Part shown: piece by piece, positions 1 to 64,000 of the stretch
Numbering within the stretch: position 1 is the stretch's first letter
Layout: each line of letters starts with the position of its first letter
Origin: Exiguobacterium sp. 9-2
GTDB taxonomy: Bacteria > Bacillota > Bacilli > Exiguobacteriales > Exiguobacteriaceae
NCBI RefSeq assembly: GCF_036287235.1
Contig: NZ_CP142850.1
Span: 1,195,127 to 1,259,126, forward strand
DNA: 64,000 nt
Direction of reading: 5' to 3'
Program-made: the position numbers and the translations under genes
The notes under the pieces: model-generated
Told to the model about the DNA's origin: nothing
Database searches by the model: none
What the model saw: only the letters and a program-made list of their open reading frames with translations

Positions 1-616
1 GCAATCCAAGCTGCTCCTTGATTGAACCGGAGCCCGTCGATTGCTGGACGGGAACGATCTTCCACACAGCGAGGAACGCAATCATTCCCATGACTGTCGT
101 CAGCCAGAACGTGGCTGCGAAGCCAGCGTGTTGACCGATGAACGTACCGATCGGAACACCGAGGACGTTCGCGAGTGTAAAACCACCAAAAATGAACGAA
201 ACGGCGACACCGCGCTTCGCGACAGGTACGCCATCGCTTGCGACGACCATTGCGAGCGAGATCAAGACACCGGTCAGGATGGCAGTCAGGATGCGGGTTG
301 CGAGCAATACTTCGTAACTTGGAGCAAAACTACTGGCAAGGTTCAGTAAGACCCAAGCGAGTAACAGACGTAGGATCAGGCGACGCCGTTCCAGGTGACC
401 GGTCAGCGACATTACAATCGGTGTACCAATCGCAAAGGAGATGGCAAATGCCGAGACGAGCGTACCGGCTGTTGCGATCGTGATATTAAGAGCTGAGGAG
501 ATTTCAGCGAGGATCCCGACGATGACGAATTCGCTTGTTCCGAGAACGAACGTCAGGAGCGACAACGTGGCGATCAACAGCCAATCGCGTCGACTTAAAC
601 GAGTAGTAGGTGACAT
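1..616 (-). CDS. MFS exporter, DHA1-like (N-terminal part, cut by window edge)
   Basis: Reading the minus strand from the ATG at 614-616 gives about 205 uninterrupted codons that run off the window start, so the C-terminal half is missing. The protein opens MSPTTRLSRRDWLLIATLSL and holds about six hydrophobic helices, with a GTSEFVIVGIL segment in helix 1 and an RRR loop after helix 2. This is the usual start of the AraJ/YdhP-type drug/sugar efflux branch of the major facilitator superfamily. It should be a proton-driven exporter in the cytoplasmic membrane; the substrate cannot be told. It is divergent from the OsmC gene, with a 190 bp intergenic region. Family is fairly sure, function is inference. 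Confidence 0.85.
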   Translation of the reverse strand, partial: MSPTTRLSRRDWLLIATLSLLTFVLGTSEFVIVGILAEISSALNITIATAGTLVSAFAISFAIGTPIVMSLTGHLERRRLILRLLLAWVLLNLASSFAPSYEVLLATRILTAILTGVLISLAMVVASDGVPVAKRGVAVSFIFGGFTLANVLGVPIGTFIGQHAGFAATFWLTTVMGMIAFLAVWKIVPVQQSTGSGSIKEQLGL

Positions 617-742
617 GGATGATTCCTCAATTCTGGCGCTTGCGCGCGAAACTATGAGTAACAGGATAGCATGAAACGATTTCGTCGGGTATCGCAAAGC
701 GAGAATTCGGGAAAAGAACCATTATTCGAAATAGCGTGTGAA

Positions 743-772
743 TTTCCAGGCTTGCTGTTTTTTGCGTATACT
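743..772 (+). promoter_or_regulatory. Candidate promoter of the OsmC/GH3 pair
   Basis: TTTCCA (743-748), an 18 bp spacer and TATACT (767-772) lie 35 bp before the OsmC start. The -10 is good and the -35 matches four of six consensus bases. Confidence 0.4.
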
Positions 773-806
773 ACAGAAGAAGACTACTGACAAAGGAGTG
801 GAAACG

Positions 807-1232
807 ATGCAAGCGACAGTGACATGGAACAAACAGATGGGGTTTAGTGGACAGACGGAATCAGGGCATCATCTTGCGATGGATGCAGCACCGGAGAACG
901 GTGGCGAAAATCAAGCACCACGACCGACTGAACTGCTGCTACATGCCGTTGCCGGCTGTACTGGAATCGACATCGTCTCGATTTTAGAGAAGATGCGCTT
1001 GACGATTACTCATTTCGAAATGGATATCGAAGGGGAACGGGCAGAGGATCATCCGCGGCGCTTTACGTCGATCTCGATTCATTACCGGCTTGAAGGTGAT
1101 CTCCCGGAAGATAAGGTCCGTCGCGCCATCTCGTTATCAAAAGATAAATATTGTTCGGTCTCGCAATCCTTGAACGCTGAGATTTCCGTCTATTATTCCA
1201 TCAATGGTGTCCGGAGCGAGGATCCTTTGTGA
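807..1232 (+). CDS. OsmC/Ohr family peroxide-detoxifying protein
   Basis: A 141-residue protein of the OsmC family, thiol peroxidases that reduce organic hydroperoxides in the cytoplasm. Both family cysteines are present: one in the VAGCTGIDIV helix (near residue 51) and one in KDKYCSVSQSL (near residue 117). The length is typical. The ATG at 807 is preferred over upstream in-frame starts because AAAGGAG sits eight bases before it. Its TGA overlaps the GTG start of the GH3 gene by four bases, so the two are translationally coupled, although their roles are not obviously related. It is nearer the YhfA-like OsmC group than Ohr, from the PTELLLHAVAGC context; that sub-assignment is less sure. 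Confidence 0.9.
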   Translation: MQATVTWNKQMGFSGQTESGHHLAMDAAPENGGENQAPRPTELLLHAVAGCTGIDIVSILEKMRLTITHFEMDIEGERAEDHPRRFTSISIHYRLEGDLPEDKVRRAISLSKDKYCSVSQSLNAEISVYYSINGVRSEDPL

Positions 1233-2449
1233 AGAAAGTAGCACTGATCGGTTGCCTGTTGCTTGCAGGGTGTGCGCAGGAGACGACGGAACCAACGAAA
1301 CCATCACAACCAGCAAAGAAGCAACCGACGGAGGCGAAGAAATCAAAGCCTGAGCCGACAAAGGAAGAGCAGCAACAAGCACGATTAAAGCAGCAACTTG
1401 AAGCGATGTCGACGTCAGAAAAGATCGATCAATTGCTCTATATCGGAGTTGCCGGAACGGAACTTTCAGCAGCTGACCGGAAATTGTTGCAGACGCATGC
1501 GATCGGTGGGGTCTTACTGCTTGGTGGGAATATTACGTCAGAAGATCAACTCTTGACGTTCACGCGTGCCATTCAAGAAACGAACCAAAAACCGTATGTT
1601 TTCGTCGGGGTTGATGAAGAGGGCGGACGGGTCAGCCGGGTACCGGATCAACGATTACGTCTCCCGACGAGTCAACGGATGGCGCAAGGTGCAGATGCTG
1701 CAAAAATGGAAGATGTCGGACGTACGCTCGGTCACCTGTCACGATTTTATGGGTTCAACATGGACTTCGCACCGGTCCTTGACGTCAATAGCAATCCGAA
1801 CAATCCAATCATCGGCGACCGTGCGTTAAGTGCTGATCCGAAGACCGTCGCGACTCTCGGTACGGCCCTGATGCATGGGATGCAAGAGACGGGAACGATT
1901 CCGGTCGTCAAACATTTTCCCGGTCACGGCAATACGAGTGTCGATTCCCATGTCGGTTTGCCGAGAGTGACAGCATCAAAGGAAGAACTGAAGCGAACGG
2001 AACTGTTACCGTTCCAAGAAGCGATTCAAGAGGGCGCCGAGATGGTGATGGTCGCCCATATTCTCTATCCCGCGTATGACGATCAAAATCCATCTTCGCT
2101 CTCGAAGCCGATCTTGACTGACCTCTTGCGTCAACAACTCGGATTCAAGGGTGTCATCATCACGGATGACCTTGTCATGGGGGCGATCACGAAACGATAT
2201 GGTCTTGCGGAAGCGGCACGTCAGGCACTTGTCAATGGAGCTGATATGGCGATGTTTTCGGAAGCAGGTGCCTATCCGAAGGTCCACACCGAAGTGATGC
2301 AAGCGGTTAAAGAAAAAACGTTGTCGTCAGAGATGCTCGATGCTAAAGTGATGCGGATCTTAAAGCTGAAGCAGATCTATGCCGACAGCCAGAAGCAACA
2401 GCGACCGACGAAATCGGAGCTTGTTCAGCAAGTGGAAGCGCTCAACTAG
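1229..2449 (+). CDS. nagZ: Beta-N-acetylhexosaminidase, GH3, lipoprotein (NagZ type)
   Basis: A 406-residue glycoside hydrolase family 3 enzyme expected to remove N-acetylglucosamine from cell-wall muropeptides outside the membrane. It begins with a lipoprotein signal, MKKVALIGCLLLAGC, with lipobox LAGC and a charged Pro/Lys/Glu-rich linker, so it should be anchored on the outer face as in Bacillus subtilis NagZ. The catalytic motif KHFPGHG followed by DSH lies near residues 228-241, and the substrate-binding lysine/histidine loop is intact. It starts with GTG inside the stop of the OsmC gene. It lacks the extra C-terminal domain of the larger Bacillus enzyme, so it is the single-domain form. 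Confidence 0.9.
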   Translation: MKKVALIGCLLLAGCAQETTEPTKPSQPAKKQPTEAKKSKPEPTKEEQQQARLKQQLEAMSTSEKIDQLLYIGVAGTELSAADRKLLQTHAIGGVLLLGGNITSEDQLLTFTRAIQETNQKPYVFVGVDEEGGRVSRVPDQRLRLPTSQRMAQGADAAKMEDVGRTLGHLSRFYGFNMDFAPVLDVNSNPNNPIIGDRALSADPKTVATLGTALMHGMQETGTIPVVKHFPGHGNTSVDSHVGLPRVTASKEELKRTELLPFQEAIQEGAEMVMVAHILYPAYDDQNPSSLSKPILTDLLRQQLGFKGVIITDDLVMGAITKRYGLAEAARQALVNGADMAMFSEAGAYPKVHTEVMQAVKEKTLSSEMLDAKVMRILKLKQIYADSQKQQRPTKSELVQQVEALN

Positions 2450-2507
2450 GACTAGCGAAGCAAAGCGACTCATGCTAGACTAATGGGGCAAGCCAATTAA
2501 ACACGAA

Positions 2508-2598
2508 AAGACACTAGGGGAGTCTCGCAGCAGACTGAGACGGAAGTATCCGGACCCTTTGAACCTGATCTAGTTCGTACTAGCGGAGGGAAGTGGCT
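2508..2598 (+). promoter_or_regulatory. TPP riboswitch (Thi box)
   Basis: The conserved Thi-box segments are present in order: ACACTAGGGG, CTGAGA (2534-2539), ACCCTTTGAACCTGATCTAG (2554-2573) and GCGGAGGGAAGTGG at the 3' end. P1 pairs CACT at the 5' end with AGTG at 2592-2595. It precedes the thiazole genes, which is the expected setting. GGGAAGTGG (2588-2596) can also pair with CCACTCCC (2640-2647) of the following terminator. That would give an antiterminator when TPP is absent and a released terminator when TPP locks P1. Confidence 0.95.
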
Positions 2599-2636
2599 CG
2601 AAACCTTAGATATCCTTAGCGCTTCAGCGCATTTTC

Positions 2637-2672
2637 GGACCACTCCCTTCAACATCGGGAGTGGTCCTTTTT
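2637..2672 (+). terminator. Riboswitch-controlled terminator
   Basis: GGACCACTCCC and GGGAGTGGTCC form an 11 bp perfect stem around a 9-base loop, followed by five T. It lies between the TPP aptamer and tenI, so it is the expression platform. Confidence 0.93.
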
Positions 2673-2690
2673 CGTATGGAAAGGAAGAAC

Positions 2691-3284
2691 ATGATGCGTC
2701 TACATCTGATTTCGACGGGATCCATCAATCCACGCGATGGAGTGGAAACCTTTCAATCGCTTCAACCATATACGGATCAGCTTCATCTTCGAGAACCAAA
2801 TTTGTCGGCAACAGAATTGTTAGATCTGATTGACGCGCTCCTTGCAAAAGGGTATTCGTCTGATCAATTAACCGTTCACGACCGGGTCGACGTCGCCCAT
2901 GTCGCTGGCATCGGTGTGCAATTGACGCGACGTTCCTTACGTGTCTGCGATGTTCGGCGACACTTTCCGAATCTCATCATCGGGAAATCCGTCCACTCTC
3001 TGGCAGAAGCACTTGCAGCGGAAGCGGAAGGAGCCGACCGACTGCTGTACGGTCATATTTATCCGACAGCGTCGAAACCAAACGTGCCACCGCGAGGGAT
3101 CGATGCCTTGAAGCAAGTTGTCACTTTCACGACGAAACCAGTCATCGCAATCGGCGGGATCACTCCTGATCGCATTCCTGAGATCGCAGCGACCGGTGCA
3201 AGCGGAATCGCCGTCTTATCCGGTATTCTCGGTCAAGCGGACCCGCATGCTGCCATTCAGCGTTATCAGGGGGTACGGGTATGA
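2691..3284 (+). CDS. tenI: Thiazole tautomerase TenI
   Basis: A TIM-barrel protein of about 197 residues in the ThiE/TenI family. Motifs are HLREPNLSA near the N-terminus, GHIYPTASKPNVPPRG (phosphate/substrate loop) and AIGGITPDRI near the C-terminus. TenI aromatises the thiazole tautomer produced by ThiG. It is called TenI rather than the thiamine-phosphate synthase ThiE because it leads a thiO-thiS-thiG-thiF run and resembles TenI in the loop after GHIYPT. ATG at 2691 (or 2694) follows AAAGGAAGAA. It is the first gene under the TPP riboswitch and overlaps thiO by four bases. Confidence 0.85.
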   Translation: MMRLHLISTGSINPRDGVETFQSLQPYTDQLHLREPNLSATELLDLIDALLAKGYSSDQLTVHDRVDVAHVAGIGVQLTRRSLRVCDVRRHFPNLIIGKSVHSLAEALAAEAEGADRLLYGHIYPTASKPNVPPRGIDALKQVVTFTTKPVIAIGGITPDRIPEIAATGASGIAVLSGILGQADPHAAIQRYQGVRV

Positions 3285-4225
3285 CGGATCACATCATCAT
3301 CGGTGGTGGAGTCATCGGTTTGACGCTTGCTTACAGTCTCGCTTGTCAGAACGTATCCGTTCTTGTCCTTGATCGCGGAACATGCGGACAAGGGACGAGT
3401 CGGGCGGCTGCCGGGATGCTTGCGACGGACATCGAGCTGAGAGAAGAATTGCATACGCTTGCCGCGCGAAGTCGCTGTCTGTATCCGTTACTTGCGCGAC
3501 GCCTCACGCGCGAGACCGGGATCGATTGTGGCTACCGGGAACAACCATTTTTATTGAAACAAAATGGGCAAGAATACTTATTTCCATCGGTCGGTCAAAT
3601 CGATCCGCGACGACTAACGACTGCATTGATGCATGTCTTACGAAATCGTGGGGTACCAATCGAAGAACAGGTGGACGTCACGCGAATCGAGGAGAGTAAT
3701 GATTTCATTAGGGTTGAGTCGAACACGGGAACGTGGACGGGACGAACGGTGACGGTTGCTGCCGGACGCGGGTCCCAAGCCTTGCTCGATACAGCTGGCA
3801 TTTCGATTGCGACATATGGGGTCAAAGGGGAGTGTCTCGCAGTCCGTCTCGCGGGTCAGCCGTTACGCTCGATCCTGTTTGATGACGCCGTCTACCTCGT
3901 ACCGAAAGCGGACGGACGGATATTGATCGGTGCGACAGACCTACCGCACGACGAGACGATCGGTGTTAGTGTCGCAGGAGTCACGTCACTGCTTCAAGCA
4001 GCAGAGCGTCTCTATCCACCGATCCGTGATGCTGTCATCGAAGAAGTCTGGTCAGGCGTACGACCACAAACAGAGTTCGGCTTGCCATATATCGGAGTCG
4101 CCGATTCATCCCGTCGGATCTTTATAGCGACGGGGCATCATCGGCATGGCATATTACTCGCACCGGCGACAGCGGAAGTCTTGGCAAACACATTACGGTT
4201 GATCCTAAAGGAGGAAGTTCGATGA
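3281..4225 (+). CDS. thiO: Glycine oxidase ThiO
   Basis: An FAD-dependent amine oxidase of the DAO fold that turns glycine into the iminoacetate used for thiazole ring formation. The dinucleotide-binding motif GGGVIGLTLAYSLA is at residues 7-20, followed by GTSRAAAGML. The C-terminal GVRPQTEFGLPYIG and GHHRHGILLAPATAE segments are typical of the family. At 314 residues it is shorter than Bacillus ThiO (about 369), mainly in the middle substrate domain, but no frameshift is seen. It overlaps tenI and thiS by four bases on each side (ATGA junctions), which indicates tight translational coupling. Confidence 0.9.
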   Translation: MTDHIIIGGGVIGLTLAYSLACQNVSVLVLDRGTCGQGTSRAAAGMLATDIELREELHTLAARSRCLYPLLARRLTRETGIDCGYREQPFLLKQNGQEYLFPSVGQIDPRRLTTALMHVLRNRGVPIEEQVDVTRIEESNDFIRVESNTGTWTGRTVTVAAGRGSQALLDTAGISIATYGVKGECLAVRLAGQPLRSILFDDAVYLVPKADGRILIGATDLPHDETIGVSVAGVTSLLQAAERLYPPIRDAVIEEVWSGVRPQTEFGLPYIGVADSSRRIFIATGHHRHGILLAPATAEVLANTLRLILKEEVR

Positions 4226-4422
4226 ACATTACGATTAACGGCAACGACCACACCATTGAACAGATTGGGACGATTGAGGACATGCTCACGCAACTTGGCT
4301 TAGGGGAAAAACTCGTCATCGTCGAACAGAACCGACAGATCATCGACCGCGGAGCTTACGATCAAACGGTCGTTCGGAACAATGACATATTCGAAATCGT
4401 TCATTTCGTAGGAGGAGGATAA
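4222..4422 (+). CDS. thiS: Sulfur carrier protein ThiS
   Basis: A 66-residue ubiquitin-like protein ending in Gly-Gly-Gly (HFVGGG), the tail that ThiF adenylates and that is then converted to a thiocarboxylate as the sulfur donor for the thiazole ring. Length and the [18 protein letters not shown] start are typical. It overlaps thiO by four bases and is followed two bases later by thiG. Identification is secure from tail, length and position. Confidence 0.93.
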
Positions 4423-4424
4423 AC

Positions 4425-5189
4425 ATGCTACAAATTGGAGAAAAGACATTCGAATCACGATTATTACTCGGAACGGGGAAATATACGGATGCTACGGTAC
4501 AGCAGGAGGCCATCGATGCGTCCGCTTCACAAATCTTGACGTTCGCTGTCCGGCGGCTCGATCTCTTCGACAAACAACAACCGAATTTCTTGGAGTCGCT
4601 TGATTTAACAAAGTATGATTTACTACCGAACACGGCTGGTGCGAAGACAGCGGAAGAAGCGGTTCGGCTAGCGAAACTTGCGCGGGCATCCGGTATGTGT
4701 GACATGGTCAAGGTCGAAGTGATTGGGTGCGATAAGACATTACTACCTGACCCAATCGAGACGTTACGGGCTTCTGAAGAGTTACTTAAAGAAGGATTCA
4801 TCGTCTTACCGTATACATCGGACGACGTCGTCCTTGCACGACGACTCGAGGAACTCGGCTGTCATGCCATCATGCCGGCTGCGTCACCGATCGGTTCCGG
4901 GCAAGGCATCCTCAATCCGCTCCACCTAAAGTTCATCATCGAGCAGACGACGGTGCCTGTCATCGTCGACGCTGGAATCGGTTCTCCAACTGACGTTGCC
5001 TATGCAATGGAACTGGGAGCGGATGGTGTCTTATTGAACTCCGCTGTAGCCCATGCCCAGGATCCGGTCAAGATGGCGCGCGCGATGCGACTAGCCGTCG
5101 AAGCAGGGCGCTTCGGATACGAAGCGGGACGAATCGAGAAGAAACAGTATGCAGTCGCGAGTAGTCCAACGAGTGGATTGATTCGATGA
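4425..5189 (+). CDS. thiG: Thiazole synthase ThiG
   Basis: A 254-residue TIM barrel that condenses deoxyxylulose phosphate, dehydroglycine and ThiS-thiocarboxylate into the thiazole phosphate. GTGKY at residues 15-19, the Schiff-base lysine in DMVKVEVIG, and the phosphate-binding [13 protein letters not shown] and [11 protein letters not shown] loops are all present. AGGAGGAGG just upstream gives a very strong ribosome binding site. Length is normal. It is fourth in the riboswitch-controlled operon and overlaps thiF by four bases. Confidence 0.96.
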
Positions 5190-6193
5190 CACGTTATTCA
5201 CGCCAAACTCGATTTCAACCGATCGGAGAAGCAGGACAAGCACGCTTCGCAGCAGCAAAGGTACTGATCATCGGGATGGGGGCACTCGGAACAGCATCGG
5301 CAGAACAACTCGTTCGCGCCGGTGTCGGTGTCGTCCGAATCGTCGACCGCGATTATGTCGAGTGGAGTAATCTACAACGGCAACAACTCTATACGGAGGA
5401 CGATGCACGGCACATCGTACCGAAGGCGATTGCTGCAAAAGCGCGGCTTGAAGCGATTAATTCGACGGTGACGATCGAAGCACATGTATTAGATGTCGAC
5501 CGGGCAGCGCTGACATGGCTTCTCGATGATATCGATCTCATCATCGATGCGACGGATCATTTCGATATTCGTTTACTGATGAACGATATGGCATTGTTGC
5601 GCTCGATTCCGTGGATTTACGGCGGCTGCGTCGGCAGTTACGGGATTACTTTCACTGTTCGTCCGGGAGAGACGCCGTGTCTGCAGTGCCTGCTCGATCA
5701 ATTACCACGTGATCAGGAGACGTGTGATACGGCGGGAATCATCGGTCCAGCTGTTCAGATGGTCGCCTCTCTACAAGTGACGGAAGCGTTGAAGTGGTTG
5801 AGCGGGAAGACGGACGCGCTGCGGACACGTCTGCTTGCCTTTGACGTGTGGTCGAATACATTCCAACAAATCAACGTCCAGTCACTGAAGCAAACAGAGT
5901 GCCCCTCGTGCGGCATCGAGCCGTCTTATCCTTATTTATCGAATCAAACGGTGCGTTTCACGGCACTGTGCGGTCGCGATGCCGTTCAAATCCGTGGAGA
6001 CGGGCAGCGGGATCTCGAACAATTAAAACAACGCCTCCAGCCGGTTGCGTCGATTTCCGCCCATAATCCATACTTGCTGGCGTTTACGACGGATGAGCAT
6101 CGAATGGTCGCCTTTCGAGATGGTCGTGTCTTGATTCATGGCGAGGCGGATCTCGTTAAAGCAAAACGACTGTATCACGCCTATTTCGGATAA
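5186..6193 (+). CDS. thiF: ThiS adenylyltransferase ThiF (E1-like)
   Basis: A 335-residue ubiquitin-activating-type enzyme that adenylates the ThiS tail. [13 protein letters not shown] (near residues 31-43) is the nucleotide-binding loop. [10 protein letters not shown] and the [10 protein letters not shown] segment match the ThiF/MoeB/HesA family. Two Cys-X2-Cys pairs (CLQC and CPSC) form the structural zinc site. It ends the thiazole operon. Neither thiD nor thiE follows, unlike Bacillus subtilis, so the pyrimidine branch must be elsewhere. About 95 C-terminal residues after the second zinc pair are unassigned. The window alone cannot fully exclude MoeB, but position argues for ThiF. Confidence 0.92.
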
Positions 6194-6231
6194 ACGTTCA
6201 TAAAACAGTAAAACTAATTTTAAAAATATAT

Positions 6232-6257
6232 GTTTTAAATGTTTAAAAAACAGGTAA
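6232..6257 (+). promoter_or_regulatory. Possible SigB-type promoter
   Basis: GTTTTA (6232-6237), a 14 bp gap and AGGTAA (6252-6257) resemble the general-stress sigma factor consensus GTTTWW-N12-14-GGGWAW with one mismatch in the -10. It precedes the small protein starting at 6316. This is a visual match only. Confidence 0.3.
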
Positions 6258-6315
6258 ATAAGACTTCAGACATAAATCGGTCTACAGGTTTTGAACGTGA
6301 AGAGGAGTGATTCAG

Positions 6316-6672
6316 ATGAAACAAGAATTCGATCCAATGAAGGATCAAGCACAGACGGAAGAAACACAGGCGGTTGTCCAGCAAGCCAACTGGAATCCGG
6401 ACCGGTACCGGACGAACTTGAACCCATTCTATCTGTCACCTTGTAGTGTCGAACGTAGAGAAGATGTGCATCAGGATGCATCGAAGATTCTCGAAGTCGA
6501 GACGTCGTCGCCCCTCCAACAACTTTTTGAACACAATCAAGCAACGCATACATCCGAACCAACGGGCAAAAAATTTAAGACAGGCATCGTCGTCGGTGTC
6601 GGTGCGATCATTGGCGGATCAGTTTCTGTGATTCGTTCCGTCCAACGTTTTAGAAAGCAACGGACGAAGTAA
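6316..6672 (+). CDS. Hypothetical small protein with one C-terminal membrane segment
   Basis: I do not recognise this 118-residue protein. The N-terminal two thirds are polar and acidic, with an NPDRYRTNLNPFYLSPC stretch. The end holds one Gly/Val-rich hydrophobic segment (GIVVGVGAIIGGSVSVI) followed by a basic tail, which suggests a tail-anchored membrane protein. The ATG at 6316 is chosen because AGAGGAG at 6301-6307 is well spaced from it; the GTG at 6307 overlaps that site. It stands alone between the thi operon and a strong terminator. A SigB-like promoter upstream would make it a stress gene, which is speculative. Confidence 0.7.
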   Translation: MKQEFDPMKDQAQTEETQAVVQQANWNPDRYRTNLNPFYLSPCSVERREDVHQDASKILEVETSSPLQQLFEHNQATHTSEPTGKKFKTGIVVGVGAIIGGSVSVIRSVQRFRKQRTK

Positions 6673-6696
6673 TACGCTCGTTGTGAAAGCACAAAA

Positions 6697-6728
6697 AGCA
6701 GGAGGCATTCGCCTCCTGCTTTTTTTTT
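6697..6728 (+). terminator. Intrinsic terminator
   Basis: AGCAGGAGGC and GCCTCCTGCT form a perfect 10 bp stem with an ATTC loop, followed by eight T. Confidence 0.97.
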
Positions 6729-6804
6729 GCAACCTCTTCATTTCACAAAGAAAAGAAGGGATTTTCGTATGTATATTGTTTCTATTTTGATATTTCTAGA
6801 TTTA

Positions 6805-7173
6805 TCAGTTCGTTATGTTATCAAACGCGGTAGATTTACCGTTTACGTAAACATCGATGATTTCATGTTCAGGATCTAAAGTTAATTTATAGACATGCTG
6901 CTTTGTCTTCTTATGAGTTTTAGATTCATTCAATTTAATCTTCAGCGTATCTCCTTGTGCTTCAAGATCAGAAGCGACTGCTTTCTTTGTGCGATAGATA
7001 ATATAGGCGATATCGTCTTTCGTGTTGATCATTTGCAAAGTAGTGGCAGGATTTATTTTCGATTGGAGAGCGTTAGGTACTATTTTTAGCTCACTAAAAC
7101 TGAGTTTAGAATCGTTTGCGTTACAGGCTGATAAAGTAGTACATAATATAGTCAACATTAATAATTTCTTCAT
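6805..7173 (-). CDS. Hypothetical lipoprotein
   Basis: A 122-residue protein with a clear lipoprotein signal peptide: MKKLLML start, hydrophobic stretch, and lipobox LSAC at residues 14-17. It should be anchored on the outer membrane face. The mature part is short and Lys/Asp-rich, with no domain I recognise. GGAG lies before the ATG at 7171-7173. The gene is monocistronic and AT-richer than its neighbours, which may point to a recent arrival. Confidence 0.75.
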   Translation of the reverse strand: MKKLLMLTILCTTLSACNANDSKLSFSELKIVPNALQSKINPATTLQMINTKDDIAYIIYRTKKAVASDLEAQGDTLKIKLNESKTHKKTKQHVYKLTLDPEHEIIDVYVNGKSTAFDNITN

Positions 7174-7453
7174 ATTTTTGCTCCTTCGATTCGAGTGGAA
7201 ATGTATACCTTATATCTTAGCAGTTTTTTGAAGTTCCAAGTCATCAAAAGGTATAAGGTCAACGGAAATTGACTTGATGTTAAAGATAAAGTAGCTTTTT
7301 GATCAAAAAAATTCTAATTTTTTTTGTTTAAATGTATGGTAGTGTCGCTGTGTGTTAGGATAACTCCTCCTTTTTGTGTTCCAAACAGATGTTCGTCGCA
7401 GAACGAACGCTCGCATGCTACACTTAAGCTACTATATTTAAAAAGTGAGTGTG

Positions 7454-8581
7454 ATGAAGATGAAATGGATACATACTGCCGATTGGCATCTCGGTAAAAT
7501 CGTTCATGGCGAGTCGATGCTCGGGAACCAACGGGCGGTCCTGAGCGAGTTTTTGACACTCGTCGATCGCGAACAACCGGATGCAATCGTCATTGCGGGT
7601 GACTTATACGACCGTGCCGTCCCGCCGACAGAAGCCGTTGAACTACTCGATGAGACGCTCGCTGCTCTGATTCTTGACCGGGACATACCGGTCATTGCGA
7701 TCAGCGGAAATCATGATTCAGCCGAACGGTTAAGTTTCGGAACGACGTTACTTCAACGGGCGGGTCTACACCTTGTTGGAAAATTGACGCCGGTCATCAA
7801 GCCGGTCGCGATCAAGGGAGTATCATTTTACCCGGTGCCGTTCGCTGATCCTGCGACCGTCCGGTATGTGCACAATGATGAAACGATCAAGACACATGAT
7901 GACGCAATGCGGACGATCCTTGCCGGATGTGTCCCAGACGGACCGAGTGTTCTCGTCGGTCATGCCTTTGTCATCGGTGGACTCGAGACAGATTCGGAGC
8001 GGCAATTATCCGTCGGAACGGCAGGGCAAGTTAGTGCGAGCCAGTTTGCACCGTTTACCTATACAGCACTCGGTCATTTGCACAACCCGCTTGCAATTCA
8101 ATCCGAGACGGTCCGATACAGCGGATCGCTCTTGAAATATTCGTTTTCAGAAGCACATCACGTCAAAGGCGTCGATGTGTTGACGTTGAACGATACTGGT
8201 ACGTTCGATCGTCGATTCGAACCGCTTGCACCAAAACGTGATTTGCGAGAACTGACTGGTAGTCTCGATGAATTGACGGATCCTGCGTTCGTTGCGACGC
8301 AAGTCACGGATGATTATTTAAAAATCAACCTGACGGACGGCGAAGCCTTGATGGATCCGATGGGCAAGCTGAAAAAAATCTATCCGAACATCCTGCACCT
8401 CGAGCGAATCGGATTCGTCCGCGAGAGTACGCGGGCGGTCAAAGCATCGCGTGAGCAGGTCAAGGATGCTTCTGTTGCGGATCTGTTCAGTGAATTTTAT
8501 GAAGCAGTTCGTGAGAAGAAGCCGACGGAAGCGATGCGAGCCGTCTTGAAGGAGGAAGCGACATGCGCCCAGAACGACTGA
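7454..8581 (+). CDS. sbcD: Nuclease SbcD (Mre11-type subunit)
   Basis: The calcineurin-like phosphoesterase subunit of the SbcCD nuclease, which opens DNA hairpins and trims protein-blocked ends. Metal-binding motifs are in order: HTADWHLGK at the N-terminus, IAGDLYDRA, SGNHDSAERL, and GHAFVIGG with ALGHLHNP. It is about 375 residues, normal for the family. ATG at 7454 and ATG at 7460 are both possible; the second gives MKWIHTADWH, like Bacillus SbcD. The 3' end overlaps sbcC by 19 bases, a strong sign of coupled translation. Confidence 0.95.
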   Translation: MKMKWIHTADWHLGKIVHGESMLGNQRAVLSEFLTLVDREQPDAIVIAGDLYDRAVPPTEAVELLDETLAALILDRDIPVIAISGNHDSAERLSFGTTLLQRAGLHLVGKLTPVIKPVAIKGVSFYPVPFADPATVRYVHNDETIKTHDDAMRTILAGCVPDGPSVLVGHAFVIGGLETDSERQLSVGTAGQVSASQFAPFTYTALGHLHNPLAIQSETVRYSGSLLKYSFSEAHHVKGVDVLTLNDTGTFDRRFEPLAPKRDLRELTGSLDELTDPAFVATQVTDDYLKINLTDGEALMDPMGKLKKIYPNILHLERIGFVRESTRAVKASREQVKDASVADLFSEFYEAVREKKPTEAMRAVLKEEATCAQND

Positions 8582-11568
8582 CATTACGCGCCTTTGGTCC
8601 GTTTGCTGGTGAAGAGACGATTGATTTCACGGCACTTGCTGGACGGACGATGTTCGTCATTTCCGGGAATACAGGGGCTGGGAAAACGACGATTTTTGAT
8701 GCATTGACGTTCGCCCTGTATGGTGAGACGTCCGGTGGTGAGCGGGAAATGAGTGAGTTGCGAAGTCATTTTGCCGTACCTGAACAAAAGACGGAAGTCG
8801 AACTGGAGTTTACGCTGAAAGGAGAACGGTACCGGATCATCCGGCAACCGAGTCAACCGCATCCGGTCAATAAAACCGGCTATTCGCATGAAGCAGAGTT
8901 CGCTCGGTTCGACGGCGTGGCGTGGAAACCACTTGCCATCAAGATTCCGGAAATCAAGCAGCGCGTTCAAGAATTGATCCAGCTCGACCATAAACAGTTT
9001 TCACAAATTCTCCTGTTGCCGCAAAATAAGTTCCGGGAACTGTTGATGGCAGAGTCAAAAGATAAATTGCAGATTCTCAAACAACTGTTCAAGACGGAAC
9101 ATTATGGTGAGTTCCAACAACGCTTGCACCGACAAGCGCTCGATCTTGCGGCACGCATCAAGGAAACGAAGACGAAACAATGGGCCAAGCTTGAGGAGTT
9201 ACCCCTGCAAGCAAACTGGAGTGAATTAACTGAAGCGGACATCCGGTTACGAATGGAAGCGTTGACGACGGAACGGGATGAGTGGTTGACAGCGGCTCAT
9301 GAAGCGGAGCAACAAACACGTACGATCGTCGAGAGCAAAACGACACGGTTGCAACAGGGCGAACAACTCGAAGCAGCTTTCCAAGAGCAAGAGCAACTTC
9401 AACGGACGGAGCAGTTGTTGCTTGAACGATCATCCGACATTAAGCGGATGCAAGAAGAAGCAACGGCTGCCGAACGTGCTCAAATCGTCGCACCATTTTT
9501 TGATCAATGGCAACAAGATCAAGAACAGCTAACACGACTTAAACGGCAACAGCAAGAAACCGAACAGCACGTCACGCGCTTGACAGAGCGGCAAGGCACC
9601 GTTCAAGACAAAGTAAATCGATTACTGGCGGAAGAACCGCAGATTGAACAACTGAGTCGTCGTCTTGAGAAAATTCAAGAAGAATGCGAACGGTTGGAAG
9701 CGGAGACCCTCTTACGGCAACAACAGCAACAACTGACAGAACGCTTAAAGCAACTTGATCCGGAACCGTTCAGGAGACAACTTGAACAAACGCGGACGGA
9801 GCGAAAGACCGTTCAGGAACAGCTACGACCATTGCAGAACGTCGGAGCAGAACGCTTACAGGCGCAAGAACGACGCTTCACCCTGCAACAGTTGGCGACG
9901 AAGTTCGCAGAGTATGACAAGTTGGAAGCAGAGCGACAACAGTTGATCGTCCGCGGTACAAGCGTCCGGAATCAAAAAGAGGCGGCAGCGCGAGCGTATG
10001 AAGTAGCTCGTAAAAGTGAACGGGAACAACTGGCTGCTGAACTTGCCAAGGGATTGACGGACGGGCTGGCTTGTCCTGTCTGTGGCAGTACGTCGCATCC
10101 GCAACATGCTGTCGCTGTCGCACAGGAACTATCGGTCGATGTAGCACAACAGCGGTTCTTAGAAGCACAACAAGCGCATCAAGAGTTACAAGCCTCTTAC
10201 CGGACGGTTGCAGAGCGTCTGCAACAACTGACGATCGAGATTCAAAAAACTAGTGAAAACGAGTCAACTCATGCGGAAGTTTTAGCACAGCTTCGGGAAA
10301 TCGAACAGACGGAAGTCCGATTAGCGTCAGCACAGACGGAAAAAGAACGTCTTGAAACATGTCTTCAACAACTCGAACAATCGCTAGAGCAACTACAGTT
10401 GAAGATTGATAGGGTGGTAAAAGACCAAACTGTCATCGAATCGGAATTGGCACACTTGACTGGTCGCCTGAGTCAATCTGGAGAATTCGTAAAATCGTTA
10501 TCAGCACTTCGTGAAGAACAACAACAGGCAGAAACACGCATCGAGCAGTTCGAGCAAGATAAACAGCGCCAGTTACGCGAAAAGGAACAGCTCGATCGTG
10601 ACTTAGCGGAACACCAAGGACGATTGCGTCAATTGATCGAAGCTCTTTCGGAACAGCGCGACCGTCTGACGAAGCGCGAAAACGAATTACAAGCAGTCTT
10701 GTCAGAAGAAGCGTTTCCGACGATCGAAGCCTTCCGCGATGCGAGACGGTCACGCGAAGACATTCGTCTACTCCATGAACGGCTGGAACAAGACCGCCTA
10801 GAGCGGCAGGAATTGAAGCTGAAACAGGAACAAGCTCGCTTGAAGACGGAAGGTCAAGTGCGTCCGGATCTTGAACTGTTGCGGATGGACTTGAAGACGG
10901 CGTCGCTCGAACTGACGGAGCGGACCGATCGACGTGTCGGGCTCGAGAAGGAAAGGGCACATATTGATCAGTTGATAACGGCGTGGGAAAACTTGCAACG
11001 CCAGATTGAGGACGAGGATGCGAGATACGGAGTCATCGGCGAACTCGCTCGCGTTGGTGTCGGGGAGAATGCGCAACGGATGACATTCGAGACGTACGTC
11101 CAGACGGCATACTTCGATGAAATCTTGTTCGCCGCAAACCGACACCTGCATGAGATGACATCGGGTCGTTTTCAGCTCGAGCGAAAAACGGAGGCAGGAA
11201 AAGGACTCAAAAAATACGGACTTGATTTAAATGTCTTTGACGCTTACACGTCGCAAACACGTCACGTCAAGACGTTGTCCGGTGGAGAAAGCTTCAAGGC
11301 GTCCCTTGCACTTGCGCTTGGACTATCGGAAGTCGTGCAAGAAGCAAGTGGAGGAGTGTCGCTTGAGACGATGTTTATCGATGAAGGATTTGGAACACTT
11401 GATCCGGAATCGCTCGAACAAGCGATCGAGACGTTGCTTTCAATTCAAGCGAGCGGCCGTATGGTCGGGATCATCAGTCATGTGCAGGAGCTGAAGTCAC
11501 GTGTTGATGCGAAAATCGAAGTCAAGCAAGGAAAAACGGGGTCGACGATAGCATTAGTCGTCGAGTAA
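8563..11568 (+). CDS. sbcC: Nuclease ATPase SbcC (Rad50-type subunit)
   Basis: A 1001-residue SMC-like ATPase that partners SbcD. The Walker A loop GNTGAGKT is at residues 35-42. A long Gln/Glu/Arg-rich coiled coil is interrupted by the zinc hook CPVC at residues 504-507, almost exactly mid-protein as expected for the dimerising hook. The C-terminal head carries the signature LSGGESFKASLALALGL and Walker B FIDEGFGTLDPESL. The complex acts on DNA ends and palindromes in the cytoplasm. The coding region is intact. Confidence 0.96.
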   Translation: MRPERLTLRAFGPFAGEETIDFTALAGRTMFVISGNTGAGKTTIFDALTFALYGETSGGEREMSELRSHFAVPEQKTEVELEFTLKGERYRIIRQPSQPHPVNKTGYSHEAEFARFDGVAWKPLAIKIPEIKQRVQELIQLDHKQFSQILLLPQNKFRELLMAESKDKLQILKQLFKTEHYGEFQQRLHRQALDLAARIKETKTKQWAKLEELPLQANWSELTEADIRLRMEALTTERDEWLTAAHEAEQQTRTIVESKTTRLQQGEQLEAAFQEQEQLQRTEQLLLERSSDIKRMQEEATAAERAQIVAPFFDQWQQDQEQLTRLKRQQQETEQHVTRLTERQGTVQDKVNRLLAEEPQIEQLSRRLEKIQEECERLEAETLLRQQQQQLTERLKQLDPEPFRRQLEQTRTERKTVQEQLRPLQNVGAERLQAQERRFTLQQLATKFAEYDKLEAERQQLIVRGTSVRNQKEAAARAYEVARKSEREQLAAELAKGLTDGLACPVCGSTSHPQHAVAVAQELSVDVAQQRFLEAQQAHQELQASYRTVAERLQQLTIEIQKTSENESTHAEVLAQLREIEQTEVRLASAQTEKERLETCLQQLEQSLEQLQLKIDRVVKDQTVIESELAHLTGRLSQSGEFVKSLSALREEQQQAETRIEQFEQDKQRQLREKEQLDRDLAEHQGRLRQLIEALSEQRDRLTKRENELQAVLSEEAFPTIEAFRDARRSREDIRLLHERLEQDRLERQELKLKQEQARLKTEGQVRPDLELLRMDLKTASLELTERTDRRVGLEKERAHIDQLITAWENLQRQIEDEDARYGVIGELARVGVGENAQRMTFETYVQTAYFDEILFAANRHLHEMTSGRFQLERKTEAGKGLKKYGLDLNVFDAYTSQTRHVKTLSGGESFKASLALALGLSEVVQEASGGVSLETMFIDEGFGTLDPESLEQAIETLLSIQASGRMVGIISHVQELKSRVDAKIEVKQGKTGSTIALVVE

Positions 11569-11581
11569 GGAGATCAGAACG

Positions 11582-12373
11582 ATGGAAACACGAAACATGG
11601 TCACGAAATCACAAATCAAAGAAGCGTTACGCGAATTAGGTGTGACGTCCGGTATGAAGCTGTTCGTCCATACGTCACTCAAACAAATTGGCTGGATTCC
11701 TGGTGGGGTACAAGCATTGATTGAGGCACTACAGGAAGTGGTCACAACTGAAGGGTTGATCATGATGCCGGCGCAAAGTACGGATAATTCAGATCCGAAG
11801 AACTGGAGCCAACCGGCTGTACCTGAAGAATGGTGGGAAACGATCCGTCGGGAGATGCCGGCATATGACCTGGCAAAAACGGTCACACGTGGTATCGGTC
11901 GTGTACCGGAAGTCTTTCGAACGTATCCAGGTGTAGTCCGAAGCGAGCATCCGATGTGGTCGGTGACCGCATGGGGGAAGGATGCGGCGACATTCGTTGC
12001 CGATCATAAACTGGAAAACGGTTTCGGTCCTGGCTCACCGATTGAACGCTTCATCGAGGCCGACGGTCAAATCCTGCATATCGGTTCGCCTTGGGATACG
12101 ACGACCGTCTGGCATTATGCCGAATACGGACTGAATCGCCCGGACGTCGAGGACGGTTGTAAAGTCAGAGAAGGAACGACGGAACGGTTCATCCATTACC
12201 GACACCGTCAAGTCGATAGTGATGCATTTGGTCCGATCGGGGAAGCGCTCGAAGGGTCGGACTTCGTGACGTCCGGTTTGATTGGGCAAGCGAAATCACA
12301 CCGCATCGATGCCAAAGCCTCGATCCCAGTCGTCATGTTGCAATTAAAAGCACTCGATCAATGGTTATTTTGA
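11582..12373 (+). CDS. Aminoglycoside N3-acetyltransferase family protein
   Basis: A 263-residue member of the AAC(3) family, acetyl-CoA-dependent N-acetyltransferases. Typical segments are FVHTSLKQIGWIPGG near the N-terminus, MPAQSTDNSDPKNW, the RSEHPMWSVTAWG block with the conserved histidine, and HIGSPWDTTTVWHYAEY. AAGGAG sits nine bases before the ATG. It follows sbcC by 13 bp and may be co-transcribed with it. Family membership is clear. Whether it gives aminoglycoside resistance is not, since chromosomal YokD-like members often have other or unknown substrates. Confidence 0.88.
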   Translation: METRNMVTKSQIKEALRELGVTSGMKLFVHTSLKQIGWIPGGVQALIEALQEVVTTEGLIMMPAQSTDNSDPKNWSQPAVPEEWWETIRREMPAYDLAKTVTRGIGRVPEVFRTYPGVVRSEHPMWSVTAWGKDAATFVADHKLENGFGPGSPIERFIEADGQILHIGSPWDTTTVWHYAEYGLNRPDVEDGCKVREGTTERFIHYRHRQVDSDAFGPIGEALEGSDFVTSGLIGQAKSHRIDAKASIPVVMLQLKALDQWLF

Positions 12374-12430
12374 AACTTTTTCGGGAAGCTTTCGTAATAC
12401 AAAGCAGAATCATAAAAAGGAGTGAATGCA

Positions 12431-13168
12431 ATGGCTTCACGTTTTAAAGTTAACCCGGCATTGCGTCGTGGCTTCGATACGGCACGTGTTGGAGAACGAC
12501 CGATGACGAAAAGCGGGACGATGAGTAAGATTTTCTTACTGCTCGCTCTCGTCACGGCAGCAGCAGGTGGAAGTTGGTTCTTCCTCGCAGAAAACCAAGG
12601 ATTGTTGTTCCCAGCCTTGATTGGTGGACTGGTCATCGGTCTAATTCTTGCCTTGGTCATCACATTCAAACCGGCGACGGCACCGGTTCTTTCACCGGTC
12701 TATGCGATCGTTGAAGGGGTGGCAGTCGGAGCGTTATCGCTCATGTTCGAAAGCATGTATCCAGGAATCGTCGGGAAGGCAGTCGTTGCGACATTCGTCG
12801 TTGCATTTGCGATGTGGTTCGTCTACTCGACAGGCATGATAAAAGTGACGCAACGTTTCCGTTCTGCGGTAACAGCAGCGATTCTCTCGATCTTCGTCTT
12901 GTATGCAGTCAACTTGATTCTCTCGTTATTTGGTGTCGACCTCCCATTCATGACAGGTAGCTCACCGCTTGCGATTGGTATTCAGTTCGTCATCGTCATC
13001 GTGGCATCCCTGTCACTCGTGATGGACTTCGATTTTATCTCGCAACAAGTTCGTGCGGGTGCTCCGAAATCGATGGAGTGGGTTGCAGCATTCGGATTGA
13101 TCGTGACGATCATCTGGCTCTATATCGAATTACTCGATCTCTTGTATCGCCTTGCAGCACGAGATTAA
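12431..13168 (+). CDS. Bax inhibitor-1/YccA-like membrane protein
   Basis: About 245 residues with seven hydrophobic helices after a cytoplasmic N-terminus, MASRFKVNPALRRGF. The NPALRRGFDTARVGE start and the later VYAIVEGVAVGALS helix match the bacterial YccA/BI-1 (UPF0005) group. These are integral membrane proteins implicated in ion leak or protease modulation, with no settled function in Bacillota. ATG at 12431 follows AAAAGGAG with eight-base spacing. A terminator follows directly, so it is monocistronic. Confidence 0.85.
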   Translation: MASRFKVNPALRRGFDTARVGERPMTKSGTMSKIFLLLALVTAAAGGSWFFLAENQGLLFPALIGGLVIGLILALVITFKPATAPVLSPVYAIVEGVAVGALSLMFESMYPGIVGKAVVATFVVAFAMWFVYSTGMIKVTQRFRSAVTAAILSIFVLYAVNLILSLFGVDLPFMTGSSPLAIGIQFVIVIVASLSLVMDFDFISQQVRAGAPKSMEWVAAFGLIVTIIWLYIELLDLLYRLAARD

Positions 13169-13172
13169 CAGC

Positions 13173-13206
13173 AACAGACGACGGATTCTCCGTCGTCTGT
13201 TTTTTG
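13173..13206 (+). terminator. Intrinsic terminator
   Basis: AACAGACGACGG and CCGTCGTCTGTT form a 12 bp stem with an ATTCT loop; six T at the end of the stem and after it. Confidence 0.97.
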
Positions 13207-13273
13207 TCGCAAGCAGGGACAAATGTGTGAAATGAGAATTAATAGAATGGTGAAATAAGAAGGAGGATCTCGT

Positions 13274-13813
13274 ATGAAAGAACGTATCGTTATTGGAGCC
13301 GGACCGTACTACAACAATCCCGGCTGGTATCATACACAGGAAGATGAGTTGAATCTGCTCAATCGGTCCGATTGGGAACGGTTGTGTTCGAACGACACGT
13401 TGCAAGCAATTCTTGCCGAACACGTCTGGGAGCACTTGACGTTTGAAGAAGGGATTGACGCGGCACGTCATTGTTATACATATCTTGCGCCAGGGGGATA
13501 CGTCCGTTGTGCAGTGCCGGACGGTAATTTTCGAGATGAGGCATACCAAGCAATCGTTCAAGTCGGTGGCCCCGGTCCTGCTGACCATCCGGCGGCGAGT
13601 CATAAAATCGTCTATACATATGAAACGTTACAGCAAGTATTTAAAGAAGCTGGATTTCAAGTGTGCCTTCTAGAATATTTCGATCAGAACGGATCGTTTC
13701 ATCAAGCAGATTGGAACGGAGATGACGGCATCATTTTCCGCTCGAAACGATACGATCCCCGAAATGCAGAACAGATGAAATTTCCTTCGTTGATACTTGA
13801 TGCACATAAATGA
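13274..13813 (+). CDS. SAM-dependent methyltransferase-like protein (COG4627 type)
   Basis: A 179-residue protein resembling the predicted methyltransferase group with a short class I fold. AEHVWEHLTFEEG is the post-II acidic/His motif and LAPGGYVRCAVPDG is the motif seen in COG4627 proteins. The usual N-terminal E/DxGxG SAM loop is weak: only VIGAGPYYNNPGW is there. Cofactor binding is therefore uncertain and the substrate unknown. AGGAGG precedes the ATG. Monocistronic, with a terminator directly behind. Confidence 0.75.
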   Translation: MKERIVIGAGPYYNNPGWYHTQEDELNLLNRSDWERLCSNDTLQAILAEHVWEHLTFEEGIDAARHCYTYLAPGGYVRCAVPDGNFRDEAYQAIVQVGGPGPADHPAASHKIVYTYETLQQVFKEAGFQVCLLEYFDQNGSFHQADWNGDDGIIFRSKRYDPRNAEQMKFPSLILDAHK

Positions 13814-13825
13814 ATACATAGTTGG

Positions 13826-13862
13826 AAAAGACCATCTGAACTTCACTGTCAGATGGTCTTTT
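13826..13862. terminator. Bidirectional terminator between convergent genes
   Basis: AAAAGACCATCTGA and TCAGATGGTCTTTT make a 14 bp stem. A and T tracts on both sides serve the plus-strand methyltransferase and the minus-strand L7/L12-like gene. Confidence 0.93.
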
Positions 13863-13865
13863 TAA

Positions 13866-14171
13866 TCATAATCCGTGCTCGCTTTTTAGTTGATCGACAT
13901 ACTGTTTCGCTTCAAGTAAGGAGAAACCGAGTGATTCCCGAACCCGTTTGACAGCTTCAACCGTCTTTCCTTCATGAAGCAACTGAACCAGTTCGACTTG
14001 TAACGCTGCTTCTTCTAGTGACACCTCATTCAGACCGAGGTGCTCTTCGATCCGTTGTAGCTTCTTCAGAATCGTTTGTTGACGGCGTTTCGCTTCGTCT
14101 GCTTTTTGAGATAAGGACATCCAGATGAAGAATAAGACGATTAGTGGTGCGAACGTGACGACAGAATCCAT
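13866..14171 (-). CDS. Membrane-anchored protein with ribosomal L7/L12 C-terminal-like domain
   Basis: About 101 residues. The N-terminus is one membrane helix (VVTFAPLIVLFFIWM), followed by a charged helix (QKADEAKRRQQTILKKLQRIEEHL). The last 40 residues, EGKTVEAVKRVRESLGFSLLEAKQYVDQL, closely resemble the C-terminal globular domain of ribosomal protein L7/L12, which docks translation factors. ATG at 14171 is chosen over the GTG at 14180 because AAGGAAGGTG fits it better. Its role is unknown. The domain likeness is visible in the sequence; any link to ribosomes is only a suggestion. Confidence 0.75.
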   Translation of the reverse strand: MDSVVTFAPLIVLFFIWMSLSQKADEAKRRQQTILKKLQRIEEHLGLNEVSLEEAALQVELVQLLHEGKTVEAVKRVRESLGFSLLEAKQYVDQLKSEHGL

Positions 14172-14300
14172 GGAGAACACCTTCCTTTGTTTTACCGTAC
14201 CATAGGATAGTCACCATAACAAATAGTGGAAAATGAGGTGGAAATTGATTATGCTGATATAGTGGAAAATAAAGGTTAATATGGAAGGGAGATTAATCTA

Positions 14301-15035
14301 GTGGACAATGTGTTAGTGACATTTTTGCCATTCTTGATTCAAGTTGGACTGCTCATGGTGCTGTTCTTCTTCGGAACGTTCGGTTTGTTCTTCTTCGTCA
14401 AACGAAGTTCATATCACAATAGCCGGTATTACCGACTGACACGCGAGCCGTTTTTACGGATTGTTCGTGATAAAGGAAAATGGGGCGAGTACTTGACGAC
14501 ACGTCAACTCGATCAAGTGTCCGGATACGGCACGTATGTCTTTAATACATACTTACCACGTGCGCGTGGAGAAGGAACGACGGAAATCGATGTGACGTTC
14601 ATTCATGAAAGTGGCATCTATGTACTCGAATCGAAAAACTACAGCGGGTGGATTTTCGGACGCGAGCAGGACCGTCAGTGGACGCAGCAGTTCCAGAATC
14701 GCTTCAAACAACGGTTTTATAATCCGATCAAACAAAATGAAGGGCATCTCAAAAGCATGCAACGCTTCTTAGAAGGAACGGATCCTGCGCTCTTTCACTC
14801 CTTGATCGTTTTCAGCGAACGCTGTGAACTGAAAAAAATCACGGTCGATTCAGCGCATGTCCGTGTCTTGAAACGAAACGTCTTACGTAAGACGATCGAG
14901 CAACTCGCGACAGAAAAGCCGTTGACACCGAGTCAAGTCGATACGATTGCAGGAAAACTCGGTGTTCATTCACAAGTCGATCGTGCCACCCAACAAGCGC
15001 ATATCGATGGGATTCGTCAACGACAGGCAAAATGA
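14301..15035 (+). CDS. NERD domain (nuclease-related) membrane protein
   Basis: A 244-residue protein with an N-terminal membrane helix (FLPFLIQVGLLMVLFFFGTFGLFFFV) followed by a NERD domain. The domain shows GKWGEYLTTRQLDQVSGYGTYVFN, then EIDVTFIHESGIYVLESKNYSGWIFG, the D...E-x-K pattern of the restriction-endonuclease-like fold. These proteins are predicted nucleases, yet biochemical proof is scarce. The start is GTG at 14301 behind GGAAGGGAG, with rather long spacing. It ends just before the marR promoter, whose -35 lies six bases after its stop. Confidence 0.88.
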   Translation: MDNVLVTFLPFLIQVGLLMVLFFFGTFGLFFFVKRSSYHNSRYYRLTREPFLRIVRDKGKWGEYLTTRQLDQVSGYGTYVFNTYLPRARGEGTTEIDVTFIHESGIYVLESKNYSGWIFGREQDRQWTQQFQNRFKQRFYNPIKQNEGHLKSMQRFLEGTDPALFHSLIVFSERCELKKITVDSAHVRVLKRNVLRKTIEQLATEKPLTPSQVDTIAGKLGVHSQVDRATQQAHIDGIRQRQAK

Positions 15036-15040
15036 GACCG

Positions 15041-15070
15041 TTGACGAGCTCATTCTCCTTCAGGTATAGT
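15041..15070 (+). promoter_or_regulatory. Promoter of marR and downstream permease
   Basis: TTGACG (15041-15046), an 18 bp spacer and TATAGT (15065-15070) form a strong SigA promoter. The operator at 15087-15099 lies just beyond the expected transcription start, a position suited to repression. Confidence 0.75.
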
Positions 15071-15086
15071 GAATAAATAATAAGTA

Positions 15087-15099
15087 GTGCAACTATATG
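15087..15099 (+). promoter_or_regulatory. Putative MarR operator, copy 1
   Basis: GTGCAACTATATG lies between the promoter and the marR start. Its exact reverse complement occurs at 15550-15562, on the other side of the gene. Confidence 0.6.
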
Positions 15100-15110
15100 G
15101 AGATGATGGG

Positions 15111-15533
15111 ATGAAAGAATCGGAATGGTCGCTTGGAATGCAATTATCCCGTAGTTATTATGCGTTCAAACGTGCTGCTGCTAAACGGATGGAAGCGTTC
15201 GGTCTGACACCAGAGCAGTTTTCTGTCCTGAGCGAACTCGCTAAACAAGATGGTGTTTCGCAAAAGCAGCTGGCACTCGTGACAGAACGTGATCAAACGA
15301 CGATCGGTAAGATTCTCGATAAGCTCGGTAAAAAAGAACTAATCGTTCGGACGCCGGACCCCCGGGACCGACGAGCGGTTCTGCTCTTGATGACACGAGA
15401 AGGACGCGACATCGTCGATCGCCTCGGGCCAGAGCTCGATCAGCTACAACTCGAAGCGTTCCGTGGACTATCGCGAGAGCAAATCGAGCAATTAAAAGTA
15501 ACACTTGAGACCATTCACCGGAATGTGACGTGA
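15111..15533 (+). CDS. MarR family transcriptional regulator
   Basis: A 140-residue winged-helix repressor. The DNA-binding part runs over residues 30-100: LTPEQFSVLSELAKQDGVSQKQLA, then TTIGKILDKLGKKELIVRTPDPRDRRAVLLLMTREG with the wing. Helices at both ends would dimerise. ATG at 15111 is chosen because it removes the operator from the coding region. It lies upstream of a membrane permease and between two identical inverted 13-mers. It probably represses itself and the permease and responds to a small ligand that the sequence does not reveal. Confidence 0.92.
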   Translation: MKESEWSLGMQLSRSYYAFKRAAAKRMEAFGLTPEQFSVLSELAKQDGVSQKQLALVTERDQTTIGKILDKLGKKELIVRTPDPRDRRAVLLLMTREGRDIVDRLGPELDQLQLEAFRGLSREQIEQLKVTLETIHRNVT

Positions 15534-15549
15534 ATGGTTTTCCTTCGGA

Positions 15550-15562
15550 CATATAGTTGCAC
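15550..15562 (+). promoter_or_regulatory. Putative MarR operator, copy 2
   Basis: CATATAGTTGCAC, the exact reverse complement of the copy at 15087-15099, lies between the marR stop and the permease ribosome binding site. Confidence 0.6.
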
Positions 15563-15601
15563 GTGATATTATAAGTAATGCATGTAAAAGGAGATTGTAA
15601 T

Positions 15602-16612
15602 ATGAAAGCATGGAAAGATGTCTGGTCAATGACACAAACGAAAGTGGGGCTCGTCTTCGCAATCGTCGTACCGCTCTTGTTCCTCGTTGTCTGGATGACG
15701 GGTTACCAAGGAACGACAGAACGTCTTGATCAATTAAATGTTGGGGTCGTCGCAGAAGCGAATGATCCGTTCATCCAGTCGTTGCAACAAGCACCGTTCA
15801 CGGTTCAGACGGTTGCAACAGAAACAAAAGGGTTGCAAGCACTTGATGCGAATGAAGTCGATCTCGTCTTACAAAAAGATGATGCAACGCATCAACTAAC
15901 GGCACACGTCAGTCAGACGAATGCGGAATTCGCAAATGCAATCCTTGAGAGAGCAACGGAAACGATCAGCAAACAGTTGAATGGTGAGCCGACGTTCACG
16001 ACGTCAATCGTTACGGAACATGCCGTCTCGGATTTTGCTTTATCAATGCTTCCGCTCGTTCTCGGTTTTGTCATTTACATCGCGATGATGACGATGGGGA
16101 TACAATTCAATCTCGTCAGTACGATTTTAAAGAGTCGTCACACAAAATGGGATCTTTTCTGGAGTCGACAACTATTGCACGGCATCGTCTTACTTGTCGT
16201 ACCATTGCTCCTCGTCTCGATGGCGCATCTACTGACAGACATCGATACACCATTCATCAAACTATGGGCGTTCGAGCTCCTCGTCGTTGCGACCTGTATC
16301 GCAGTCACACAGATGAACTTTGCCTTGTTTGGTCCGATTGCTCCACTCGTTAATGTCGCATTGATCCCGTTCCAGTTAATGACCGCAGGGAACATTGTTC
16401 CAGCGAAGATGCTGGCACCATTTTATCAATCGCTCGGAACGTTCCTGCCTGTTCCAAATGCCGTCTCTGGTTTCGGTCGATTATTATTCATGGATGGATC
16501 AGTCGGGACGCAAGTCCTTCATCTATCCTTACTTTTTGTTGGTAGTTTCTTGGTGACGTGTCTCATTACAGTCTGGAAAAGAGAGGGCGTTAGGCAGCAA
16601 GCCATGGCTTGA
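15602..16612 (+). CDS. ABC-2 type / YhgE-Pip-like membrane permease
   Basis: A 336-residue membrane protein. One helix near residues 17-37 is followed by about 110 extracytoplasmic residues (GTTERLDQLNVGVVAE to EPTFTTSIVTEH) and then five or six C-terminal helices. This is the layout of ABC-2 permeases such as YhgE/YhaP or SNG-type drug exporters. No ATPase gene is adjacent, so it either uses a distant ATPase or works alone. AAAGGAG precedes the ATG. It follows a MarR regulator, which favours a role in export of toxic compounds; that is inference. Confidence 0.8.
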   Translation: MKAWKDVWSMTQTKVGLVFAIVVPLLFLVVWMTGYQGTTERLDQLNVGVVAEANDPFIQSLQQAPFTVQTVATETKGLQALDANEVDLVLQKDDATHQLTAHVSQTNAEFANAILERATETISKQLNGEPTFTTSIVTEHAVSDFALSMLPLVLGFVIYIAMMTMGIQFNLVSTILKSRHTKWDLFWSRQLLHGIVLLVVPLLLVSMAHLLTDIDTPFIKLWAFELLVVATCIAVTQMNFALFGPIAPLVNVALIPFQLMTAGNIVPAKMLAPFYQSLGTFLPVPNAVSGFGRLLFMDGSVGTQVLHLSLLFVGSFLVTCLITVWKREGVRQQAMA

Positions 16613-16630
16613 GAAAAAGTATAGTTTCAA

Positions 16631-16668
16631 AAAAAGCTCACGTCTCAATTTCCGAGACGTGAGCTTTT
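16631..16668. terminator. Bidirectional terminator between convergent genes
   Basis: AAAAGCTCACGTCTC and GAGACGTGAGCTTTT give a 15 bp stem with a 7-base loop; A and T tracts on both flanks. Confidence 0.93.
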
Positions 16669-16671
16669 GTA

Positions 16672-17310
16672 TTAGAACAACTCGTTGATCGGTGTGTCAC
16701 CTTCGAGTAGTGTGACGACTTGTTTCGATGCTTTATCATGACCGATCGCAGCTAAAATGACACGGGCGACATCCTCGCGTGGAATTTTTTTAGTCGCTTG
16801 CTCGGACGGATCCGTCGTGACGTTTCCTGTGCCGGCTTCATCGGATAGTCCGCCTGGGCGAAGAATGGTGTAGTTGAGTGACGATTCCTTCAGGACACGA
16901 TCCGCGTAGCGTTTCGCGATGTAATACGGCTTCATGCTGTCAGACCATGTTTCCGGCGAATCGGCGTTCAAGGCACTGACCATGATGAACTGTTTCGCCT
17001 TGATTGCTTCTGCTGCTTCAATCGATTTGACGGCACCATCGAAGTCGATCAGCATCGTCTTGTCGGCTCCTGTATGACCACCTGATCCTGCCGTAAAGAT
17101 GACGACATCTGATCCTTGTAATGCTTCCGTGATTGTTGCGACGTCGGCTTCAAGATCAAGATGGACCGGGGTATGACCGAGTTTCTCAAAATCACTGAAT
17201 TGGTCCTTGGAACGTAATCCTACTTTGACATCATGCTCCGAATCCTGCAGTAAACGAGCAGCGTGACGACCTACTTTACCATTTGCACCAATGATAAAAA
17301 TCTGACTCAT
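16672..17310 (-). CDS. NAD(P)-binding atypical SDR protein (YwnB/NmrA-like)
   Basis: A 212-residue Rossmann protein starting MSQIFIIGANGKVGRHAARLL, with the GxxGxxG nucleotide loop. DVVIFTAGSGGHTGADKT and YYIAKRYADRVLKESSLNYTILRPGGL place it in the atypical short-chain dehydrogenase group (SDR_a5) that includes Bacillus YwnB. Many members reduce or bind NAD(P)H without a known substrate. The ATG at 17308-17310 follows GGAGGAATGGAAC. Monocistronic. Confidence 0.9.
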   Translation of the reverse strand: MSQIFIIGANGKVGRHAARLLQDSEHDVKVGLRSKDQFSDFEKLGHTPVHLDLEADVATITEALQGSDVVIFTAGSGGHTGADKTMLIDFDGAVKSIEAAEAIKAKQFIMVSALNADSPETWSDSMKPYYIAKRYADRVLKESSLNYTILRPGGLSDEAGTGNVTTDPSEQATKKIPREDVARVILAAIGHDKASKQVVTLLEGDTPINELF

Positions 17311-17495
17311 GTTCCATTCCTCCATTTCACGATTTGATGATTCTGTTTCAGTATGGAAAAGACGAGGGGATTCTGTAAAGAGAGACGACTTATGGAACTG
17401 TAACCGTCATCAAAACATCTTTTTAACGCTTTTATGCATAAAATCGTCAAATTATCTTGAAATCACGTGTAAGTGTGGTAGGATAATGACTATTA

Positions 17496-17546
17496 CCCAC
17501 ACCGAAAATCGTTTAGGTTAAATTGTGGAAATATTCGGTGAATGGG
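17496..17546 (+). promoter_or_regulatory. Leader hairpin before the tandem PheC-like genes
   Basis: CCCACACCGAA (17496-17506) can pair with TTCGGTG and ATGGG (17534-17546), with a two-base bulge, in the leader of the following gene. A possible promoter lies upstream: TTGAAA at 17457-17462 and GATAAT at 17482-17487 with a long 19 bp spacer. There is no T tract, so it is not a plain terminator. Confidence 0.35.
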
Positions 17547-17574
17547 CAACGACGAAACAGAAAGGAGAGATACG

Positions 17575-18405
17575 ATGAGAAAGAAACCATGGCTATTAGC
17601 TGGACTTGTCCTGACAGGCGTTGCCGCTTGGATGATCTGGAATCAACAGACGAATGTCGAAGCACATGACATCTTCGAAGACCAAAAACTGGTTGTCGGA
17701 ACGACGGGGGATTATAAACCCTTTACATACTGGAACGAGGAACGGAATCGTTATCAAGGCTTTGATATTGAAGTCATCCAAGCGTTTGCTAAAGCAGCGG
17801 ATCTTGACGTGACGTTCGTCAAGACAACATGGCCGACGTTATCGGAAGATACGAAGTCAGGTAAGTTTGATATCGCTGTCGGTGGGATTACAAAGAAAGT
17901 CGAACGCGAGGTCGTCGGAGACTTTACGTCGTCGTATTTCTCCTTTCAAAAAGCACCGCTCGTAAAGAAGGAAGATGTCAAACGCTTGAATTCGCTTGAT
18001 GCAATCAATGATCCATCCGTCAAAATCGGTGTCAATCCGGGTGGGACGAATGAGGCGTTCGTGAAGAAGCATTTTCCGAAGGCGAATGTGACCGTCTTTG
18101 AGAATAATTTAGACATTCCAAAAGCCGTCCAAAGCGGTCAAGTCGACGTCATGGTAACAGACGACATCGAAGCGTTGCATTACGCGACAGAACTCAATCT
18201 TGCGGTGCCGAAACTGACAGAGGCGTGGGAACCAGCCGAGATGGCGTATTTGATGAAATCGGATCAAAAACAGCTTGGAGATGTCTTCCGGGTCTGGATT
18301 GAAAGTGCAGAGGGGCAAGAACAAGTTCAAAAATTGAAGAAAAAATGGAACATCGTCTCGACGCGTGAGACGGTCGGAGCGAAAGGAGCGGGAGCACATG
18401 AGTAA
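17575..18405 (+). CDS. Exported SBP_bac_3 protein, cyclohexadienyl dehydratase (PheC)-like, copy 1
   Basis: A 276-residue protein with an N-terminal signal or anchor helix (WLLAGLVLTGVAAWMIW), no lipobox cysteine, then a bacterial solute-binding fold of family 3. The motif order VGTTGDYKPF, FDIE, TTWPTL, GKFDIAVGGI, VNPGGTNE, MVTDDIEA and AEMAYL closely follows Pseudomonas PheC, which dehydrates prephenate and arogenate in the periplasm. The glutamate in DIEA (E199) aligns with the catalytic acid known for that enzyme. It could equally be an amino-acid-binding relative that predates catalysis. The ATG at 17575 follows AAAGGAG. It overlaps copy 2 by eight bases. No ABC permease or ATPase is adjacent. 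Confidence 0.8.
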   Translation: MRKKPWLLAGLVLTGVAAWMIWNQQTNVEAHDIFEDQKLVVGTTGDYKPFTYWNEERNRYQGFDIEVIQAFAKAADLDVTFVKTTWPTLSEDTKSGKFDIAVGGITKKVEREVVGDFTSSYFSFQKAPLVKKEDVKRLNSLDAINDPSVKIGVNPGGTNEAFVKKHFPKANVTVFENNLDIPKAVQSGQVDVMVTDDIEALHYATELNLAVPKLTEAWEPAEMAYLMKSDQKQLGDVFRVWIESAEGQEQVQKLKKKWNIVSTRETVGAKGAGAHE

Positions 18406-19195
18406 ATGGGGATGGATCGTCGTCGGAGGTGGCGTCCTGTTTGCGAGCTTACTGACGCTATGGCAATCGGAGCAACCACGACGTGTACAAGCAAAGAACG
18501 TCTTTGCGACGAAAAAAATCGTCGTCGGAACGACCGGCGATTACAAACCATTCACCTACTTGAACCGGAAGACGAACGAGTACGAAGGATTCGATATCGA
18601 AGTGATCCGTTCTTTCGCGAAGACGACCGGTATCGATGTCGAATTCGTCCCGACGACATGGCCCACGCTATCTGCTGATCTTGCTAGCGGGAAATTCGAT
18701 ATGGTCGTCGGGGGCGTGACGAAGAACATCGAGCGCGAGATCATTGGCGACTTCACGTCAAGTTACCTGTCGTTCCAAAAGACACCGCTCGTCCGTAAAG
18801 AAGATGCCGGACGCCTTGCTTCGATCGAACAAATCAATCGACCGGACGTGACGATTGGTCTAAATCCAGGGGGGACGAATGAACAGTTCGTCCGTAAGAC
18901 GTTCACGAAGGCGAATATCGTCATGTATGAACAAAACCTCGACATCCCGCATGCTGTTGCCTCAGGTGAAGTCGATGTCATGATCACTGATACGGTCGAG
19001 GCGATTCATTATGAAGCACTCGATCAACGACTCGCGGCACCAAGAATTCAAGAAAAGTGGATTCCGGCGGAGAAAAGCTACCTCGTCCGGGAGTCAGAAG
19101 GGGACGTCGTCGATGTCTTTAACCTCTGGATGCAGTCGTACGAAGGACAGGAAGAGATGGAGCAATTAAAAGAGAAATGGCAAGTGGCGTCATAA
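18398..19195 (+). CDS. Exported SBP_bac_3 protein, cyclohexadienyl dehydratase (PheC)-like, copy 2
   Basis: A 265-residue paralogue of the preceding gene, similar along its whole length: VGTTGDYKPFTYLN, TTWPTLSADLASGKFDMVVGGV, LNPGGTNEQF, MITDTVEA with E201 at the catalytic position, and AEKSYL. It has its own N-terminal membrane segment, WGWIVVGGGVLFASLLTLW, without a lipobox. ATG at 18398 is preferred to the in-frame upstream codon because GAAAGGAG is spaced nine bases from it. It arises from a tandem duplication, and the two copies have diverged well. Both should work outside the membrane. Substrate preference is not readable. Confidence 0.8.
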   Translation: MSKWGWIVVGGGVLFASLLTLWQSEQPRRVQAKNVFATKKIVVGTTGDYKPFTYLNRKTNEYEGFDIEVIRSFAKTTGIDVEFVPTTWPTLSADLASGKFDMVVGGVTKNIEREIIGDFTSSYLSFQKTPLVRKEDAGRLASIEQINRPDVTIGLNPGGTNEQFVRKTFTKANIVMYEQNLDIPHAVASGEVDVMITDTVEAIHYEALDQRLAAPRIQEKWIPAEKSYLVRESEGDVVDVFNLWMQSYEGQEEMEQLKEKWQVAS

Positions 19196-19298
19196 GTGGA
19201 TCGTGTTTCCTGATAGCAGGAGGCACGATTTTTTAGTGAAAGGAGTTTGACAGGAAAAGACGAACAAGTATGTAGAAGCAAACCAGGAGGAAACCGAT

Positions 19299-19580
19299 AT
19301 GTTGAAAAAGAGAACATCGAAACAATGGCTCATCATGACCGCTCTTTTAGCCTGTGTCACTTACACATGGCTCGTCATCGGAGATGTTTGGATTAATCCT
19401 ACGTTATTGTTCGCAGGAGCGCTTGTATTTACGAGTGGCACGGTACTATCGTTTAGTCTCGCGTTAGCGCGAGCCGTTCGCTTAAAAGGAGTTGAGTTTA
19501 AGATGATGCTGGTGTCGGTAGTCGTAACGCTCGCCTTGTCTGCAGGTGCCGTATATGGTGTATACCAGATTGTAGAGTAA
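19299..19580 (+). CDS. Hypothetical small membrane protein
   Basis: A 93-residue protein with three hydrophobic helices (WLIMTALLACVTYTWLVI, LLFAGALVFTSGTVLSFSLAL and MMLVSVVVTLALSAGAVYGVY) and a basic N-terminus. A strong AGGAGG site lies before the ATG. It sits 100 bp after the PheC-like pair on the same strand and has its own terminator. I do not recognise a family. Confidence 0.7.
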   Translation: MLKKRTSKQWLIMTALLACVTYTWLVIGDVWINPTLLFAGALVFTSGTVLSFSLALARAVRLKGVEFKMMLVSVVVTLALSAGAVYGVYQIVE

Positions 19581-19598
19581 TCGTTAGAGATTGAATCA

Positions 19599-19623
19599 AG
19601 GCACCGATTCAGGTGTCTTTTTT
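19599..19623 (+). terminator. Intrinsic terminator
   Basis: AGGCACC and GGTGTCT pair (one G-T) around GATTCA, followed by a run of T. Confidence 0.75.
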
Positions 19624-19691
19624 GATTTTCGAACAGAAAAAATAGGAAAATATTGGACATGACTTTGAATTCATGGAAAGAAGGAATGAAG

Positions 19692-19967
19692 ATGATTCAT
19701 GTCGTGAACTTGACGAAGACGTACGATGGAAAGGATGTCGTCAAAGGGATTTCGTTTGACGTGCAAGCAGGGGAAATCTTCGCCTTTCTTGGACCGAACG
19801 GTGTCGGGAAATCGACGACTGTTCAGATGCTGACGACGCTGATTAAACTGAGAATACCGATTAGGACGAGCAGGAAACGATTGAATCCGTTCATATTTCA
19901 TCTCTCTTTTCTGTCGTTAAATTGTTTAGACGTTCGGGAAATCACGAATACCATGAATAATATGTGA
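19692..19967 (+). pseudogene. Truncated ABC transporter ATPase
   Basis: From the ATG at 19692, about 53 residues are a normal ABC ATPase start: [39 protein letters not shown] with an intact Walker A, TTLIKL. The similarity then stops abruptly near 19850. The remaining 38 codons ([14 protein letters not shown] onward) carry none of the Q-loop, LSGGQ signature or Walker B. The gene is therefore a remnant of a drug-exporter-type ATPase (DrrA-like start) whose 3' part has been deleted or replaced. A working protein is unlikely. Confidence 0.75.
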
Positions 19968-19992
19968 CGTCAAAATAAAAATACAGTGAATG

Positions 19993-20026
19993 AAAAAAAC
20001 TCCCCTCATTGTGTCATGAGAGGAGT
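19993..20026 (-). terminator. Terminator of the APC permease gene
   Basis: On the minus strand, ACTCCTCTCAT and ATGAGGGGAGT (one mismatch) are followed by seven T. Confidence 0.88.
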
Positions 20027-20036
20027 ACAAACCGTT

Positions 20037-21404
20037 TTATTTTTCGATTTTCGGTACTTTTACGATGTAGTAGATCGTACTTAAAATCAAAAAGGCGATT
20101 CCGATTAAGATTGAGACGCGTGTCTCGTCATTGAACAGCATGCCGACGAGTACTGTGATCAGCGCGACGATCGATAGATAGTTCGTCACCGGTGCACCTG
20201 GCATCTTGAACGGATGCGAGGCTGTCCGTTCACTTTCGAGTTTTCGGTAACGGATATGACTGATTAATATCGCGAACCACGGCACCATCCCTGGTAGTAC
20301 CGAAGCGCTGTAGACATAAACGAAGATGTTCGTATCCTTTCCGAGAACGTGCGGGAGAATGATATCGAGAATGACACCAAAGAAAATCCCGATTGAAATG
20401 GCTAGAACTGTATAGAGCGGAATCCCACGTTTATTGACCTTTAAGAAGAAAGACGGCATTTGCCCTTTTTCCGCTAATGCATAGATCATCCGACTGGCGC
20501 TGAAGATTCCTGAGTTACAACCGGATAAAGCGGCCGTGATGACGACGAAGTTAATGATGCCGGCAGCAATCGTCACACCGACCTTGGCGAATGTCGCAAC
20601 GAACGGACTTCCAAGATCGGATAATTCGTTCCACGGATACACCGTGACGATGATGAAAATCGCTCCAACGTAGAAAATCAGAATCCGCCAGACGACACCA
20701 TTGATCGCCTTCGTGATGTTTTTCTCTGGATCTTTTGTTTCCCCAGCCGTGACTCCGATCAACTCGACACCGATGTAAGAGGCGAAAACAATCGAGAGGG
20801 CAAAGAAGAACCCGGTGAAACCGTTTGTGAAGAATCCACCGTTTGTCCAAAGATTCGAAAGACCGACTGGATTTCCTCCATTCCCTAGTCCAAAGAAAAT
20901 AATGCCGAATCCAGCGACGATCATCAGAAGAATCGTCAGTATCTTGATCGAAGCAAACCAAAACTCGAGTTCACCGAACATCTTGACGGAAGCAAGGTTT
21001 GCGAGCGTCAAGAGAATGATGACGACGATCCCTGGAATCCATGTTGGTAGTTCAGGCCACCAGAAGCGTAAGTACGTTCCAACGGCGATGACTTCACTCA
21101 TTCCGACGACGACCCAGTTGAAGATGTTGCTACTTGCTGTTAAAAAACCAGCAGCTGGATGGATATAATCGTTTGCGAACTTTGCGTATGATCCACTGTG
21201 CGGATGGGTGTAGACCATCTCGCCGAGTGCCCGCATGATGAAAAAGATAAAAACTCCGGCTAGCATGTACGCAAGTAAGACTGATGGTCCTGTCCAAGCG
21301 ATCGTACTTGATGCCCCGAGGAAGAGACCAACACCAATCGTTCCTCCGAGCGCAATCATTTGTACCTGTCGTGCTGTTAAATCTCGTTTCAAATTCGAAC
21401 TCAT
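20037..21404 (-). CDS. Amino acid permease, APC superfamily
   Basis: A 455-residue transporter with twelve hydrophobic helices. The N-terminus, LKRDLTARQVQMIALGGTIGVGLFLGASSTI, is the hallmark of the AAT branch of the APC family (YbxG, YtnA, AnsP, ProY), proton symporters for single amino acids. GELEFWFASIKI and CNSGIFSASRMIYALAEKGQMP are further family blocks. The ATG at 21404 is preferred over an in-frame start 43 codons upstream because GGGGGAA precedes it and the family starts there. Substrate is not predictable. Monocistronic with its own terminator. Confidence 0.92.
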   Translation of the reverse strand: MSSNLKRDLTARQVQMIALGGTIGVGLFLGASSTIAWTGPSVLLAYMLAGVFIFFIMRALGEMVYTHPHSGSYAKFANDYIHPAAGFLTASSNIFNWVVVGMSEVIAVGTYLRFWWPELPTWIPGIVVIILLTLANLASVKMFGELEFWFASIKILTILLMIVAGFGIIFFGLGNGGNPVGLSNLWTNGGFFTNGFTGFFFALSIVFASYIGVELIGVTAGETKDPEKNITKAINGVVWRILIFYVGAIFIIVTVYPWNELSDLGSPFVATFAKVGVTIAAGIINFVVITAALSGCNSGIFSASRMIYALAEKGQMPSFFLKVNKRGIPLYTVLAISIGIFFGVILDIILPHVLGKDTNIFVYVYSASVLPGMVPWFAILISHIRYRKLESERTASHPFKMPGAPVTNYLSIVALITVLVGMLFNDETRVSILIGIAFLILSTIYYIVKVPKIEK

Positions 21405-21569
21405 CGTTTCCCCCAAAAAAATCTGTGACGTCATAATGTTCAGACAACTTGTCGTAAGAACTATAAAGCTGAGTATACTATCCTCGGATAGGGCTCGGCT
21501 AGTCTTTTTGAAAATTTGAAATAGAGTTTTCAATAATCAGATATTCATGAAACAAATATGTAACAGCTT

Positions 21570-22454
21570 TCATTCGCCCATTAGTAGAGTGTCAAGTTGT
21601 TGACCTAGTCTACCAAAATACAGATGCTCAGCAGTTGCTAAGACGATCAAATCATCACGCATTGTAAGGTCACCTGACAGAGAATTTCCTTGTTCGGTCA
21701 TGAAACGAATCGAACGAATGCTCTTAAAACGTGTTCCATTTCGTTCAAGTAAGTGTACGTCATCAGAGTATGAAGCAAGTAGATGATCATCGTACCGAGC
21801 GAACTGAGAAAAGGCGATCGTAGGAGCCTCACAAACGAGATCGTCCTCTTGATTAATACGGACGAAACGATAATCAGAGTAGTAGAAGAACCAGACTTCT
21901 GTTGATGAACAGACATTCAGAGCATAACAATCATCAATCGGATATTGCCGATTCTTATACTGCACTTCACCTGTATCGTCAAAAGCGACCAGACCGAAAG
22001 CACCATTTGAACTCGTGACGGCATCGGCATAGACACCTTCATCAAAATAACTGACCCAAATCCAACCTTGTTCGTCGATTTGCATATTTTGAATCCCGTC
22101 GTCTAAACAAAAGCTATTCAGTAACTGACCTTGAGGATCGTAGATAAAGGCGTTCGGCAACCATGTGCCGTCGATATCATCATCACAACGAGAAGCGACG
22201 AGTAACAGCCGTCCGTCTGGAAAACGATCAACGAGGGAAAAGTCGATGTCGTTTCTTTCGACGATTGTCGTCTTTCGCCAATCATCCTTCAGTTGATGAA
22301 TGGAGAGGATCTGTGTTTCACGAAATTCATCAATCGATTCTTCAACGATTAAAATATGTCCGTCGACAGTGATGCCAGTCGCGACCGGGCTTCCAGAACG
22401 ATAGGATGCGGTCAAACGACGTAGCGGGAAATGGGCGAGCGGGTATGTGAGCAT
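21570..22454 (-). CDS. Hypothetical protein, probable beta-propeller
   Basis: A 294-residue soluble protein with no signal peptide. It is built of repeated short beta-strand blocks with Asp/Gly turns (FPDGRLLLVASR, IDEQGWIWVSYFDEGVYAD, LVAFDDTGEVQYKNRQYP, VWFFYYSDYRFVRI). This suggests a six- or seven-bladed propeller of an uncharacterised type. No catalytic motif is visible. AGGAGGTCC precedes the ATG at 22452-22454. It lies downstream of the DedA gene, with a terminator between. Confidence 0.75.
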   Translation of the reverse strand: MLTYPLAHFPLRRLTASYRSGSPVATGITVDGHILIVEESIDEFRETQILSIHQLKDDWRKTTIVERNDIDFSLVDRFPDGRLLLVASRCDDDIDGTWLPNAFIYDPQGQLLNSFCLDDGIQNMQIDEQGWIWVSYFDEGVYADAVTSSNGAFGLVAFDDTGEVQYKNRQYPIDDCYALNVCSSTEVWFFYYSDYRFVRINQEDDLVCEAPTIAFSQFARYDDHLLASYSDDVHLLERNGTRFKSIRSIRFMTEQGNSLSGDLTMRDDLIVLATAEHLYFGRLGQQLDTLLMGE

Positions 22455-22474
22455 GGCAGGACCTCCTGTGTGTT

Positions 22475-22507
22475 GTAAAAAGCAGTCCGTCGACAGACAG
22501 ACTGCTT
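22475..22507 (-). terminator. Terminator of the dedA-like gene
   Basis: On the minus strand AAGCAGTC and GACTGCTT pair around a short self-complementary loop and are followed by a T run. Confidence 0.8.
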
Positions 22508-22513
22508 GATGAG

Positions 22514-23107
22514 TTAAACCGACCGTTGACGGCGTTTATAGAAGAAATAGACGATAATTAAGGCGACGGCAGCAATCAAAACACCATTCGTATATGGTGC
22601 AGCGACTTCCTTGATCGAGCGCCAGTTCGTTCCGAGTGTTTCTCCAAGATAGAGGAACAAGATTGACCATGGAATGATGGCAAGAACCGTGTAGAGTGAA
22701 AACTTCGTTTGATCCATTTTCGCAAGACCAGCTGGAATCGAGATGGCATGGCGGACGACAGGAATGAAGCGAGCTCCGAAGATGACACCTTGACCGTACT
22801 TCAAGAACCAGCGTTCAGCTAAATCCAGATGATGTTCAGAGATCAGGACATACTTTCCGTACTTCAAGATCAATGGACGACCGCCATAGCGAGCAAACCA
22901 ATATAAGAACAATTGCGACAACAATCCGCCAATGACGGCGGCGACGACAGCGAGCGGCCAGCTAATCGTTCCTTGAGAAATCATGAATCCGCCGTATGAG
23001 AGAACGATCTCGCTCGGTATGATTTCAATCATCAACCCGAGGGCGATACCGAAATATCCGAGATCGGCAAGTGAAAGCAAAATCTGGTTGACGATTTGAG
23101 ATAACAC
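22514..23107 (-). CDS. DedA/VTT family membrane protein
   Basis: About 197 residues and five to six hydrophobic segments. The family blocks are EIIPSEIVLSYGGFMISQG near the N-terminus, a YWFARYGGRPLI loop, and GARFIPVVRHAISIPAGLAKM, whose FxxRFIPxxR arginines are essential in DedA proteins. Members help recycle lipid carriers such as undecaprenyl phosphate or other phospholipids across the membrane. The GTG at 23107 is chosen: AAAGGAG is nine bases away, while the TTG at 23116 touches it. Confidence 0.92.
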   Translation of the reverse strand: MLSQIVNQILLSLADLGYFGIALGLMIEIIPSEIVLSYGGFMISQGTISWPLAVVAAVIGGLLSQLFLYWFARYGGRPLILKYGKYVLISEHHLDLAERWFLKYGQGVIFGARFIPVVRHAISIPAGLAKMDQTKFSLYTVLAIIPWSILFLYLGETLGTNWRSIKEVAAPYTNGVLIAAVALIIVYFFYKRRQRSV

Positions 23108-23191
23108 GTAAGACAACTCCTTTGTAATCAGTACATTCCTTTATTTTAGAGAACCGAAGATCAAATGAAAAGGAAAAAAACGGAGACAATT

Positions 23192-23228
23192 AAAAAGACG
23201 GATCCACCATGATAGCGAATCCGTCTTG
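23192..23228 (-). terminator. Terminator of the antiporter gene
   Basis: On the minus strand AAGACGGAT and ATCCGTCTT form a 9 bp stem with a 15-base loop, followed by five T. Confidence 0.85.
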
Positions 23229-23231
23229 TTT

Positions 23232-24554
23232 TTATAATACGACCGCAGCAATCGTACCGAAAATGAGCAACGGAATATTGTAGTGCAAGAACGTCGGAAT
23301 GACGGTTTCTCGCATGTGATCGTGCTGACCATCGGCATTCAAACCACTCGTAGGTCCAAGCGTCGAGTCTGACGCGGGGCTACCAGCGTCACCAAGAGCA
23401 CCAGCTGTCCCGATGATCGCAACCGTCGCTTCTAAGCTGAAGCCGTACTGGATACAAAGTGGAACGAAGATCGCAGCGATGATTGGAACAGTTGAGAAAC
23501 TTGATCCAATGCCCATCGTGACGAGAAGACCAATCAAGAGCATGACGAACGCGGCAACGAGTTGGGAGTCGCCCATCAATGCTTTTGAGTTCTCAACGAG
23601 CGGTTCGATATCACCCGTCTTACGCAAGACATTCGAGAATCCGTTCGCTGAGATCATGACAAAACCGATGAATGACATCATCCGCATACCACGCGTGATG
23701 ACGTCATCTGCTTCACTGAATCGAACGAGACGAAGCAACAAGAAGAGGATGAGTCCCGTCGTTGCAGCAAGAATCATTGATTCCGTCTGCAGTTGAACGA
23801 TCAATGTCGCAATGACGACGACACCACTTAAGATCAGTTTCGTTTTCGTGATGACCGGGATTTCATAGTCGTCTGGGGCGATATCACGAATTTCATACGT
23901 CCGCTCTTTCCGGTACGTATAAAGACCAATCAAGAGACCGACGACCATTCCGAGTGCTGGAATCGCCATCGCTTCGATGACAGAAACTCCCGTCGTATCA
24001 AGACCATTAGCTTTAAGGTTTTTCAGTAAAATCTGATTCAGATAGATGTCTCCGAATCCGATCGGTAAGAACATGTACGGTGTGACGAGACCGAATGTCA
24101 TGATGATCGCAATTCGACGTCGGTCCATCTTCAACTGAGAAAAGAGACCAAGAAGCGGCGGAATGATGATCGGAATGAAGGCAATGTGGATCGGTAAAGC
24201 ATTTTGTGAACTGATTGCGAGTAACAGAATCGCAAACAAAACGAATCCTTTTAATTTTTTGACCGATGCGGCACTTGCGTTACCACGTGAACGTGCAATC
24301 AATGCGTGAGCGAGAGCATCCGGTAAGCCCGTTTTCGAGAGGGCAACAGCAAACGCACCAAGCATCGCGTAGCTAAGAGCGATTTCTGCCCCATCGCCAA
24401 GACCACCAGCAAATGCTTCGGTTGTTTTCGTTAAATCGAGACCGCCGACGAGACCGCCGGCGAACGCACTGATGACCATCGCGAGCACGATGTGGACGCG
24501 GAAGATCGCTAAGATGAATAGTAAAAAGACGGCAAACAATACGGCGTTAATCAT
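23232..24554 (-). CDS. Na+/H+ antiporter family protein (YuiF-like)
   Basis: A 440-residue membrane protein with about twelve helices. The MINAVLFAVFLLFILAIFRVHIVLAM start, AGGLGDGAEIALSYAMLGAFAVALSKTG, and the late GIGSSFSTVPIIAA and GTAGALGDAGSPASDSTLGPTSGLNADGQHDH blocks match the COG2056 putative Na+/H+ antiporters, relatives of NhaC. The ATG at 24554 matches the family start; a GTG five codons upstream is possible. A good promoter (24602-24630) drives it as a single gene. The ion specificity is inferred from the family only. Confidence 0.88.
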   Translation of the reverse strand: MINAVLFAVFLLFILAIFRVHIVLAMVISAFAGGLVGGLDLTKTTEAFAGGLGDGAEIALSYAMLGAFAVALSKTGLPDALAHALIARSRGNASAASVKKLKGFVLFAILLLAISSQNALPIHIAFIPIIIPPLLGLFSQLKMDRRRIAIIMTFGLVTPYMFLPIGFGDIYLNQILLKNLKANGLDTTGVSVIEAMAIPALGMVVGLLIGLYTYRKERTYEIRDIAPDDYEIPVITKTKLILSGVVVIATLIVQLQTESMILAATTGLILFLLLRLVRFSEADDVITRGMRMMSFIGFVMISANGFSNVLRKTGDIEPLVENSKALMGDSQLVAAFVMLLIGLLVTMGIGSSFSTVPIIAAIFVPLCIQYGFSLEATVAIIGTAGALGDAGSPASDSTLGPTSGLNADGQHDHMRETVIPTFLHYNIPLLIFGTIAAVVL

Positions 24555-24601
24555 TCGGTAAAACCACACTTTCTTTTGTTATCACTGCACTATACTAAAG
24601 T

Positions 24602-24630
24602 ATCTTACAGCCATGGTGGAACACTGTCAA
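24602..24630 (-). promoter_or_regulatory. Promoter of the antiporter gene
   Basis: On the minus strand TTGACA (24625-24630), 17 bp, then TAAGAT (24602-24607). The consensus -35 and spacer make this a confident SigA promoter. Confidence 0.75.
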
Positions 24631-24756
24631 GGATAAAAGTCTGACCTCGTATTAAATGCCTTCACGATAGACTTTCTAGATTTGCATAAAAAGTCACGTT
24701 TTTTAATACCTAAAAGCATGAGGGGAAAGGCGTTTTGATCACTAAAAATGGCTCAC

Positions 24757-24802
24757 ACAAAAAAATGTGCCATTCTTCTCCATTACGAGAAAATGGCACA
24801 TT
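24757..24802 (-). terminator. Terminator of the carbonic anhydrase gene
   Basis: On the minus strand AATGTGCCATT and AATGGCACATT pair, extended by TCTC/GAGA near the loop, and are followed by seven T. It lies 65 bp after the carbonic anhydrase stop. Confidence 0.9.
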
Positions 24803-24866
24803 ATCTTTAATTTAAGACGGAGTAGAATATCCCGAGTCTATTTGAGTTTCTTCTATAAGAGAGCAA

Positions 24867-25418
24867 TCAGCAATCGACGACGTCGAGTTTACCGGTCCCT
24901 GGATCGATGACGAGTCCGTGGACATTCGTACCAGGTGGCAGTAAGGGGTGGTTCTTCACGAGACTGACGGAGTGGGCGACACTCTCCTGAACTGACGTAA
25001 AGCCACGCAACCATTGATTTAAATCAACACCTGATACTTCAAGCGTGTGAAGAATCTGTTGGTCGATACCTCGATCCTTCATTTCGCTGATCATATGTTT
25101 AGGATCAATCGTGCTCATGCCGCAGTCGTGGTGACCGATGACGACGACTTCTTCAGCACCCAGTGCATACAATGCGACGAGAATCGAACGCATGACAGAA
25201 CCGAATGGGTGCGATAGGATAGCACCGGCATTTTTGATGATCTTCGCATCCCCGTTCTTAAGGCCGAGTGCATGTGGAAGAAGTTCCGTTAGGCGGGCAT
25301 CCATACACGTCAGGATGACGACCTTTTTGTCCGGGAACTTATCCGAGACGAACTGCTCATACTGTTTTTCGGCGACGAATCGCTCGTTGAAAGCTAACAT
25401 TTCCTGTACAACTGACAT
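24867..25418 (-). CDS. Beta-class carbonic anhydrase
   Basis: A 183-residue cytoplasmic zinc enzyme interconverting CO2 and bicarbonate. The zinc and catalytic residues are readable: C38 and D40 in CMDAR, and H96 and C99 in HHDCG. The length and the NAGAILSHPFGSVMRSILVALYALG helix match the short type of beta enzymes such as Bacillus YtiB/YvdA. AAAGGAGG precedes the ATG. It is divergent from adhE across a 336 bp regulatory region that carries several palindromes, some of which might also act on this gene. Confidence 0.93.
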   Translation of the reverse strand: MSVVQEMLAFNERFVAEKQYEQFVSDKFPDKKVVILTCMDARLTELLPHALGLKNGDAKIIKNAGAILSHPFGSVMRSILVALYALGAEEVVVIGHHDCGMSTIDPKHMISEMKDRGIDQQILHTLEVSGVDLNQWLRGFTSVQESVAHSVSLVKNHPLLPPGTNVHGLVIDPGTGKLDVVDC

Positions 25419-25510
25419 TCAAGTGTCCTCCTTTAGTGGTAGCTCTTAATATGTACCCCATAATCAGAATACAAGATGATGAAATGGCTATCAAGTCACG
25501 AAAATGCGAG

Positions 25511-25526
25511 TGTGATAAATCGCACA
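25511..25526 (+). promoter_or_regulatory. CRP/FNR- or Rex-like palindrome 1 upstream of adhE
   Basis: TGTGA, six bases, GCACA; one base off the symmetric TGTGA-N6-TCACA pattern, with G and C extending the symmetry outward. Confidence 0.45.
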
Positions 25527-25574
25527 CGTCTTCGTACATAGAGCAAAACGATGAAAAAGGAGAATCCGCAATAG

Positions 25575-25590
25575 ATGTAAACGTTACCAA
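25575..25590 (+). promoter_or_regulatory. cre site (CcpA operator) upstream of adhE
   Basis: ATGTAAACGTTACCAA matches every position of the cre consensus WTGNAANCGNWWNCAW. It lies about 100 bp before the probable adhE promoter, a distance compatible with carbon catabolite control. Confidence 0.7.
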
Positions 25591-25593
25591 GGA

Positions 25594-25609
25594 TGTGAGG
25601 GAATTCACA
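25594..25609 (+). promoter_or_regulatory. CRP/FNR- or Rex-like palindrome 2 upstream of adhE
   Basis: TGTGA, six bases (GGGAAT), TCACA: a perfect inverted pair four bases after the cre site. Confidence 0.55.
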
Positions 25610-25651
25610 GGATGGTCATGCACAAAACAGGAAAAAGGAGTTATGATTGAT

Positions 25652-25669
25652 TTGTGAAGGAAAGCACAA
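25652..25669 (+). promoter_or_regulatory. Rex-like operator next to the adhE promoter
   Basis: TTGTGA, six bases (AGGAAA), GCACAA matches the Rex consensus TTGTGA-N6-TCACAA with one change. It ends five bases before TTGAAA (25674-25679), a plausible -35 whose -10 would be CATAAT at 25699-25704 (19 bp spacer). NADH-sensing Rex is the known regulator of adhE in many Bacillota. Confidence 0.6.
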
Positions 25670-25754
25670 ACTATTGAAAAACAGCTTGGCATTCCTGACA
25701 TAATGGTTGGCAAATCAAACTCAGATTCGTTCCACGACAGGGAGGAAACCACTC

Positions 25755-28349
25755 ATGGCTGTGAAAGAAAAAACAAAATCGACAGTAACGCCGGTCGAAC
25801 AAGCAATTGGACAAATTGTTGAAAAAGGACAATGTGCATTACAGGAGTTATTGACATTCGATCAAGAAAAAATTGATACGATCGTCCGTGATATGGCACT
25901 TGCCGGACTTGAACGGCACGTCGAACTCGCTCGTCTCGCAACAGAAGAGACAGGGCGCGGTGTCTTTGAAGATAAGATGATTAAAAATATATTTGCGACA
26001 GAATACATCTACAACAGTCTACGTCATGAAAAAACGGTCGGGATTCTGGAAGAAGATGTCCAAAACGGCATCACATATATCGCTGAACCGGTCGGTGTCG
26101 TCTGTGGTGTCACACCAGTCACCAACCCAACGTCAACGACGATGTTCAAAGCATTGATTGCGATCAAGACACGTAACCCGATCATCTTCGCGTTCCACCC
26201 GTCGGCACAACGGTGTTCCGTCGAAGCGGCGAAAACACTTCGCGATGCAGCCATCAAAGCTGGGGCGCCGAAAGACTGCATTCAATGGGTCGAAGAACCA
26301 TCACTTGAAGCAACGAAAGTCTTGATGAACCATGAAAACATCGCCATGGTCCTGGCAACAGGTGGTGCAGGAATGGTCAAATCAGCGTATTCAACAGGTA
26401 AACCGGCACTCGGTGTTGGACCAGGGAACGTTCCTTGCTACATTGAACAATCAGCAAAAGTCAAACGGGCAGTCAGCGATCTCGTTCTCTCAAAAACGTT
26501 TGATAATGGGATGATTTGTGCGTCTGAGCAAGCCGTCATCGTTGACCAAGAAATATATGCAACGGTCCGTGCAGAAATGGAAGCACTCGGTTGTTACTTC
26601 TGTACACCGGAAGAAAAACAACGCCTCGAATCACTCGTCATCAAAACCGATACATGTGCCGTCAACGCGGACATCGTCGGGAAACCTGCGACATGGATTG
26701 CAGAAAAAGCTGGGATCGATGTTCCGGAAACGACGGTCATGCTCGTCGCGGAACTCGAGCACGTCGGGGCAGCAGAACCACTGTCTCATGAAAAACTCAG
26801 TCCCGTACTCGGTGCGTACCGCGTTGCATCAACCGAAGAAGCTTTTTCGATTGCTGAACAGATGCTTGAAATCGGGGGTCTCGGTCATACCGCCGTCATT
26901 CATACGACAAACGATGATTTGATGACAGCGTTCGGACTCCGCATGAAAGCCTGCCGGATTCTCGTCAACAGTCCATCTGCTCATGGCGGAATCGGTGATC
27001 TTTATAACGAGTTGACACCATCACTGACACTCGGTTGCGGATCATACGGGAAAAACTCTGTTTCTGAAAACGTGACAGCGAAACATTTACTCAACGTCAA
27101 GAAGGTGGCGAGACGACGCGTGAACATGCAATGGTTCAAGGTACCAGAAAAAATCTACTTCGAAAAGAACTCCGTTCAGTACTTGCGGTCGATGACAGAC
27201 GTCTCACGCGTCATGATTGTCACCGATCCAACGATGGTGCAATTCGGATATGCCGATAAAGTGATTCAAAACTTGCCACAGTCCGTCAGTTACCGAATCT
27301 TCGACCAAGTCGAACCAGATCCATCGGTGACGACTGTTCAGACGGGTGCCCAAGCCATGCGTGACTTCAAACCCGACTTGATCATCGCTCTTGGTGGTGG
27401 GTCAGCGATGGATGCTGCAAAAGGAATGTGGCTCTTCTATGAACAGCCAAACGAAACGTTTTCGAACTTACGTCAAAAATTTCTCGATATCCGCAAACGG
27501 GCGTATCAATTCCCAGCACTCGGTCGTCAAGCGAAGTTCGTCGCGATCCCGACGACATCGGGTACGGGTTCAGAAGTGACACCGTTCACCGTCATCACGG
27601 ATAAAGAGAAAAACGTCAAATACCCGATTGCTGACTATGCCTTGACACCCGACGTCGCGATCGTTGATCCGGAATTCGTCATGACTGTACCGGCTTCGAT
27701 TACTGCTGATACCGGAATGGACGTCTTGACTCATGCAACAGAAGCATACGTATCGGTTCTTGCGAACGACTACACGGATGGACTGGCACTCAAAGCAATC
27801 AAGATGATCTTTGACTACTTGCCACGAGCGTACGAGAACGGATCTGACGCAGAAGCTCGGGAAAAAGTGCACAATGCGTCAACGATGGCAGGGATGGCTT
27901 TCGCGAACGCCTTCCTCGGAATCAACCACTCGATCGCGCACAAAATCGGTGGGGAATTCCACACGCCACACGGACGGACGAACGCGATCCTGATGCCACA
28001 CGTCATTCGTTATAATGCGTCACGCCCAACGAAACTGGCAGCATTCCCAAAATACGAATCATTCGTCGCCGATGAACGGTATGCCGACATCGCACGTTAC
28101 CTCGGTCTTCCGGCAGCAACGACAGAACAAGGGGTCGAATCACTTATTCAAGCAGTTGCCGATCTTGGACAACGTCTCAACATCAAGATGTCATTCAAGG
28201 CGCAAGGTATTCAAAAAGCAGACTTTGAGGCAAAACTCGATAAGATGGCAGTCGATGCTTTCGAAGATCAATGTACGACAGCGAATCCAAAGATGCCGCT
28301 TGTCGCTGAATTACGGACGATCATGGAACAAGCATACGAAGGCATCTAA
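25755..28349 (+). CDS. adhE: Bifunctional acetaldehyde-CoA/alcohol dehydrogenase AdhE
   Basis: An 864-residue fermentation enzyme that reduces acetyl-CoA to acetaldehyde and then ethanol, using two NADH. The N-terminal half is a CoA-acylating aldehyde dehydrogenase with catalytic cysteine C255 in DNGMICASEQ. The C-terminal half is an iron alcohol dehydrogenase with the GGGSAMDAAKGMW nucleotide loop and iron ligands in GINHSIAHKIGGEFHTPHG. Such proteins form spirosome filaments. The ATG at 25755 follows GGGAGG; an in-frame start 16 codons upstream lacks a site. It stands alone with a terminator. The palindromes and cre upstream suggest redox and carbon control. Confidence 0.97.
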   Translation: MAVKEKTKSTVTPVEQAIGQIVEKGQCALQELLTFDQEKIDTIVRDMALAGLERHVELARLATEETGRGVFEDKMIKNIFATEYIYNSLRHEKTVGILEEDVQNGITYIAEPVGVVCGVTPVTNPTSTTMFKALIAIKTRNPIIFAFHPSAQRCSVEAAKTLRDAAIKAGAPKDCIQWVEEPSLEATKVLMNHENIAMVLATGGAGMVKSAYSTGKPALGVGPGNVPCYIEQSAKVKRAVSDLVLSKTFDNGMICASEQAVIVDQEIYATVRAEMEALGCYFCTPEEKQRLESLVIKTDTCAVNADIVGKPATWIAEKAGIDVPETTVMLVAELEHVGAAEPLSHEKLSPVLGAYRVASTEEAFSIAEQMLEIGGLGHTAVIHTTNDDLMTAFGLRMKACRILVNSPSAHGGIGDLYNELTPSLTLGCGSYGKNSVSENVTAKHLLNVKKVARRRVNMQWFKVPEKIYFEKNSVQYLRSMTDVSRVMIVTDPTMVQFGYADKVIQNLPQSVSYRIFDQVEPDPSVTTVQTGAQAMRDFKPDLIIALGGGSAMDAAKGMWLFYEQPNETFSNLRQKFLDIRKRAYQFPALGRQAKFVAIPTTSGTGSEVTPFTVITDKEKNVKYPIADYALTPDVAIVDPEFVMTVPASITADTGMDVLTHATEAYVSVLANDYTDGLALKAIKMIFDYLPRAYENGSDAEAREKVHNASTMAGMAFANAFLGINHSIAHKIGGEFHTPHGRTNAILMPHVIRYNASRPTKLAAFPKYESFVADERYADIARYLGLPAATTEQGVESLIQAVADLGQRLNIKMSFKAQGIQKADFEAKLDKMAVDAFEDQCTTANPKMPLVAELRTIMEQAYEGI

Positions 28350-28382
28350 TAGAGAAAAAAATACTATGGCAAAAGATCGTTC

Positions 28383-28415
28383 AACCGGCTTCTCACTCTG
28401 AGAAGTCGGTTTTTG
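28383..28415 (+). terminator. Terminator of adhE
   Basis: AACCGGCTTCTCA and TGAGAAGTCGGTT form a 13 bp stem (one G-T) with a three-base loop and five T. Confidence 0.93.
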
Positions 28416-28540
28416 TTTTGGAAATCGATGGAGACAGTCAGAGAAAAGGTGGGATATAATGGCTGTTGAATGAATTTGATGTTTTTGGTTTCGTTGTAGC
28501 AGGAATATTCAAACATCAGACATAAAAAGGAGGAAATGGG

Positions 28541-29941
28541 ATGGAGTCAAGGCAAGAAAGGAAACAACGACGGTTTTCCGTCTGGGACGTCCTGTATGGC
28601 GTCCTCATCGGTCTCATCTTTTTCGGTGTCATCTACGGTGTGATGGCATTTTTGACTTCACAAATCACCTCATCCTCAGACTATCAGGATCTCGTGAAGC
28701 AGATGCAACAGGCGAATATCACATGGAAAGAAACAGACATCACTGTTTCGTTGATGCTTTTGTTCGTCGGTGGGCTGTCGATCACGATGCCGAGCGCAGT
28801 CCGAGAAGGGATCATCAATCAGGTGCTGGATGCAAGTTCTGCCGGCGACGTCTTATCGTTGTTTGGGATTGACTTAAAACAAGTCCTCGCGCCATTGACG
28901 TTCGATGTCTCTTACGGCACGTTGCTTTATTCTGTTTTTGGTATCGGATTGATCGTCCTGTTATTTTTAGTGTTACGGATTAAGGCAAGTCGGCTTGGGT
29001 GGACGATTCGATCGGTCAGTTTCTTTTTAACGGTCGGCATCATCTGGTTCGTCCTTGCCGGACGCGGAAACGATGTCCCGTTCCTTGCGTTACAAGACGG
29101 CTATGCGATGAGCGGGATCTTACCACTTCTCGTCGTCAGTCTGCTTGGTTGGATGGCGTTTTTCCCGCAAAAGTTATCCGGTCTGACAGCTGCCGGACGT
29201 GCCAGCTTGCTGATTTTGATGTTCGCGAGTACGCTCCAACTTGTCTTTACGGTGCAGGACGAAGCGGAGTATGACGGTGATTCCTCACTACGAACGGCAT
29301 TGACCGTTGCGAGTCTGAACGCCGGAAGTGGAGGGATGTATGACTGGATTCATGGTGGACAAGTCGTGTATCAAGCAGACGTCCTTGGAGCGAATGCGGA
29401 AATCCCGGTCTCGATGCTAAACGGGGAGACTTCAACGGAACAGCTCAATGACTCGATTCAGAAAGTTGTCGATGGGATTGATACGAATCGGGTGACGGAA
29501 CAATTGCTGACGTTAGTCGGTGGAGAACGTCCTGATTTATCAGCGACACAATTGAAGCTTGATCCTGTTGATTACGGTGTCGCACGACAGACGATCCAAG
29601 CAATTGATGCTGAATCGGCCGGAACGACGGCACCAAACATCTCAAGTGAGAGTGCGTATTGGGTGTTGTTACTCGTGACATTTGTGATTTACTTCGTCTG
29701 TAGTATCCGGAGTTTCAAGTCGATCATCGACCCATTCATTTTTGCGATCGCGATCGGTGTCATCAGCTTCATCGTCAGTCAAGCTTCATATGTTCAGTTC
29801 GCGATGAAGTGGCGGAGTGACGTCTTATTCGAGTTCGCTCAACAGACGGCAGGTTGGACGGTTCTTTTCGCAACAGGACTTGCGTTACTTGGTGGAATTC
29901 TTGGTTATGTCGTCCGGCGGAAACCAGAGAAAACGGTGTAA
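28541..29941 (+). CDS. Hypothetical polytopic membrane protein
   Basis: I do not recognise this 466-residue protein. It has a basic N-terminus (ESRQERKQRRF), about nine predicted membrane helices, and a large soluble loop of roughly 110 residues (near 255-365) rich in Thr/Asp (EYDGDSSLRTALTVASLNAGSGGMYDW) between helices six and seven. The loop would lie outside the membrane if the N-terminus is inside. AAAGGAGG before the ATG is strong. It stands alone: adhE's terminator lies before it and the structured segment at 30 kb after it. Confidence 0.75.
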   Translation: MESRQERKQRRFSVWDVLYGVLIGLIFFGVIYGVMAFLTSQITSSSDYQDLVKQMQQANITWKETDITVSLMLLFVGGLSITMPSAVREGIINQVLDASSAGDVLSLFGIDLKQVLAPLTFDVSYGTLLYSVFGIGLIVLLFLVLRIKASRLGWTIRSVSFFLTVGIIWFVLAGRGNDVPFLALQDGYAMSGILPLLVVSLLGWMAFFPQKLSGLTAAGRASLLILMFASTLQLVFTVQDEAEYDGDSSLRTALTVASLNAGSGGMYDWIHGGQVVYQADVLGANAEIPVSMLNGETSTEQLNDSIQKVVDGIDTNRVTEQLLTLVGGERPDLSATQLKLDPVDYGVARQTIQAIDAESAGTTAPNISSESAYWVLLLVTFVIYFVCSIRSFKSIIDPFIFAIAIGVISFIVSQASYVQFAMKWRSDVLFEFAQQTAGWTVLFATGLALLGGILGYVVRRKPEKTV

Positions 29942-29987
29942 GGGACGTGGAGTGGTGAAAATCTTATGCCATGAATCTGATCGAAGA

Positions 29988-30090
29988 ACGTTTCTGTCAT
30001 TTTCGTTTTCCACAGTCGGGTAAGCCGCGGTATCCTAAACTACGTTTCGTCTACCGGGTCTCACCTGACCCTGACGAAAGCGAAAAACGT
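29988..30090 (+). other. Structured intergenic segment with alternative pairings
   Basis: This segment has no gene but much self-complementarity. ACGTTT (29988-29993) pairs with AAACGT (30085-30090). TTTCGTC (30045-30051) pairs with GACGAAA (30073-30079), and GGGTC/GACCC (30056-30060 and 30067-30071) closes a 6-base loop inside. TTTTCGT near 30000 competes for the same GACGAAA partner. Such competing stems are typical of a cis-regulatory RNA. No known riboswitch consensus was matched. A nine-codon ORF and a terminator follow directly. Confidence 0.45.
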
Positions 30091-30116
30091 GCTTTCTTTT
30101 CCTGTAGGAGTTGAAA

Positions 30117-30146
30117 ATGAACAATTACGTTCTACATCAATTATAA
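30117..30146 (+). CDS. Possible nine-residue leader peptide
   Basis: TAGGAG at 30105-30110, six bases, then ATG and codons for MNNYVLHQL and TAA. The stop codon overlaps the first bases of the terminator stem at 30145. TGTAG in the ribosome binding site can pair with CTACA at 30132-30136 inside the ORF. Spacing and position look like an attenuator leader, but at nine codons the ORF could be chance. Confidence 0.3.
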   Translation: MNNYVLHQL

Positions 30147-30190
30147 ACGATACGTTTTCAGGTTCATGTCCTGAAATGTATCGTTTTTTT
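30145..30190 (+). terminator. Terminator after the structured segment
   Basis: AAACGATA and TATCGTTT plus TTTCAGG and CCTGAAA form a long interrupted stem with a TTCATGT loop, ending in seven T. The next 200 bp to the nucleotidase gene hold a TATAAT at 30340-30345 without a well-spaced -35. Confidence 0.88.
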
Positions 30191-30397
30191 ATGTGGTTCA
30201 TCTCATTTGTATCATCTCCTTTTTTTACCATGTGAACCTGATTTGTAAAGGTAAAATCAACAATGTAAAGCCAGTATTTGGAATTGATTAAGTAGGTTAA
30301 ATAAGACGGATGTCCGACCTATTTGAAAGGACTATTAGCTATAATCGAACCATGCTAAATTAATGAAGCAGTTAAAACTTCCTGGGGGGAAATCCAT

Positions 30398-33112
30398 ATG
30401 AAAAAAGCTACAAAACTTGTCATCGCATCGACATTGATCGCACCGATGCTCGTACCAGTCGTTCAAGTCAAGACACTTGCTGCCGACAACAGTGTCGTCA
30501 AGTTACGCTTCTTAGAAACAACGGATTTACATACGAACTCAATGAACTACGATTATTTCAAGGATGCACAGGACGAGACGATCGGTCTTGTCAAAGCCGC
30601 TACAGTCATCAAACAGCAACAAACGGAAGTGGGCGTAACGAATAGCTTCTTGTTTGATAACGGGGATACTCTTCAAGGAACGCCGTTTGGTGATTACGTG
30701 AAAAATCAGTACGACAAAGGAAACAAAGGCAAACATCCGATGTACGAATTGATGGAATACCTTGGTTATGATGCAGTCACGCTCGGAAACCATGAGTTCA
30801 ACTTCGGTCTTGATTTCCTTAAGTCAGCGATGAGTGCTTCGAGCGGTTCAATCAAGTTCGTCAACTCGAACGTATTGGATGCCGTTACGAAAAAGCCAAT
30901 CGTCGCGGACTACAACAAAGATGGAAAAGACTATCAAATCATCGAACGTCAGGTCAAAGACCAGAACGGTGACATGAAAACAGTCAAGGTGGGTGTGTTC
31001 GGAGTCGTCACGCCACAAATCATGGCATGGGATGCGGGGAACCTGACGGGGAAAGTCACAGCAGAGGATATCGTCCCAACTGCTAAAGCAACAGCGAAGA
31101 AATTAAAAGATGCAGGCGCAGACGTCGTCGTCGCGCTCGCACATACAGGTATTGGGGATACTGTGGATCAAAAAGATGGCGATGAGAATGTCGGTTACGC
31201 GTTGACGAAAGTCGCAGACATCGATGTTTTGATGACAGGTCACCAGCACGGCAAATTCCCGGCAGCCGATTCGGCGTTTAATAAACTACCAAACGTTGAT
31301 GCAACGAACGGCTTGATCAATGGCAAGCCGGTCGTCATGGCGAACACGCAAGGGAAAAACGTCGGTGTCATCGATCTTCAATTGAAGCAAGTTGACGGGA
31401 AATGGGTCGTTGATACATCTGGCGCTAAATTAGCGGACGTGACGAAAGACACGACAGCAGATGCAGGTGCAGTCAAATTGATTGAAAAAGCGCATGAAGG
31501 AACACTCGCTTATATTCGTCAAGAAGTCGGAACGATCAATGATGATATCCAGAGCTTCTTCGCTCTTGCACAAGATGATGATTCAGTTCAGTTCGTGACG
31601 AACGCTCAAAAATGGTATGTCGAGAAACAACTCAAAGAAAATGCGGATCTTGCGAAATATAAAGATCTCCCGTTGTTATCAGCAGGTGCACCATTCAAAA
31701 CAGGTGGTCGTAACCAAGTCAACGCATCCGATTACACATTGATCAAAAAGGGACCGATCGCACTGAAGAACGTTGCCGATCTCTATGTTTATCCGAATAC
31801 ACTCGAAGTCGTCAAAGTAACAGGTGCTGACGTTAAAGATTGGCTCGAGATGTCTGCCGGTCAATTCAACCAAGTCGGCGGTGAGCAGACAGAGTTGTTG
31901 AACAAAGAATTCCGGAGCTACAACTTCGATATCCTCGATGGACTGACATATGAAATCGACATCACGAAACCGGCGAAATTCGATTATAACGGTGGTGTCG
32001 CCAATAAAGATGCAAGTCGTGTTCAAAACATCAAATATCAAGGAAAAGCCATCACAGACGATCAAGAATTCCTCGTTGCGACGAACAACTATCGCGCTGG
32101 TAGTGCGACGTTCCCAGGTCTTGGCGGCGGAAAGAACATCGTCTACAAATCGGCTTACGAAACACGTAACGTCATCTCGGACTTCATCAAAGCGAAACAA
32201 CCGGTCGATTATAAAGCGGACGACAACTGGTCACTCGTCGCAAGCAAACCGATGACGGTCAGCTTTGATTCAGCGGCTGCAGCTGCACCGTACGTCAAGC
32301 GGTATGAAGGCATCACGAATACAGGTGTAACACGTCCGGGCGAGACAGGTACGTTCCTTAAATTCAACATGAATGTGCCGATGAAAGACTTCACGGTCTC
32401 GGCAAAAGCAGTTAAACCAGGTGCGAAAGTCGTTACTGGTCAAGCCGTTCCGGGCGCAACAGTCACGGTCAAACTCGGTGATAAAGTCCTTGGAACAGCA
32501 ACAGCAAACGAAGCGGGTCAATATGAAGTCGTGACACGTCCGCTTAAATTGCGTGATCAGTTGACGATTGTCTCAGAACTCAGCTTCATGAAGACAGAAA
32601 CGAACGTCACGGTCGGAACAGGTGTCGTTGCGACACCGGCGATCGATAAAAAATCAGCAGTTTACGGATCAACTATCCTCCGCGGTAAAGCAACGGAAGG
32701 TCTTGACGTGACGCTCTATAAAGGATCAACGAAAATCGCGAAAGCGAAAACGACGGCAAGCGGCTTCAAGATTGCGGTCAAAAATGGTCTAACGACAGGT
32801 ACGTACACGGTCAAGTCGACAGACATCTCGAACAAGATCACGAAAAAGGCGTCGTTCACGATCAAGAACACGTATCCGGTCAAAAAATGGTCAGGCAAAA
32901 AGACGTTGACAGGTAAAGTCGAAAAACGACAAATCGTCCGCCTCTACCAAAAAACAGAGTCTGGTTATCAATTGATCGCTCAAGACGTGGCGGATCAGCA
33001 CGGGAACTATGTCTTGAAGATGCGTAAGGCATTGACGAACGGCTCGTACAAACTCAACATCTATACAGCGAAAGATCATCTCGATCAGTCACGCTACTTC
33101 ATCACGAAGTAA
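30398..33112 (+). CDS. Secreted 2',3'-cyclic-nucleotide phosphodiesterase / 5'-nucleotidase family enzyme
   Basis: A 904-residue exported enzyme. A Sec signal ending near VKTLAADN is followed by a metallophosphoesterase domain with LETTDLHTN, NGDTLQGTP, GNHEFNFG and GHQHGKF metal ligands. Next is the 5'-nucleotidase C-terminal domain (VYPNTLEVVKVTGADVKDWLEMSAGQF). The last 250 residues are three or more beta-sandwich repeats (for example GAKVVTGQAVPGATVTVKLGDKVLG) of a bacterial Ig type. It should release nucleosides and phosphate from extracellular nucleotides. No LPXTG sorting signal is seen, so it is secreted or held non-covalently. Confidence 0.93.
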   Translation: MKKATKLVIASTLIAPMLVPVVQVKTLAADNSVVKLRFLETTDLHTNSMNYDYFKDAQDETIGLVKAATVIKQQQTEVGVTNSFLFDNGDTLQGTPFGDYVKNQYDKGNKGKHPMYELMEYLGYDAVTLGNHEFNFGLDFLKSAMSASSGSIKFVNSNVLDAVTKKPIVADYNKDGKDYQIIERQVKDQNGDMKTVKVGVFGVVTPQIMAWDAGNLTGKVTAEDIVPTAKATAKKLKDAGADVVVALAHTGIGDTVDQKDGDENVGYALTKVADIDVLMTGHQHGKFPAADSAFNKLPNVDATNGLINGKPVVMANTQGKNVGVIDLQLKQVDGKWVVDTSGAKLADVTKDTTADAGAVKLIEKAHEGTLAYIRQEVGTINDDIQSFFALAQDDDSVQFVTNAQKWYVEKQLKENADLAKYKDLPLLSAGAPFKTGGRNQVNASDYTLIKKGPIALKNVADLYVYPNTLEVVKVTGADVKDWLEMSAGQFNQVGGEQTELLNKEFRSYNFDILDGLTYEIDITKPAKFDYNGGVANKDASRVQNIKYQGKAITDDQEFLVATNNYRAGSATFPGLGGGKNIVYKSAYETRNVISDFIKAKQPVDYKADDNWSLVASKPMTVSFDSAAAAAPYVKRYEGITNTGVTRPGETGTFLKFNMNVPMKDFTVSAKAVKPGAKVVTGQAVPGATVTVKLGDKVLGTATANEAGQYEVVTRPLKLRDQLTIVSELSFMKTETNVTVGTGVVATPAIDKKSAVYGSTILRGKATEGLDVTLYKGSTKIAKAKTTASGFKIAVKNGLTTGTYTVKSTDISNKITKKASFTIKNTYPVKKWSGKKTLTGKVEKRQIVRLYQKTESGYQLIAQDVADQHGNYVLKMRKALTNGSYKLNIYTAKDHLDQSRYFITK

Positions 33113-33120
33113 TATCTCAC

Positions 33121-33153
33121 ACGGATGTCTGCATATGCAGGCATCCGTTTTTA
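33121..33153 (+). terminator. Intrinsic terminator
   Basis: ACGGATG and CATCCGT with inner CTGCA/TGCAG form a long stem followed by TTTTT. Confidence 0.92.
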
Positions 33154-34032
33154 TTTGATTAGATATGCGCGTTGCGAAAGTAGAAACAGTTTAATGCGTT
33201 CGTACATGATTGCTTGTTCGACCGTCAATTGATCCGTCGCATGCGACATGTAGAGTCGTGACTTTACTGTAAATACATCGTCCGTAATGAAGGGAAGTCC
33301 CATCTCCCGACAAACGGAAACAGGAACGAAGCTGAAATACCGTTGCTGGCGTAAGGCGAGCTGAAGTGAGACATCATCGATGTAGTGCGTGGTATCGGCA
33401 TAGATGTTCAGTTCCGCCATCTTCAATTGGATGAAGCGGTTGTAGTCCTTATTGTGAGAGGGAAACAAAAAGGCAGTCTCCGTTGCATCCGTATAGAGTG
33501 CTGTAATCGCTTCTTTCTCTGAATAGGAAGCAGGGTAGGTGATGACGATCTCCTCTTCCACGATTGGTTCACTCGTAATGAGCGGATGTTTGAGTTCCAT
33601 GAAGCTGATTGAGAAATGGAATTCTTGATGAAGGAGACCGCTCAGGATTTCACGGTTCGAGAGGATGTCCGAGTTGAACAAGGGAGCAGTTTGTGGAAGA
33701 AGAAACTCCCGTAGAATCAATTGGATGAAACGACCATGTGAACTGGCAAGACTGAGTGGTGTTTTCGTTGATGCATCGTTTCGTACCATTCGTTCCTGAA
33801 CACGTGTCAACTCGTGTTCGATTTTTTCGACAGACTGAAGTAACAGTCGACCATTGTCAGTCAAACTGATCGTTCTGCCTTTTCGATGAAATAATATCGT
33901 GTTCAATTCACGCTCGAGTTTCTTGATCGTCGCACTAAGGGCAGGTTGGCTGATGAATAATCGTTCGGCAGCACGCGTCACGTTCAATTCCTCCGCGACG
34001 TGACGGAAATAATTTAAATGTAAGAGTTCCAT
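33151..34032 (-). CDS. LysR family transcriptional regulator
   Basis: A 293-residue activator/repressor. The N-terminal helix-turn-helix MELLHLNYFRHVAEELNVTRAAERLFISQPALSATIKKLE is typical, followed by an effector-binding domain. The ATG at 34030-34032 follows AGGAGG; a longer in-frame start is not supported. It is divergent from the ketopantoate-reductase-like and acetoacetate decarboxylase genes, with only about 100 bp between. An inverted repeat at 34047-34062 lies in that gap. LysR regulators usually control the divergent neighbour, so these two genes are its likely targets. Confidence 0.93.
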   Translation of the reverse strand: MELLHLNYFRHVAEELNVTRAAERLFISQPALSATIKKLERELNTILFHRKGRTISLTDNGRLLLQSVEKIEHELTRVQERMVRNDASTKTPLSLASSHGRFIQLILREFLLPQTAPLFNSDILSNREILSGLLHQEFHFSISFMELKHPLITSEPIVEEEIVITYPASYSEKEAITALYTDATETAFLFPSHNKDYNRFIQLKMAELNIYADTTHYIDDVSLQLALRQQRYFSFVPVSVCREMGLPFITDDVFTVKSRLYMSHATDQLTVEQAIMYERIKLFLLSQRAYLIK

Positions 34033-34046
34033 GATATCCTCCTGAC

Positions 34047-34062
34047 ATAACCTATGGGTTAT
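34047..34062. promoter_or_regulatory. Inverted repeat in the lysR intergenic region
   Basis: ATAACC, TATG, GGTTAT: a perfect 6 bp inverted pair directly upstream of the lysR ribosome binding site. Its size and symmetry suit a LysR recognition site and autoregulation. Confidence 0.55.
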
Positions 34063-34133
34063 CAAAACATATAATTATATATATTTCTGTTTATGATGAA
34101 ACTAGTATACCGTATATACCAGAGGTGATAGAA

Positions 34134-35153
34134 ATGAAAATCGGAATTTACGGAGCAGGATCCCTTGGAACCATCATGGGAGCTTATTTGAGTCAACAGT
34201 ATGCGGGTGTCGATTTGATTGATACGAACCGTGCACATATTGAGGCACTGAACACAACAGGGGCACACGTCATTGGTCCGGATTTAACGCAAGCTGTTCA
34301 TGCAATTCATCCGGATGACATCACAGAGACGTACGATATCATATTATTGCTGACGAAGCAGGTCTACAATGAACCGGTCCTCGCGAAAGTGCGGACGATC
34401 TTGAAGGAAGACGGCATTCTCGTCTCCTTGCAAAACGGTGTACCGGAAGAGTTCATTCAACAACAGATTCCAAGCGAACGTATCATTGCGGGATCCGTCG
34501 AGTTCGGAGCGACATACGTCGGACCAGGTGAGTCACGCCTGACATCAGATTACGAACATTTCAAGACGTATGCGATGCAAATCGGTGAACTGGACGGGAA
34601 GAAGACGGATCGGATCATCCAACTGAAGGAAATCCTTGATCACATCGGTGGGACAGAAATCTCTGATAATCTACCGGGAACGAAATGGTCAAAACTCGTC
34701 ATCAATAGTACGTTCAGCGGGTTATCCGCTGCGTGTAACGGTACGTACGGCGATGTTCTCGATCATCCTGTCTTGTTACGGGCAGCAATCCATACGATGC
34801 AGGAAGTCGTTGAGGTCGGTCACGCTCACGGCATCACATTCGCGCCGATGAGTACGTTTGAGCCGGCAGCTTACGCAACACTAGACGATATCGATGAAAA
34901 ACTGATCACCGTACCACAATTGATGCACGGGTCGCGTGACTTAGAAGCAAGCATGTTGCAGGACTTACAAAAAGGTCAACCGACCGAAATTCGTTTCATC
35001 AATGGGATCGTCACGATGTACGGCAACACGTACGATATCAAAACGCCGTTCAACTCGCTCATTCAAGAAATCGTCGAAGAAGCGCAAGCAGCGAAGACAG
35101 TTCCTGATTTTGAAACAAGTGTCACACGCTTTGCCGCATTGTTAAACGCATAA
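34134..35153 (+). CDS. Ketopantoate reductase-like oxidoreductase
   Basis: A 339-residue NADPH-dependent enzyme of the ApbA/PanE family. The GIYGAGSLGTIMGAYLS nucleotide loop is at the N-terminus, with LLLTKQVYNE, SLQNGVPEEF and TKWSKLVINSTFSGLSAA, where the lysine matches the family's catalytic residue. True PanE makes pantoate for coenzyme A. Here the gene is paired with acetoacetate decarboxylase and a LysR regulator, away from panB or panC, so a different 2-oxo or 3-oxo acid substrate is likely. AGAGGTG precedes the ATG. The next gene starts 13 bp later. Confidence 0.85.
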   Translation: MKIGIYGAGSLGTIMGAYLSQQYAGVDLIDTNRAHIEALNTTGAHVIGPDLTQAVHAIHPDDITETYDIILLLTKQVYNEPVLAKVRTILKEDGILVSLQNGVPEEFIQQQIPSERIIAGSVEFGATYVGPGESRLTSDYEHFKTYAMQIGELDGKKTDRIIQLKEILDHIGGTEISDNLPGTKWSKLVINSTFSGLSAACNGTYGDVLDHPVLLRAAIHTMQEVVEVGHAHGITFAPMSTFEPAAYATLDDIDEKLITVPQLMHGSRDLEASMLQDLQKGQPTEIRFINGIVTMYGNTYDIKTPFNSLIQEIVEEAQAAKTVPDFETSVTRFAALLNA

Positions 35154-35166
35154 AGGAGGGATTCAA

Positions 35167-35904
35167 ATGAAACAGAGCGATGTAAAGAACGTCGTCGCGA
35201 CGCCGATCAATGCGCCGGTTTTTCCGGCAGTCGATATCTTCTTTCGGAATCGGGAATACTTGAACATCATCTATGAGACGGACATCGAAGCGTTACAAGC
35301 AGTCGTTCCGGAACCTCTTGAGGTGCTGAGCAATCAAATCAAGTTTGAGATCATCAATATGCCAGATAGCACCGGTCTTGGGAGTTATCTTGAGTGCGGG
35401 CAAGTCATTCCGGTTCGGTATCAAGGGGAAATCGGTGAGTTCTACCTATCGATGTATGTCAACAATCAGCCGGCGATCACCTCTGGTCGAGAAGTAGCTG
35501 CTTTTCCGAAGAAGTATGGTTCACCCCGATTGTATCTCGACAATGATGTACTCGTTGGAACGCTTGACTATCATTCGCTCCGCGTTGCACAAGCGACAAT
35601 GGGATATAAATACGTTCCGATGGCAGTCGAAGAGGCACAGTCAATTGTCGGTGCGCCGCAGTTCATGCTCAAACAACATCGCGGTTATCAAGGCGAGTTG
35701 ATCATCTCTGAACTGACACGCAGTCAAATCACGGATCTTGAGATTAAAGAAGCATACCGTGGACCGGCTCGGCTTCAATTGTTTGAACATGTCATGGCAC
35801 CACTCGCTGACTTCCCTGTTCGAAAGGTCGTCGATGCTCAGCATATCATCGCTGATCTCCGACTCGGTGGACCTGCGAAACTGTTTGATTATCTAAAGGA
35901 TTAA
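35167..35904 (+). CDS. adc: Acetoacetate decarboxylase family protein
   Basis: A 245-residue enzyme. The segment GREVAAFPKKYGSP carries the Schiff-base lysine at K115 and the neighbouring K116, the same numbers as in the Clostridium acetobutylicum enzyme, where K116 lowers the pKa of K115. The length and the PEPLEVLSNQIKFEI start also match. It decarboxylates acetoacetate to acetone and CO2, or a related beta-keto acid. AAAGGAGG lies before the ATG. It is co-transcribed with the upstream reductase, followed by a terminator. No CoA transferase is near, so the source of acetoacetate is unclear. Confidence 0.9.
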   Translation: MKQSDVKNVVATPINAPVFPAVDIFFRNREYLNIIYETDIEALQAVVPEPLEVLSNQIKFEIINMPDSTGLGSYLECGQVIPVRYQGEIGEFYLSMYVNNQPAITSGREVAAFPKKYGSPRLYLDNDVLVGTLDYHSLRVAQATMGYKYVPMAVEEAQSIVGAPQFMLKQHRGYQGELIISELTRSQITDLEIKEAYRGPARLQLFEHVMAPLADFPVRKVVDAQHIIADLRLGGPAKLFDYLKD

Positions 35905-35927
35905 CGAACATCGGACACCATGCGTAA

Positions 35928-35962
35928 CGAAACGACCTCCAAAGCGGATGGTCGTTTTGTTT
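35928..35962 (+). terminator. Intrinsic terminator
   Basis: AAACGACC and GGTCGTTT form an 8 bp stem with a 12-base loop, followed by TT-G-TTTT. Confidence 0.83.
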
Positions 35963-36005
35963 TACCCCAAAAACTGGCATACTGAATTTAGAGGGGGAAA
36001 CGACC

Positions 36006-36524
36006 ATGCGACAAGTCATTGTGTTACCGTATCAATCAGAATGGGAGAGTGCATATACACGAGAAGCGGACCGGTTACGAGAGGTGTTTGGAGCACGTCT
36101 TAAGCAGATCCATCATATGGGAAGTACATCAGTTCCGGGACTCGCAGCAAAACCGATCATCGATATACTGCCCGTCGTCGATGCGCTCGAGGGGATCGAG
36201 CAGTTCGACGCACGGATGGAAGCAATCGGCTACGAGGCGAAGGGTGAATTCGGGATGCCGGGACGTCGCTATTACCGAAAAGGTGGAGACGAACGGACGC
36301 ATCATATTCATCTCTATGCGACGGGAGATCCTGATATCAAGCGCCATCTCGTCTTCCGGGATTACTTACGCAAACATCCAGAAGAAGCCGCTGCTTACGG
36401 GGCATTAAAGGAACAGTTAGCGACAACATATCCGCTTGATATCGAAGCCTATATCGCCGGTAAGGATGCGTTCGTCAAGGAACTCGAACAACGTGCGATC
36501 GCTTGGGGGAAAGAGTATGACTGA
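36006..36524 (+). CDS. GrpB/UPF0157 family nucleotidyltransferase-like protein
   Basis: A 172-residue protein of the GrpB family (nucleotidyltransferase fold). HHMGSTSVPGLAAKPIIDILPVV is the diagnostic GS-x8-PxxD block, and the later HHIHLYATGDP and FRDYLRKHPEEAAAYGALK are conserved too. Function is not established; folds of this type transfer nucleotides or phosphate. The first of three genes on one strand (with DinB and a hydrolase) that may be one transcript; its end overlaps the DinB gene by eight bases. Confidence 0.92.
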   Translation: MRQVIVLPYQSEWESAYTREADRLREVFGARLKQIHHMGSTSVPGLAAKPIIDILPVVDALEGIEQFDARMEAIGYEAKGEFGMPGRRYYRKGGDERTHHIHLYATGDPDIKRHLVFRDYLRKHPEEAAAYGALKEQLATTYPLDIEAYIAGKDAFVKELEQRAIAWGKEYD

Positions 36525-36963
36525 CTGGGAATATGCCCTTATTCGCCATGTCAGTGTTGGTGTGAAGACGTCGAAAGTCTTGTTTAAGAAGATCGAAGCA
36601 AAGGACTGGAACACGCAACCGATCCCCGGGAAGCGGACCGTCGGTGAAGTCGCCGTCCATCTCGCTGTATTGCTTGAAGCCGATTTGATGCTCGCAGAAG
36701 GGGCGACGGCTGAAGCGATGCAGGCACTTTATGCGGAACCGGTCACGTGCAATCAGTTATCTGAGCGAATCGATCAAGCGTTTCGGGTCTATCAAGAAAA
36801 AGTCACGGCCGGATTTTCGACGCGTCCGACGTACTGGGGAGTTACCGATTCGATGCATGGTTGGGCGATTGAAGCAGTCGTGCATCTCTATCATCATCGA
36901 TCCCAGTTATTTGATTACTTGAACATCCTTGGGTACGAATTAGAGATCTCGTTATTTGAATGA
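36517..36963 (+). CDS. DinB family protein
   Basis: A 148-residue four-helix-bundle protein of the DinB/YfiT type, putative metal-dependent transferases using bacillithiol or similar thiols. The three metal-binding histidines are plausible in AVHLAVLL, SMHGWAIEAVVHLYHHRSQL. The ATG at 36517 is chosen because it begins at the end of grpB with a GGGGAAAGAG site. It is followed by an alpha/beta hydrolase 19 bp later. Confidence 0.82.
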   Translation: MTDWEYALIRHVSVGVKTSKVLFKKIEAKDWNTQPIPGKRTVGEVAVHLAVLLEADLMLAEGATAEAMQALYAEPVTCNQLSERIDQAFRVYQEKVTAGFSTRPTYWGVTDSMHGWAIEAVVHLYHHRSQLFDYLNILGYELEISLFE

Positions 36964-36982
36964 ATGGAAGTAGGGATAGTGT

Positions 36983-37867
36983 ATGGAATATATCGTCGAA
37001 ACATCAGCCGGTCGCTTCGATACCCGACTGACAGGAAGCGGGGACGTCACCTTCGTCCTCGATCACGGGATGATGTCGAATCGGCATCAGTGGGGTTGGC
37101 TCCGAACTGAATTATTGAAACGGGGGCGGGTCTTTGAATATTCGCGTCTCGGTTATGGGCTGTCGAGTCGTGGCAAAAACAAACGACTCTTTACACATCA
37201 AGCGGATGAGTTGGCAGATGTTTTACGGATACTTCGAGTCGAAGGACCGTATGTATTCATCGGTCACTCGCTCGGAGCTTATATCTCGCTTGCAAGTGGA
37301 CGCCTGTTTGCAGACGAGACACGCGGCATCGTCTTGCTTGATCCGTCGCACCCAGATGTCGATGCGGCATTGCCGAACTGGTACGAACGAACACAAGAAG
37401 AGTGGAATCGATTCCTCTATTTTCTTAGTCACATTCGACCGATTGCTTGGATGATCCCTGACCGTTTGGGAAAAAAGATGTTCAGTGTCTTACCGGAAGC
37501 CGACCAATTACCGATGTGGCGACATTTTGCGGCACCTGGGCATTGGCGGGGAACGCTCGATGAATGGCAATCGGTAGAGGAGAACAATCAGATGATTCTT
37601 TCGTTGATCGAAGACGTGACGCAGCCGGTCCTCGTCCTGTCCGCTTCGAACTGGGCGGGTGGTATGCCAGAAAGTTGGTTGAACCCGGCATTGACCGAAC
37701 AAATCAATGCGGCTCACGCTGCGTTCGCCGACAGTTTACCGAACGGAATGTATCATGTGATTGCAGATACGAATCATTACACGATCGCCGGATTTTCTCA
37801 CGAGGCAGCGGAGCGGATCACGGATTTGATTGGCTTGACATGGGATTTACCGATTCAAAGTCAGTAG
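36983..37867 (+). CDS. Alpha/beta hydrolase
   Basis: A 294-residue cytoplasmic hydrolase with the nucleophile elbow GHSLG (S96), an N-terminal LDHGMMSNRHQWGWLRTELL oxyanion region, and a C-terminal NHYTIAGFSHEA with the catalytic histidine. No signal peptide is present. Substrate cannot be predicted; closest shape is the general esterase/lyase group COG0596. The 108 bp dispersed hairpin element begins 17 bp after its stop. Confidence 0.88.
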   Translation: MEYIVETSAGRFDTRLTGSGDVTFVLDHGMMSNRHQWGWLRTELLKRGRVFEYSRLGYGLSSRGKNKRLFTHQADELADVLRILRVEGPYVFIGHSLGAYISLASGRLFADETRGIVLLDPSHPDVDAALPNWYERTQEEWNRFLYFLSHIRPIAWMIPDRLGKKMFSVLPEADQLPMWRHFAAPGHWRGTLDEWQSVEENNQMILSLIEDVTQPVLVLSASNWAGGMPESWLNPALTEQINAAHAAFADSLPNGMYHVIADTNHYTIAGFSHEAAERITDLIGLTWDLPIQSQ

Positions 37868-37883
37868 TAAGGTTACGCTTTTT

Positions 37884-37991
37884 CGTTTAGCTCGAATCGT
37901 TTTCCTGGGACAAGCATCGCGCCGGTACACTTCGTTGCAGGGTCGCTCCTGCTTGTATTTCCCTAGGAAGCGATTCCGAGCTTACAAAACG
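37884..37991. repeat. Dispersed hairpin element, copy A
   Basis: A 108 bp imperfect palindrome. The left arm, AGCTCGAATCGTTTTCCTGG onward, pairs with the right arm, TTTCCCTAGGAAGCGATTCC onward, over about 30 bp. The tip contains GCAGG-GTCGCT-CCTGC as a small inner hairpin. The sequence recurs at 47129-47237: 33 bases of the left arm and 29 of the tip are identical, while the outermost stem bases differ but still pair. Nothing in it codes for protein, and no target-site duplication is obvious. Confidence 0.85.
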
Positions 37992-38037
37992 TTTCTTTTC
38001 TCGTTCTTCTGAATTGCATCCTTTTTTATAGAAAAAA

Positions 38038-38060
38038 TAAATCGAAATCATTACGATTGA
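38038..38060 (+). promoter_or_regulatory. Zur-box-like operator 1
   Basis: A 23-base palindrome with core AATCATTACGATT. It differs in two positions from the Bacillus Zur consensus (TAAATCGTAAT followed by CATTACGATTTA), as I recall it. It lies about 60 bp before the CobW GTPase gene. Confidence 0.75.
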
Positions 38061-38087
38061 CGTCAGTTAAAAAGTCGGTTACTCTAT

Positions 38088-38108
38088 AAAACGTAACGAT
38101 TACGTTTT
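38088..38108 (+). promoter_or_regulatory. Zur-like operator 2
   Basis: AAAACGTAA, CGA, TTACGTTTT is a perfect 9 bp inverted pair directly before the CobW ribosome binding site (TAGGAG). Confidence 0.65.
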
Positions 38109-38120
38109 AGGAGATGAATG

Positions 38121-39245
38121 ATGATGCAACCGATATCGATCACCGTTTTATCCGGTTATTTAGGATCCGGTAAAACGACACTATTGAACCATTTACTACA
38201 TAATCGCAAAGGGCGCCGCCTCGCGATCATCGTCAACGACATGAGTGAGGTCAACATTGACGCGGCATTGATTGAGCAAGGCGGATTCTCGCGAACGGAA
38301 GAGTCGTTCGTCACGCTTTCGAACGGCTGCATTTGCTGCACATTGCGTGATGATCTGTTGCTTGAAGTCAAACGCCTCGTCGACCAAGGCAATATTGACG
38401 GGATCGTCATTGAATCGAGTGGTATCTCGGAACCGATTCCGGTCGCCCAGACCTTCACGTATGAAGATCCGGACAGCGCAATCGATTTATCACATGTCAC
38501 GAAAATCAATGCGATGGTCACGGTCATCGATGGGTACCGTTTCCTGAAGGACTTCGAATCCGGTGAGTCGTTGATCGAGCGCAGACAGGCAGTCGATGAG
38601 ACAGACGTGCGCGAAGTCGTCGATCTACTCGTCGACCAAGTCGAGTTTGCGGACATCATCGTCTTAAATAAAGTCGATCGCCTGACACCGGAAGAACGCC
38701 ATACCGTCATCGGCTATCTGAAGGCATTGAATCCAGTTGCCCGCTTGATCGAGACGACATATGGTCAAGTCGATCCGGCAGACATCTTAGACGTTGATCT
38801 ATTTGATTTTGAACAAGCGGCAGCGAGTGCTGGCTGGATCCGTGAGTTGAATGCGGAAGAACATATTCCGGAAACGGAAGAGTACGGGATCAGTTCATTC
38901 GTCTACAAGCGCAACGTGCCGTTCCACCCTGAGCGCTTGCTAGCTTTGATTGAAGACTGGCCGCAAGAAGTCGTCCGGGCGAAAGGATTCTTGTTCCTCG
39001 CGACACGTCCTGAGATGGCACTGTTGTTCCATCAGGCAGGATATGCGTCGAACATGGAATACGCTGGTCGCTTTGCATCAGACGAGGATCGACGGACGGA
39101 ACTAGTCTTGATTGGGATCGGACTAGAACAAGAGAAGCTCGAAGCGTTGTTTGATGCGAGTCTCGTCCAGGAAGACGAAACAGACTGGGCATCTCTGAAC
39201 GATCCGATACCCGGTCGTGAGATGTACGAAGAAAACTTTTTATAA
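38121..39245 (+). CDS. CobW/COG0523 GTP-binding zinc metallochaperone (ZagA/YciC type)
   Basis: A 374-residue G3E GTPase. The P-loop GYLGSGKTT is at residues 12-20, with the metal-binding CICC motif at 70-73, ESSGISEP (Walker B region) and NKVDRL for guanine recognition. The C-terminal CobW domain follows. Two Zur-like operators upstream make a zinc-starvation chaperone like Bacillus ZagA (YciC) the best reading. Three consecutive ATG codons exist at 38118-38126; the middle one has the best spacing to TAGGAG. A terminator follows, so it is monocistronic. Confidence 0.9.
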   Translation: MMQPISITVLSGYLGSGKTTLLNHLLHNRKGRRLAIIVNDMSEVNIDAALIEQGGFSRTEESFVTLSNGCICCTLRDDLLLEVKRLVDQGNIDGIVIESSGISEPIPVAQTFTYEDPDSAIDLSHVTKINAMVTVIDGYRFLKDFESGESLIERRQAVDETDVREVVDLLVDQVEFADIIVLNKVDRLTPEERHTVIGYLKALNPVARLIETTYGQVDPADILDVDLFDFEQAAASAGWIRELNAEEHIPETEEYGISSFVYKRNVPFHPERLLALIEDWPQEVVRAKGFLFLATRPEMALLFHQAGYASNMEYAGRFASDEDRRTELVLIGIGLEQEKLEALFDASLVQEDETDWASLNDPIPGREMYEENFL

Positions 39246-39258
39246 AAGGTCAATCTTT

Positions 39259-39289
39259 AGAGAAACCGTATCTGCGGTTTCTCTTTTTT
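39259..39289 (+). terminator. Intrinsic terminator
   Basis: AGAGAAACCG and CGGTTTCTCT form a 10 bp stem with a 6-base loop and a run of T. Confidence 0.95.
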
Positions 39290-39356
39290 GTTATATTTTC
39301 ATAGTGAATGGGGAAAGAATACTAGTGAAGGTATGTTAATTGAAGGAGGAAGGTCT

Positions 39357-40880
39357 GTGCGCAACCGGATTTTACAATTCGCGCTTGTATTTTTAGTCGC
39401 CGGCGGAATTATTTGGGGACTATATCAACTCGGCTATTTATTTTATGTCTTAACGATTTCAGCGACGGTTGTGCCGCTCGCCGTCATCATGATCATCTTC
39501 ATCGAGAACCGGACAGCGGAATCAACGATCGCTTGGTTTCTCGTCCTGATTTTCTTACCGATTCTCGGTGTCATCATCTGGTTGATGTTCGGTCGGAATC
39601 CACGGCGTCGCCGCCGGAATCGTCGTTCGCATGACGAACGAAAATTGCTGAAACAAGCGATTCGTCCAGTCCGGTCGCTTGCCGTCAGTGAATTGCCACC
39701 GAATCACTTGAAGCTTGCGAACACGATTCGCAACTTCGGTGGTGGCGGGGTGGACGTTCATACAGCAAGTGAGATTCTGACGAACGGGGAAGAGACGTTC
39801 CCGGCGATTCTTGACGCAATTCGTCAAGCGAAACATCACGTCCACATCCAGTACTACATCTATCGAAACGATGAGACAGGCAAGGCAATCCGGGAAGCAT
39901 TGATCGAGCGACTCGAAGCGGGAGTCGAAGTGCGGTTCATGTATGACGGACTTGGAAGCTATATGCTTGGTGAGAATTTCCTACGTCCGTTACGCGACGC
40001 TGGGGCACATATCGCAGCCTATGATCCAATCTCGAGTCCCTTATTCATCTTCACGGCGAACTTCCGCAATCACCGGAAAATCGTCGTCGTTGATGGGAAG
40101 GTTGGCTTCACCGGTGGACTGAACGTCGGTGATGAGTACGACAGCAAGAGTAAGAAGTTCGGGTTTTGGCGCGATACGCATTTACGGCTCGAAGGACGTG
40201 CCGTTAAGGAATTACAAGCGACGTTCCTCGACGACTGGATTTATGCCCAAATCGAATCGGACGACACATGGGAGACGTTTGCGGGGGAAGAGACCATCCA
40301 CCAGTACTTCCCGAAACATGATGTGGCGTCCGACGGAGCGATTCAAATCGTCACGAGCGGACCGACCTCAAAGGATCCCGCAATTCGCAATGCCTTGATT
40401 GCGGCCATCATCTCGGCGCAACGCTCGATCTGGATTGCGACACCGTATTTGATTCCGGACAATGAGACAATGACGCTACTTCGACTTGCGGCACGTGCCG
40501 GGCTTGACGTCCGCATCCTGACACCGGGGAAAGGCGATAGTTTTACGTCTTACTACGGCACCCGTTCCTACTTTGGACCACTCCTGAAAGATGGGGTCAA
40601 GATTTACACGTACAACCGTCACTTCATCCATGCCAAACTGTTTCTCGTCGACGGCAAGATCGGTGCCGTCGGAACGGCAAACATGGACATTCGCAGTTTT
40701 GTTCTCAACTATGAACTAATGGCGTTCCTGTATGATACGGAAAGTGCCGAGCAGCTCGAGCGTGACTTCATTGCTGATTTCGACGTCTCGATTCAGTTAT
40801 CGTCGAATGATTACGTCAAACGCCCGCTCCGCTTCCGGATTTTCGAGTCACTTTCGCGCTTGATTTCACCCTTATTATGA
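39357..40880 (+). CDS. cls: Cardiolipin synthase
   Basis: A 507-residue membrane enzyme of the phospholipase D superfamily, joining two phosphatidylglycerols into cardiolipin. Two N-terminal helices precede an RRRRRNRR basic stretch. The two HKD motifs are HRKIVVVDGKVGFTGG (H239) and HAKLFLVDGKIGAVGTAN (H425). The GTG at 39357 is chosen, with GGAGGAAGG in front; the upstream in-frame ATG lacks a site. Length matches Bacillus ClsA. Monocistronic, with a terminator on each side. Confidence 0.95.
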   Translation: MRNRILQFALVFLVAGGIIWGLYQLGYLFYVLTISATVVPLAVIMIIFIENRTAESTIAWFLVLIFLPILGVIIWLMFGRNPRRRRRNRRSHDERKLLKQAIRPVRSLAVSELPPNHLKLANTIRNFGGGGVDVHTASEILTNGEETFPAILDAIRQAKHHVHIQYYIYRNDETGKAIREALIERLEAGVEVRFMYDGLGSYMLGENFLRPLRDAGAHIAAYDPISSPLFIFTANFRNHRKIVVVDGKVGFTGGLNVGDEYDSKSKKFGFWRDTHLRLEGRAVKELQATFLDDWIYAQIESDDTWETFAGEETIHQYFPKHDVASDGAIQIVTSGPTSKDPAIRNALIAAIISAQRSIWIATPYLIPDNETMTLLRLAARAGLDVRILTPGKGDSFTSYYGTRSYFGPLLKDGVKIYTYNRHFIHAKLFLVDGKIGAVGTANMDIRSFVLNYELMAFLYDTESAEQLERDFIADFDVSIQLSSNDYVKRPLRFRIFESLSRLISPLL

Positions 40881-40886
40881 CGTAAC

Positions 40887-40920
40887 GTCCCGCATCTATT
40901 TTCAGGTGCGGGACATTTTT
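40887..40920 (+). terminator. Terminator of cls
   Basis: GTCCCGCATCT and AGGTGCGGGAC form an 11 bp stem (one G-T) with ATTTTC loop, followed by A and TTTTT. Confidence 0.92.
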
Positions 40921-40934
40921 AGGTTGATTCTTCC

Positions 40935-40984
40935 TTGAAGTGGGAACATGAACTCTTATACACTAGATGTGTAATCGGTTGCAC
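40935..40984 (+). promoter_or_regulatory. Promoter and cre-like site of the glucosidase gene
   Basis: TTGAAG (40935-40940), 16 bp, TATACA (40957-40962). TGTAATCGGTTGCA (40970-40983) follows, matching all 14 core positions of the cre consensus TGNAANCGNWWNCA, though both flanking W positions differ. It lies at the expected transcription start, where CcpA binding would repress, as fits a sugar gene. Confidence 0.6.
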
Positions 40985-41032
40985 ACTACTTAGCCTGGAA
41001 GGAAGTGAAAGGGACGGAAGTCCCGAACCCGT

Positions 41033-43408
41033 ATGCGAACAATTGATGAATCCCATTTCTACACGCGCGACATGAAACCACAAGCACGACCAGACGCTAT
41101 CATCCAAGGAGATGTCTACCGTTTCACGGTCTTGACGAGTCGGATGATCCGACTCGAATACGCGGCGGATGGACAATTCGAGGATCGACCGACCCAAACG
41201 GTCTTCAATCGTGATTTCCCGGTACCTGCTTACCGCATCGTCGAAAACGAGGAAGAATTGCAAATCATCACCGAGCACGTCCATCTGCATTATACAAAGG
41301 GACCGTTCGCTGCAAACACACTTTATATCGATGTCTTAGGGAACTTCAGTACCTATTACAGCCGTTATACGTTCGGCGGACCACTCCGGACGTTAAAAGG
41401 AACGGCACGGACTCTTGATCACGCGGACGGTGTCATTCCTCTCGAGGAAGGAATTGTCTCACGGCAAGGATACGCGGCGATCGACGATTCGAACGCCTTC
41501 GTACTGACGGAAGACCACTTCGTCGAACCGCGTCGCTCTGGTACGCATGACATCTATTATTTCGGATACGGTCACGACTACAAACAGGCACTGCGTGACT
41601 TCTACCACCTGACAGGACCGACACCGATGTTACCGCGTCAGGTACTTGGCAACTGGTGGAGTCGCTACTGGCGATATAGTGAGAAAGAATATAAGGACTT
41701 GATGACACGCTTCAAGACGGAAGATATTCCGTTCTCAGTCAGCGTCATTGATATGGACTGGCACGTTACCGATATTCCGGAACGATACGGAAGCGGTTGG
41801 ACGGGTTATACGTGGAACCGTGATTTGTTCCCGGATCCACGCGGATTCTTGCAATGGTTGAAGGACGACGACCGGATGGTCACGCTTAACTTGCATCCGG
41901 CGGACGGTGTGCGTGGGTTTGAGGAAGCATACGAGGCGATGGCGGTCGCGATGGGTGTTGATCCCGAATCGGATGTCCGGATTCCGTTTGATTTTTCGGA
42001 CCGGACGTTTATCGAGAACTACTTCACGAAGTTGCATCATCCGCATGAGGCGGATGGCGTCGACTTCTGGTGGATCGACTGGCAACAGGGTGCGAACTCG
42101 AAGATGAAAGGGCTTGATCCGCTCTGGATGCTCAATCATTACCACGCACTCGATATCGCCCGCGATGGTAATCGACCGTTGATCTTCTCACGTTACGCGG
42201 GACCCGGAAGTCACCGTTATCCGGTCGGTTTCTCGGGTGATACGATCATCTCGTGGGCATCACTCCAATTCCAGCCGTATTTCACGGCGACGGCGTCGAA
42301 CATCGGTTACGGCTGGTGGAGTCATGATATCGGGGGGCACCAGCGCGGGGAAAAAGATGACGAGTTATCGACACGTTGGCTCCAGTACGGTGTCTTCAGT
42401 CCGATTATGCGTCTGCATAGTACGATGAGCATCTTCAATGGGAAGGAACCATGGCGCTATTCGACCGATGCGGCGAACGTCATGAAGAAATATTTACGAC
42501 TTCGGCATCAGCTCGTGCCGTACATCTACACGATGAATGCCCGCAATCACTTTGACGGTTTGCCCCTCGTCTCACCAATGTATTATGAGCATCCAGAAGA
42601 CGATCAAGCATACAATGTCCCGAATCAGTTTTACTTCGGAACGGAATTGATCGTCGCGCCGATGGTCACGCCGATGCACCGGAAACTGCACATGACGGCT
42701 GCGACTGCATGGTTGCCAGAAGGGGAATGGTTCGATTTCTTCAATGGGCACCGGTATCGAGGTGGCAAACAGATCCGTCTGTTCCGCTATCTCGAAGACC
42801 AAGGCGTACTTGCGAAAGCCGGTGCGATCGTCCCACTCGGTCGTCATCTCGAACATTCGAATGCATTGCATAATCCGGACGATCTCGAAGTTGTCGTCTT
42901 CCCAGGAGCCTCGAACCGGTTTACGTTGTTTGAAGACGACAGCACAGGGATCGCACACCGCGATGGCGTCAATGTTGAGACGACATTCGCGCTCGACTGG
43001 GAAGCGCGTGAACTGACGATCGCTGCACCCACTGGACATCGTGACTTGCTACCGGAAAATCGGTCAATCACATTGATTTTACGCGGGGTCCGCGAAGGTT
43101 ACGTCCAGAGCGACGGGGAAAGTGTCACCGGCGTCTATGATCATGCGACGCAGTCACTTCGTGTCGAACTCGGTGAAGTGACGGAGACGATCACGTTGTC
43201 GCTTCAAGTCGAGATGTCGACGAACGAGAACAAGATGGACCGGTTGTATGCGTTCCTCGATCAAGCGGAAATCAGCTATGACCTGAAGGACCGTTTGTAT
43301 CGTCTATTGTCACAAAAGCTCGATCCGGTCAATATGATGCACCAGTTGCAAGCACTTGAACTCGAGAAGGATCTCGTCGACTGTTTGCTTGAGTTGATGT
43401 TGTCTTAA
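41033..43408 (+). CDS. Alpha-glucosidase, GH31
   Basis: A 791-residue glycoside hydrolase family 31 enzyme. The DMDWHVTDIPERYGSGWTGYTWNRDLFPDP block opens the barrel. The nucleophile D349 is in DFWWIDWQQG and the acid/base D403 in GFSGDT. A beta-sandwich DUF5110-like domain follows. The last 60 residues (MDRLYAFLDQAEISYDLKDR onward) are an unusual helical extension. No signal peptide: it acts in the cytoplasm, on maltose-type or isoprimeverose-type oligosaccharides. A promoter with cre overlap suggests glucose repression. The ATG at 41033 has only a weak GGAAG site. Confidence 0.92.
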   Translation: MRTIDESHFYTRDMKPQARPDAIIQGDVYRFTVLTSRMIRLEYAADGQFEDRPTQTVFNRDFPVPAYRIVENEEELQIITEHVHLHYTKGPFAANTLYIDVLGNFSTYYSRYTFGGPLRTLKGTARTLDHADGVIPLEEGIVSRQGYAAIDDSNAFVLTEDHFVEPRRSGTHDIYYFGYGHDYKQALRDFYHLTGPTPMLPRQVLGNWWSRYWRYSEKEYKDLMTRFKTEDIPFSVSVIDMDWHVTDIPERYGSGWTGYTWNRDLFPDPRGFLQWLKDDDRMVTLNLHPADGVRGFEEAYEAMAVAMGVDPESDVRIPFDFSDRTFIENYFTKLHHPHEADGVDFWWIDWQQGANSKMKGLDPLWMLNHYHALDIARDGNRPLIFSRYAGPGSHRYPVGFSGDTIISWASLQFQPYFTATASNIGYGWWSHDIGGHQRGEKDDELSTRWLQYGVFSPIMRLHSTMSIFNGKEPWRYSTDAANVMKKYLRLRHQLVPYIYTMNARNHFDGLPLVSPMYYEHPEDDQAYNVPNQFYFGTELIVAPMVTPMHRKLHMTAATAWLPEGEWFDFFNGHRYRGGKQIRLFRYLEDQGVLAKAGAIVPLGRHLEHSNALHNPDDLEVVVFPGASNRFTLFEDDSTGIAHRDGVNVETTFALDWEARELTIAAPTGHRDLLPENRSITLILRGVREGYVQSDGESVTGVYDHATQSLRVELGEVTETITLSLQVEMSTNENKMDRLYAFLDQAEISYDLKDRLYRLLSQKLDPVNMMHQLQALELEKDLVDCLLELMLS

Positions 43409-43428
43409 ATGATTTAATAGGCATATAA

Positions 43429-43473
43429 AAAAGCCAGTATTCGTCATCCGTTTGGACGAAGAATACTGGCTTT
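43429..43473. terminator. Bidirectional terminator between convergent genes
   Basis: AAAGCCAGTATTCGTC and GACGAAGAATACTGGCTTT pair over about 16 bp with one bulge, with A tract before and T after. Confidence 0.9.
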
Positions 43474-43483
43474 ATGGTTTAGG

Positions 43484-44287
43484 TCATAACTCTAAGTCTT
43501 TCTCTTCGTCCATCCAAGACAACAGATCCTCTGCATCAAGATCGTCACCTTTGCTGAGGATCAAGGCAGTGACGACATCTCGTTTCTGGTCTAATAAATC
43601 CGGGTTGTTCGTCAAGACTTCCATGAGGTAATACGCATAAGAGCCAAGGAAATCAGGCTGGTCGTTTCGTTCGATCAGTGTCATGAACGCTTCGATGAGT
43701 TCTTCTTGTTCTTCATCGAGAATCATCCAGTGGGAGTAGGCGAGGAGTTTTTCGTTTTCATCATCTCCACGGAGAATGTCCTTGATTTCAGGTAACGTCA
43801 GAAATACGACATCCGGCATGACGACTTCCGGAACATCGCTACTCAGCTTCGTTAACCACTCGTCGTAGGTTGACGCAACGAAATGGGGCGTCTCGTCCGA
43901 AATGTCGAGACACCAGACAGTCGGCTCAGTATCTTCCGTAAAGTGGAAGTACCAAAAATAGCTACCTTCTCCTTCAGCGAACATCATGACGTTCCCTTCG
44001 ACGTCCCATTCCCGGAGGACCGACAATTCGTCCAGATACCGCTCGAATGTCAATGATGTCATCGAGCAGAGCGGAAGATGTAGACCCGTTTCTTCGTCCG
44101 ACCATGTATTCTCGAACTCGACCATCACGACCTTCGCTTCTGGAACACCACCGTTTTGCTTTCGCATCTGTTTAAGGTAGCGAGCGGGGAGTCGACCGCT
44201 GACGGCTTGCTCGATTCGTGTGATGTCTGTTTCGTTGACTGAAATGATCGTTTCTTCTTGTAGATCTTCATCCCAAAATGGCATCAT
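43484..44287 (-). CDS. SMI1/KNR4 (SUKH) family protein
   Basis: A 267-residue acidic protein. The N-terminal 140 residues look like the SUKH fold: ITRIEQAVSGRLPARYLKQMRKQNGGVPE, then EGNVMMFAEGEGSYFWYFHF and TPHFVASTYDEWLTKL, the typical 'NGG...' and 'SF.EWL' landmarks. The rest is a helical Glu/Asp-rich tail. SUKH proteins are often immunity proteins against contact-dependent toxins, but no toxin gene is adjacent. GGAAGGT precedes the ATG at 44285-44287. The upstream gene on the same strand is separated by a terminator. Confidence 0.8.
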   Translation of the reverse strand: MMPFWDEDLQEETIISVNETDITRIEQAVSGRLPARYLKQMRKQNGGVPEAKVVMVEFENTWSDEETGLHLPLCSMTSLTFERYLDELSVLREWDVEGNVMMFAEGEGSYFWYFHFTEDTEPTVWCLDISDETPHFVASTYDEWLTKLSSDVPEVVMPDVVFLTLPEIKDILRGDDENEKLLAYSHWMILDEEQEELIEAFMTLIERNDQPDFLGSYAYYLMEVLTNNPDLLDQKRDVVTALILSKGDDLDAEDLLSWMDEEKDLEL

Positions 44288-44355
44288 ATGACCTTCCTTA
44301 CTATGTAATGATTGATGTAGACCTTGATTATACGCAATATGTTTGGAAAATGTTT

Positions 44356-44391
44356 CAAAAAAAGACCCTATCCATTAAGGAAGGGTCTATT
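44356..44391 (-). terminator. Terminator of the DUF1643-like gene
   Basis: On the minus strand TAGACCC and AGGGTCT pair with an interrupted loop and are followed by seven T. Confidence 0.83.
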
Positions 44392-44394
44392 GTG

Positions 44395-44976
44395 TCATTT
44401 ACGACGCAATTTTTTTGCTTTTTGTTTCATGTCGTTATACGTGATCATCGGGCTATCGTCCATCGTCAAGCGCAGATGGTTCGGTTCACCTTTGTTCGTG
44501 ATGCCGGAGCAATAGAGAATGTCTGCATACTGATCAAACAGTTCCTCATATGCCGGCAGGTGGTGCATCAGGCGACCAGGCGATCCCCAGCCACAGAGGA
44601 CGACGCCATTTTTTGCTTTGACTTCAGCAAGTGTCTTCGCGACGAACTCGTAGTTCGTCTCATCGAAGCTCGCTTGCGCGAACGGCAGATCCTCGCTGAC
44701 GAGCAGATCCGGCATCAAACTGATGATGTCATATTGTTTGACGGGGTCACTGACATACTTCTTCATCAAATTGTATGCACGTTGTGTCGTCGTTCCAGAG
44801 AGAAAGGCATCCGTCGTCCGTGGTGTGTAGATTAAAGCGGCGACGTGCGTCCCTTCTGCGATGTCGTCAAAGATGTAGCTGCGTAAATAGCGTTTCGTCT
44901 TGTCTCGATCAAACGTCGTCTGGACGCGGATCGACGATTCCTCAATCAAGAGTTCGGAAGAATCGGCTGGTGTCAT
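44395..44976 (-). CDS. DUF1643-like protein
   Basis: A 193-residue cytoplasmic protein. RYLRSYIFDD, AALIYTPRTTDAFLSGTTTQRAYNL, YDIISLMPDLL and NGVVLCGWGSPG, then LYCSGITNKGEPNHL, follow the DUF1643 order (F-x-L-W-NPS, D.T...., NL.....T...., G.....GHP). Function is unknown; members sometimes sit in mobile or phage regions. AAAGGAGG precedes the ATG. It lies just after the transglycosylase gene on the same strand (15 bp), so both may share a transcript. Confidence 0.7.
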   Translation of the reverse strand: MTPADSSELLIEESSIRVQTTFDRDKTKRYLRSYIFDDIAEGTHVAALIYTPRTTDAFLSGTTTQRAYNLMKKYVSDPVKQYDIISLMPDLLVSEDLPFAQASFDETNYEFVAKTLAEVKAKNGVVLCGWGSPGRLMHHLPAYEELFDQYADILYCSGITNKGEPNHLRLTMDDSPMITYNDMKQKAKKLRRK

Positions 44977-44991
44977 GGGTGGTGCCTCCTT

Positions 44992-45675
44992 TTAATTGGT
45001 CAAACGTGAGCTGATGCGAAGGAAGAATGCGAGTGTCTTCTTCTTGATGTCGAGGTCGTTCGCATCGATCGCCTCGACGTGTTGCTGGTAACGATCATAT
45101 TGGGCGAGCACGTCAGAAACATATTGTTCACTGCGATTGTATTCAAACAGTGCTGTCGCGAGCGTGTCTCGGTCTGATGTCTTCGTAACATCGTGTTGCT
45201 TCAGGTATTTCGCTGCCGTGTGGGCGCTGTCGACGAGACTCGTCGGATCGGCTTTCCCGTCGCCGTCCGCGTCCACTCCGAGACCCCCATACTTCTTGAT
45301 GGCTTCCGGATCCGTCACGTCGATGCCGTCATGCTCGATGTCACCGAGCGACGTGCCACCTTCGTATCCCCAACCGACCCATGTTTTCGGCATGAATTGG
45401 AACGGACCGATGGCGCCAACGGACGATTGCATCGCTGACGAGTTCGAGAAGATTGTCTCGACGCGATGAATGGAGGCGAGTAGCTTCCAGTCGATGCCGT
45501 AACGTGCCGCGGCTTGTTCGTAGATGTCGATGTTCTCGGCAGGTACGCCATGCTGTCCATAATACGTACGATACATTTCATTTTGAACACGTTCCCGATT
45601 TTGCCAGTAGATGAAGCTACTGACGATGAGGGCGAACAGTACGAACAAGATGCTGATTCGAAAAACTTTTCGCAT
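44992..45675 (-). CDS. Lytic murein transglycosylase (SLT/MltB-like)
   Basis: A 227-residue membrane-anchored enzyme that cleaves peptidoglycan to anhydromuropeptides. An N-terminal helix (VFRISILFVLFALIVSSFIYW) is followed by a lysozyme-like domain with the catalytic glutamate in SIHRVETIFSN, GAIGPFQFMPKTWVGWG, and a calcium-type loop DADGDGKADP as in MltB. The AAKYLKQHDV and FEYNRSEQYV segments close the fold. The ATG at 45673-45675 follows AGAGGAGAG. First of a probable two-gene unit with the DUF1643-like gene. Confidence 0.9.
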   Translation of the reverse strand: MRKVFRISILFVLFALIVSSFIYWQNRERVQNEMYRTYYGQHGVPAENIDIYEQAAARYGIDWKLLASIHRVETIFSNSSAMQSSVGAIGPFQFMPKTWVGWGYEGGTSLGDIEHDGIDVTDPEAIKKYGGLGVDADGDGKADPTSLVDSAHTAAKYLKQHDVTKTSDRDTLATALFEYNRSEQYVSDVLAQYDRYQQHVEAIDANDLDIKKKTLAFFLRISSRLTN

Positions 45676-45782
45676 ATTGTTCTCTCCTCTGTTTAGGATT
45701 CCACTGAATGGTATCATATTTTAGTAGGGTCTAATAGCACTTTCTGTGACGGGAGTGTGGAATCAAAAAAGGAGTCGAAGTC

Positions 45783-46457
45783 ATGTATCTCTTCGTAAAT
45801 GGGTTTTTACTCGGATTACTCGTCGTCCTTTCGATCATCGCGGCGGTCCGTCCGGTCGATTTGACGATCGTTCCTCGCAAGGAATTCTACCCCTCGATGG
45901 TCCAGTCGAGCGGGATCTTATGTTTGTTGCTCGTCGGTGGAACGCTGGTCAGCGGTACGCTGTTACCGGAAATCGGCTTGACGTTTTTTGTCCCAAGTGG
46001 ACCAGTCTGGTACGCGACGATAGGACTGATCGTCTTTCTCTGTATCGTCTTGCTTTTGACAGCGACCGTTCCAGCGTTTCGCAAACGTTTATTGCCGCTC
46101 TATCAAAGTGAGGCGGAGCGACTGATTCTGCCGCGAACGAAAGAGGAGCGGACCGGATTCCAAATGGTCGCGCTGATGGCAGGAGTGACGGAAGAGTTGA
46201 TTTATCGCGGGTTTCTCTTCCATACGCTCGGATTATTTTTACCGTTCTCTGAAGTCAGCTTCGTCTGGATCGGTGCCATCCTGTTCGGGATTGCCCATCG
46301 CTATCAAGGGTGGTTCGCGATTCTCGTGACAGGACTGATCGGAGCGGGATTCGGCTACTTGTATCTAGCGCTCGAGACGCTCTGGCCGCTGATCATCATC
46401 CATGTCTTGATTGACCTTGTTGCCGTCTACATCTACAAGGACGATGTTAATTCTTGA
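45783..46457 (+). CDS. CPBP family intramembrane protease
   Basis: A 224-residue membrane protein of the CAAX-protease/bacteriocin-processing family. The catalytic EELIYRG (EExxxR) and the FGIAHRYQG histidine motif are both present within six to seven helices. Such proteins process prenylated or bacteriocin-type substrates or give self-immunity, but no bacteriocin gene is adjacent. Its ribosome binding site is AAAGGAG. Monocistronic. Confidence 0.9.
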   Translation: MYLFVNGFLLGLLVVLSIIAAVRPVDLTIVPRKEFYPSMVQSSGILCLLLVGGTLVSGTLLPEIGLTFFVPSGPVWYATIGLIVFLCIVLLLTATVPAFRKRLLPLYQSEAERLILPRTKEERTGFQMVALMAGVTEELIYRGFLFHTLGLFLPFSEVSFVWIGAILFGIAHRYQGWFAILVTGLIGAGFGYLYLALETLWPLIIIHVLIDLVAVYIYKDDVNS

Positions 46458-46604
46458 CATCGTCAAAAAGCGTTGAATTTGGTAGACTGAATGTCAAGCG
46501 AAGTTATCGTTTAAATTGGTCAAGTTGACGGTTGCAGAACAGGTCAAATGACAGGTAGAATGAGAAGGTAAACGCTTACACATCAAAAGGAGATGGATGA
46601 AACC

Positions 46605-47027
46605 ATGCGAACGATCACTTCCACTGGCGAGCGAAAGAAGACGAGTTGGACATTGAATATCGGCAATCAGCCACATTTGATGATGGATGGTGTGACAGAA
46701 CAAACGCTTGATGCCGAACAACGTGTCGTCTATAACGAATTTTTAATTCCGACGACGGACACTTTGATTCATCGGTTCAAAGCCCGCTTCCCGAACCATC
46801 TCTGCGAGAACGGGTATGATGTGTATGGCGCTGCCGCTTTTGACGAACAGGTCGTCGAACTGATCTCGAATTGGTTCATCGAGCTGGTCACCGTCTTAAC
46901 AGCGATGCAGCGGACGAAAGGCATTCAGCATGTCCAGATTGAAGGCGGTGTCGCAAAACGGACCGACTTCTTACCGACCGTGCGTCGGACATGCCGGGCA
47001 CTGGAGTCAACGATTGATATTTATTGA
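46605..47027 (+). CDS. Hypothetical protein
   Basis: A 140-residue soluble protein I do not recognise. It is Thr/Arg-rich at the start (TITSTGERKKTSWTLNIGNQPHLMMDGVTEQT) and helical near the end (VVELISNWFIELVTVLTAMQ). The ATG at 46605 is taken with AAAAGGAG at 46585-46592; spacing of twelve is long, and the ATG at 46593, which touches the site, is less likely. GGTAAACGCTTACA at 46567-46580 matches a cre core with one mismatch. Confidence 0.6.
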   Translation: MRTITSTGERKKTSWTLNIGNQPHLMMDGVTEQTLDAEQRVVYNEFLIPTTDTLIHRFKARFPNHLCENGYDVYGAAAFDEQVVELISNWFIELVTVLTAMQRTKGIQHVQIEGGVAKRTDFLPTVRRTCRALESTIDIY

Positions 47028-47045
47028 AGCACCAGTCACGTGTTC

Positions 47046-47081
47046 AGAGGGGGCGTCCATTAGGGCGTCCTCTCTTTTTTT
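47046..47081 (+). terminator. Intrinsic terminator
   Basis: AGAGGGGGCGTCC and GGGCGTCCTCTCT form a 13 bp stem with three G-T pairs and an ATTA loop, followed by a T run. Confidence 0.88.
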
Positions 47082-47128
47082 AATCAACGAATCGAGAGAA
47101 TTCGACGTCGTGAAAACAGCGTGCACTT

Positions 47129-47237
47129 TTTTGTTCATCTCGAATCGTTTTCCTGGGACAAGCATCGCGCCGCTTCACTTCGTTGCAGGGTCGCTCCTGC
47201 TTGTTTTTCCTTAGGAAGCGATTTCGAGTGAACAAAA
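47129..47237. repeat. Dispersed hairpin element, copy B
   Basis: Second copy of the element at 37884-37991. The arms are CTCGAATCGTTTTCCTGGGA and its partner TTCCTTAGGAAGCGATTTCG. The outermost stem is TTTTGTTCA with TGAACAAAA, perfectly paired although different from copy A. The inner GCAGG/CCTGC hairpin is unchanged. It lies between two terminators in a 414 bp intergenic stretch. Confidence 0.85.
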
Positions 47238-47289
47238 CGTCTCACTTCTTTCATAAATTAAAAAGCAAAAACGAAGTCGAATACTCGCG

Positions 47290-47319
47290 GAGTCGGACGG
47301 GATTGTCCGGCTCTTTTTT
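47290..47319 (+). terminator. Intrinsic terminator
   Basis: GAGTCGGAC and GTCCGGCTC form a 9 bp stem (one G-T), followed by six T. It follows the repeat and no gene lies between it and the terminator at 47046, so it is likely a read-through stop. Confidence 0.85.
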
Positions 47320-47351
47320 CATTTTCTGGATAACATGAGGAAAAAAACAAG

Positions 47352-47414
47352 TTGACGCTAGACTGTATGGCATGTACCATACAGTTAACAGATGTACTAT
47401 TGTCTTAATACAAT
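47352..47414 (+). promoter_or_regulatory. Promoter region with operator, ABC cluster
   Basis: ACTGTATGG, CATGTA, CCATACAGT (47362-47385) is a perfect 9 bp inverted repeat. It overlaps two possible promoters: TTGACG (47352-47357) with TACCAT (47375-47380), and TTAACA (47385-47390) with TACAAT (47409-47414, 18 bp spacer), the better one. The symmetry and position suggest a repressor operator, for example of GntR/YtrA type, but the regulator is not in the window. Confidence 0.6.
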
Positions 47415-47440
47415 GGTGATAATCAAGGAGGGTGAATCCG

Positions 47441-48121
47441 ATGCTTGAGGTAAAAGGGTTACAGAAGCGATATGGACGAAAAAAACAGGTCTTACGTGAC
47501 GTGACGTTCTCCGTCGGTCTAAACGAAGTGACATGTTTGATCGGCTTGAACGGGGAAGGGAAGTCGACGATCCTAAAAGCAATTCTCGGTCTGATTCCGG
47601 TGGATGCCGGTACGGTGACGGTCGACGGTAAAACATCGCGCGACAAAATTGCGTTCGTGCCTGATCTTCAGACGATGCCGAGCTACATGACGATCGGACA
47701 AGCGCTCGCATATATGGCAGATCATTATCCGGACTGGAATCAAGAGACAGCGGAACGGTTACTGCAGACGTTCCAGCTGTTTACGACGGATAAAATGGCG
47801 AACTTATCAAAAGGGAACAAAGCGAAGTTCAATCTCGTCTTAGGATTCGCCCTCGATCGTCCATACATATTACTCGACGAACCGCTCGCGGGAATCGATT
47901 TGTTCATGAAGGAACAGATTGCCTGGATTTTCTCAAGTGAGTTCATGGAAGGACGGAGTATCCTGATGACGACTCACGAAATCGCTGAAGTCGAGCAAGT
48001 GATCGACCGAGTGTTGTTCTTACGAGACGGTCAGATCGTCGAAGTCAAAGAGACGGATGAACTGCGAGGTCATCATCATCAATCGGTCCAAGACCGGATG
48101 CGGGAGGTATATCAAGGATGA
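47441..48121 (+). CDS. ABC transporter ATP-binding protein (YtrB-like)
   Basis: A 226-residue ATPase. The Walker A is GLNGEGKST (usually GPNGAGKST), the signature is LSKGNKAKF instead of LSGGQ, and the Walker B is YILLDEPLAGID. This degenerate signature is usual in the YtrB/YhcG group. AAGGAGG lies before the ATG at 47441. It overlaps the next permease by four bases. First gene of a six-gene cluster carrying two ABC modules. The substrate is unknown; related systems respond to cell-envelope antibiotics, and that link is inference. Confidence 0.88.
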   Translation: MLEVKGLQKRYGRKKQVLRDVTFSVGLNEVTCLIGLNGEGKSTILKAILGLIPVDAGTVTVDGKTSRDKIAFVPDLQTMPSYMTIGQALAYMADHYPDWNQETAERLLQTFQLFTTDKMANLSKGNKAKFNLVLGFALDRPYILLDEPLAGIDLFMKEQIAWIFSSEFMEGRSILMTTHEIAEVEQVIDRVLFLRDGQIVEVKETDELRGHHHQSVQDRMREVYQG

Positions 48122-48936
48122 AACGCTGGTTGTTATTAACGAATGAAGAACTGAAACGAAGTACGAAATTATTGGTGTTGTTGATTTCAGGGTTGATCGT
48201 CGCAGAAATCGCGTCACTGCTCTATCAGATTTACGATTATCAAAGCACGATCGAGAAAACGATGCGTATCGATCAGATTTCAGAAATGGATGCCATCGAA
48301 CAAGGCGGTGGTGCGTTGACTTTCGCACAAGCGATTGATTTTTACGATTCAATCATTGTATTAGCGATGGGGATGATCGTCTTGTTCGCGTTCTGGATTT
48401 GGTATCGCGACTGGGTGGGCGAGACGAAGTACATCTACCGGCTACTATTGTTACCGGGGTCACGTCGGGCGATTATTGCATCGAAAATGACGGCGCTCTT
48501 ACTTGTCGTTACGAGTTTGATCGGAATTCAGTGGGTGTTGCTGTTACTTAGTCGCAATCTTTACTTATGGCTGTTACCTGAACCGCAACAAGTTCCAGCA
48601 AGTATCGACGAGTATACGAGATTCCTGAGTGCCTTCTATACGATGTATCCAAGTGATGTTTTGTTCATTTTACTACTTGCTTTCATCGTCATCTCATTCG
48701 TCTTTTTAACGGTACTACTGGAGCGATCGCTCGGAAGAGGAAAAGCGATGTTACAGATTGGACTGTATGCTGTCATATTGATTGGCGGTTGGTTCGTCAT
48801 CGGATTACTATCAGCAGTATTTCCATACGATTTCGGGCAACTCCATGTTCAACTATACTTTGGATACGTCGTGCTCCTGACGCTTTACATATCCTACAAA
48901 AATCTACGATTAGTCCAGACGCGACTGTCAGTATAA
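48118..48936 (+). CDS. ABC-2 type permease
   Basis: A 272-residue membrane protein of six helices, with RWLLLTNEELKRSTKLLVLL at the N-terminus and KYIYRLLLLPGSRRAIIASKMTAL in the cytoplasmic loop, the signature region of ABC-2 permeases. It follows the ATPase with an ATGA overlap. It should form the channel of the first module; substrate unknown. Confidence 0.82.
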   Translation: MKRWLLLTNEELKRSTKLLVLLISGLIVAEIASLLYQIYDYQSTIEKTMRIDQISEMDAIEQGGGALTFAQAIDFYDSIIVLAMGMIVLFAFWIWYRDWVGETKYIYRLLLLPGSRRAIIASKMTALLLVVTSLIGIQWVLLLLSRNLYLWLLPEPQQVPASIDEYTRFLSAFYTMYPSDVLFILLLAFIVISFVFLTVLLERSLGRGKAMLQIGLYAVILIGGWFVIGLLSAVFPYDFGQLHVQLYFGYVVLLTLYISYKNLRLVQTRLSV

Positions 48937-48948
48937 GGAGAGAACTTC

Positions 48949-50022
48949 ATGAAACGATATCGACAACTCCTAGTAATCGGACTGATCAGTCTCGTAACGG
49001 TTGGCAGCTATATCGGTTATACGTGGACGATCAAAGACGCAGCCTTTTCCATCCAGACGGTTAGCGGGCAAACAACAAACAAAGAGTCGTTTACAGTTGA
49101 CTTGCATACAGAGGGTAAACGTTCTCAGATTTATGAAATTACGAATAAGGGTTCAGTAGATGGGCAGTCGAATAGCTACTTCAATCAGTTCTTTGGAACG
49201 AACAACCTTCCAGAAATACCGGACCGTTACTACGAATTCATTACGCAACAAGAGACGAATACGAGTGGAAATCAAACGCTGAATTATGCAATTCAGATCA
49301 AAAACAATCATTTGAAGTTCAAGATGTTCAACTATCAAACCAAAGAACTGTTCGAGAAGACGTTCGACTATCCTTCGAAGCTCGAGACGGGGATCGAGTT
49401 GCAAGCGAATGTCGTCGATAAGCAAGCGATGAAAGTCTATGTCCAGTTGGATCATATCGATCAACCGAAAGATACGAAGCTCGTCGTGTTGGATTTAGCG
49501 AATGGTACGGTGCAGGACATCGTTCTTCAAAAATCAGCTCCAGTGGATCGAGTACGTCAGTTTGTAGCTATCCATCAAAATGAAGTCGTTTATTCCGAGA
49601 GAGCATTCGAAAGTGATGGAAGTGAAGAACCCGAAGCATTCCATTTTCTTGATGACGGAAAAAGCGTTCGACCGATCAAAGCGTTGAATCAGCGGAACGT
49701 TAGTTATACGACGCATGAAAATGGACGATATCTCGTCGGGTTCCGTTTTCCAGAAGGAGACACGAAACGACTCGAGTGGTCGACATTCGATATGAAGACA
49801 AAACAACGATCCGAGCACAGCGTGACGAGTTCACTTGTATTGAGAAATGTCGAGTGGATGAACATGACGAATGACATGAAACTTTATCTGACGTCAGAGA
49901 CCAAAGGTGGGTTTCAAGTATCCATCGTCGATTTGAAACAGGATCGACTTCTCTATCAAGGAAAAATCGAGGACGCGAACCACCAGAAGAAAACGAGTAT
50001 TTCTAATTTTGTAGTGCAATGA
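48949..50022 (+). CDS. Exported protein of unknown function, within the ABC cluster
   Basis: A 357-residue protein with an N-terminal membrane helix (LLVIGLISLVTVGSYIGYTW) and a long extracellular part without recognised domain. It looks like repeated beta strands (FKMFNYQTKELFEKTFDY, KLVVLDLANGTVQDIVLQ, YLVGFRFPEGDTKRLEWSTF) and could be a propeller. There is no lipobox. It is tightly placed, 12 bp after the permease, and may be an accessory or sensor for the transporter. I cannot name a family. Confidence 0.75.
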   Translation: MKRYRQLLVIGLISLVTVGSYIGYTWTIKDAAFSIQTVSGQTTNKESFTVDLHTEGKRSQIYEITNKGSVDGQSNSYFNQFFGTNNLPEIPDRYYEFITQQETNTSGNQTLNYAIQIKNNHLKFKMFNYQTKELFEKTFDYPSKLETGIELQANVVDKQAMKVYVQLDHIDQPKDTKLVVLDLANGTVQDIVLQKSAPVDRVRQFVAIHQNEVVYSERAFESDGSEEPEAFHFLDDGKSVRPIKALNQRNVSYTTHENGRYLVGFRFPEGDTKRLEWSTFDMKTKQRSEHSVTSSLVLRNVEWMNMTNDMKLYLTSETKGGFQVSIVDLKQDRLLYQGKIEDANHQKKTSISNFVVQ

Positions 50023-50028
50023 AATGGA

Positions 50029-50060
50029 GGCGTCATACCGAAACCGGATGACGTCTTTTT
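50029..50060 (+). terminator. Mid-cluster terminator or attenuator
   Basis: GGCGTCAT and ATGACGTC form an 8 bp stem (one G-T) followed by five T, in the 54 bp between the first three and the last three genes. It may lower expression of the second module. Confidence 0.7.
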
Positions 50061-50076
50061 GAAAGGACAGAATGAT

Positions 50077-50958
50077 ATGAAACTAGAAATCGAACAGTTA
50101 TCGAAAATCTATCCGAATCGAAAACAAGCGTTGCAGGATATCACGTTGACACTGGAAGCCGGAGTGTATGCCTTGTTCGGCGAAAATGGAGCAGGGAAGA
50201 CGACGTTGATGAAGATTCTTGCTGGACTGTTACGTCCATCGCAAGGGGTGATTCGAGTCGATGGTCACGTCGTCTTACCGCTAGAAGAGACGTATCGCGA
50301 ACGAATCGGGTATTTGCCGCAAGAGACACCGCTTTACGGTGATTTCACGGCAACACAGTTTTTAACGTACTTGGCAACGGTCAAGGGCGTTCCTAAATCC
50401 GTCATCACCTCTCGCGTCGAGCAAGCCTTGATCGATGTGAATTTGCTAGAACAAAAAAATCAGAAACTACGTCGCTTCTCAGGTGGAATGAAACGACGGA
50501 TCGGGATCGCGCAACTACTGTTGAACGACCCGGACTTTTTGATCATCGATGAACCGACGGCAGGGCTTGATCCAAAAGAACGGATTCATTTTCGGAACGT
50601 CATCGCGACGATTGCGCGAAAACGAATCGTCTTACTGTCGACACATATCGTCTCGGATGTCGGATCAATCGCAAAGGAAATCATCCTAATGCAGCAAGGG
50701 AAGATTATCCGCCAAGCCAATCCCTATACCTTGCTCGATGAGATCGCGACTTCGATCTGGTCCGTCGATGTATCGGACGAGACATTGCTCATCTTGCAAG
50801 AGACGTACCAAATGGGTGCGATTCACCAAACGCGCTCTGGTAAAAATCGCGTCCGGATCATCTCGTCCGATCAACCGCATCCAGATGCGGTTCAGGAAGA
50901 GCCGCAACTAGAAGATTTATACCTTTATCACTTAGATGAACGGATGCGTGGCGCGTGA
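50077..50958 (+). CDS. ABC transporter ATP-binding protein, second module
   Basis: A 293-residue ATPase with canonical motifs: Walker A GENGAGKTTL, signature FSGGMKRRIGIAQ, Walker B FLIIDEPTAGLDP and switch STHIVSDV. The C-terminal 70 residues extend beyond the core (VDVSDETLLILQETYQMGA). AAAGGAC precedes the ATG at 50077. Its stop overlaps the ATG of the next permease (TGATG). Unlike the first module's ATPase, all residues are consensus, so the two modules are of different descent. Confidence 0.9.
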   Translation: MKLEIEQLSKIYPNRKQALQDITLTLEAGVYALFGENGAGKTTLMKILAGLLRPSQGVIRVDGHVVLPLEETYRERIGYLPQETPLYGDFTATQFLTYLATVKGVPKSVITSRVEQALIDVNLLEQKNQKLRRFSGGMKRRIGIAQLLLNDPDFLIIDEPTAGLDPKERIHFRNVIATIARKRIVLLSTHIVSDVGSIAKEIILMQQGKIIRQANPYTLLDEIATSIWSVDVSDETLLILQETYQMGAIHQTRSGKNRVRIISSDQPHPDAVQEEPQLEDLYLYHLDERMRGA

Positions 50959-52007
50959 TGTCGATGTTACGATTCGAATCATATAAATTATACAAATCGC
51001 TAATCGTCTGGTTGCTGTTGACCTTGATGGGAATCTTTTTCTTTCCAACATTAGTGGAACCTATTGATCATGTCGTCAAGTCCCGCTATTCTCCATTCGA
51101 AGGACCAGCGACAAAAGACGTCTTTAGGATGATTGAGGCAGATGGCAACATCATCAATGATCCAGATACACGAATGGGAGAAGACGACATATTTTACAAG
51201 AATGAAATCTATGCTCAAATCTTACATATGGAAGAAGCTCAAATTCAGCGGCAGCAACGCCTCGACGTTTTAAAAAGCGATACGTTCGAGCAAAAGCTCG
51301 TCAATCGTATCAACGTCGCATCGATTCGCTATCACGATCCGGCGGAAATCGTAGCGACGTTCGTCAATCAATCCGGACTCCTGTTCCCGTTGATCGCACT
51401 CCTACTCGTGACGATCAGTTATACACGTGAACGCATGACCGGAGTCGAACAGTACCAGTTGACGTCGCGGAATGGACGACACGTCTTATTACGTGCGAAA
51501 TGGATGGCTGCCGTTATGTACGTGACGATCATCCATGTGTTGACGTATCTTGCGACGATCTTAGTCGTCCGTTATCAACTCGGACCAATCGATTGGTCGG
51601 CACCGATGCAAGCGATGGACGGACTTGCTGCAGCACCGTATCCATTATCGATTGGTGGATATGTACTGTGTACGTTCATTTATCAGGAACTTGCCTTTGT
51701 GACGCTAGCGACAGCTATTTTATGTGCCTCGTTATTCGCGAAACAGTACAGTCACGCCTTCATTTACGTAATGATTTTGATCGGCTTACCATTGACGTAT
51801 GGTTACGTCATTCCGGATGTCTTTTTCCCAGAGTTCGTACAAATGCTGATCTTCTTTCTCCCAAGTCGTGGCGTCCTGACGCGTGAACTGTTCCAGACAG
51901 ACATACCGTTCGTCTTACCGATTTTTGTGATGCTCGTTTGGATGCTACTGATTGTCACCCTTTACGTATTCATGATGCGTTACGTTAAAAGGAGGGAGCT
52001 GACATGA
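50958..52007 (+). CDS. ABC-2 type permease, second module (a)
   Basis: A 349-residue protein with one N-terminal helix (LYKSLIVWLLLTLMGIFFFP), a ~120-residue extracellular segment (RYSPFEGPATKDVFR to YHDPAEIVATFVNQSG), then five helices, the layout of large ABC-2 permeases. TYTRERMTGVEQYQLTSRNGRHVLLRAKWMA is the coupling loop. The GTG at 50955 is an alternative start. It overlaps both neighbours, so it is co-translated. Confidence 0.82.
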   Translation: MSMLRFESYKLYKSLIVWLLLTLMGIFFFPTLVEPIDHVVKSRYSPFEGPATKDVFRMIEADGNIINDPDTRMGEDDIFYKNEIYAQILHMEEAQIQRQQRLDVLKSDTFEQKLVNRINVASIRYHDPAEIVATFVNQSGLLFPLIALLLVTISYTRERMTGVEQYQLTSRNGRHVLLRAKWMAAVMYVTIIHVLTYLATILVVRYQLGPIDWSAPMQAMDGLAAAPYPLSIGGYVLCTFIYQELAFVTLATAILCASLFAKQYSHAFIYVMILIGLPLTYGYVIPDVFFPEFVQMLIFFLPSRGVLTRELFQTDIPFVLPIFVMLVWMLLIVTLYVFMMRYVKRRELT

Positions 52008-53101
52008 GTCGCGAGTTATTGAAGGTGGAATGGCAAAAGGTAAAACAACAAAAAATGGTGTGGGTTCTCCTGTGCCTCGTGTTCAGCATCGGTCTGATTT
52101 TTTCGTTTAGTCGGATGGGCTTGTCTGGAACGGAACGGACGAATGCGCCGTTTGAAGGGAAACTGACAAGGGATTTCGTAAAGCAGGCAACAGAGGGGAA
52201 AAAGCGTGTAATGAAGAATGGGATCACGAAAGCAGAACAGCGTGAATACGACATTTATTCGCAGATTTTGAAGGCGGATGGGCGGCATCAGTCACAATCG
52301 CAACGTGTCGACAAATTGCGTCAACAAGCGCGCTCTGCGACATCTGACATCAAAAAACGAAAACTCGAACAAGAGGCGTCGTTGCTTGCGAAAATCGATT
52401 ATCAACACGTTGGCAACTACCGGACGCTTGATCAATTCATCGTATTTCTCGGTGTCGGAGGATTTGCGTTGCTTGCAATCGTCTTGACGTTAGTAACCGC
52501 GACGAGTTTTTCTCGCGAAGCGCAGACCGGGATGTTGCAACTGCTCTATAGCTCAAAGCATGGTCGCAAAGACGTCCTGACGGCAAAATTAACACTCTCG
52601 ATCCTGCTCGTCACTGGCATCATCCTCGTTTACAATATCGTCCAGTGGCTCTTATTTTTCCGTCAGTCGAGCGGCTGGGAGTTACCGATTCAGTTTAACT
52701 ATCATGATTCTCCATATCCGTTGACATTCGGGCAACTGTATCTGGTCGCTATTTTGATGCAGTGGCTGGTCGGCATCTCGTTAGTCATGACGTTCACGTT
52801 TTTCTCGTTACTCGTCCGGCATGTCCTTGCTGTTCTGATACTCGCATCGATTTGGTTGATTGGTCCGTTCATACTTGAAAAATTCTTTGGAGGCATCATG
52901 GCGAGCGAAACGATTCGCTCACTTCTCCTACTGACACAAGGGCAGTCATTGATGGTGTTCGTATTGTTTAGGGATTACCTTGCTATACCGGTGTTTGGGC
53001 AACCGATTATTTTACCAGTAGTCGTCATCGCCAGTAGCATCGCGACGATTTTCTTGTTCGGTTGGGGTTGTTACAAGCTTGTCTCGCGTCAGTCTGCCTA
53101 A
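52004..53101 (+). CDS. ABC-2 type permease, second module (b)
   Basis: A 365-residue paralogue-type permease with the same plan: N-terminal helix (MVWVLLCLVFSIGLIFSF), a charged extracellular stretch starting RTNAPFEGKLTRDFVKQATEG, then five helices. SFSREAQTGMLQLLYSSKHGRKDVLTAKLTLS is the coupling loop. Both permeases share an 'APFEG...D' or 'SPFEG...D' segment after the first helix, so they probably form a heterodimer. Confidence 0.82.
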   Translation: MSRELLKVEWQKVKQQKMVWVLLCLVFSIGLIFSFSRMGLSGTERTNAPFEGKLTRDFVKQATEGKKRVMKNGITKAEQREYDIYSQILKADGRHQSQSQRVDKLRQQARSATSDIKKRKLEQEASLLAKIDYQHVGNYRTLDQFIVFLGVGGFALLAIVLTLVTATSFSREAQTGMLQLLYSSKHGRKDVLTAKLTLSILLVTGIILVYNIVQWLLFFRQSSGWELPIQFNYHDSPYPLTFGQLYLVAILMQWLVGISLVMTFTFFSLLVRHVLAVLILASIWLIGPFILEKFFGGIMASETIRSLLLLTQGQSLMVFVLFRDYLAIPVFGQPIILPVVVIASSIATIFLFGWGCYKLVSRQSA

Positions 53102-53103
53102 AA

Positions 53104-53152
53104 AAACGCTTCGCATCGGAAAAAGTTATCCGGTGCGAAGCGTTCTTTTTTT
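53104..53152. terminator. Bidirectional terminator after the ABC cluster
   Basis: AACGCTTCGCATCGG and CCGGTGCGAAGCGTT form a 15 bp stem (one G-T) with A run before and T run after; it also serves the convergent minus-strand gene. Confidence 0.95.
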
Positions 53153-53191
53153 CGTTTTGACTAGGAATCGATACGTCGTGAGGCGAAAGCA

Positions 53192-54085
53192 TCAAGACGT
53201 GAAGTTTTTCTCTGTTGCTTTACAGGCACGCAATAAGGCATCCTTGAAAAAACGATCTTCCTGCGAAGCGAGTTGTTGTGTCGCTTCCTCGTCTCCGCGC
53301 AGTGAGCGAGCGAGCATCTGAATGACCTTGACCCAGCGCCGGACGTGATCAAGTTGTGGGCGACCCATCGCGACGTACACCGTGAACCAATCATTCTGAT
53401 CGCGACGGATCATCCGTTGGAACAGTGATTTCGCGAGATCGACTTCTTCGGTCGTCGGGAGTTCGTTCGTCTCGAAATAACGACGTAACGCGGCAACGGC
53501 AGTTGCGTACGCTGCTTTGACGTCGTCTGACGGCTGATGCTTACCGTAGTCGGATGTCGACAGATGAAGTAAGGCAGGTTTTTTCTCGACACCCGTGATC
53601 CAGGCAGAGATCGTCTTATTGCCTTTATAAGCTTGACGGTTTGCGACCGGGAGCTTCGCCGTGACGTTTCCGACTTTCCCGATCAAGGTCACTTTGTTGT
53701 TGCGATCCTGAATTTCGGTCACTTTCAACTCGACCGTATCACCCATTTCATGAGGAATGGCTTTCGGCTGGAGCTTTTCTCCTGCCGAGAGCGGCGAACG
53801 CTTGCGGATCATCCGCAATGCTTCTTGTTCAATCCGGTCGTCAAGCGACCACAGATGTTCCGGTGGGACGTTGCGGAACCGGCGACGTCGGACCTTGATG
53901 TACTGGTCAAGCGCGTCAGCAGCTTGCTCCCGCGTCGATTCGCCACGTGCGACGGGGCCGATGATGTCTCGGAGCGTAATGGATTCGAGACGTTCCATGA
54001 TGCCTTCGAACGGGATGAGTTCCATTACGTAGAGACTACAGACGACGAGTTCGCATTCGCGAGGAGTGAGTGGGCGTTTGGCCAT
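53192..54085 (-). CDS. Hypothetical protein with S1/OB-like region
   Basis: A 297-residue cytoplasmic protein I cannot name. The N-terminus, MAKRPLTPRECELVVCSLYVMELIPFEG, and a basic RRRRFRNVPPEHLW stretch are followed by a beta-rich part, GDTVELKVTEIQDRNNKVTLIGKVGNVTAKLP, that resembles an OB-type barrel, then helices. The ATG at 54085 follows AAAGGAAG. Such proteins are seen across Exiguobacterium-like genomes as conserved hypotheticals, as far as I recall. Nucleic-acid binding is a guess from the basic stretch. Confidence 0.7.
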   Translation of the reverse strand: MAKRPLTPRECELVVCSLYVMELIPFEGIMERLESITLRDIIGPVARGESTREQAADALDQYIKVRRRRFRNVPPEHLWSLDDRIEQEALRMIRKRSPLSAGEKLQPKAIPHEMGDTVELKVTEIQDRNNKVTLIGKVGNVTAKLPVANRQAYKGNKTISAWITGVEKKPALLHLSTSDYGKHQPSDDVKAAYATAVAALRRYFETNELPTTEEVDLAKSLFQRMIRRDQNDWFTVYVAMGRPQLDHVRRWVKVIQMLARSLRGDEEATQQLASQEDRFFKDALLRACKATEKNFTS

Positions 54086-54125
54086 AAATTGACTTCCTTT
54101 CAGCTGGTTGATGTTTCTAGTATAC

Positions 54126-54163
54126 CAAAAAAAAGCCATCGTCACGTAATCCCGTGACGATGG
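54126..54163 (-). terminator. Terminator of the DUF1659/DUF2922 unit
   Basis: On the minus strand CCATCGTCACG and CGTGACGATGG form an 11 bp stem followed by eight T. Confidence 0.95.
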
Positions 54164-54174
54164 ACTGAAAAAGC

Positions 54175-54381
54175 TTACAAGACGAATGGCGATTCCGAAC
54201 TATTTTGCAATTCAGCGGACGCGAGACGTGTGACACCGTTCATGAACGGGTCATGGGCGACGAACAAGTCACCGATTGCTTTGATCTCAGCCACAGTCGC
54301 ATTTTCCTTCGCACCAGCGATCCGCAAGCGATACGGTTTTTTTGTCACCGTATCAAATGTCAGGACGATCGTATGTTCCAT
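54175..54381 (-). CDS. DUF2922 family small protein
   Basis: A 68-residue protein, MEHTIVLTFDTVTKKPYRLRIAGAK onward, with GVTRLASAELQ at the end. The length and the T-x-F-x-T-x3-K pattern match DUF2922, a family of unknown role found beside DUF1659 in Bacillota. AAAGGAG precedes the ATG at 54381. It is second of two genes on this strand, 35 bp after DUF1659. Confidence 0.85.
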   Translation of the reverse strand: MEHTIVLTFDTVTKKPYRLRIAGAKENATVAEIKAIGDLFVAHDPFMNGVTRLASAELQNSSESPFVL

Positions 54382-54416
54382 CAATGGTCACTCCTTTCAT
54401 GAAATGTAGGGATAAG

Positions 54417-54644
54417 TTATGCCTTGAGTAGAGCGTAGTCACGGCTGATTTCCGTCAGCGCGTAGCGTCCGTCGAGTAAGCTGCCGACCGCTTGACCGAT
54501 CGAAGCGACGACGTCTGCTGGAAGATTCGAACGTAAGCCGTTATAGCGGCGGCGAGCAACGATGGCATCACCGTTTGCTGTCACCTTGTCCTTCCGCTCG
54601 AAGACGATGACGAGACTCGTCTTGATCTCTTCTGCTTGTGTCAT
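54417..54644 (-). CDS. DUF1659 family small protein
   Basis: A 75-residue protein (MTQAEEIKTSLVIVFERKDKVTANGDAIVARRRYNGLRSN onward) with the R-R-R-Y-N-G-L pattern of DUF1659. It is paired with DUF2922, as in Bacillus genomes; no function is known for either. GGAGGTGATACAC precedes the ATG at 54644; longer in-frame starts would remove that site. Both lie divergent from the K+ channel gene. Confidence 0.85.
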   Translation of the reverse strand: MTQAEEIKTSLVIVFERKDKVTANGDAIVARRRYNGLRSNLPADVVASIGQAVGSLLDGRYALTEISRDYALLKA

Positions 54645-54711
54645 GTGTATCACCTCCTTCGCCCTTATTGACAGGGGAAGAGACCGGATTGTTCGAAAGG
54701 AATGAAAAAAG

Positions 54712-55707
54712 ATGGTCTGGTTACGTTTTTTACGAAAAGTGTCGTTTTTACGCATGCGGACGCTCGGATATGCGTCACTGATCTTCGTCTTTGGTGTCGC
54801 GGGCATCATGTATGCTCTTGAGCCAGAAACGTTCGGATCCTACTTCCGGGCCGTCTACTGGACGATGACGACCGTCGTCACGGTCGGGTACGGCGACTTC
54901 TTCCCGAATTCTGATACCGGTCGGATTCTGACGATTTTCGTCTTCATCTTTGGAATCGGGATCGTCGGGGGACTGATCTCAAAACTGGTCGACGGTGTAC
55001 AGTTGATTCGTAATCAAAAGGAAAGAGGGTTATTACAAGTGAAAGAAACAGGACATACCGTCGTTTTCGGTTACAGTCGGCGTTCGAAGCACGTCATCGA
55101 TTCATTACTCGAACATACGGATGTCGTCCTCGTCGATGATTTAGAGCGCGAGCCATTCAGTCACCCACGATTTCATTACGTCTGTGGTGATCCGGCACTG
55201 ACATCGACGCTCGAACGGGCACACATCGAAAAGGCAGTTCGCGCGATCGTCCTCGCCGATCATTCGATTCCACCGGTCCATGCTGACGGACGGACATTGT
55301 TGATTGCTTCAAGCATCGAACGGGCGAATCCGAACATTTATACAATCGTCGAAATGATGCTTGAAGAGCACCTCGACAGCTTCGAACAGGTTAAGGTTGA
55401 TGAGGTGTTACTTGGTGATGAGACGATTGCCCGGATGGCGATCCTCGCGTCCCATCATCCTGGGGTGACGAAGGTCGTGACGGATTTGTTGACGAAGGAC
55501 GGTGAGGGCATGTTCTCGATTCCGAGTAGACCGGAGTGGGGGACGTACCGTGACGCCTATCATGCCTTGCTAGAAGAAGGCGTCACGATCTTATCTGATG
55601 GAAAACGACTCGATTTGAACCGTCGACTCGATGAAGCGATTCCGAAAAACGGGACGTTGATCGTCTTGTGTTCGGAGGAAACCGCCCAACGAATCGGAGC
55701 GATTTAG
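54712..55707 (+). CDS. Potassium channel with RCK (TrkA-N) domain
   Basis: A 331-residue protein. Two membrane helices flank a pore with selectivity filter TVGYGD (TTVVTVGYGDFFPNSD). A RCK domain follows, with GYSRRSKHVIDSLLEHTDVVLVDD as its Rossmann part. This is the MthK/YugO layout: a ligand-gated K+ channel working as a tetramer in the cytoplasmic membrane. YugO acts in biofilm electrical signalling in Bacillus subtilis. GAAAGGAATG precedes the ATG at 54712. No extra C-terminal TrkA-C domain is apparent. Confidence 0.92.
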   Translation: MVWLRFLRKVSFLRMRTLGYASLIFVFGVAGIMYALEPETFGSYFRAVYWTMTTVVTVGYGDFFPNSDTGRILTIFVFIFGIGIVGGLISKLVDGVQLIRNQKERGLLQVKETGHTVVFGYSRRSKHVIDSLLEHTDVVLVDDLEREPFSHPRFHYVCGDPALTSTLERAHIEKAVRAIVLADHSIPPVHADGRTLLIASSIERANPNIYTIVEMMLEEHLDSFEQVKVDEVLLGDETIARMAILASHHPGVTKVVTDLLTKDGEGMFSIPSRPEWGTYRDAYHALLEEGVTILSDGKRLDLNRRLDEAIPKNGTLIVLCSEETAQRIGAI

Positions 55708-55776
55708 AGAAGAAAGGATTTAACCAATCTTTTTTCGGGTATAGTAAATAAATTTACTAGACGGAGGAAAAAGATT

Positions 55777-56469
55777 ATGACACAACCACAACCAGAATGG
55801 ATTCAAGAATTATTTGAGACGGTCGATCAAGGCGAAATTAAAAATGCACCAAAATTACTCTATATGGCACTGACGCTTGAACCAAATTATTTTACAAAAG
55901 CAGTTAGCCGATTCAATCAACGGTTAGAAGTTGAACCATTAACGGACGTTTCGGAATTGTTGACGGTCTATCGTCAATTTTTCCTTTCAGCTAATCCATC
56001 AGAGGAGTACTGGTCACTTGCCTGGAACGAACTCATCCAGACGCTACAACATATGATCGACCGGCCAGAAGCACAGCAATTACTTAAAGAGCATGTCGAT
56101 TTACTCGACTGGTGGTCGAGCGAATCGTTGCTTTCACTCCCGAGCTGGTTGACGATTTTAGATGTCGCTGAACGAATCGACGCGCTTGATCAATTTAGCA
56201 GTTATCTTCCAGATATCTTCGAGAGTTACGCGCTTGAAACAGCGAAGGACGAACCGTTCGCCCGTCTTGCCTGGTACGCACTCGCAAGCAATCAACAAGA
56301 GTTGCTTGCCCCTTACAGAGACCGGATTGAAGCCGGTTCTTCAAAGGAAATTCAGTCTCTTCGTCAAGCGGATCTCGTCGATCAAATTGAAACGACGCGG
56401 GTCGTTATGTTAAAGTCGAAAGATAACGAGCCGATTGAATTAACATTTGATCGAAAATGGACATTATAA
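55777..56469 (+). CDS. Hypothetical helical protein
   Basis: A 230-residue acidic protein with no signal peptide and no known domain. It is almost all helix, with repeated Leu/Trp-rich blocks (YMALTLEPNYFTKAVSRFNQRLEVEP, WSLAWNELIQTLQHMIDRPEAQQLL) that could be tetratricopeptide-like. GGAGGAAA precedes the ATG. It is followed by another unknown gene 59 bp later; the two may be one unit. Confidence 0.7.
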   Translation: MTQPQPEWIQELFETVDQGEIKNAPKLLYMALTLEPNYFTKAVSRFNQRLEVEPLTDVSELLTVYRQFFLSANPSEEYWSLAWNELIQTLQHMIDRPEAQQLLKEHVDLLDWWSSESLLSLPSWLTILDVAERIDALDQFSSYLPDIFESYALETAKDEPFARLAWYALASNQQELLAPYRDRIEAGSSKEIQSLRQADLVDQIETTRVVMLKSKDNEPIELTFDRKWTL

Positions 56470-56528
56470 ATTATCGAAGAAAAAATGACACCTAGAAGCC
56501 GCACGAATTCAGTCCGAGGGGTGTAGGG

Positions 56529-56942
56529 ATGATTCACGTCAATTTACCGAGTGGTGACTATGTCGTGTTAGTAGAAATAAATCGTGAAGTGCTGCTGTGT
56601 CATTCGATTGAAGAAGCGGAACAAGCACAACGCGACCGGTATGAACTGGTCGGACGGATGAGCGAACGCTTGCCGGCAGAAGTAATTGGACCATCGATTG
56701 CGGATTTTGTCCGCTTTTCGACCGGGTTCATCGGCGAAGAAGTGACGTGGCACGAGGAGGAAGAAGCCTTCTTTTGCCAACAGTTCGAGACATTCGACGG
56801 TTCCCCGTTAGGTGAAGATCTGACGGGGATCGATGCAACGCGTTGGCGTGCGGTCCTTGCACGCTATTATGCTTACGTGACGATCGGAAAGATCATTCCT
56901 TTTGAAGTCAGCGAAGAACCGGACGGCACGGTTCCGCTTTAG
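56529..56942 (+). CDS. Hypothetical protein
   Basis: A 137-residue acidic protein (MIHVNLPSGDYVVLVEINREVLLCHSIEEAEQAQ onward), alpha/beta in appearance, with no recognised domain. The site CGAGGGGTGTAGGG precedes the ATG. It ends 49 bp before the subtilase gene on the same strand. Confidence 0.65.
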   Translation: MIHVNLPSGDYVVLVEINREVLLCHSIEEAEQAQRDRYELVGRMSERLPAEVIGPSIADFVRFSTGFIGEEVTWHEEEEAFFCQQFETFDGSPLGEDLTGIDATRWRAVLARYYAYVTIGKIIPFEVSEEPDGTVPL

Positions 56943-56991
56943 TCCAGACGATTCTTCGGTCGGCGCGTAATCAGAGAAGGGCAGGGTTCCC

Positions 56992-58335
56992 ATGAAAAAG
57001 CAACTTGCACTACTCACGCTAGCGACAATCGTCGCCATGCCAACGTCTGCTTTCGCGCAGTCTCAATACGTACAATATGATCCGACGTTTACAGAACAAC
57101 AAAAACAAGAGTGGTTGGCGAATCAGGGGCTGACCGAGATTCGTGCCTTGAAACAAAAAGGATTCTCGCTCGTTGAGCCGCTTGAGCATCTCGAAGAAAA
57201 GGATATCGATGCCGATTTGATTCCAATCACGGACGTCAAAAAAGCAACGGATTCTGCCCAGTTCCAGCAAACGTACCTCGATCAGTCACGGATTCCGGCT
57301 TACTGGAAGTACAGCCGCGGGAAATCGGACGTTCGCGTTGCAATCATCGATGATGCAATCGATACGAAACACCGCGAGTTCAAGGACGTCATCTATAAGA
57401 CGACGACGATTTCTGGAATCCGGAAACCTGACGATCACGGGACACACGTCGCCGGTATCGTCGCGGCGCGTGAAGACGGTCAAGGGATCGTCGGTGTCGC
57501 ATCTGGTGTCAAACTGATCGGGGCCGATGTCTTCGATGGAGACTTTGCCGCATCGATCGACATCGGCGACGGTATTTTGTATGCAATCGAGCAGGGAGCA
57601 GATGTCATCAATCTCTCACTCGGACAATATGAGTTTGATCCGTATATGGAAGCAGCGGTCAAAAAGGCGGAAGCGAAGAACATACTCGTCGTCGGAGCAG
57701 CCGGAAACGACGGGCGCAATAAAGTACTCTTCCCAGGATCGATGAGTCAAGTCGTCGGTGTCGGGTCCGTCGGAACGCTGGGGCGTGCCTCGACGTTCTC
57801 GAACTACGGTAAAGGAGTCAACATCATGGCACCGGGGGAAGGGGTCTACTCGACAATCGTCGGCAACAAGTACGGCTACTTGGACGGAACATCGATGGCG
57901 ACACCGGTCGTCAGTGGTGTGTTGGCGCTCGCGAAATCGAAGAACCCATTCGTCTCGAACACGACGATGCGCAGTAAGTTATATGCTGCAGCGACGAAAA
58001 AATCAGGTGATACGAAGTTGCATTACGGAGCAGGTCGCTTGAATGCCGGAATCTTAGCGACACTGCCGGCACCGATCTCGAAGATCTCGTTACCGGCAAC
58101 GGTTAAGCCGAATCAGGCGTTTACATTCTATTTTGATGAGTATGCGAGTGCGAAGACGACGACACGTCTCTATAAGGACGGGAAGGTCGTTAAGACATTC
58201 ACGCAATCGAATTTAACGAACGGTACGCATAAGTTTACGTATAAGTTGAAAGACAAGGGGTCATATAAGCTTGTCTTTACAACGACAGGTGGACGGCATA
58301 CGCGGACCGTCGAACGCTTACTGACAGTCAAATAA
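56992..58335 (+). CDS. Secreted subtilisin-like serine protease (S8)
   Basis: A 447-residue exported protease. The signal MKKQLALLTLATIVAMPTSAFAQ ends at AFA. The triad is D120 (VAIIDDAIDT), H149 (DDHGTHVAG) and S301 (DGTSMATPVVSG), with the oxyanion Asn in AAGNDG. A propeptide lies between about residues 25 and 95. The C-terminal 90 residues (SLPATVKPNQAFTFYFDEYASAKTTTRL onward) form a beta sandwich. It should degrade protein outside the cell. It carries no lipobox or sorting signal. Confidence 0.93.
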   Translation: MKKQLALLTLATIVAMPTSAFAQSQYVQYDPTFTEQQKQEWLANQGLTEIRALKQKGFSLVEPLEHLEEKDIDADLIPITDVKKATDSAQFQQTYLDQSRIPAYWKYSRGKSDVRVAIIDDAIDTKHREFKDVIYKTTTISGIRKPDDHGTHVAGIVAAREDGQGIVGVASGVKLIGADVFDGDFAASIDIGDGILYAIEQGADVINLSLGQYEFDPYMEAAVKKAEAKNILVVGAAGNDGRNKVLFPGSMSQVVGVGSVGTLGRASTFSNYGKGVNIMAPGEGVYSTIVGNKYGYLDGTSMATPVVSGVLALAKSKNPFVSNTTMRSKLYAAATKKSGDTKLHYGAGRLNAGILATLPAPISKISLPATVKPNQAFTFYFDEYASAKTTTRLYKDGKVVKTFTQSNLTNGTHKFTYKLKDKGSYKLVFTTTGGRHTRTVERLLTVK

Positions 58336-58364
58336 AAAAGCGCCTCCCACTGAGTGGGAAGCGC
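58334..58364 (-). terminator. Terminator of the convergent minus-strand gene
   Basis: On the minus strand GCGCTTCCCAC and GTGGGAGGCGC (one mismatch) are followed by six T. Confidence 0.85.
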
Positions 58365-58371
58365 CGTACGA

Positions 58372-58401
58372 GACCTGAAGGTTACTTCGGGTCTTTTCCT
58401 T
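58372..58401 (+). terminator. Terminator of the subtilase gene, inside the next gene's end
   Basis: GACCTGAAG and CTTCGGGTC form a 9 bp stem (one G-T) with a GTTA loop, followed by TTTTCCTTTTTT. The T tract lies in the last codons of the minus-strand gene at 58382. Confidence 0.8.
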
Positions 58402-58825
58402 TTTTATAGACGGGCGTCGGAGGCGTCAATGCCTCTCCAGTCCATGTGATCATCGCTTCCATCTTGTATCCTGTGTCATCCTCATGGACGAACGACAGGC
58501 GACTGGAATCGATCAATTGGTATAAACCATAAGCGACCTGGTCGGCCCAAGAGCGTAACGTCATCGCTTCATCATACAACGGGATTTGCTCAGGGAACCG
58601 TTCGTTCATAAGCAAGATATCGTGTTGATCGAAATGATAGCTACGTTTTGAGAGTGCATCGGGCGCCTTGACGTTGAACGGCTCGAACGCGTGGATGAGC
58701 TCTCCTTGACGATAGAAGGCGAAGATGCCGTTTCGCAGATGAAGTGCCTTGATCTCGTCGATCTCGATCAGGAATGTCAACTTGCGAACCGTTCGCCGGT
58801 TCGTACCAGAGCGTCGTTTTTTCAT
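58382..58825 (-). CDS. Hypothetical protein
   Basis: A 147-residue soluble protein (MKKRRSGTNRRTVRKLTFLIEIDEIKALH onward). A basic N-terminus is followed by FERFP and YHFDQHDILLMNERFPEQIPLYDEAMTL, and an acidic end. I do not recognise it. The ATG at 58825 follows AAGGAGG with eight-base spacing. Two terminators lie at its 3' end, one of them on the other strand. Confidence 0.7.
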   Translation of the reverse strand: MKKRRSGTNRRTVRKLTFLIEIDEIKALHLRNGIFAFYRQGELIHAFEPFNVKAPDALSKRSYHFDQHDILLMNERFPEQIPLYDEAMTLRSWADQVAYGLYQLIDSSRLSFVHEDDTGYKMEAMITWTGEALTPPTPVYKKGKDPK

Positions 58826-58912
58826 GCTGCATGCCTCCTTCTGAACTCTTGTACTATACCGTGAAATGAGGCAGGGACGCAACTTTTTCGTTTATAAAAC
58901 GAGAATTACCTC

Positions 58913-58942
58913 TTGCAGGAAAGCGGCATCTACGCTACACTC
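58913..58942 (+). promoter_or_regulatory. Promoter of rnpB
   Basis: TTGCAG (58913-58918), 18 bp, TACACT (58937-58942). Transcription would start near 58950, at the RNA's 5' end. Confidence 0.8.
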
Positions 58943-58950
58943 ATAAGCAG

Positions 58951-59346
58951 TGACTATGTTGGTTCGGACAATCGCGGGGCATTTCGATGCTTTGAGGAAA
59001 GTCCATGCTCGCACAGCCTGCGATGGCTGTAGTGATCGTGCTACACTAAAAGATAAGTGTAGGCAGCGTCAAGCTGACGGCAGAAGGAACGCCTAAGTCT
59101 TCGGATATGGCCGAAACTTCTTGAAGGTGCCACAGTGACGGAGCTTCATGGGAAACCATGAAGGTGGAACGAGGTAAACCCCACGAGCGAGAAACCCAAA
59201 TTTGGTAGGGGAATTTCCGGAGCGGAACTGAACGCAATGGAGAGCGTATGCAAATACGGAGATAGATGATTGTCGCCTGCGTGTGAGGGTCAAACCGTTT
59301 GGAACACTAAGGAACAGAACATGGCTTACAGGACCACATAGGCTGT
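58951..59346 (+). ncRNA. rnpB: RNase P RNA, type B
   Basis: The catalytic RNA of RNase P, which trims the 5' leader of tRNA precursors. Conserved pieces are GAGGAAAGTCCATGCTCGC near the 5' end, GAAACCCAAATTTGGTAGGG, the GATAGATGATTG segment, and ACAGAACATGGCTTACAG near the 3' end. The P1 helix pairs GACTATGTTGGTTC with GGACCACATAGG. The loops match the Bacillus type B fold. Its own promoter and terminator flank it. The exact ends are uncertain by about five bases. Confidence 0.96.
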
Positions 59347-59363
59347 TATTTTTAAGTTGAACG

Positions 59364-59394
59364 AGAGTCCAGGTCCACCCTGGGCTCTTTTTTT
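59364..59394 (+). terminator. Terminator of rnpB
   Basis: GAGTCCAGG and CCTGGGCTC form a 9 bp stem (one G-T) with a short loop and seven T. Confidence 0.95.
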
Positions 59395-59444
59395 ATTGCA
59401 ATGAAACGATACTGTGGAAGAAACGATAAAGGAGTGAACGCGAT

Positions 59445-60590
59445 ATGGCAAAACGCTTAGTCATCGCGACAGCGGCGATGGGAATCGAAGCGCTCGTCGC
59501 AAAAGAAGTCCGTGCGTTAGGATACGAGTGTACGGTCGAAGACGGAAAGGTCTACATCGATTGTGAGATGGAGGACATTCCCCGTTTGAACATGTGGCTC
59601 CGGACAGCGGACCGGATCAAACTTGTCGTTGCTGAGTTCCGCGCAACAACATTCGAAAAATTGTTCGATCAAGTCAAGGCACTACCGTGGCACGAATTGA
59701 TGCCGTGGGATGCGAACTTCATCGTCAACGGTCGTTCGGTCAAATCGAAGCTGTTCTCGATCCGTGACTGTCAAAAGATCACTGAGAAAGCGATCGTCTC
59801 GCACATGCAAGAGCAGTACAACAAAGGAACGGAATGGTTACCGAAGACAGGTGCGAGCTATCCGATCGAAGTCGCTTTGTTAAAGGATATCGCAACATTA
59901 ACGATCGATACGTCAGGCGACGCATTACACAAACGTGGCTACCGTGAATTCCACTCAGCAGCTCCACTGAAAGAGACGATGGCAGCAGCGATGCTGATGC
60001 TGACGAACTGGAAGCCGGACATGCCGCTCTACGACGTCTTTACCGGTTCAGGCACCCTGGCAATCGAAGCGGCGATGATCGGGCGTAATATCGCACCAGG
60101 CATCAACCGGGAGTTCGTCTCGCAGGAATGGAAATGCATTCCGAAGAAGGCGTGGTTCGATGCGATCAACGAAGCGAACGACAAAGCGGAGTGGGACAAA
60201 CCACTGAAAATTTACGCAAGCGATGTCGATCCAGAGATGGTCAAGCTTGCGAAAACAAACGCAGAACTCGCAGACGTCCGCGATGCGATCAACGTCATGC
60301 AACGTGACGCGGCAGACTTCAAACCGAAGGAAGACTTTGGTGTCATCATCGGAAACCCGCCATACGGAGAACGTCTCGAAGACGCGCGTGAAGTCCATCA
60401 ACTGTACCGCAAGATCGGAACGGCATATAAAGAATTCCCATACTATAGTGTCTACATGATCACGTCGTATGTCGAGTTCGAAAAAGCCTACGGACGTCCA
60501 GCAACGAAACGCCGGAAGCTGTACAACGGGAACATCGAAGTTCAGTTCTATCAATATTATGGTTTGCGTCGGAAACGTCCGCAGGCTTAA
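59445..60590 (+). CDS. THUMP-domain class I RNA methyltransferase (YpsC/RlmL-like)
   Basis: A 381-residue protein. THUMP RNA-binding domain first (LGYECTVEDGKVYIDCEMEDIPRLNMWLRTADRIKLVVAEF), then the methyltransferase with YDVFTGSGTLAIEAAMIGR (SAM loop) and NPPYGERLED, the N6-adenine or guanine-type NPPY motif. It is related to the N2-guanine methyltransferase RlmL of 23S rRNA. The place directly behind rnpB mirrors Bacillus ypsC. GGAGTG lies before the ATG. A terminator follows. Confidence 0.93.
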   Translation: MAKRLVIATAAMGIEALVAKEVRALGYECTVEDGKVYIDCEMEDIPRLNMWLRTADRIKLVVAEFRATTFEKLFDQVKALPWHELMPWDANFIVNGRSVKSKLFSIRDCQKITEKAIVSHMQEQYNKGTEWLPKTGASYPIEVALLKDIATLTIDTSGDALHKRGYREFHSAAPLKETMAAAMLMLTNWKPDMPLYDVFTGSGTLAIEAAMIGRNIAPGINREFVSQEWKCIPKKAWFDAINEANDKAEWDKPLKIYASDVDPEMVKLAKTNAELADVRDAINVMQRDAADFKPKEDFGVIIGNPPYGERLEDAREVHQLYRKIGTAYKEFPYYSVYMITSYVEFEKAYGRPATKRRKLYNGNIEVQFYQYYGLRRKRPQA

Positions 60591-60664
60591 TCGATTCATA
60601 ATGGCCAATTAAATTTTTAAGGTACAAAATAGTGAATAAGATATTACTAAATCTAGATTTTTCA

Positions 60665-60690
60665 AAACCACTCATTAGAGTGGTTTTTTT
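60665..60690 (+). terminator. Intrinsic terminator
   Basis: AACCACTC and GAGTGGTT form an 8 bp stem with an ATTA loop and seven T, ending the core-genome block. Confidence 0.95.
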
Positions 60691-61125
60691 GTTCTGTTGG
60701 ACTTATAAATTATTTCATAGTGATTGAATATTAACTTCTACACTAATATACTATAAAAATTTTAGTAAACTAGTTCACACAAAAGACAAAAAAATAAATT
60801 CTAAAAAATACCAATTTTAAAACGCTCGATAATTTATATGCTAAGATCTTTTTAAAGAAATATTCAACATTTTATTTGAATAATAAGGACTGCAACGCCT
60901 TATATTTCATATCAGTTAAATGATCAGTAGAAAGTATAAAAACATTATTTTTTGCATTTGATTTTCTATATATAAACTTACATAAAAGTGATTGAATAGT
61001 GATTTTTATCATTAAAAATTCAACTGAAGAATGAATTGACATCACTAAGAAAAGTGCTAATAATGTGATTGTATAAAAAATATACTTTTTTTGGACATAA
61101 ATTACACGCAAAGGGAGTTTTCATT
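60691..61125. other. AT-rich intergenic stretch without recognised gene
   Basis: About 435 bp, distinctly AT-rich. An open frame of 79 codons on the minus strand (60872-61111) has no clear ribosome binding site. Nothing else was found. Composition differs sharply from the rnpB-ypsC side, which supports an insertion boundary near 60690. Confidence 0.5.
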
Positions 61126-61851
61126 ATGATTTTAAAAAAACCATTAATTACTAGTTTGTTAATAGGGGGCCTTATTTCATCAGTATCAGTTCCTGTGTTT
61201 GCAGAAAACAATACATCGACAATAAACGATGTTACGAATTCACAGAATGAAGGATTAATTGACATAAACAGTTCAGATCAAGATACAGTGGTAAGTGATG
61301 TGTTAACATTCAATCAAGTAGTGGAACAGATATCTGATGAGCAAGGGATTTCCGAAACTCAAGCTGCAAGAGCAATTATCTCGAATACACAAAATCCAAT
61401 GGTTAAAAATTCATCAAATGCTATTACAAAAGGTTTAGTAGGGACTATGGCAACATCGCAAGCAGTTGCTGCGACGTCAGCTACTTATCGAACAATTAAC
61501 ACGAGATTTACTGTCACTAGTACATACAAACCATCACTCAATTTTTATTGCCAAACAAATGAGGGTGGCACTAGTTTTAGAGCAATAAAAAAAATACTAA
61601 ACGTGTCTATGAATAGAGCGCATCTTGGAACTGGAAGATCTAAACAATTCGGTGGGGATGTATATACGAAGTTAGAGGACGCAAATCGAATTTATTGGAT
61701 TGTTAATGGTGACTTTTTCGACAATGGATCAACTACTGGAGGTGGCTCTGTAAATCTTGGGATTGATAAAGCGGCTTCGATAGAGTTTAATGCATCACGT
61801 ACATCGAATCATTATAAGTATATTTATAAAACAGGCTATACTCGTTTTTGA
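61126..61851 (+). CDS. Secreted protein of unknown function
   Basis: A 241-residue exported protein. MILKKPLITSLLIGGLISSVSVPVFAENN is a Sec signal (broken here only as read: cleavage after VFA). A helical, Gln/Asn-rich middle (VEQISDEQGISETQAARAII) and a beta-rich C-terminal half with RTINTRFTVTSTYKPSLNFY and YWIVNGDFFDNGSTTGGG follow. No catalytic motif is seen. The ATG at 61126 follows AAGGGAG. AT-rich codon use sets it apart from the core genes. It might be a toxin-like or surface protein, but I cannot support either. Confidence 0.75.
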   Translation: MILKKPLITSLLIGGLISSVSVPVFAENNTSTINDVTNSQNEGLIDINSSDQDTVVSDVLTFNQVVEQISDEQGISETQAARAIISNTQNPMVKNSSNAITKGLVGTMATSQAVAATSATYRTINTRFTVTSTYKPSLNFYCQTNEGGTSFRAIKKILNVSMNRAHLGTGRSKQFGGDVYTKLEDANRIYWIVNGDFFDNGSTTGGGSVNLGIDKAASIEFNASRTSNHYKYIYKTGYTRF

Positions 61852-61964
61852 AATGTTGATATATTAATTTTCGAATTAATTAAAACCTACTGTATTTATT
61901 CTAAGGTGAAGTAATTAACTGCTTGTATTTTTTATTTTGCTAATTGAAATGAAAGGATTTTCTA

Positions 61965-62501
61965 ATGAAAAATATATATCTATACTCTCTTATGACTGCA
62001 CTTGCACTATCAGGATGTAGTACAGAAACCTCAAAAGAAGAAAATGCATCTTTAAATAATGGTGCTTACTTAAAGATAGGTATAGTTGGAGAAAAACCTC
62101 ATATTCAAAAAGAAAATATTAAGTTTGAAGCTTTATCGTTGGAACAGTTGAAAGATACAAAAAAAGTTTCTTCTAACTTTGATGCTGTATTCATTACAAA
62201 AGGTAATTTGAAAAAGGCAGATGACGAAAAATATGTAACTGTTTATGATAATCTCAAAATACCGATTTTCTTCCTTCAAACTACAAAAGGGTTTTTGCCA
62301 TTTGTAACTGAAGGACTGTCTTACAAAGAAGCTAGTGAATTGAATCATTCCTATGCATCAGGCTATCTAAAAGAAAAGAAAAGTTCATATCGTTATTGGG
62401 AGTATGGTTTGAATGATGATGTAGTAAACGAGAAGAATATCAATAACGTTTACTCTCGAATTTTTAAGACAGTTGAAGACGTTAAAAGAGAAAAAAGCTA
62501 A
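61965..62501 (+). CDS. Hypothetical lipoprotein
   Basis: A 178-residue protein with lipobox LSGC (residues 15-18) after MKNIYLYSLMTALALSG. The mature part (GAYLKIGIVGEKPHIQKENIKFEALSLEQL) begins like a periplasmic-binding-protein strand-helix-strand, but no family is clear. AAAGGA precedes the ATG. It follows the secreted protein on the same strand, 113 bp later, and is equally AT-rich. A long hairpin follows at 62521. Confidence 0.7.
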   Translation: MKNIYLYSLMTALALSGCSTETSKEENASLNNGAYLKIGIVGEKPHIQKENIKFEALSLEQLKDTKKVSSNFDAVFITKGNLKKADDEKYVTVYDNLKIPIFFLQTTKGFLPFVTEGLSYKEASELNHSYASGYLKEKKSSYRYWEYGLNDDVVNEKNINNVYSRIFKTVEDVKREKS

Positions 62502-62520
62502 TATCATTCATATACTTTCT

Positions 62521-62557
62521 AGACATAAGCACCTATTCTTTATAGGTGCTTATGTCT
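62521..62557 (+). terminator. Long hairpin after the lipoprotein gene
   Basis: AGACATAAGCACCTAT and ATAGGTGCTTATGTCT form a perfect 16 bp stem with a five-base loop. The following sequence is T-poor (GTTATTTG), so it is a weak terminator at best; it may instead stabilise the 3' end. Confidence 0.6.
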
Positions 62558-62662
62558 GTTATTTGAATTTCACCTTTTTGGTAATTATTATTATATTTTT
62601 AAAATATACAATATCTATTACATAGAAAGTGATCTTTTTAATGAGAAGAATATACATAAAAA

Positions 62663-62700
62663 GAACAACTCGTGATTAAATCTACGAATTGTCCTTTTTT
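62663..62700 (+). terminator. Candidate terminator in the AT-rich gap
   Basis: ACAACTCGT and ACGAATTGT (one mismatch) followed by CC and six T. No plus-strand gene lies directly before it; the stretch 62502-62791 is otherwise featureless. Confidence 0.55.
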
Positions 62701-62791
62701 CGATATCATTAAGCCTAACGGAATTAAAGGAACAATGATTCAAAAGAAGGTAAAAATAATCCAAGAGCCAACATGATAAAGTTAGAACGAA

Positions 62792-63588
62792 TTAATTACG
62801 TTCACATGCAAAATTGTCTTTATCACGATCCATTTTAGCTTGATAGGCAGGATGTGTTTTAGAGACACCATCTGGATATTTTTTATTTAGTTCAGTACAA
62901 TTTGAAAAGTTTGTTTTTACAGTTTTAGTAGCTTTCTTTCTGTTCTGTTCGCTTCAGCTTGAGCCTTTTCCTGAGCGATTTTTTTCTTTTTGTCTGCTTC
63001 AGCTTGAGCCTTTTCCTGAGCGCGCTTCTTCTTAGCAGTTTCTTCGTCACTAGACAATGTATTCTTTTTGATTTTTTCGCTGGACACTGATTGAGCAATG
63101 GACTTCTTATTTTCATTTTTGTTGTCTATGTCATCAGTAGCTAGAGCGATAAAAATAATAAAAAGTGCAAACAAATAGAACAGAGAAGCAACCGCCATTT
63201 TCCATATTTTTTTACTCCGATAGCCTGGTATTTTACGAAATAATGATTTTCGAAGCTGATGAATTTTTCTTTTTTGCTCTAGTAAAGCAACAATGCTTTC
63301 TCCATCGGGATTACCGATAAAAATCGTAAAAATGACTTTTGAAGCACCTTGGTACGTGTTATCTTTTTTCCGTGATCGTAAATACAGTTCCTCTGGGACA
63401 TCCATCCATGATAGATGATGTAATAAATCTATTTTTGAATGACGTTTCACATAAAAATACAATCCGTCTGATTCATTCACTACTACATAATAAGAATCAC
63501 CATAAGTTTCTTTTTGGTAGCGACCATGTGTAACATAGCTGTTTGGATGTAAATTTTTAAGTGTTTGAATTACCTCATTCGTATCCAT
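62792..63588 (-). pseudogene. Membrane protein with Excalibur calcium-binding domain, frameshifted
   Basis: From the ATG at 63586-63588 (after AAGGGG), the reading frame encodes a soluble N-terminal part (about residues 1-125), a membrane helix (MAVASLFYLFALFIIFIALA) and a Lys/Glu/Ala-rich linker. It then runs into a stop at 62917. In the -1 frame from about 62940 the sequence goes on with NFSNCTELNKKYPDGVSKTH and AYQAKMDRDKDNFACER, a clear Excalibur domain, ending at 62792. One base is missing in a GAAAGAAAG stretch, so the domain is out of frame. A sequencing error or programmed slip is possible. The intact protein would have about 265 residues. Confidence 0.75.
62951..63022 (-). repeat. 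Two 27 bp direct repeats with 45 bp period in the linker
   Basis: The 27-base unit (GCTTCAGCTTGAGCC start on the plus strand) occurs at 62951-62977 and 62996-63022. A period of 45 bp equals 15 codons and encodes AQEKAQAEA twice, a linker of variable length outside the membrane. Confidence 0.9.
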
Positions 63589-63808
63589 CGATTTCAGCCC
63601 CTTCTTGTTTTTCTTCATCATATAACAAAAGGTAATAAATGTGTTTAAAATATAAAAAATAAACAGAAAATTTGAAATATTGAACGTAATATAAAAAATA
63701 TAATTAATTAAACGATGGTCCTCTACATGTGTACAATAAAAAGAAGGAAATTATGAATTGCTGAAACCTTTAATGGATAAATTAGGTAAAAATAAGGGAG
63801 ATGATGTC

Positions 63809-64000
63809 ATGGCACGTTGCACGAATTGTCAATACAAGTTCAATACAAAAGAACTACTCGCTGTAAGCGTTACGATACACGGTAAAGGCAAACCATGTCC
63901 GAACTGTGGCGTGAAGCAATACATTTCAAAAGACTCGCAACATTACTTATCGCTCGGATATGTTAGTCTCTTGTTCGTCTTGATTCTCCCGTTCGTCATT
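63809..64000 (+). CDS. CXXC-20-CXXC zinc-ribbon membrane protein (cut by window end)
   Basis: The first 64 codons of a small protein: ARCTNCQYKFNTKELLAVSV, then KPCPNCGVKQYI, with two Cys-X2-Cys pairs 22 residues apart, matching the CXXC-20-CXXC family (TIGR04104) in layout. A hydrophobic segment follows (YLSLGYVSLLFVLILPFVI), so it is membrane-bound. AAGGGAG is eight bases before the ATG at 63809. The rest lies beyond the window. Confidence 0.85.
   Translation, partial: MARCTNCQYKFNTKELLAVSVTIHGKGKPCPNCGVKQYISKDSQHYLSLGYVSLLFVLILPFVI

Follow-up and report, generated by a model that had tools for sequence, protein, structure and literature searches.

The window, the whole stretch of 64,000 nucleotides analyzed here, belongs to a genome assembled as a single contig of 3.06 Mb. 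It carries two overlapping genes flanked by putative expression signals:

17457..17484, + strand: promoter-like site, TTGAAA-16-TAGGAT with TG before the second hexamer, a consensus match only
17575..18405, + strand: gene 1 (P0001), ATG at 17575, stop at 18403-18405, 276 amino acids, predicted exported protein of the cyclohexadienyl dehydratase (CDT) family with E199
18398..19195, + strand: gene 2 (P0002), ATG at 18398, stop at 19193-19195, 265 amino acids, predicted exported CDT-family protein with E201
19198..19234, + strand: intrinsic terminator, a hairpin of 15 pairs leading into six U

Both open reading frames lie where a preliminary description of this DNA had placed them, and all of the motifs that it had listed (TGDYKPF, TWPTL, GKFD, NPGGTNE, and TDDIEA or TDTVEA) were found in the two proteins, which are 55% identical. 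The genes overlap by 8 nt, each start is preceded by an AAAGGAG ribosome site, and the overlapping reading frames suggest that the two are coexpressed. The terminator was spotted by eye and by RNA folding and is absent from the list produced by a simple terminator scan; its RNA folds at -21.2 kcal/mol (z = -5.74), and none of 200 shuffled sequences was equally stable. Promoter-like sites number 5 in the region versus 2.0 expected, and the promoter/terminator scan as a whole performs near chance. An Rfam search around the gene pair returned nothing above chance, and there is no T-box beside the window genes.

Both proteins begin with a hydrophobic stretch (mean hydropathy of 2.2 in gene 1 and 2.28 in gene 2), previously described as a membrane segment without a lipobox. 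The segment is present, and no lipobox was detected in the 27 Exiguobacterium sequences scanned, comprising pair and single-copy proteins, the nine single copies being represented by a start that sits inside the gene; five longer single-copy N termini that were read contain no Cys either. A/V-x-A directly follows the hydrophobic segment in 18/18 pair proteins read, and the segment may therefore be a cleavable signal peptide and not an anchor. Export, a hallmark of the CDT family, is thus predicted for both window proteins from sequence features. Among the four nearest amino-acid receptors encoded in this genome, all match a relaxed lipobox pattern and two match the strict one.

In sequence searches of the PDB, the best match to both proteins was the reconstructed ancestor AncCDT-3 (E = 7.5e-61 for gene 1 and 1.9e-68 for gene 2), followed by AncCDT-5, AncCDT-1, and natural CDTs. 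At 45 to 48% identity, AncCDT-3 is the closest solved relative of both, and E-values of this order exclude a chance likeness to PheC. Identity to PheC of Pseudomonas aeruginosa (PaCDT) is 32 to 33%. Nine residues make up the CDT active site, namely, Tyr22, Trp60, Lys100, Asn128, Thr132, Asn133, Asn152, Thr169, and Glu173 (PMC10520331). The preliminary description had proposed an alignment with PheC and with amino-acid-binding proteins, and in this alignment all nine residues are kept in gene 1 and in gene 2. The glutamates that it had singled out as catalytic, E199 and E201, correspond to the general acid Glu173 of PaCDT and do not vary across 52 aligned sequences. In the binding protein AncCDT-1, four of the nine sites (100, 128, 133, and 173) differ in the same alignment, and where it has Asp19, Gln100, Gln128, Thr131, Ser133, and Val173, the window proteins show CDT states throughout. 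At two further positions, both proteins show AncCDT-3 states, Thr at position 80 and Tyr at position 177. Position 106 is Lys in both, with no Cys106, and the combination of Gln177 and Cys106 that marks the PaCDT-type subclade is absent from both. Position 198 is Met in gene 1 and Lys in gene 2 and PaCDT.

AlphaFold2 models of gene 1 and gene 2 (pLDDT of 89.1 and 89.6, respectively) lead to the same relatives. Foldseek, run with the gene 2 model only, found AncCDT-3 as the best match (E = 1.4e-29) with a low TM-score; the AncCDT-3 structure, 5JOS, is wide open (PMC7683729). With the gene 1 model, VIA-align gave Z scores of 29.7 to 27.6 for CDTs, 28.6 for AncCDT-1, and 26.4 or less for other receptors. 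Because AncCDT-1 sits among the CDTs, the modeled fold alone does not separate enzyme from receptor. The Pfam domain of the window proteins is SBP_bac_3, and their generic Pfam and NCBIfam matches are amino-acid receptors, with the NCBIfam ones all below the curated cut-offs. In a tree of 90 sequences (loci L122, L125, L127, L135, L140, and L150 were left out), a branch with 100/100 support lies between 86 CDT-type sequences, including the pair, and four receptors, all of which come from the window genome and have very long branches. The contrary outcome named beforehand, a pair placed firmly among amino-acid-binding proteins with its active-site residues replaced, did not appear, as the tree groups the pair with CDTs and the residues are intact.

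Wider relatives were collected by a scan of genome contigs, from which the 80 best of 592 relatives were used (five of the 80 being from Exiguobacterium). Loci were recruited by two motifs, T[TP]GDYKPF and [VL]NPGGTNE, which favor Tyr22, Asn128, Thr132, and Asn133 and do not bear on Trp60, Lys100, Asn152, Thr169, or Glu173. Residues were counted over 78 loci after the incomplete L135 and L140 had been dropped. All nine active-site residues are present in 78/78 of these motif-recruited loci from the best 80 of 592. At position 177, the same 78 loci carry Tyr (69), Val (4), Gln (4), or Met (1), and Gln177 and Cys106 always occur together (4/78). In this best-80 sample and in the tree, most of the family is of the Tyr177 type, and the PaCDT type with Gln177 and Cys106 makes up a small group on a long branch within it. 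By sequence, both window proteins belong to the AncCDT-3 type, a large branch in which Tyr177 is retained and the cysteine of PheC is missing. The best 80 of 592 relatives come from Bacillota, Pseudomonadota, Thermodesulfobacteriota, Latescibacterota, and others, and a CDT-type gene was found at an E-value of 1e-35 or below in 54/398 Bacilli genomes, 18 from the genus of the window and 36 from elsewhere. The Gram-positive host that the preliminary description had pointed out is no special feature, the CDT family being common in Bacillota.

Two observations concern individual relatives. G157, from a second Bacilli lineage, encodes an exported Tyr177-type CDT (L071:7786-8673), and its genome (99% complete) has no match to the prephenate dehydratase family PF00800; the gene follows a run of genes that, by reading, resemble those for siderophore synthesis. 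In the genus of Rossellomorea aquimaris, the exported CDT-like proteins of L161 to L164 have an extra stretch, WNGKxIxTLxVNGK..., between signal peptide and CDT domain, and similar stretches were recognized by reading in L159, G122, and L109.

Within the genus of the window, 18/19 genomes have a CDT-like gene; nine carry the pair, nine carry one copy, and G006 has none. A search of 38 genomes of the family gave 27 CDT-type copies at 1.3e-94 or below, one decaying copy at 5e-34, and the rest at 7e-20 or weaker. Gene 2 has its orthologue in the single copy (69 to 74% identity), which lies at the same place with the same neighbors in the four wider loci examined (G014, G004, G009, and G012). G004 also has, close to the end of a contig, a second CDT-like copy (G004:C5:813283-813981) that shares 43% identity with gene 2; four TGA codons interrupt its frame, and it is probably decaying. 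Because gene 1 branches outside gene 2 and the single copies in the tree, an old duplication followed by loss of gene 1 in the single-copy genomes is favored, though only favored. An AU test against genes 1 and 2 as one clade gave a P value of 0.019, for a hypothesis chosen after the tree had been seen and with long branches involved.

Over 28 pairs from 8 genomes, gene 1 has a mean dN/dS of 0.092, and over 36 pairs from 9 genomes the mean for gene 2 is 0.023; these values indicate purifying selection on both genes and weaker constraint on gene 1. In one of the nine pair genomes, G016, gene 1 is interrupted by an in-frame stop; this copy (G016a) was left out of the alignments and of the dN/dS calculation. 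The earlier suggestion that duplication with divergence served two different ligands finds no echo here, given identical sets of nine active-site residues, nine genomes with a single copy, and a gene 1 that is less constrained and in one of nine cases interrupted. A division of another kind is a real possibility, although we would put it somewhat below even odds: gene 2 would be the conserved dehydratase, and gene 1 would be a decaying or redundant duplicate or else a regulator or partner subunit. Lower dN/dS in gene 2, absence of gene 1 from the nine single-copy genomes, its interruption in G016, and Met198 in place of the Lys of gene 2 and PaCDT fit such a division, whereas purifying selection on gene 1, retention of the nine residues in all 8 intact copies, and the coexpression suggested by the overlapping frames speak against it. 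Our estimate for this division overlaps with that for the dehydratase reading below, with which it is compatible for gene 2.

Genomic surroundings bear on the question of transport. No amino-acid ABC permease is present among the 23 open reading frames between 8 and 30 kb of the window, in line with the preliminary description, which had reported neither an ABC permease nor an ABC ATPase next to the pair. On the ATPase it needs correction, as some 500 bp downstream, at 19692-19964, there is a truncated ABC ATPase of the DrrA type, a remnant in which ABC_tran matches no more than the first part. The CDT-like gene of six related Exiguobacterium loci is followed by a full-length ATPase and then an ABC-2-type permease (one frame in five of the six, split in G016), and none of the six has an adjacent cognate amino-acid permease. 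At L065, the one locus scored, the ATPase scores above the cut-off for DrrA, and the permease resembles DrrB without reaching the cut-off. By sequence similarity, these two genes point to an exporter and not to an amino-acid importer. An amino-acid ABC permease was found in the flanks of only 1/80 CDT-type loci (L084, on the other strand; best 80 of 592) versus 4/4 of the receptors examined in the window genome; flanks were searched up to 3 kb, 8/80 loci offered well under 3 kb, and the queries were the permeases of the four control receptor loci, whose self-matches are thus no test. The four control permeases and that of L084 all pass the HEQRo_perm_3TM cut-off, and the control permeases all match one another at 9.3e-34 or better. 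Both window proteins lack the lipobox and the adjacent cognate permease of amino-acid receptors.

Other neighbors are varied. On the opposite strand, convergent with the pair, the window encodes an amino-acid permease of the AroP/ProY/ThrP group (20037-21533), which occupies the same place in G014, G009, G003, and G016 and is absent there in G004 and G012. We did not accept it as a phenylalanine importer, as its top score is with a threonine/serine transporter model and it reaches the cut-off of none of the 25 models listed. A Pfam survey of the neighbors of the best 80 of 592 loci (73 of 77 listed neighbors of 110 to 600 amino acids, from 49/80 loci; 14 redundant or short entries as well as L075 and L076 were skipped) returned mixed families and one informative case, tyrA beside L080.

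That case provides a link to PHENYLALANINE in relatives, since in R. aquimaris (L080) hisC, tyrA, and the homologue lie in this order on one strand, and the homologue lacks a hydrophobic N terminus. A CDT homologue is present in 8/8 genomes of this genus. In four of them (G398, G441, G446, and G443) it comes directly after tyrA and lacks a hydrophobic N terminus; the remaining four genomes have a copy with an export-type N terminus and without tyrA within 1.5 kb. N-terminal hydrophobicity is 0.33 to 0.62 in the four operonic CDTs versus 2.85 to 3.19 in three exported ones. The operons have the order T-box, aroC (in some), hisC, tyrA, signal-less CDT, and lie at the following positions:

L080:412-3792
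L165:4474-9228
L166:1548-6338
L167:3605-6921

A T-box leader (Rfam RF00230, 132.5 to 159.4 bits) heads all four; it stands in front of hisC in L080 and L167, and L165 and L166 have it in front of aroC, itself followed by hisC. The specifier of a T-box is the triplet that follows GAA and one further base. It is UUC (Phe) in 4/4 operons; as a control, the T-boxes before two Exiguobacterium phenylalanine hydroxylases read UAC (Tyr), the specifier also given for the phenylalanine hydroxylase leader of E. chiriqhucha (PMC5399880). L166 (tested) and L167 (by reading) also carry, upstream of the operon and divergent from it, a gene for a DAHP synthase-chorismate mutase. The label tyrA comes from Pfam in L080, from NCBIfam in L165 and L167, and from 69% identity to L080 in L166; hisC was tested in L080, and aroC and the DAHP synthase-mutase were tested in L166, the other labels being assigned by similarity or reading. 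PF00800 has no match in R. aquimaris (G398), the only one of the four operonic genomes tested and one of unstated completeness.

All nine residues are kept in each of the four operonic copies, with Tyr at position 177 in three and His in one. Position 80 is Ser, as in PaCDT, and these copies are therefore only a partial voucher for the Thr80 proteins of Exiguobacterium. In the tree, the operonic and exported copies of the genus are not sisters. Judged from their sequences, the four operons are an apparent natural case of exported enzymes being re-internalized to join the phenylalanine pathway. They are the best evidence that the Tyr177 type catalyzes in the cell, and they concern relatives at 35 to 43% identity, not the window proteins themselves. 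Our literature search, which covered few subscription journals, found no paper joining a T-box with cyclohexadienyl dehydratase or Rossellomorea with prephenate dehydratase.

In the family of the window, neither PF00800 nor prephenate dehydrogenase (PF02153) was detected in any of the 38 genomes searched, and both were detected in 14/14 control genomes. Phenylalanine hydroxylase is present in 37/38. Chorismate mutase occurs as a single CM_2 domain fused to cytoplasmic DAHP synthase, and a search of the CM_2 family found no exported form. The pair and its orthologues are the only candidates found for the prephenate-to-phenylpyruvate step in Exiguobacterium. In the sister genus (19 genomes), PheA, TyrA, and CDT are all absent, and G006 has neither a canonical prephenate dehydratase nor a CDT; the family is therefore viable without either. 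Published accounts touch on the same point. For E. sibiricum, grown on tryptic hydrolysate and judged a likely phenylalanine auxotroph, the same pathway picture was drawn in 2008, a phenylalanine dehydrogenase was named, and a possible extracellular phenylalanine route was proposed (PMC2615787). E. chiriqhucha is reported to lack the phenylalanine and tyrosine routes and yet to grow on serine or asparagine as the sole carbon source (PMC5399880), growth that hints at an unannotated phenylalanine route.

We rejected the idea that CDT simply took the place of PheA throughout the Bacilli. The canonical prephenate dehydratase is present in 35/36 of the other Bacilli CDT carriers, with G157 as the exception, and 45/64 Bacilli genomes without PF00800 also have no CDT-type match at an E-value of 1e-35 or below (the two surveys cover the same genomes as far as listed). 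Since most carriers keep the canonical enzyme, having a CDT is not closely coupled to the loss of PF00800. Among 44 carrier genomes tested for PF00800, 39 have it; those without are G157, G398, two Exiguobacterium genomes, and one small MAG.

Our results make it more likely that the pair is enzymatic than that it serves as transport receptors, because relatives lie, signal-less, at the end of a phenylalanine-controlled operon. We propose, with a probability of about 0.68, that genes 1 and 2 form a small operon for secreted or membrane-tethered CDT (PheC)-family dehydratases built on a substrate-binding-protein fold, for which we infer catalysis and substrate. Of the extracytoplasmic dehydratase pair originally envisaged, membership in the exported CDT/PheC family, and not among amino-acid receptors, is upheld by the active site, the tree, the absence of transporter genes, and the T-box(Phe)-hisC-tyrA-CDT operons of relatives, and turnover is the part that we infer. 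In the proposed mechanism, prephenate (or arogenate), bound outside the cytoplasm, would be enclosed between the two lobes of each protein. Glu173 (E199 or E201), reported as the proton donor in PaCDT (PMC10520331), would protonate the leaving hydroxyl, and the ring would lose CO2 to give phenylpyruvate (or phenylalanine), from which phenylalanine hydroxylase would then supply tyrosine. Prephenate may come from leakage, from lysed neighbors, or from chorismate outside the cell, and its exit and the re-entry of the product would be part of the scheme.

The alternative in the preliminary description, that the proteins are binding-type relatives close to the transition to enzyme, is apt, since both carry the AncCDT-3 states Tyr177 and Thr80. 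AncCDT-3 has a kcat/KM of about 6 to 155 M-1 s-1, and its Tyr177 is reported to block the productive rotamer of Glu173 (PMC7683729). By analogy, this low activity would count against the enzymatic reading, as do the absence of a T-box at the pair, the failure to find an exported chorismate mutase of the CM_2 family, the canonical enzyme in most carriers, the viability of the sister genus and of G006 with neither gene, the likely phenylalanine auxotrophy of E. sibiricum, and a fold comparison in which AncCDT-1 does not stand apart from the pair.

A rival possibility is that the proteins only bind, as receptors for prephenate, phenylpyruvate, or another carboxylate that work with an unlinked transporter or sensor and retain an ancestral pocket with no useful catalysis. 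Such a role would suit the SBP_bac_3 domain, the resemblance to a weakly active ancestor with its Tyr177 and Thr80 states, and the presence of the canonical enzyme in most carriers, and sensing roles have been discussed for exported CDT fusions (PMC10520331). We nevertheless consider it rather unlikely. A catalytic Glu kept in 78/78 loci from the best 80 of 592 is hard to reconcile with binding alone, 79/80 of those loci have no amino-acid ABC permease in their flanks, the pair lacks the lipobox found in the receptors of its own genome, and relatives stand in an operon with tyrA under a phenylalanine T-box. That the pair are ordinary ABC amino-acid receptors with a chance resemblance to PheC is very improbable and was ruled out as a working reading, the generic receptor matches in Pfam and NCBIfam (the latter all below cut-off) being outweighed by CDTs ranking first in sequence and fold searches, CDT states at the AncCDT-1 positions, a tree that sets the pair apart from the genome's four receptors, and flanks without an amino-acid ABC permease.

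Several known systems come close to the pair. AncCDT-3 (PDB 5JOS; PMC7683729) is most similar, with the same nine residues, Thr80, Tyr177, and no Cys106; it is a monomeric, weakly active laboratory reconstruction, whereas the window proteins are natural, conserved, duplicated, and, by sequence, exported. PaCDT (PDB 3KBR, 5HPQ, and 6BQE) shares fold, nine residues, and export and differs in Gln177, Cys106, Ser80, its trimeric state, and the separate long branch of the Gln177/Cys106 group. Exported CDT-chorismate mutase fusions likewise have a CDT domain with all nine residues outside the cytoplasm (PMC10520331); they carry the mutase, and here the search for CM_2 domains turned up neither a mutase fused to CDT nor an exported one. 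Family 3 amino-acid-binding proteins (SBP_bac_3) share fold and Pfam domain and have a lipobox, an adjacent permease, and ligand-site residues, all three of which the pair lacks. The CDT-like protein noted in E. sibiricum 255-15 (PMC2615787; L079, NC_010556.1) is very probably an orthologue, 74% identical to gene 2 and present as a single copy; the part of that paper available to us gives no residue, relative, or operon evidence for it and asks for experiments.

The idea of an extracellular phenylalanine route was thus already voiced in 2008 (PMC2615787), and the wider family and the phenylalanine T-box operons are added here. In its boldest form, which we regard as speculative and on balance doubtful, phenylalanine in Exiguobacterium would be made partly outside the membrane, with both cytoplasmic enzymes that consume prephenate lost and the exported pair as the only prephenate dehydratase, its product re-imported and passed through the hydroxylase to tyrosine; the Tyr177 type would be a widespread living enzyme family and no extinct intermediate of evolution, and a signal-less copy would have replaced PheA in the phenylalanine T-box operon of one Bacillaceae genus. 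How an enzyme can arise from a binding protein has been studied in CDT as a model case, largely via reconstructed ancestors. Natural proteins in the AncCDT-3 state, with the nine residues, Tyr177, and Thr80, allow that work to be checked on real sequences, and activity is to be expected on the genetic grounds that the T-box(Phe)-hisC-tyrA-CDT operons provide. What the 2008 paper remarked about phenylalanine synthesis in Exiguobacterium and left open has now become testable.
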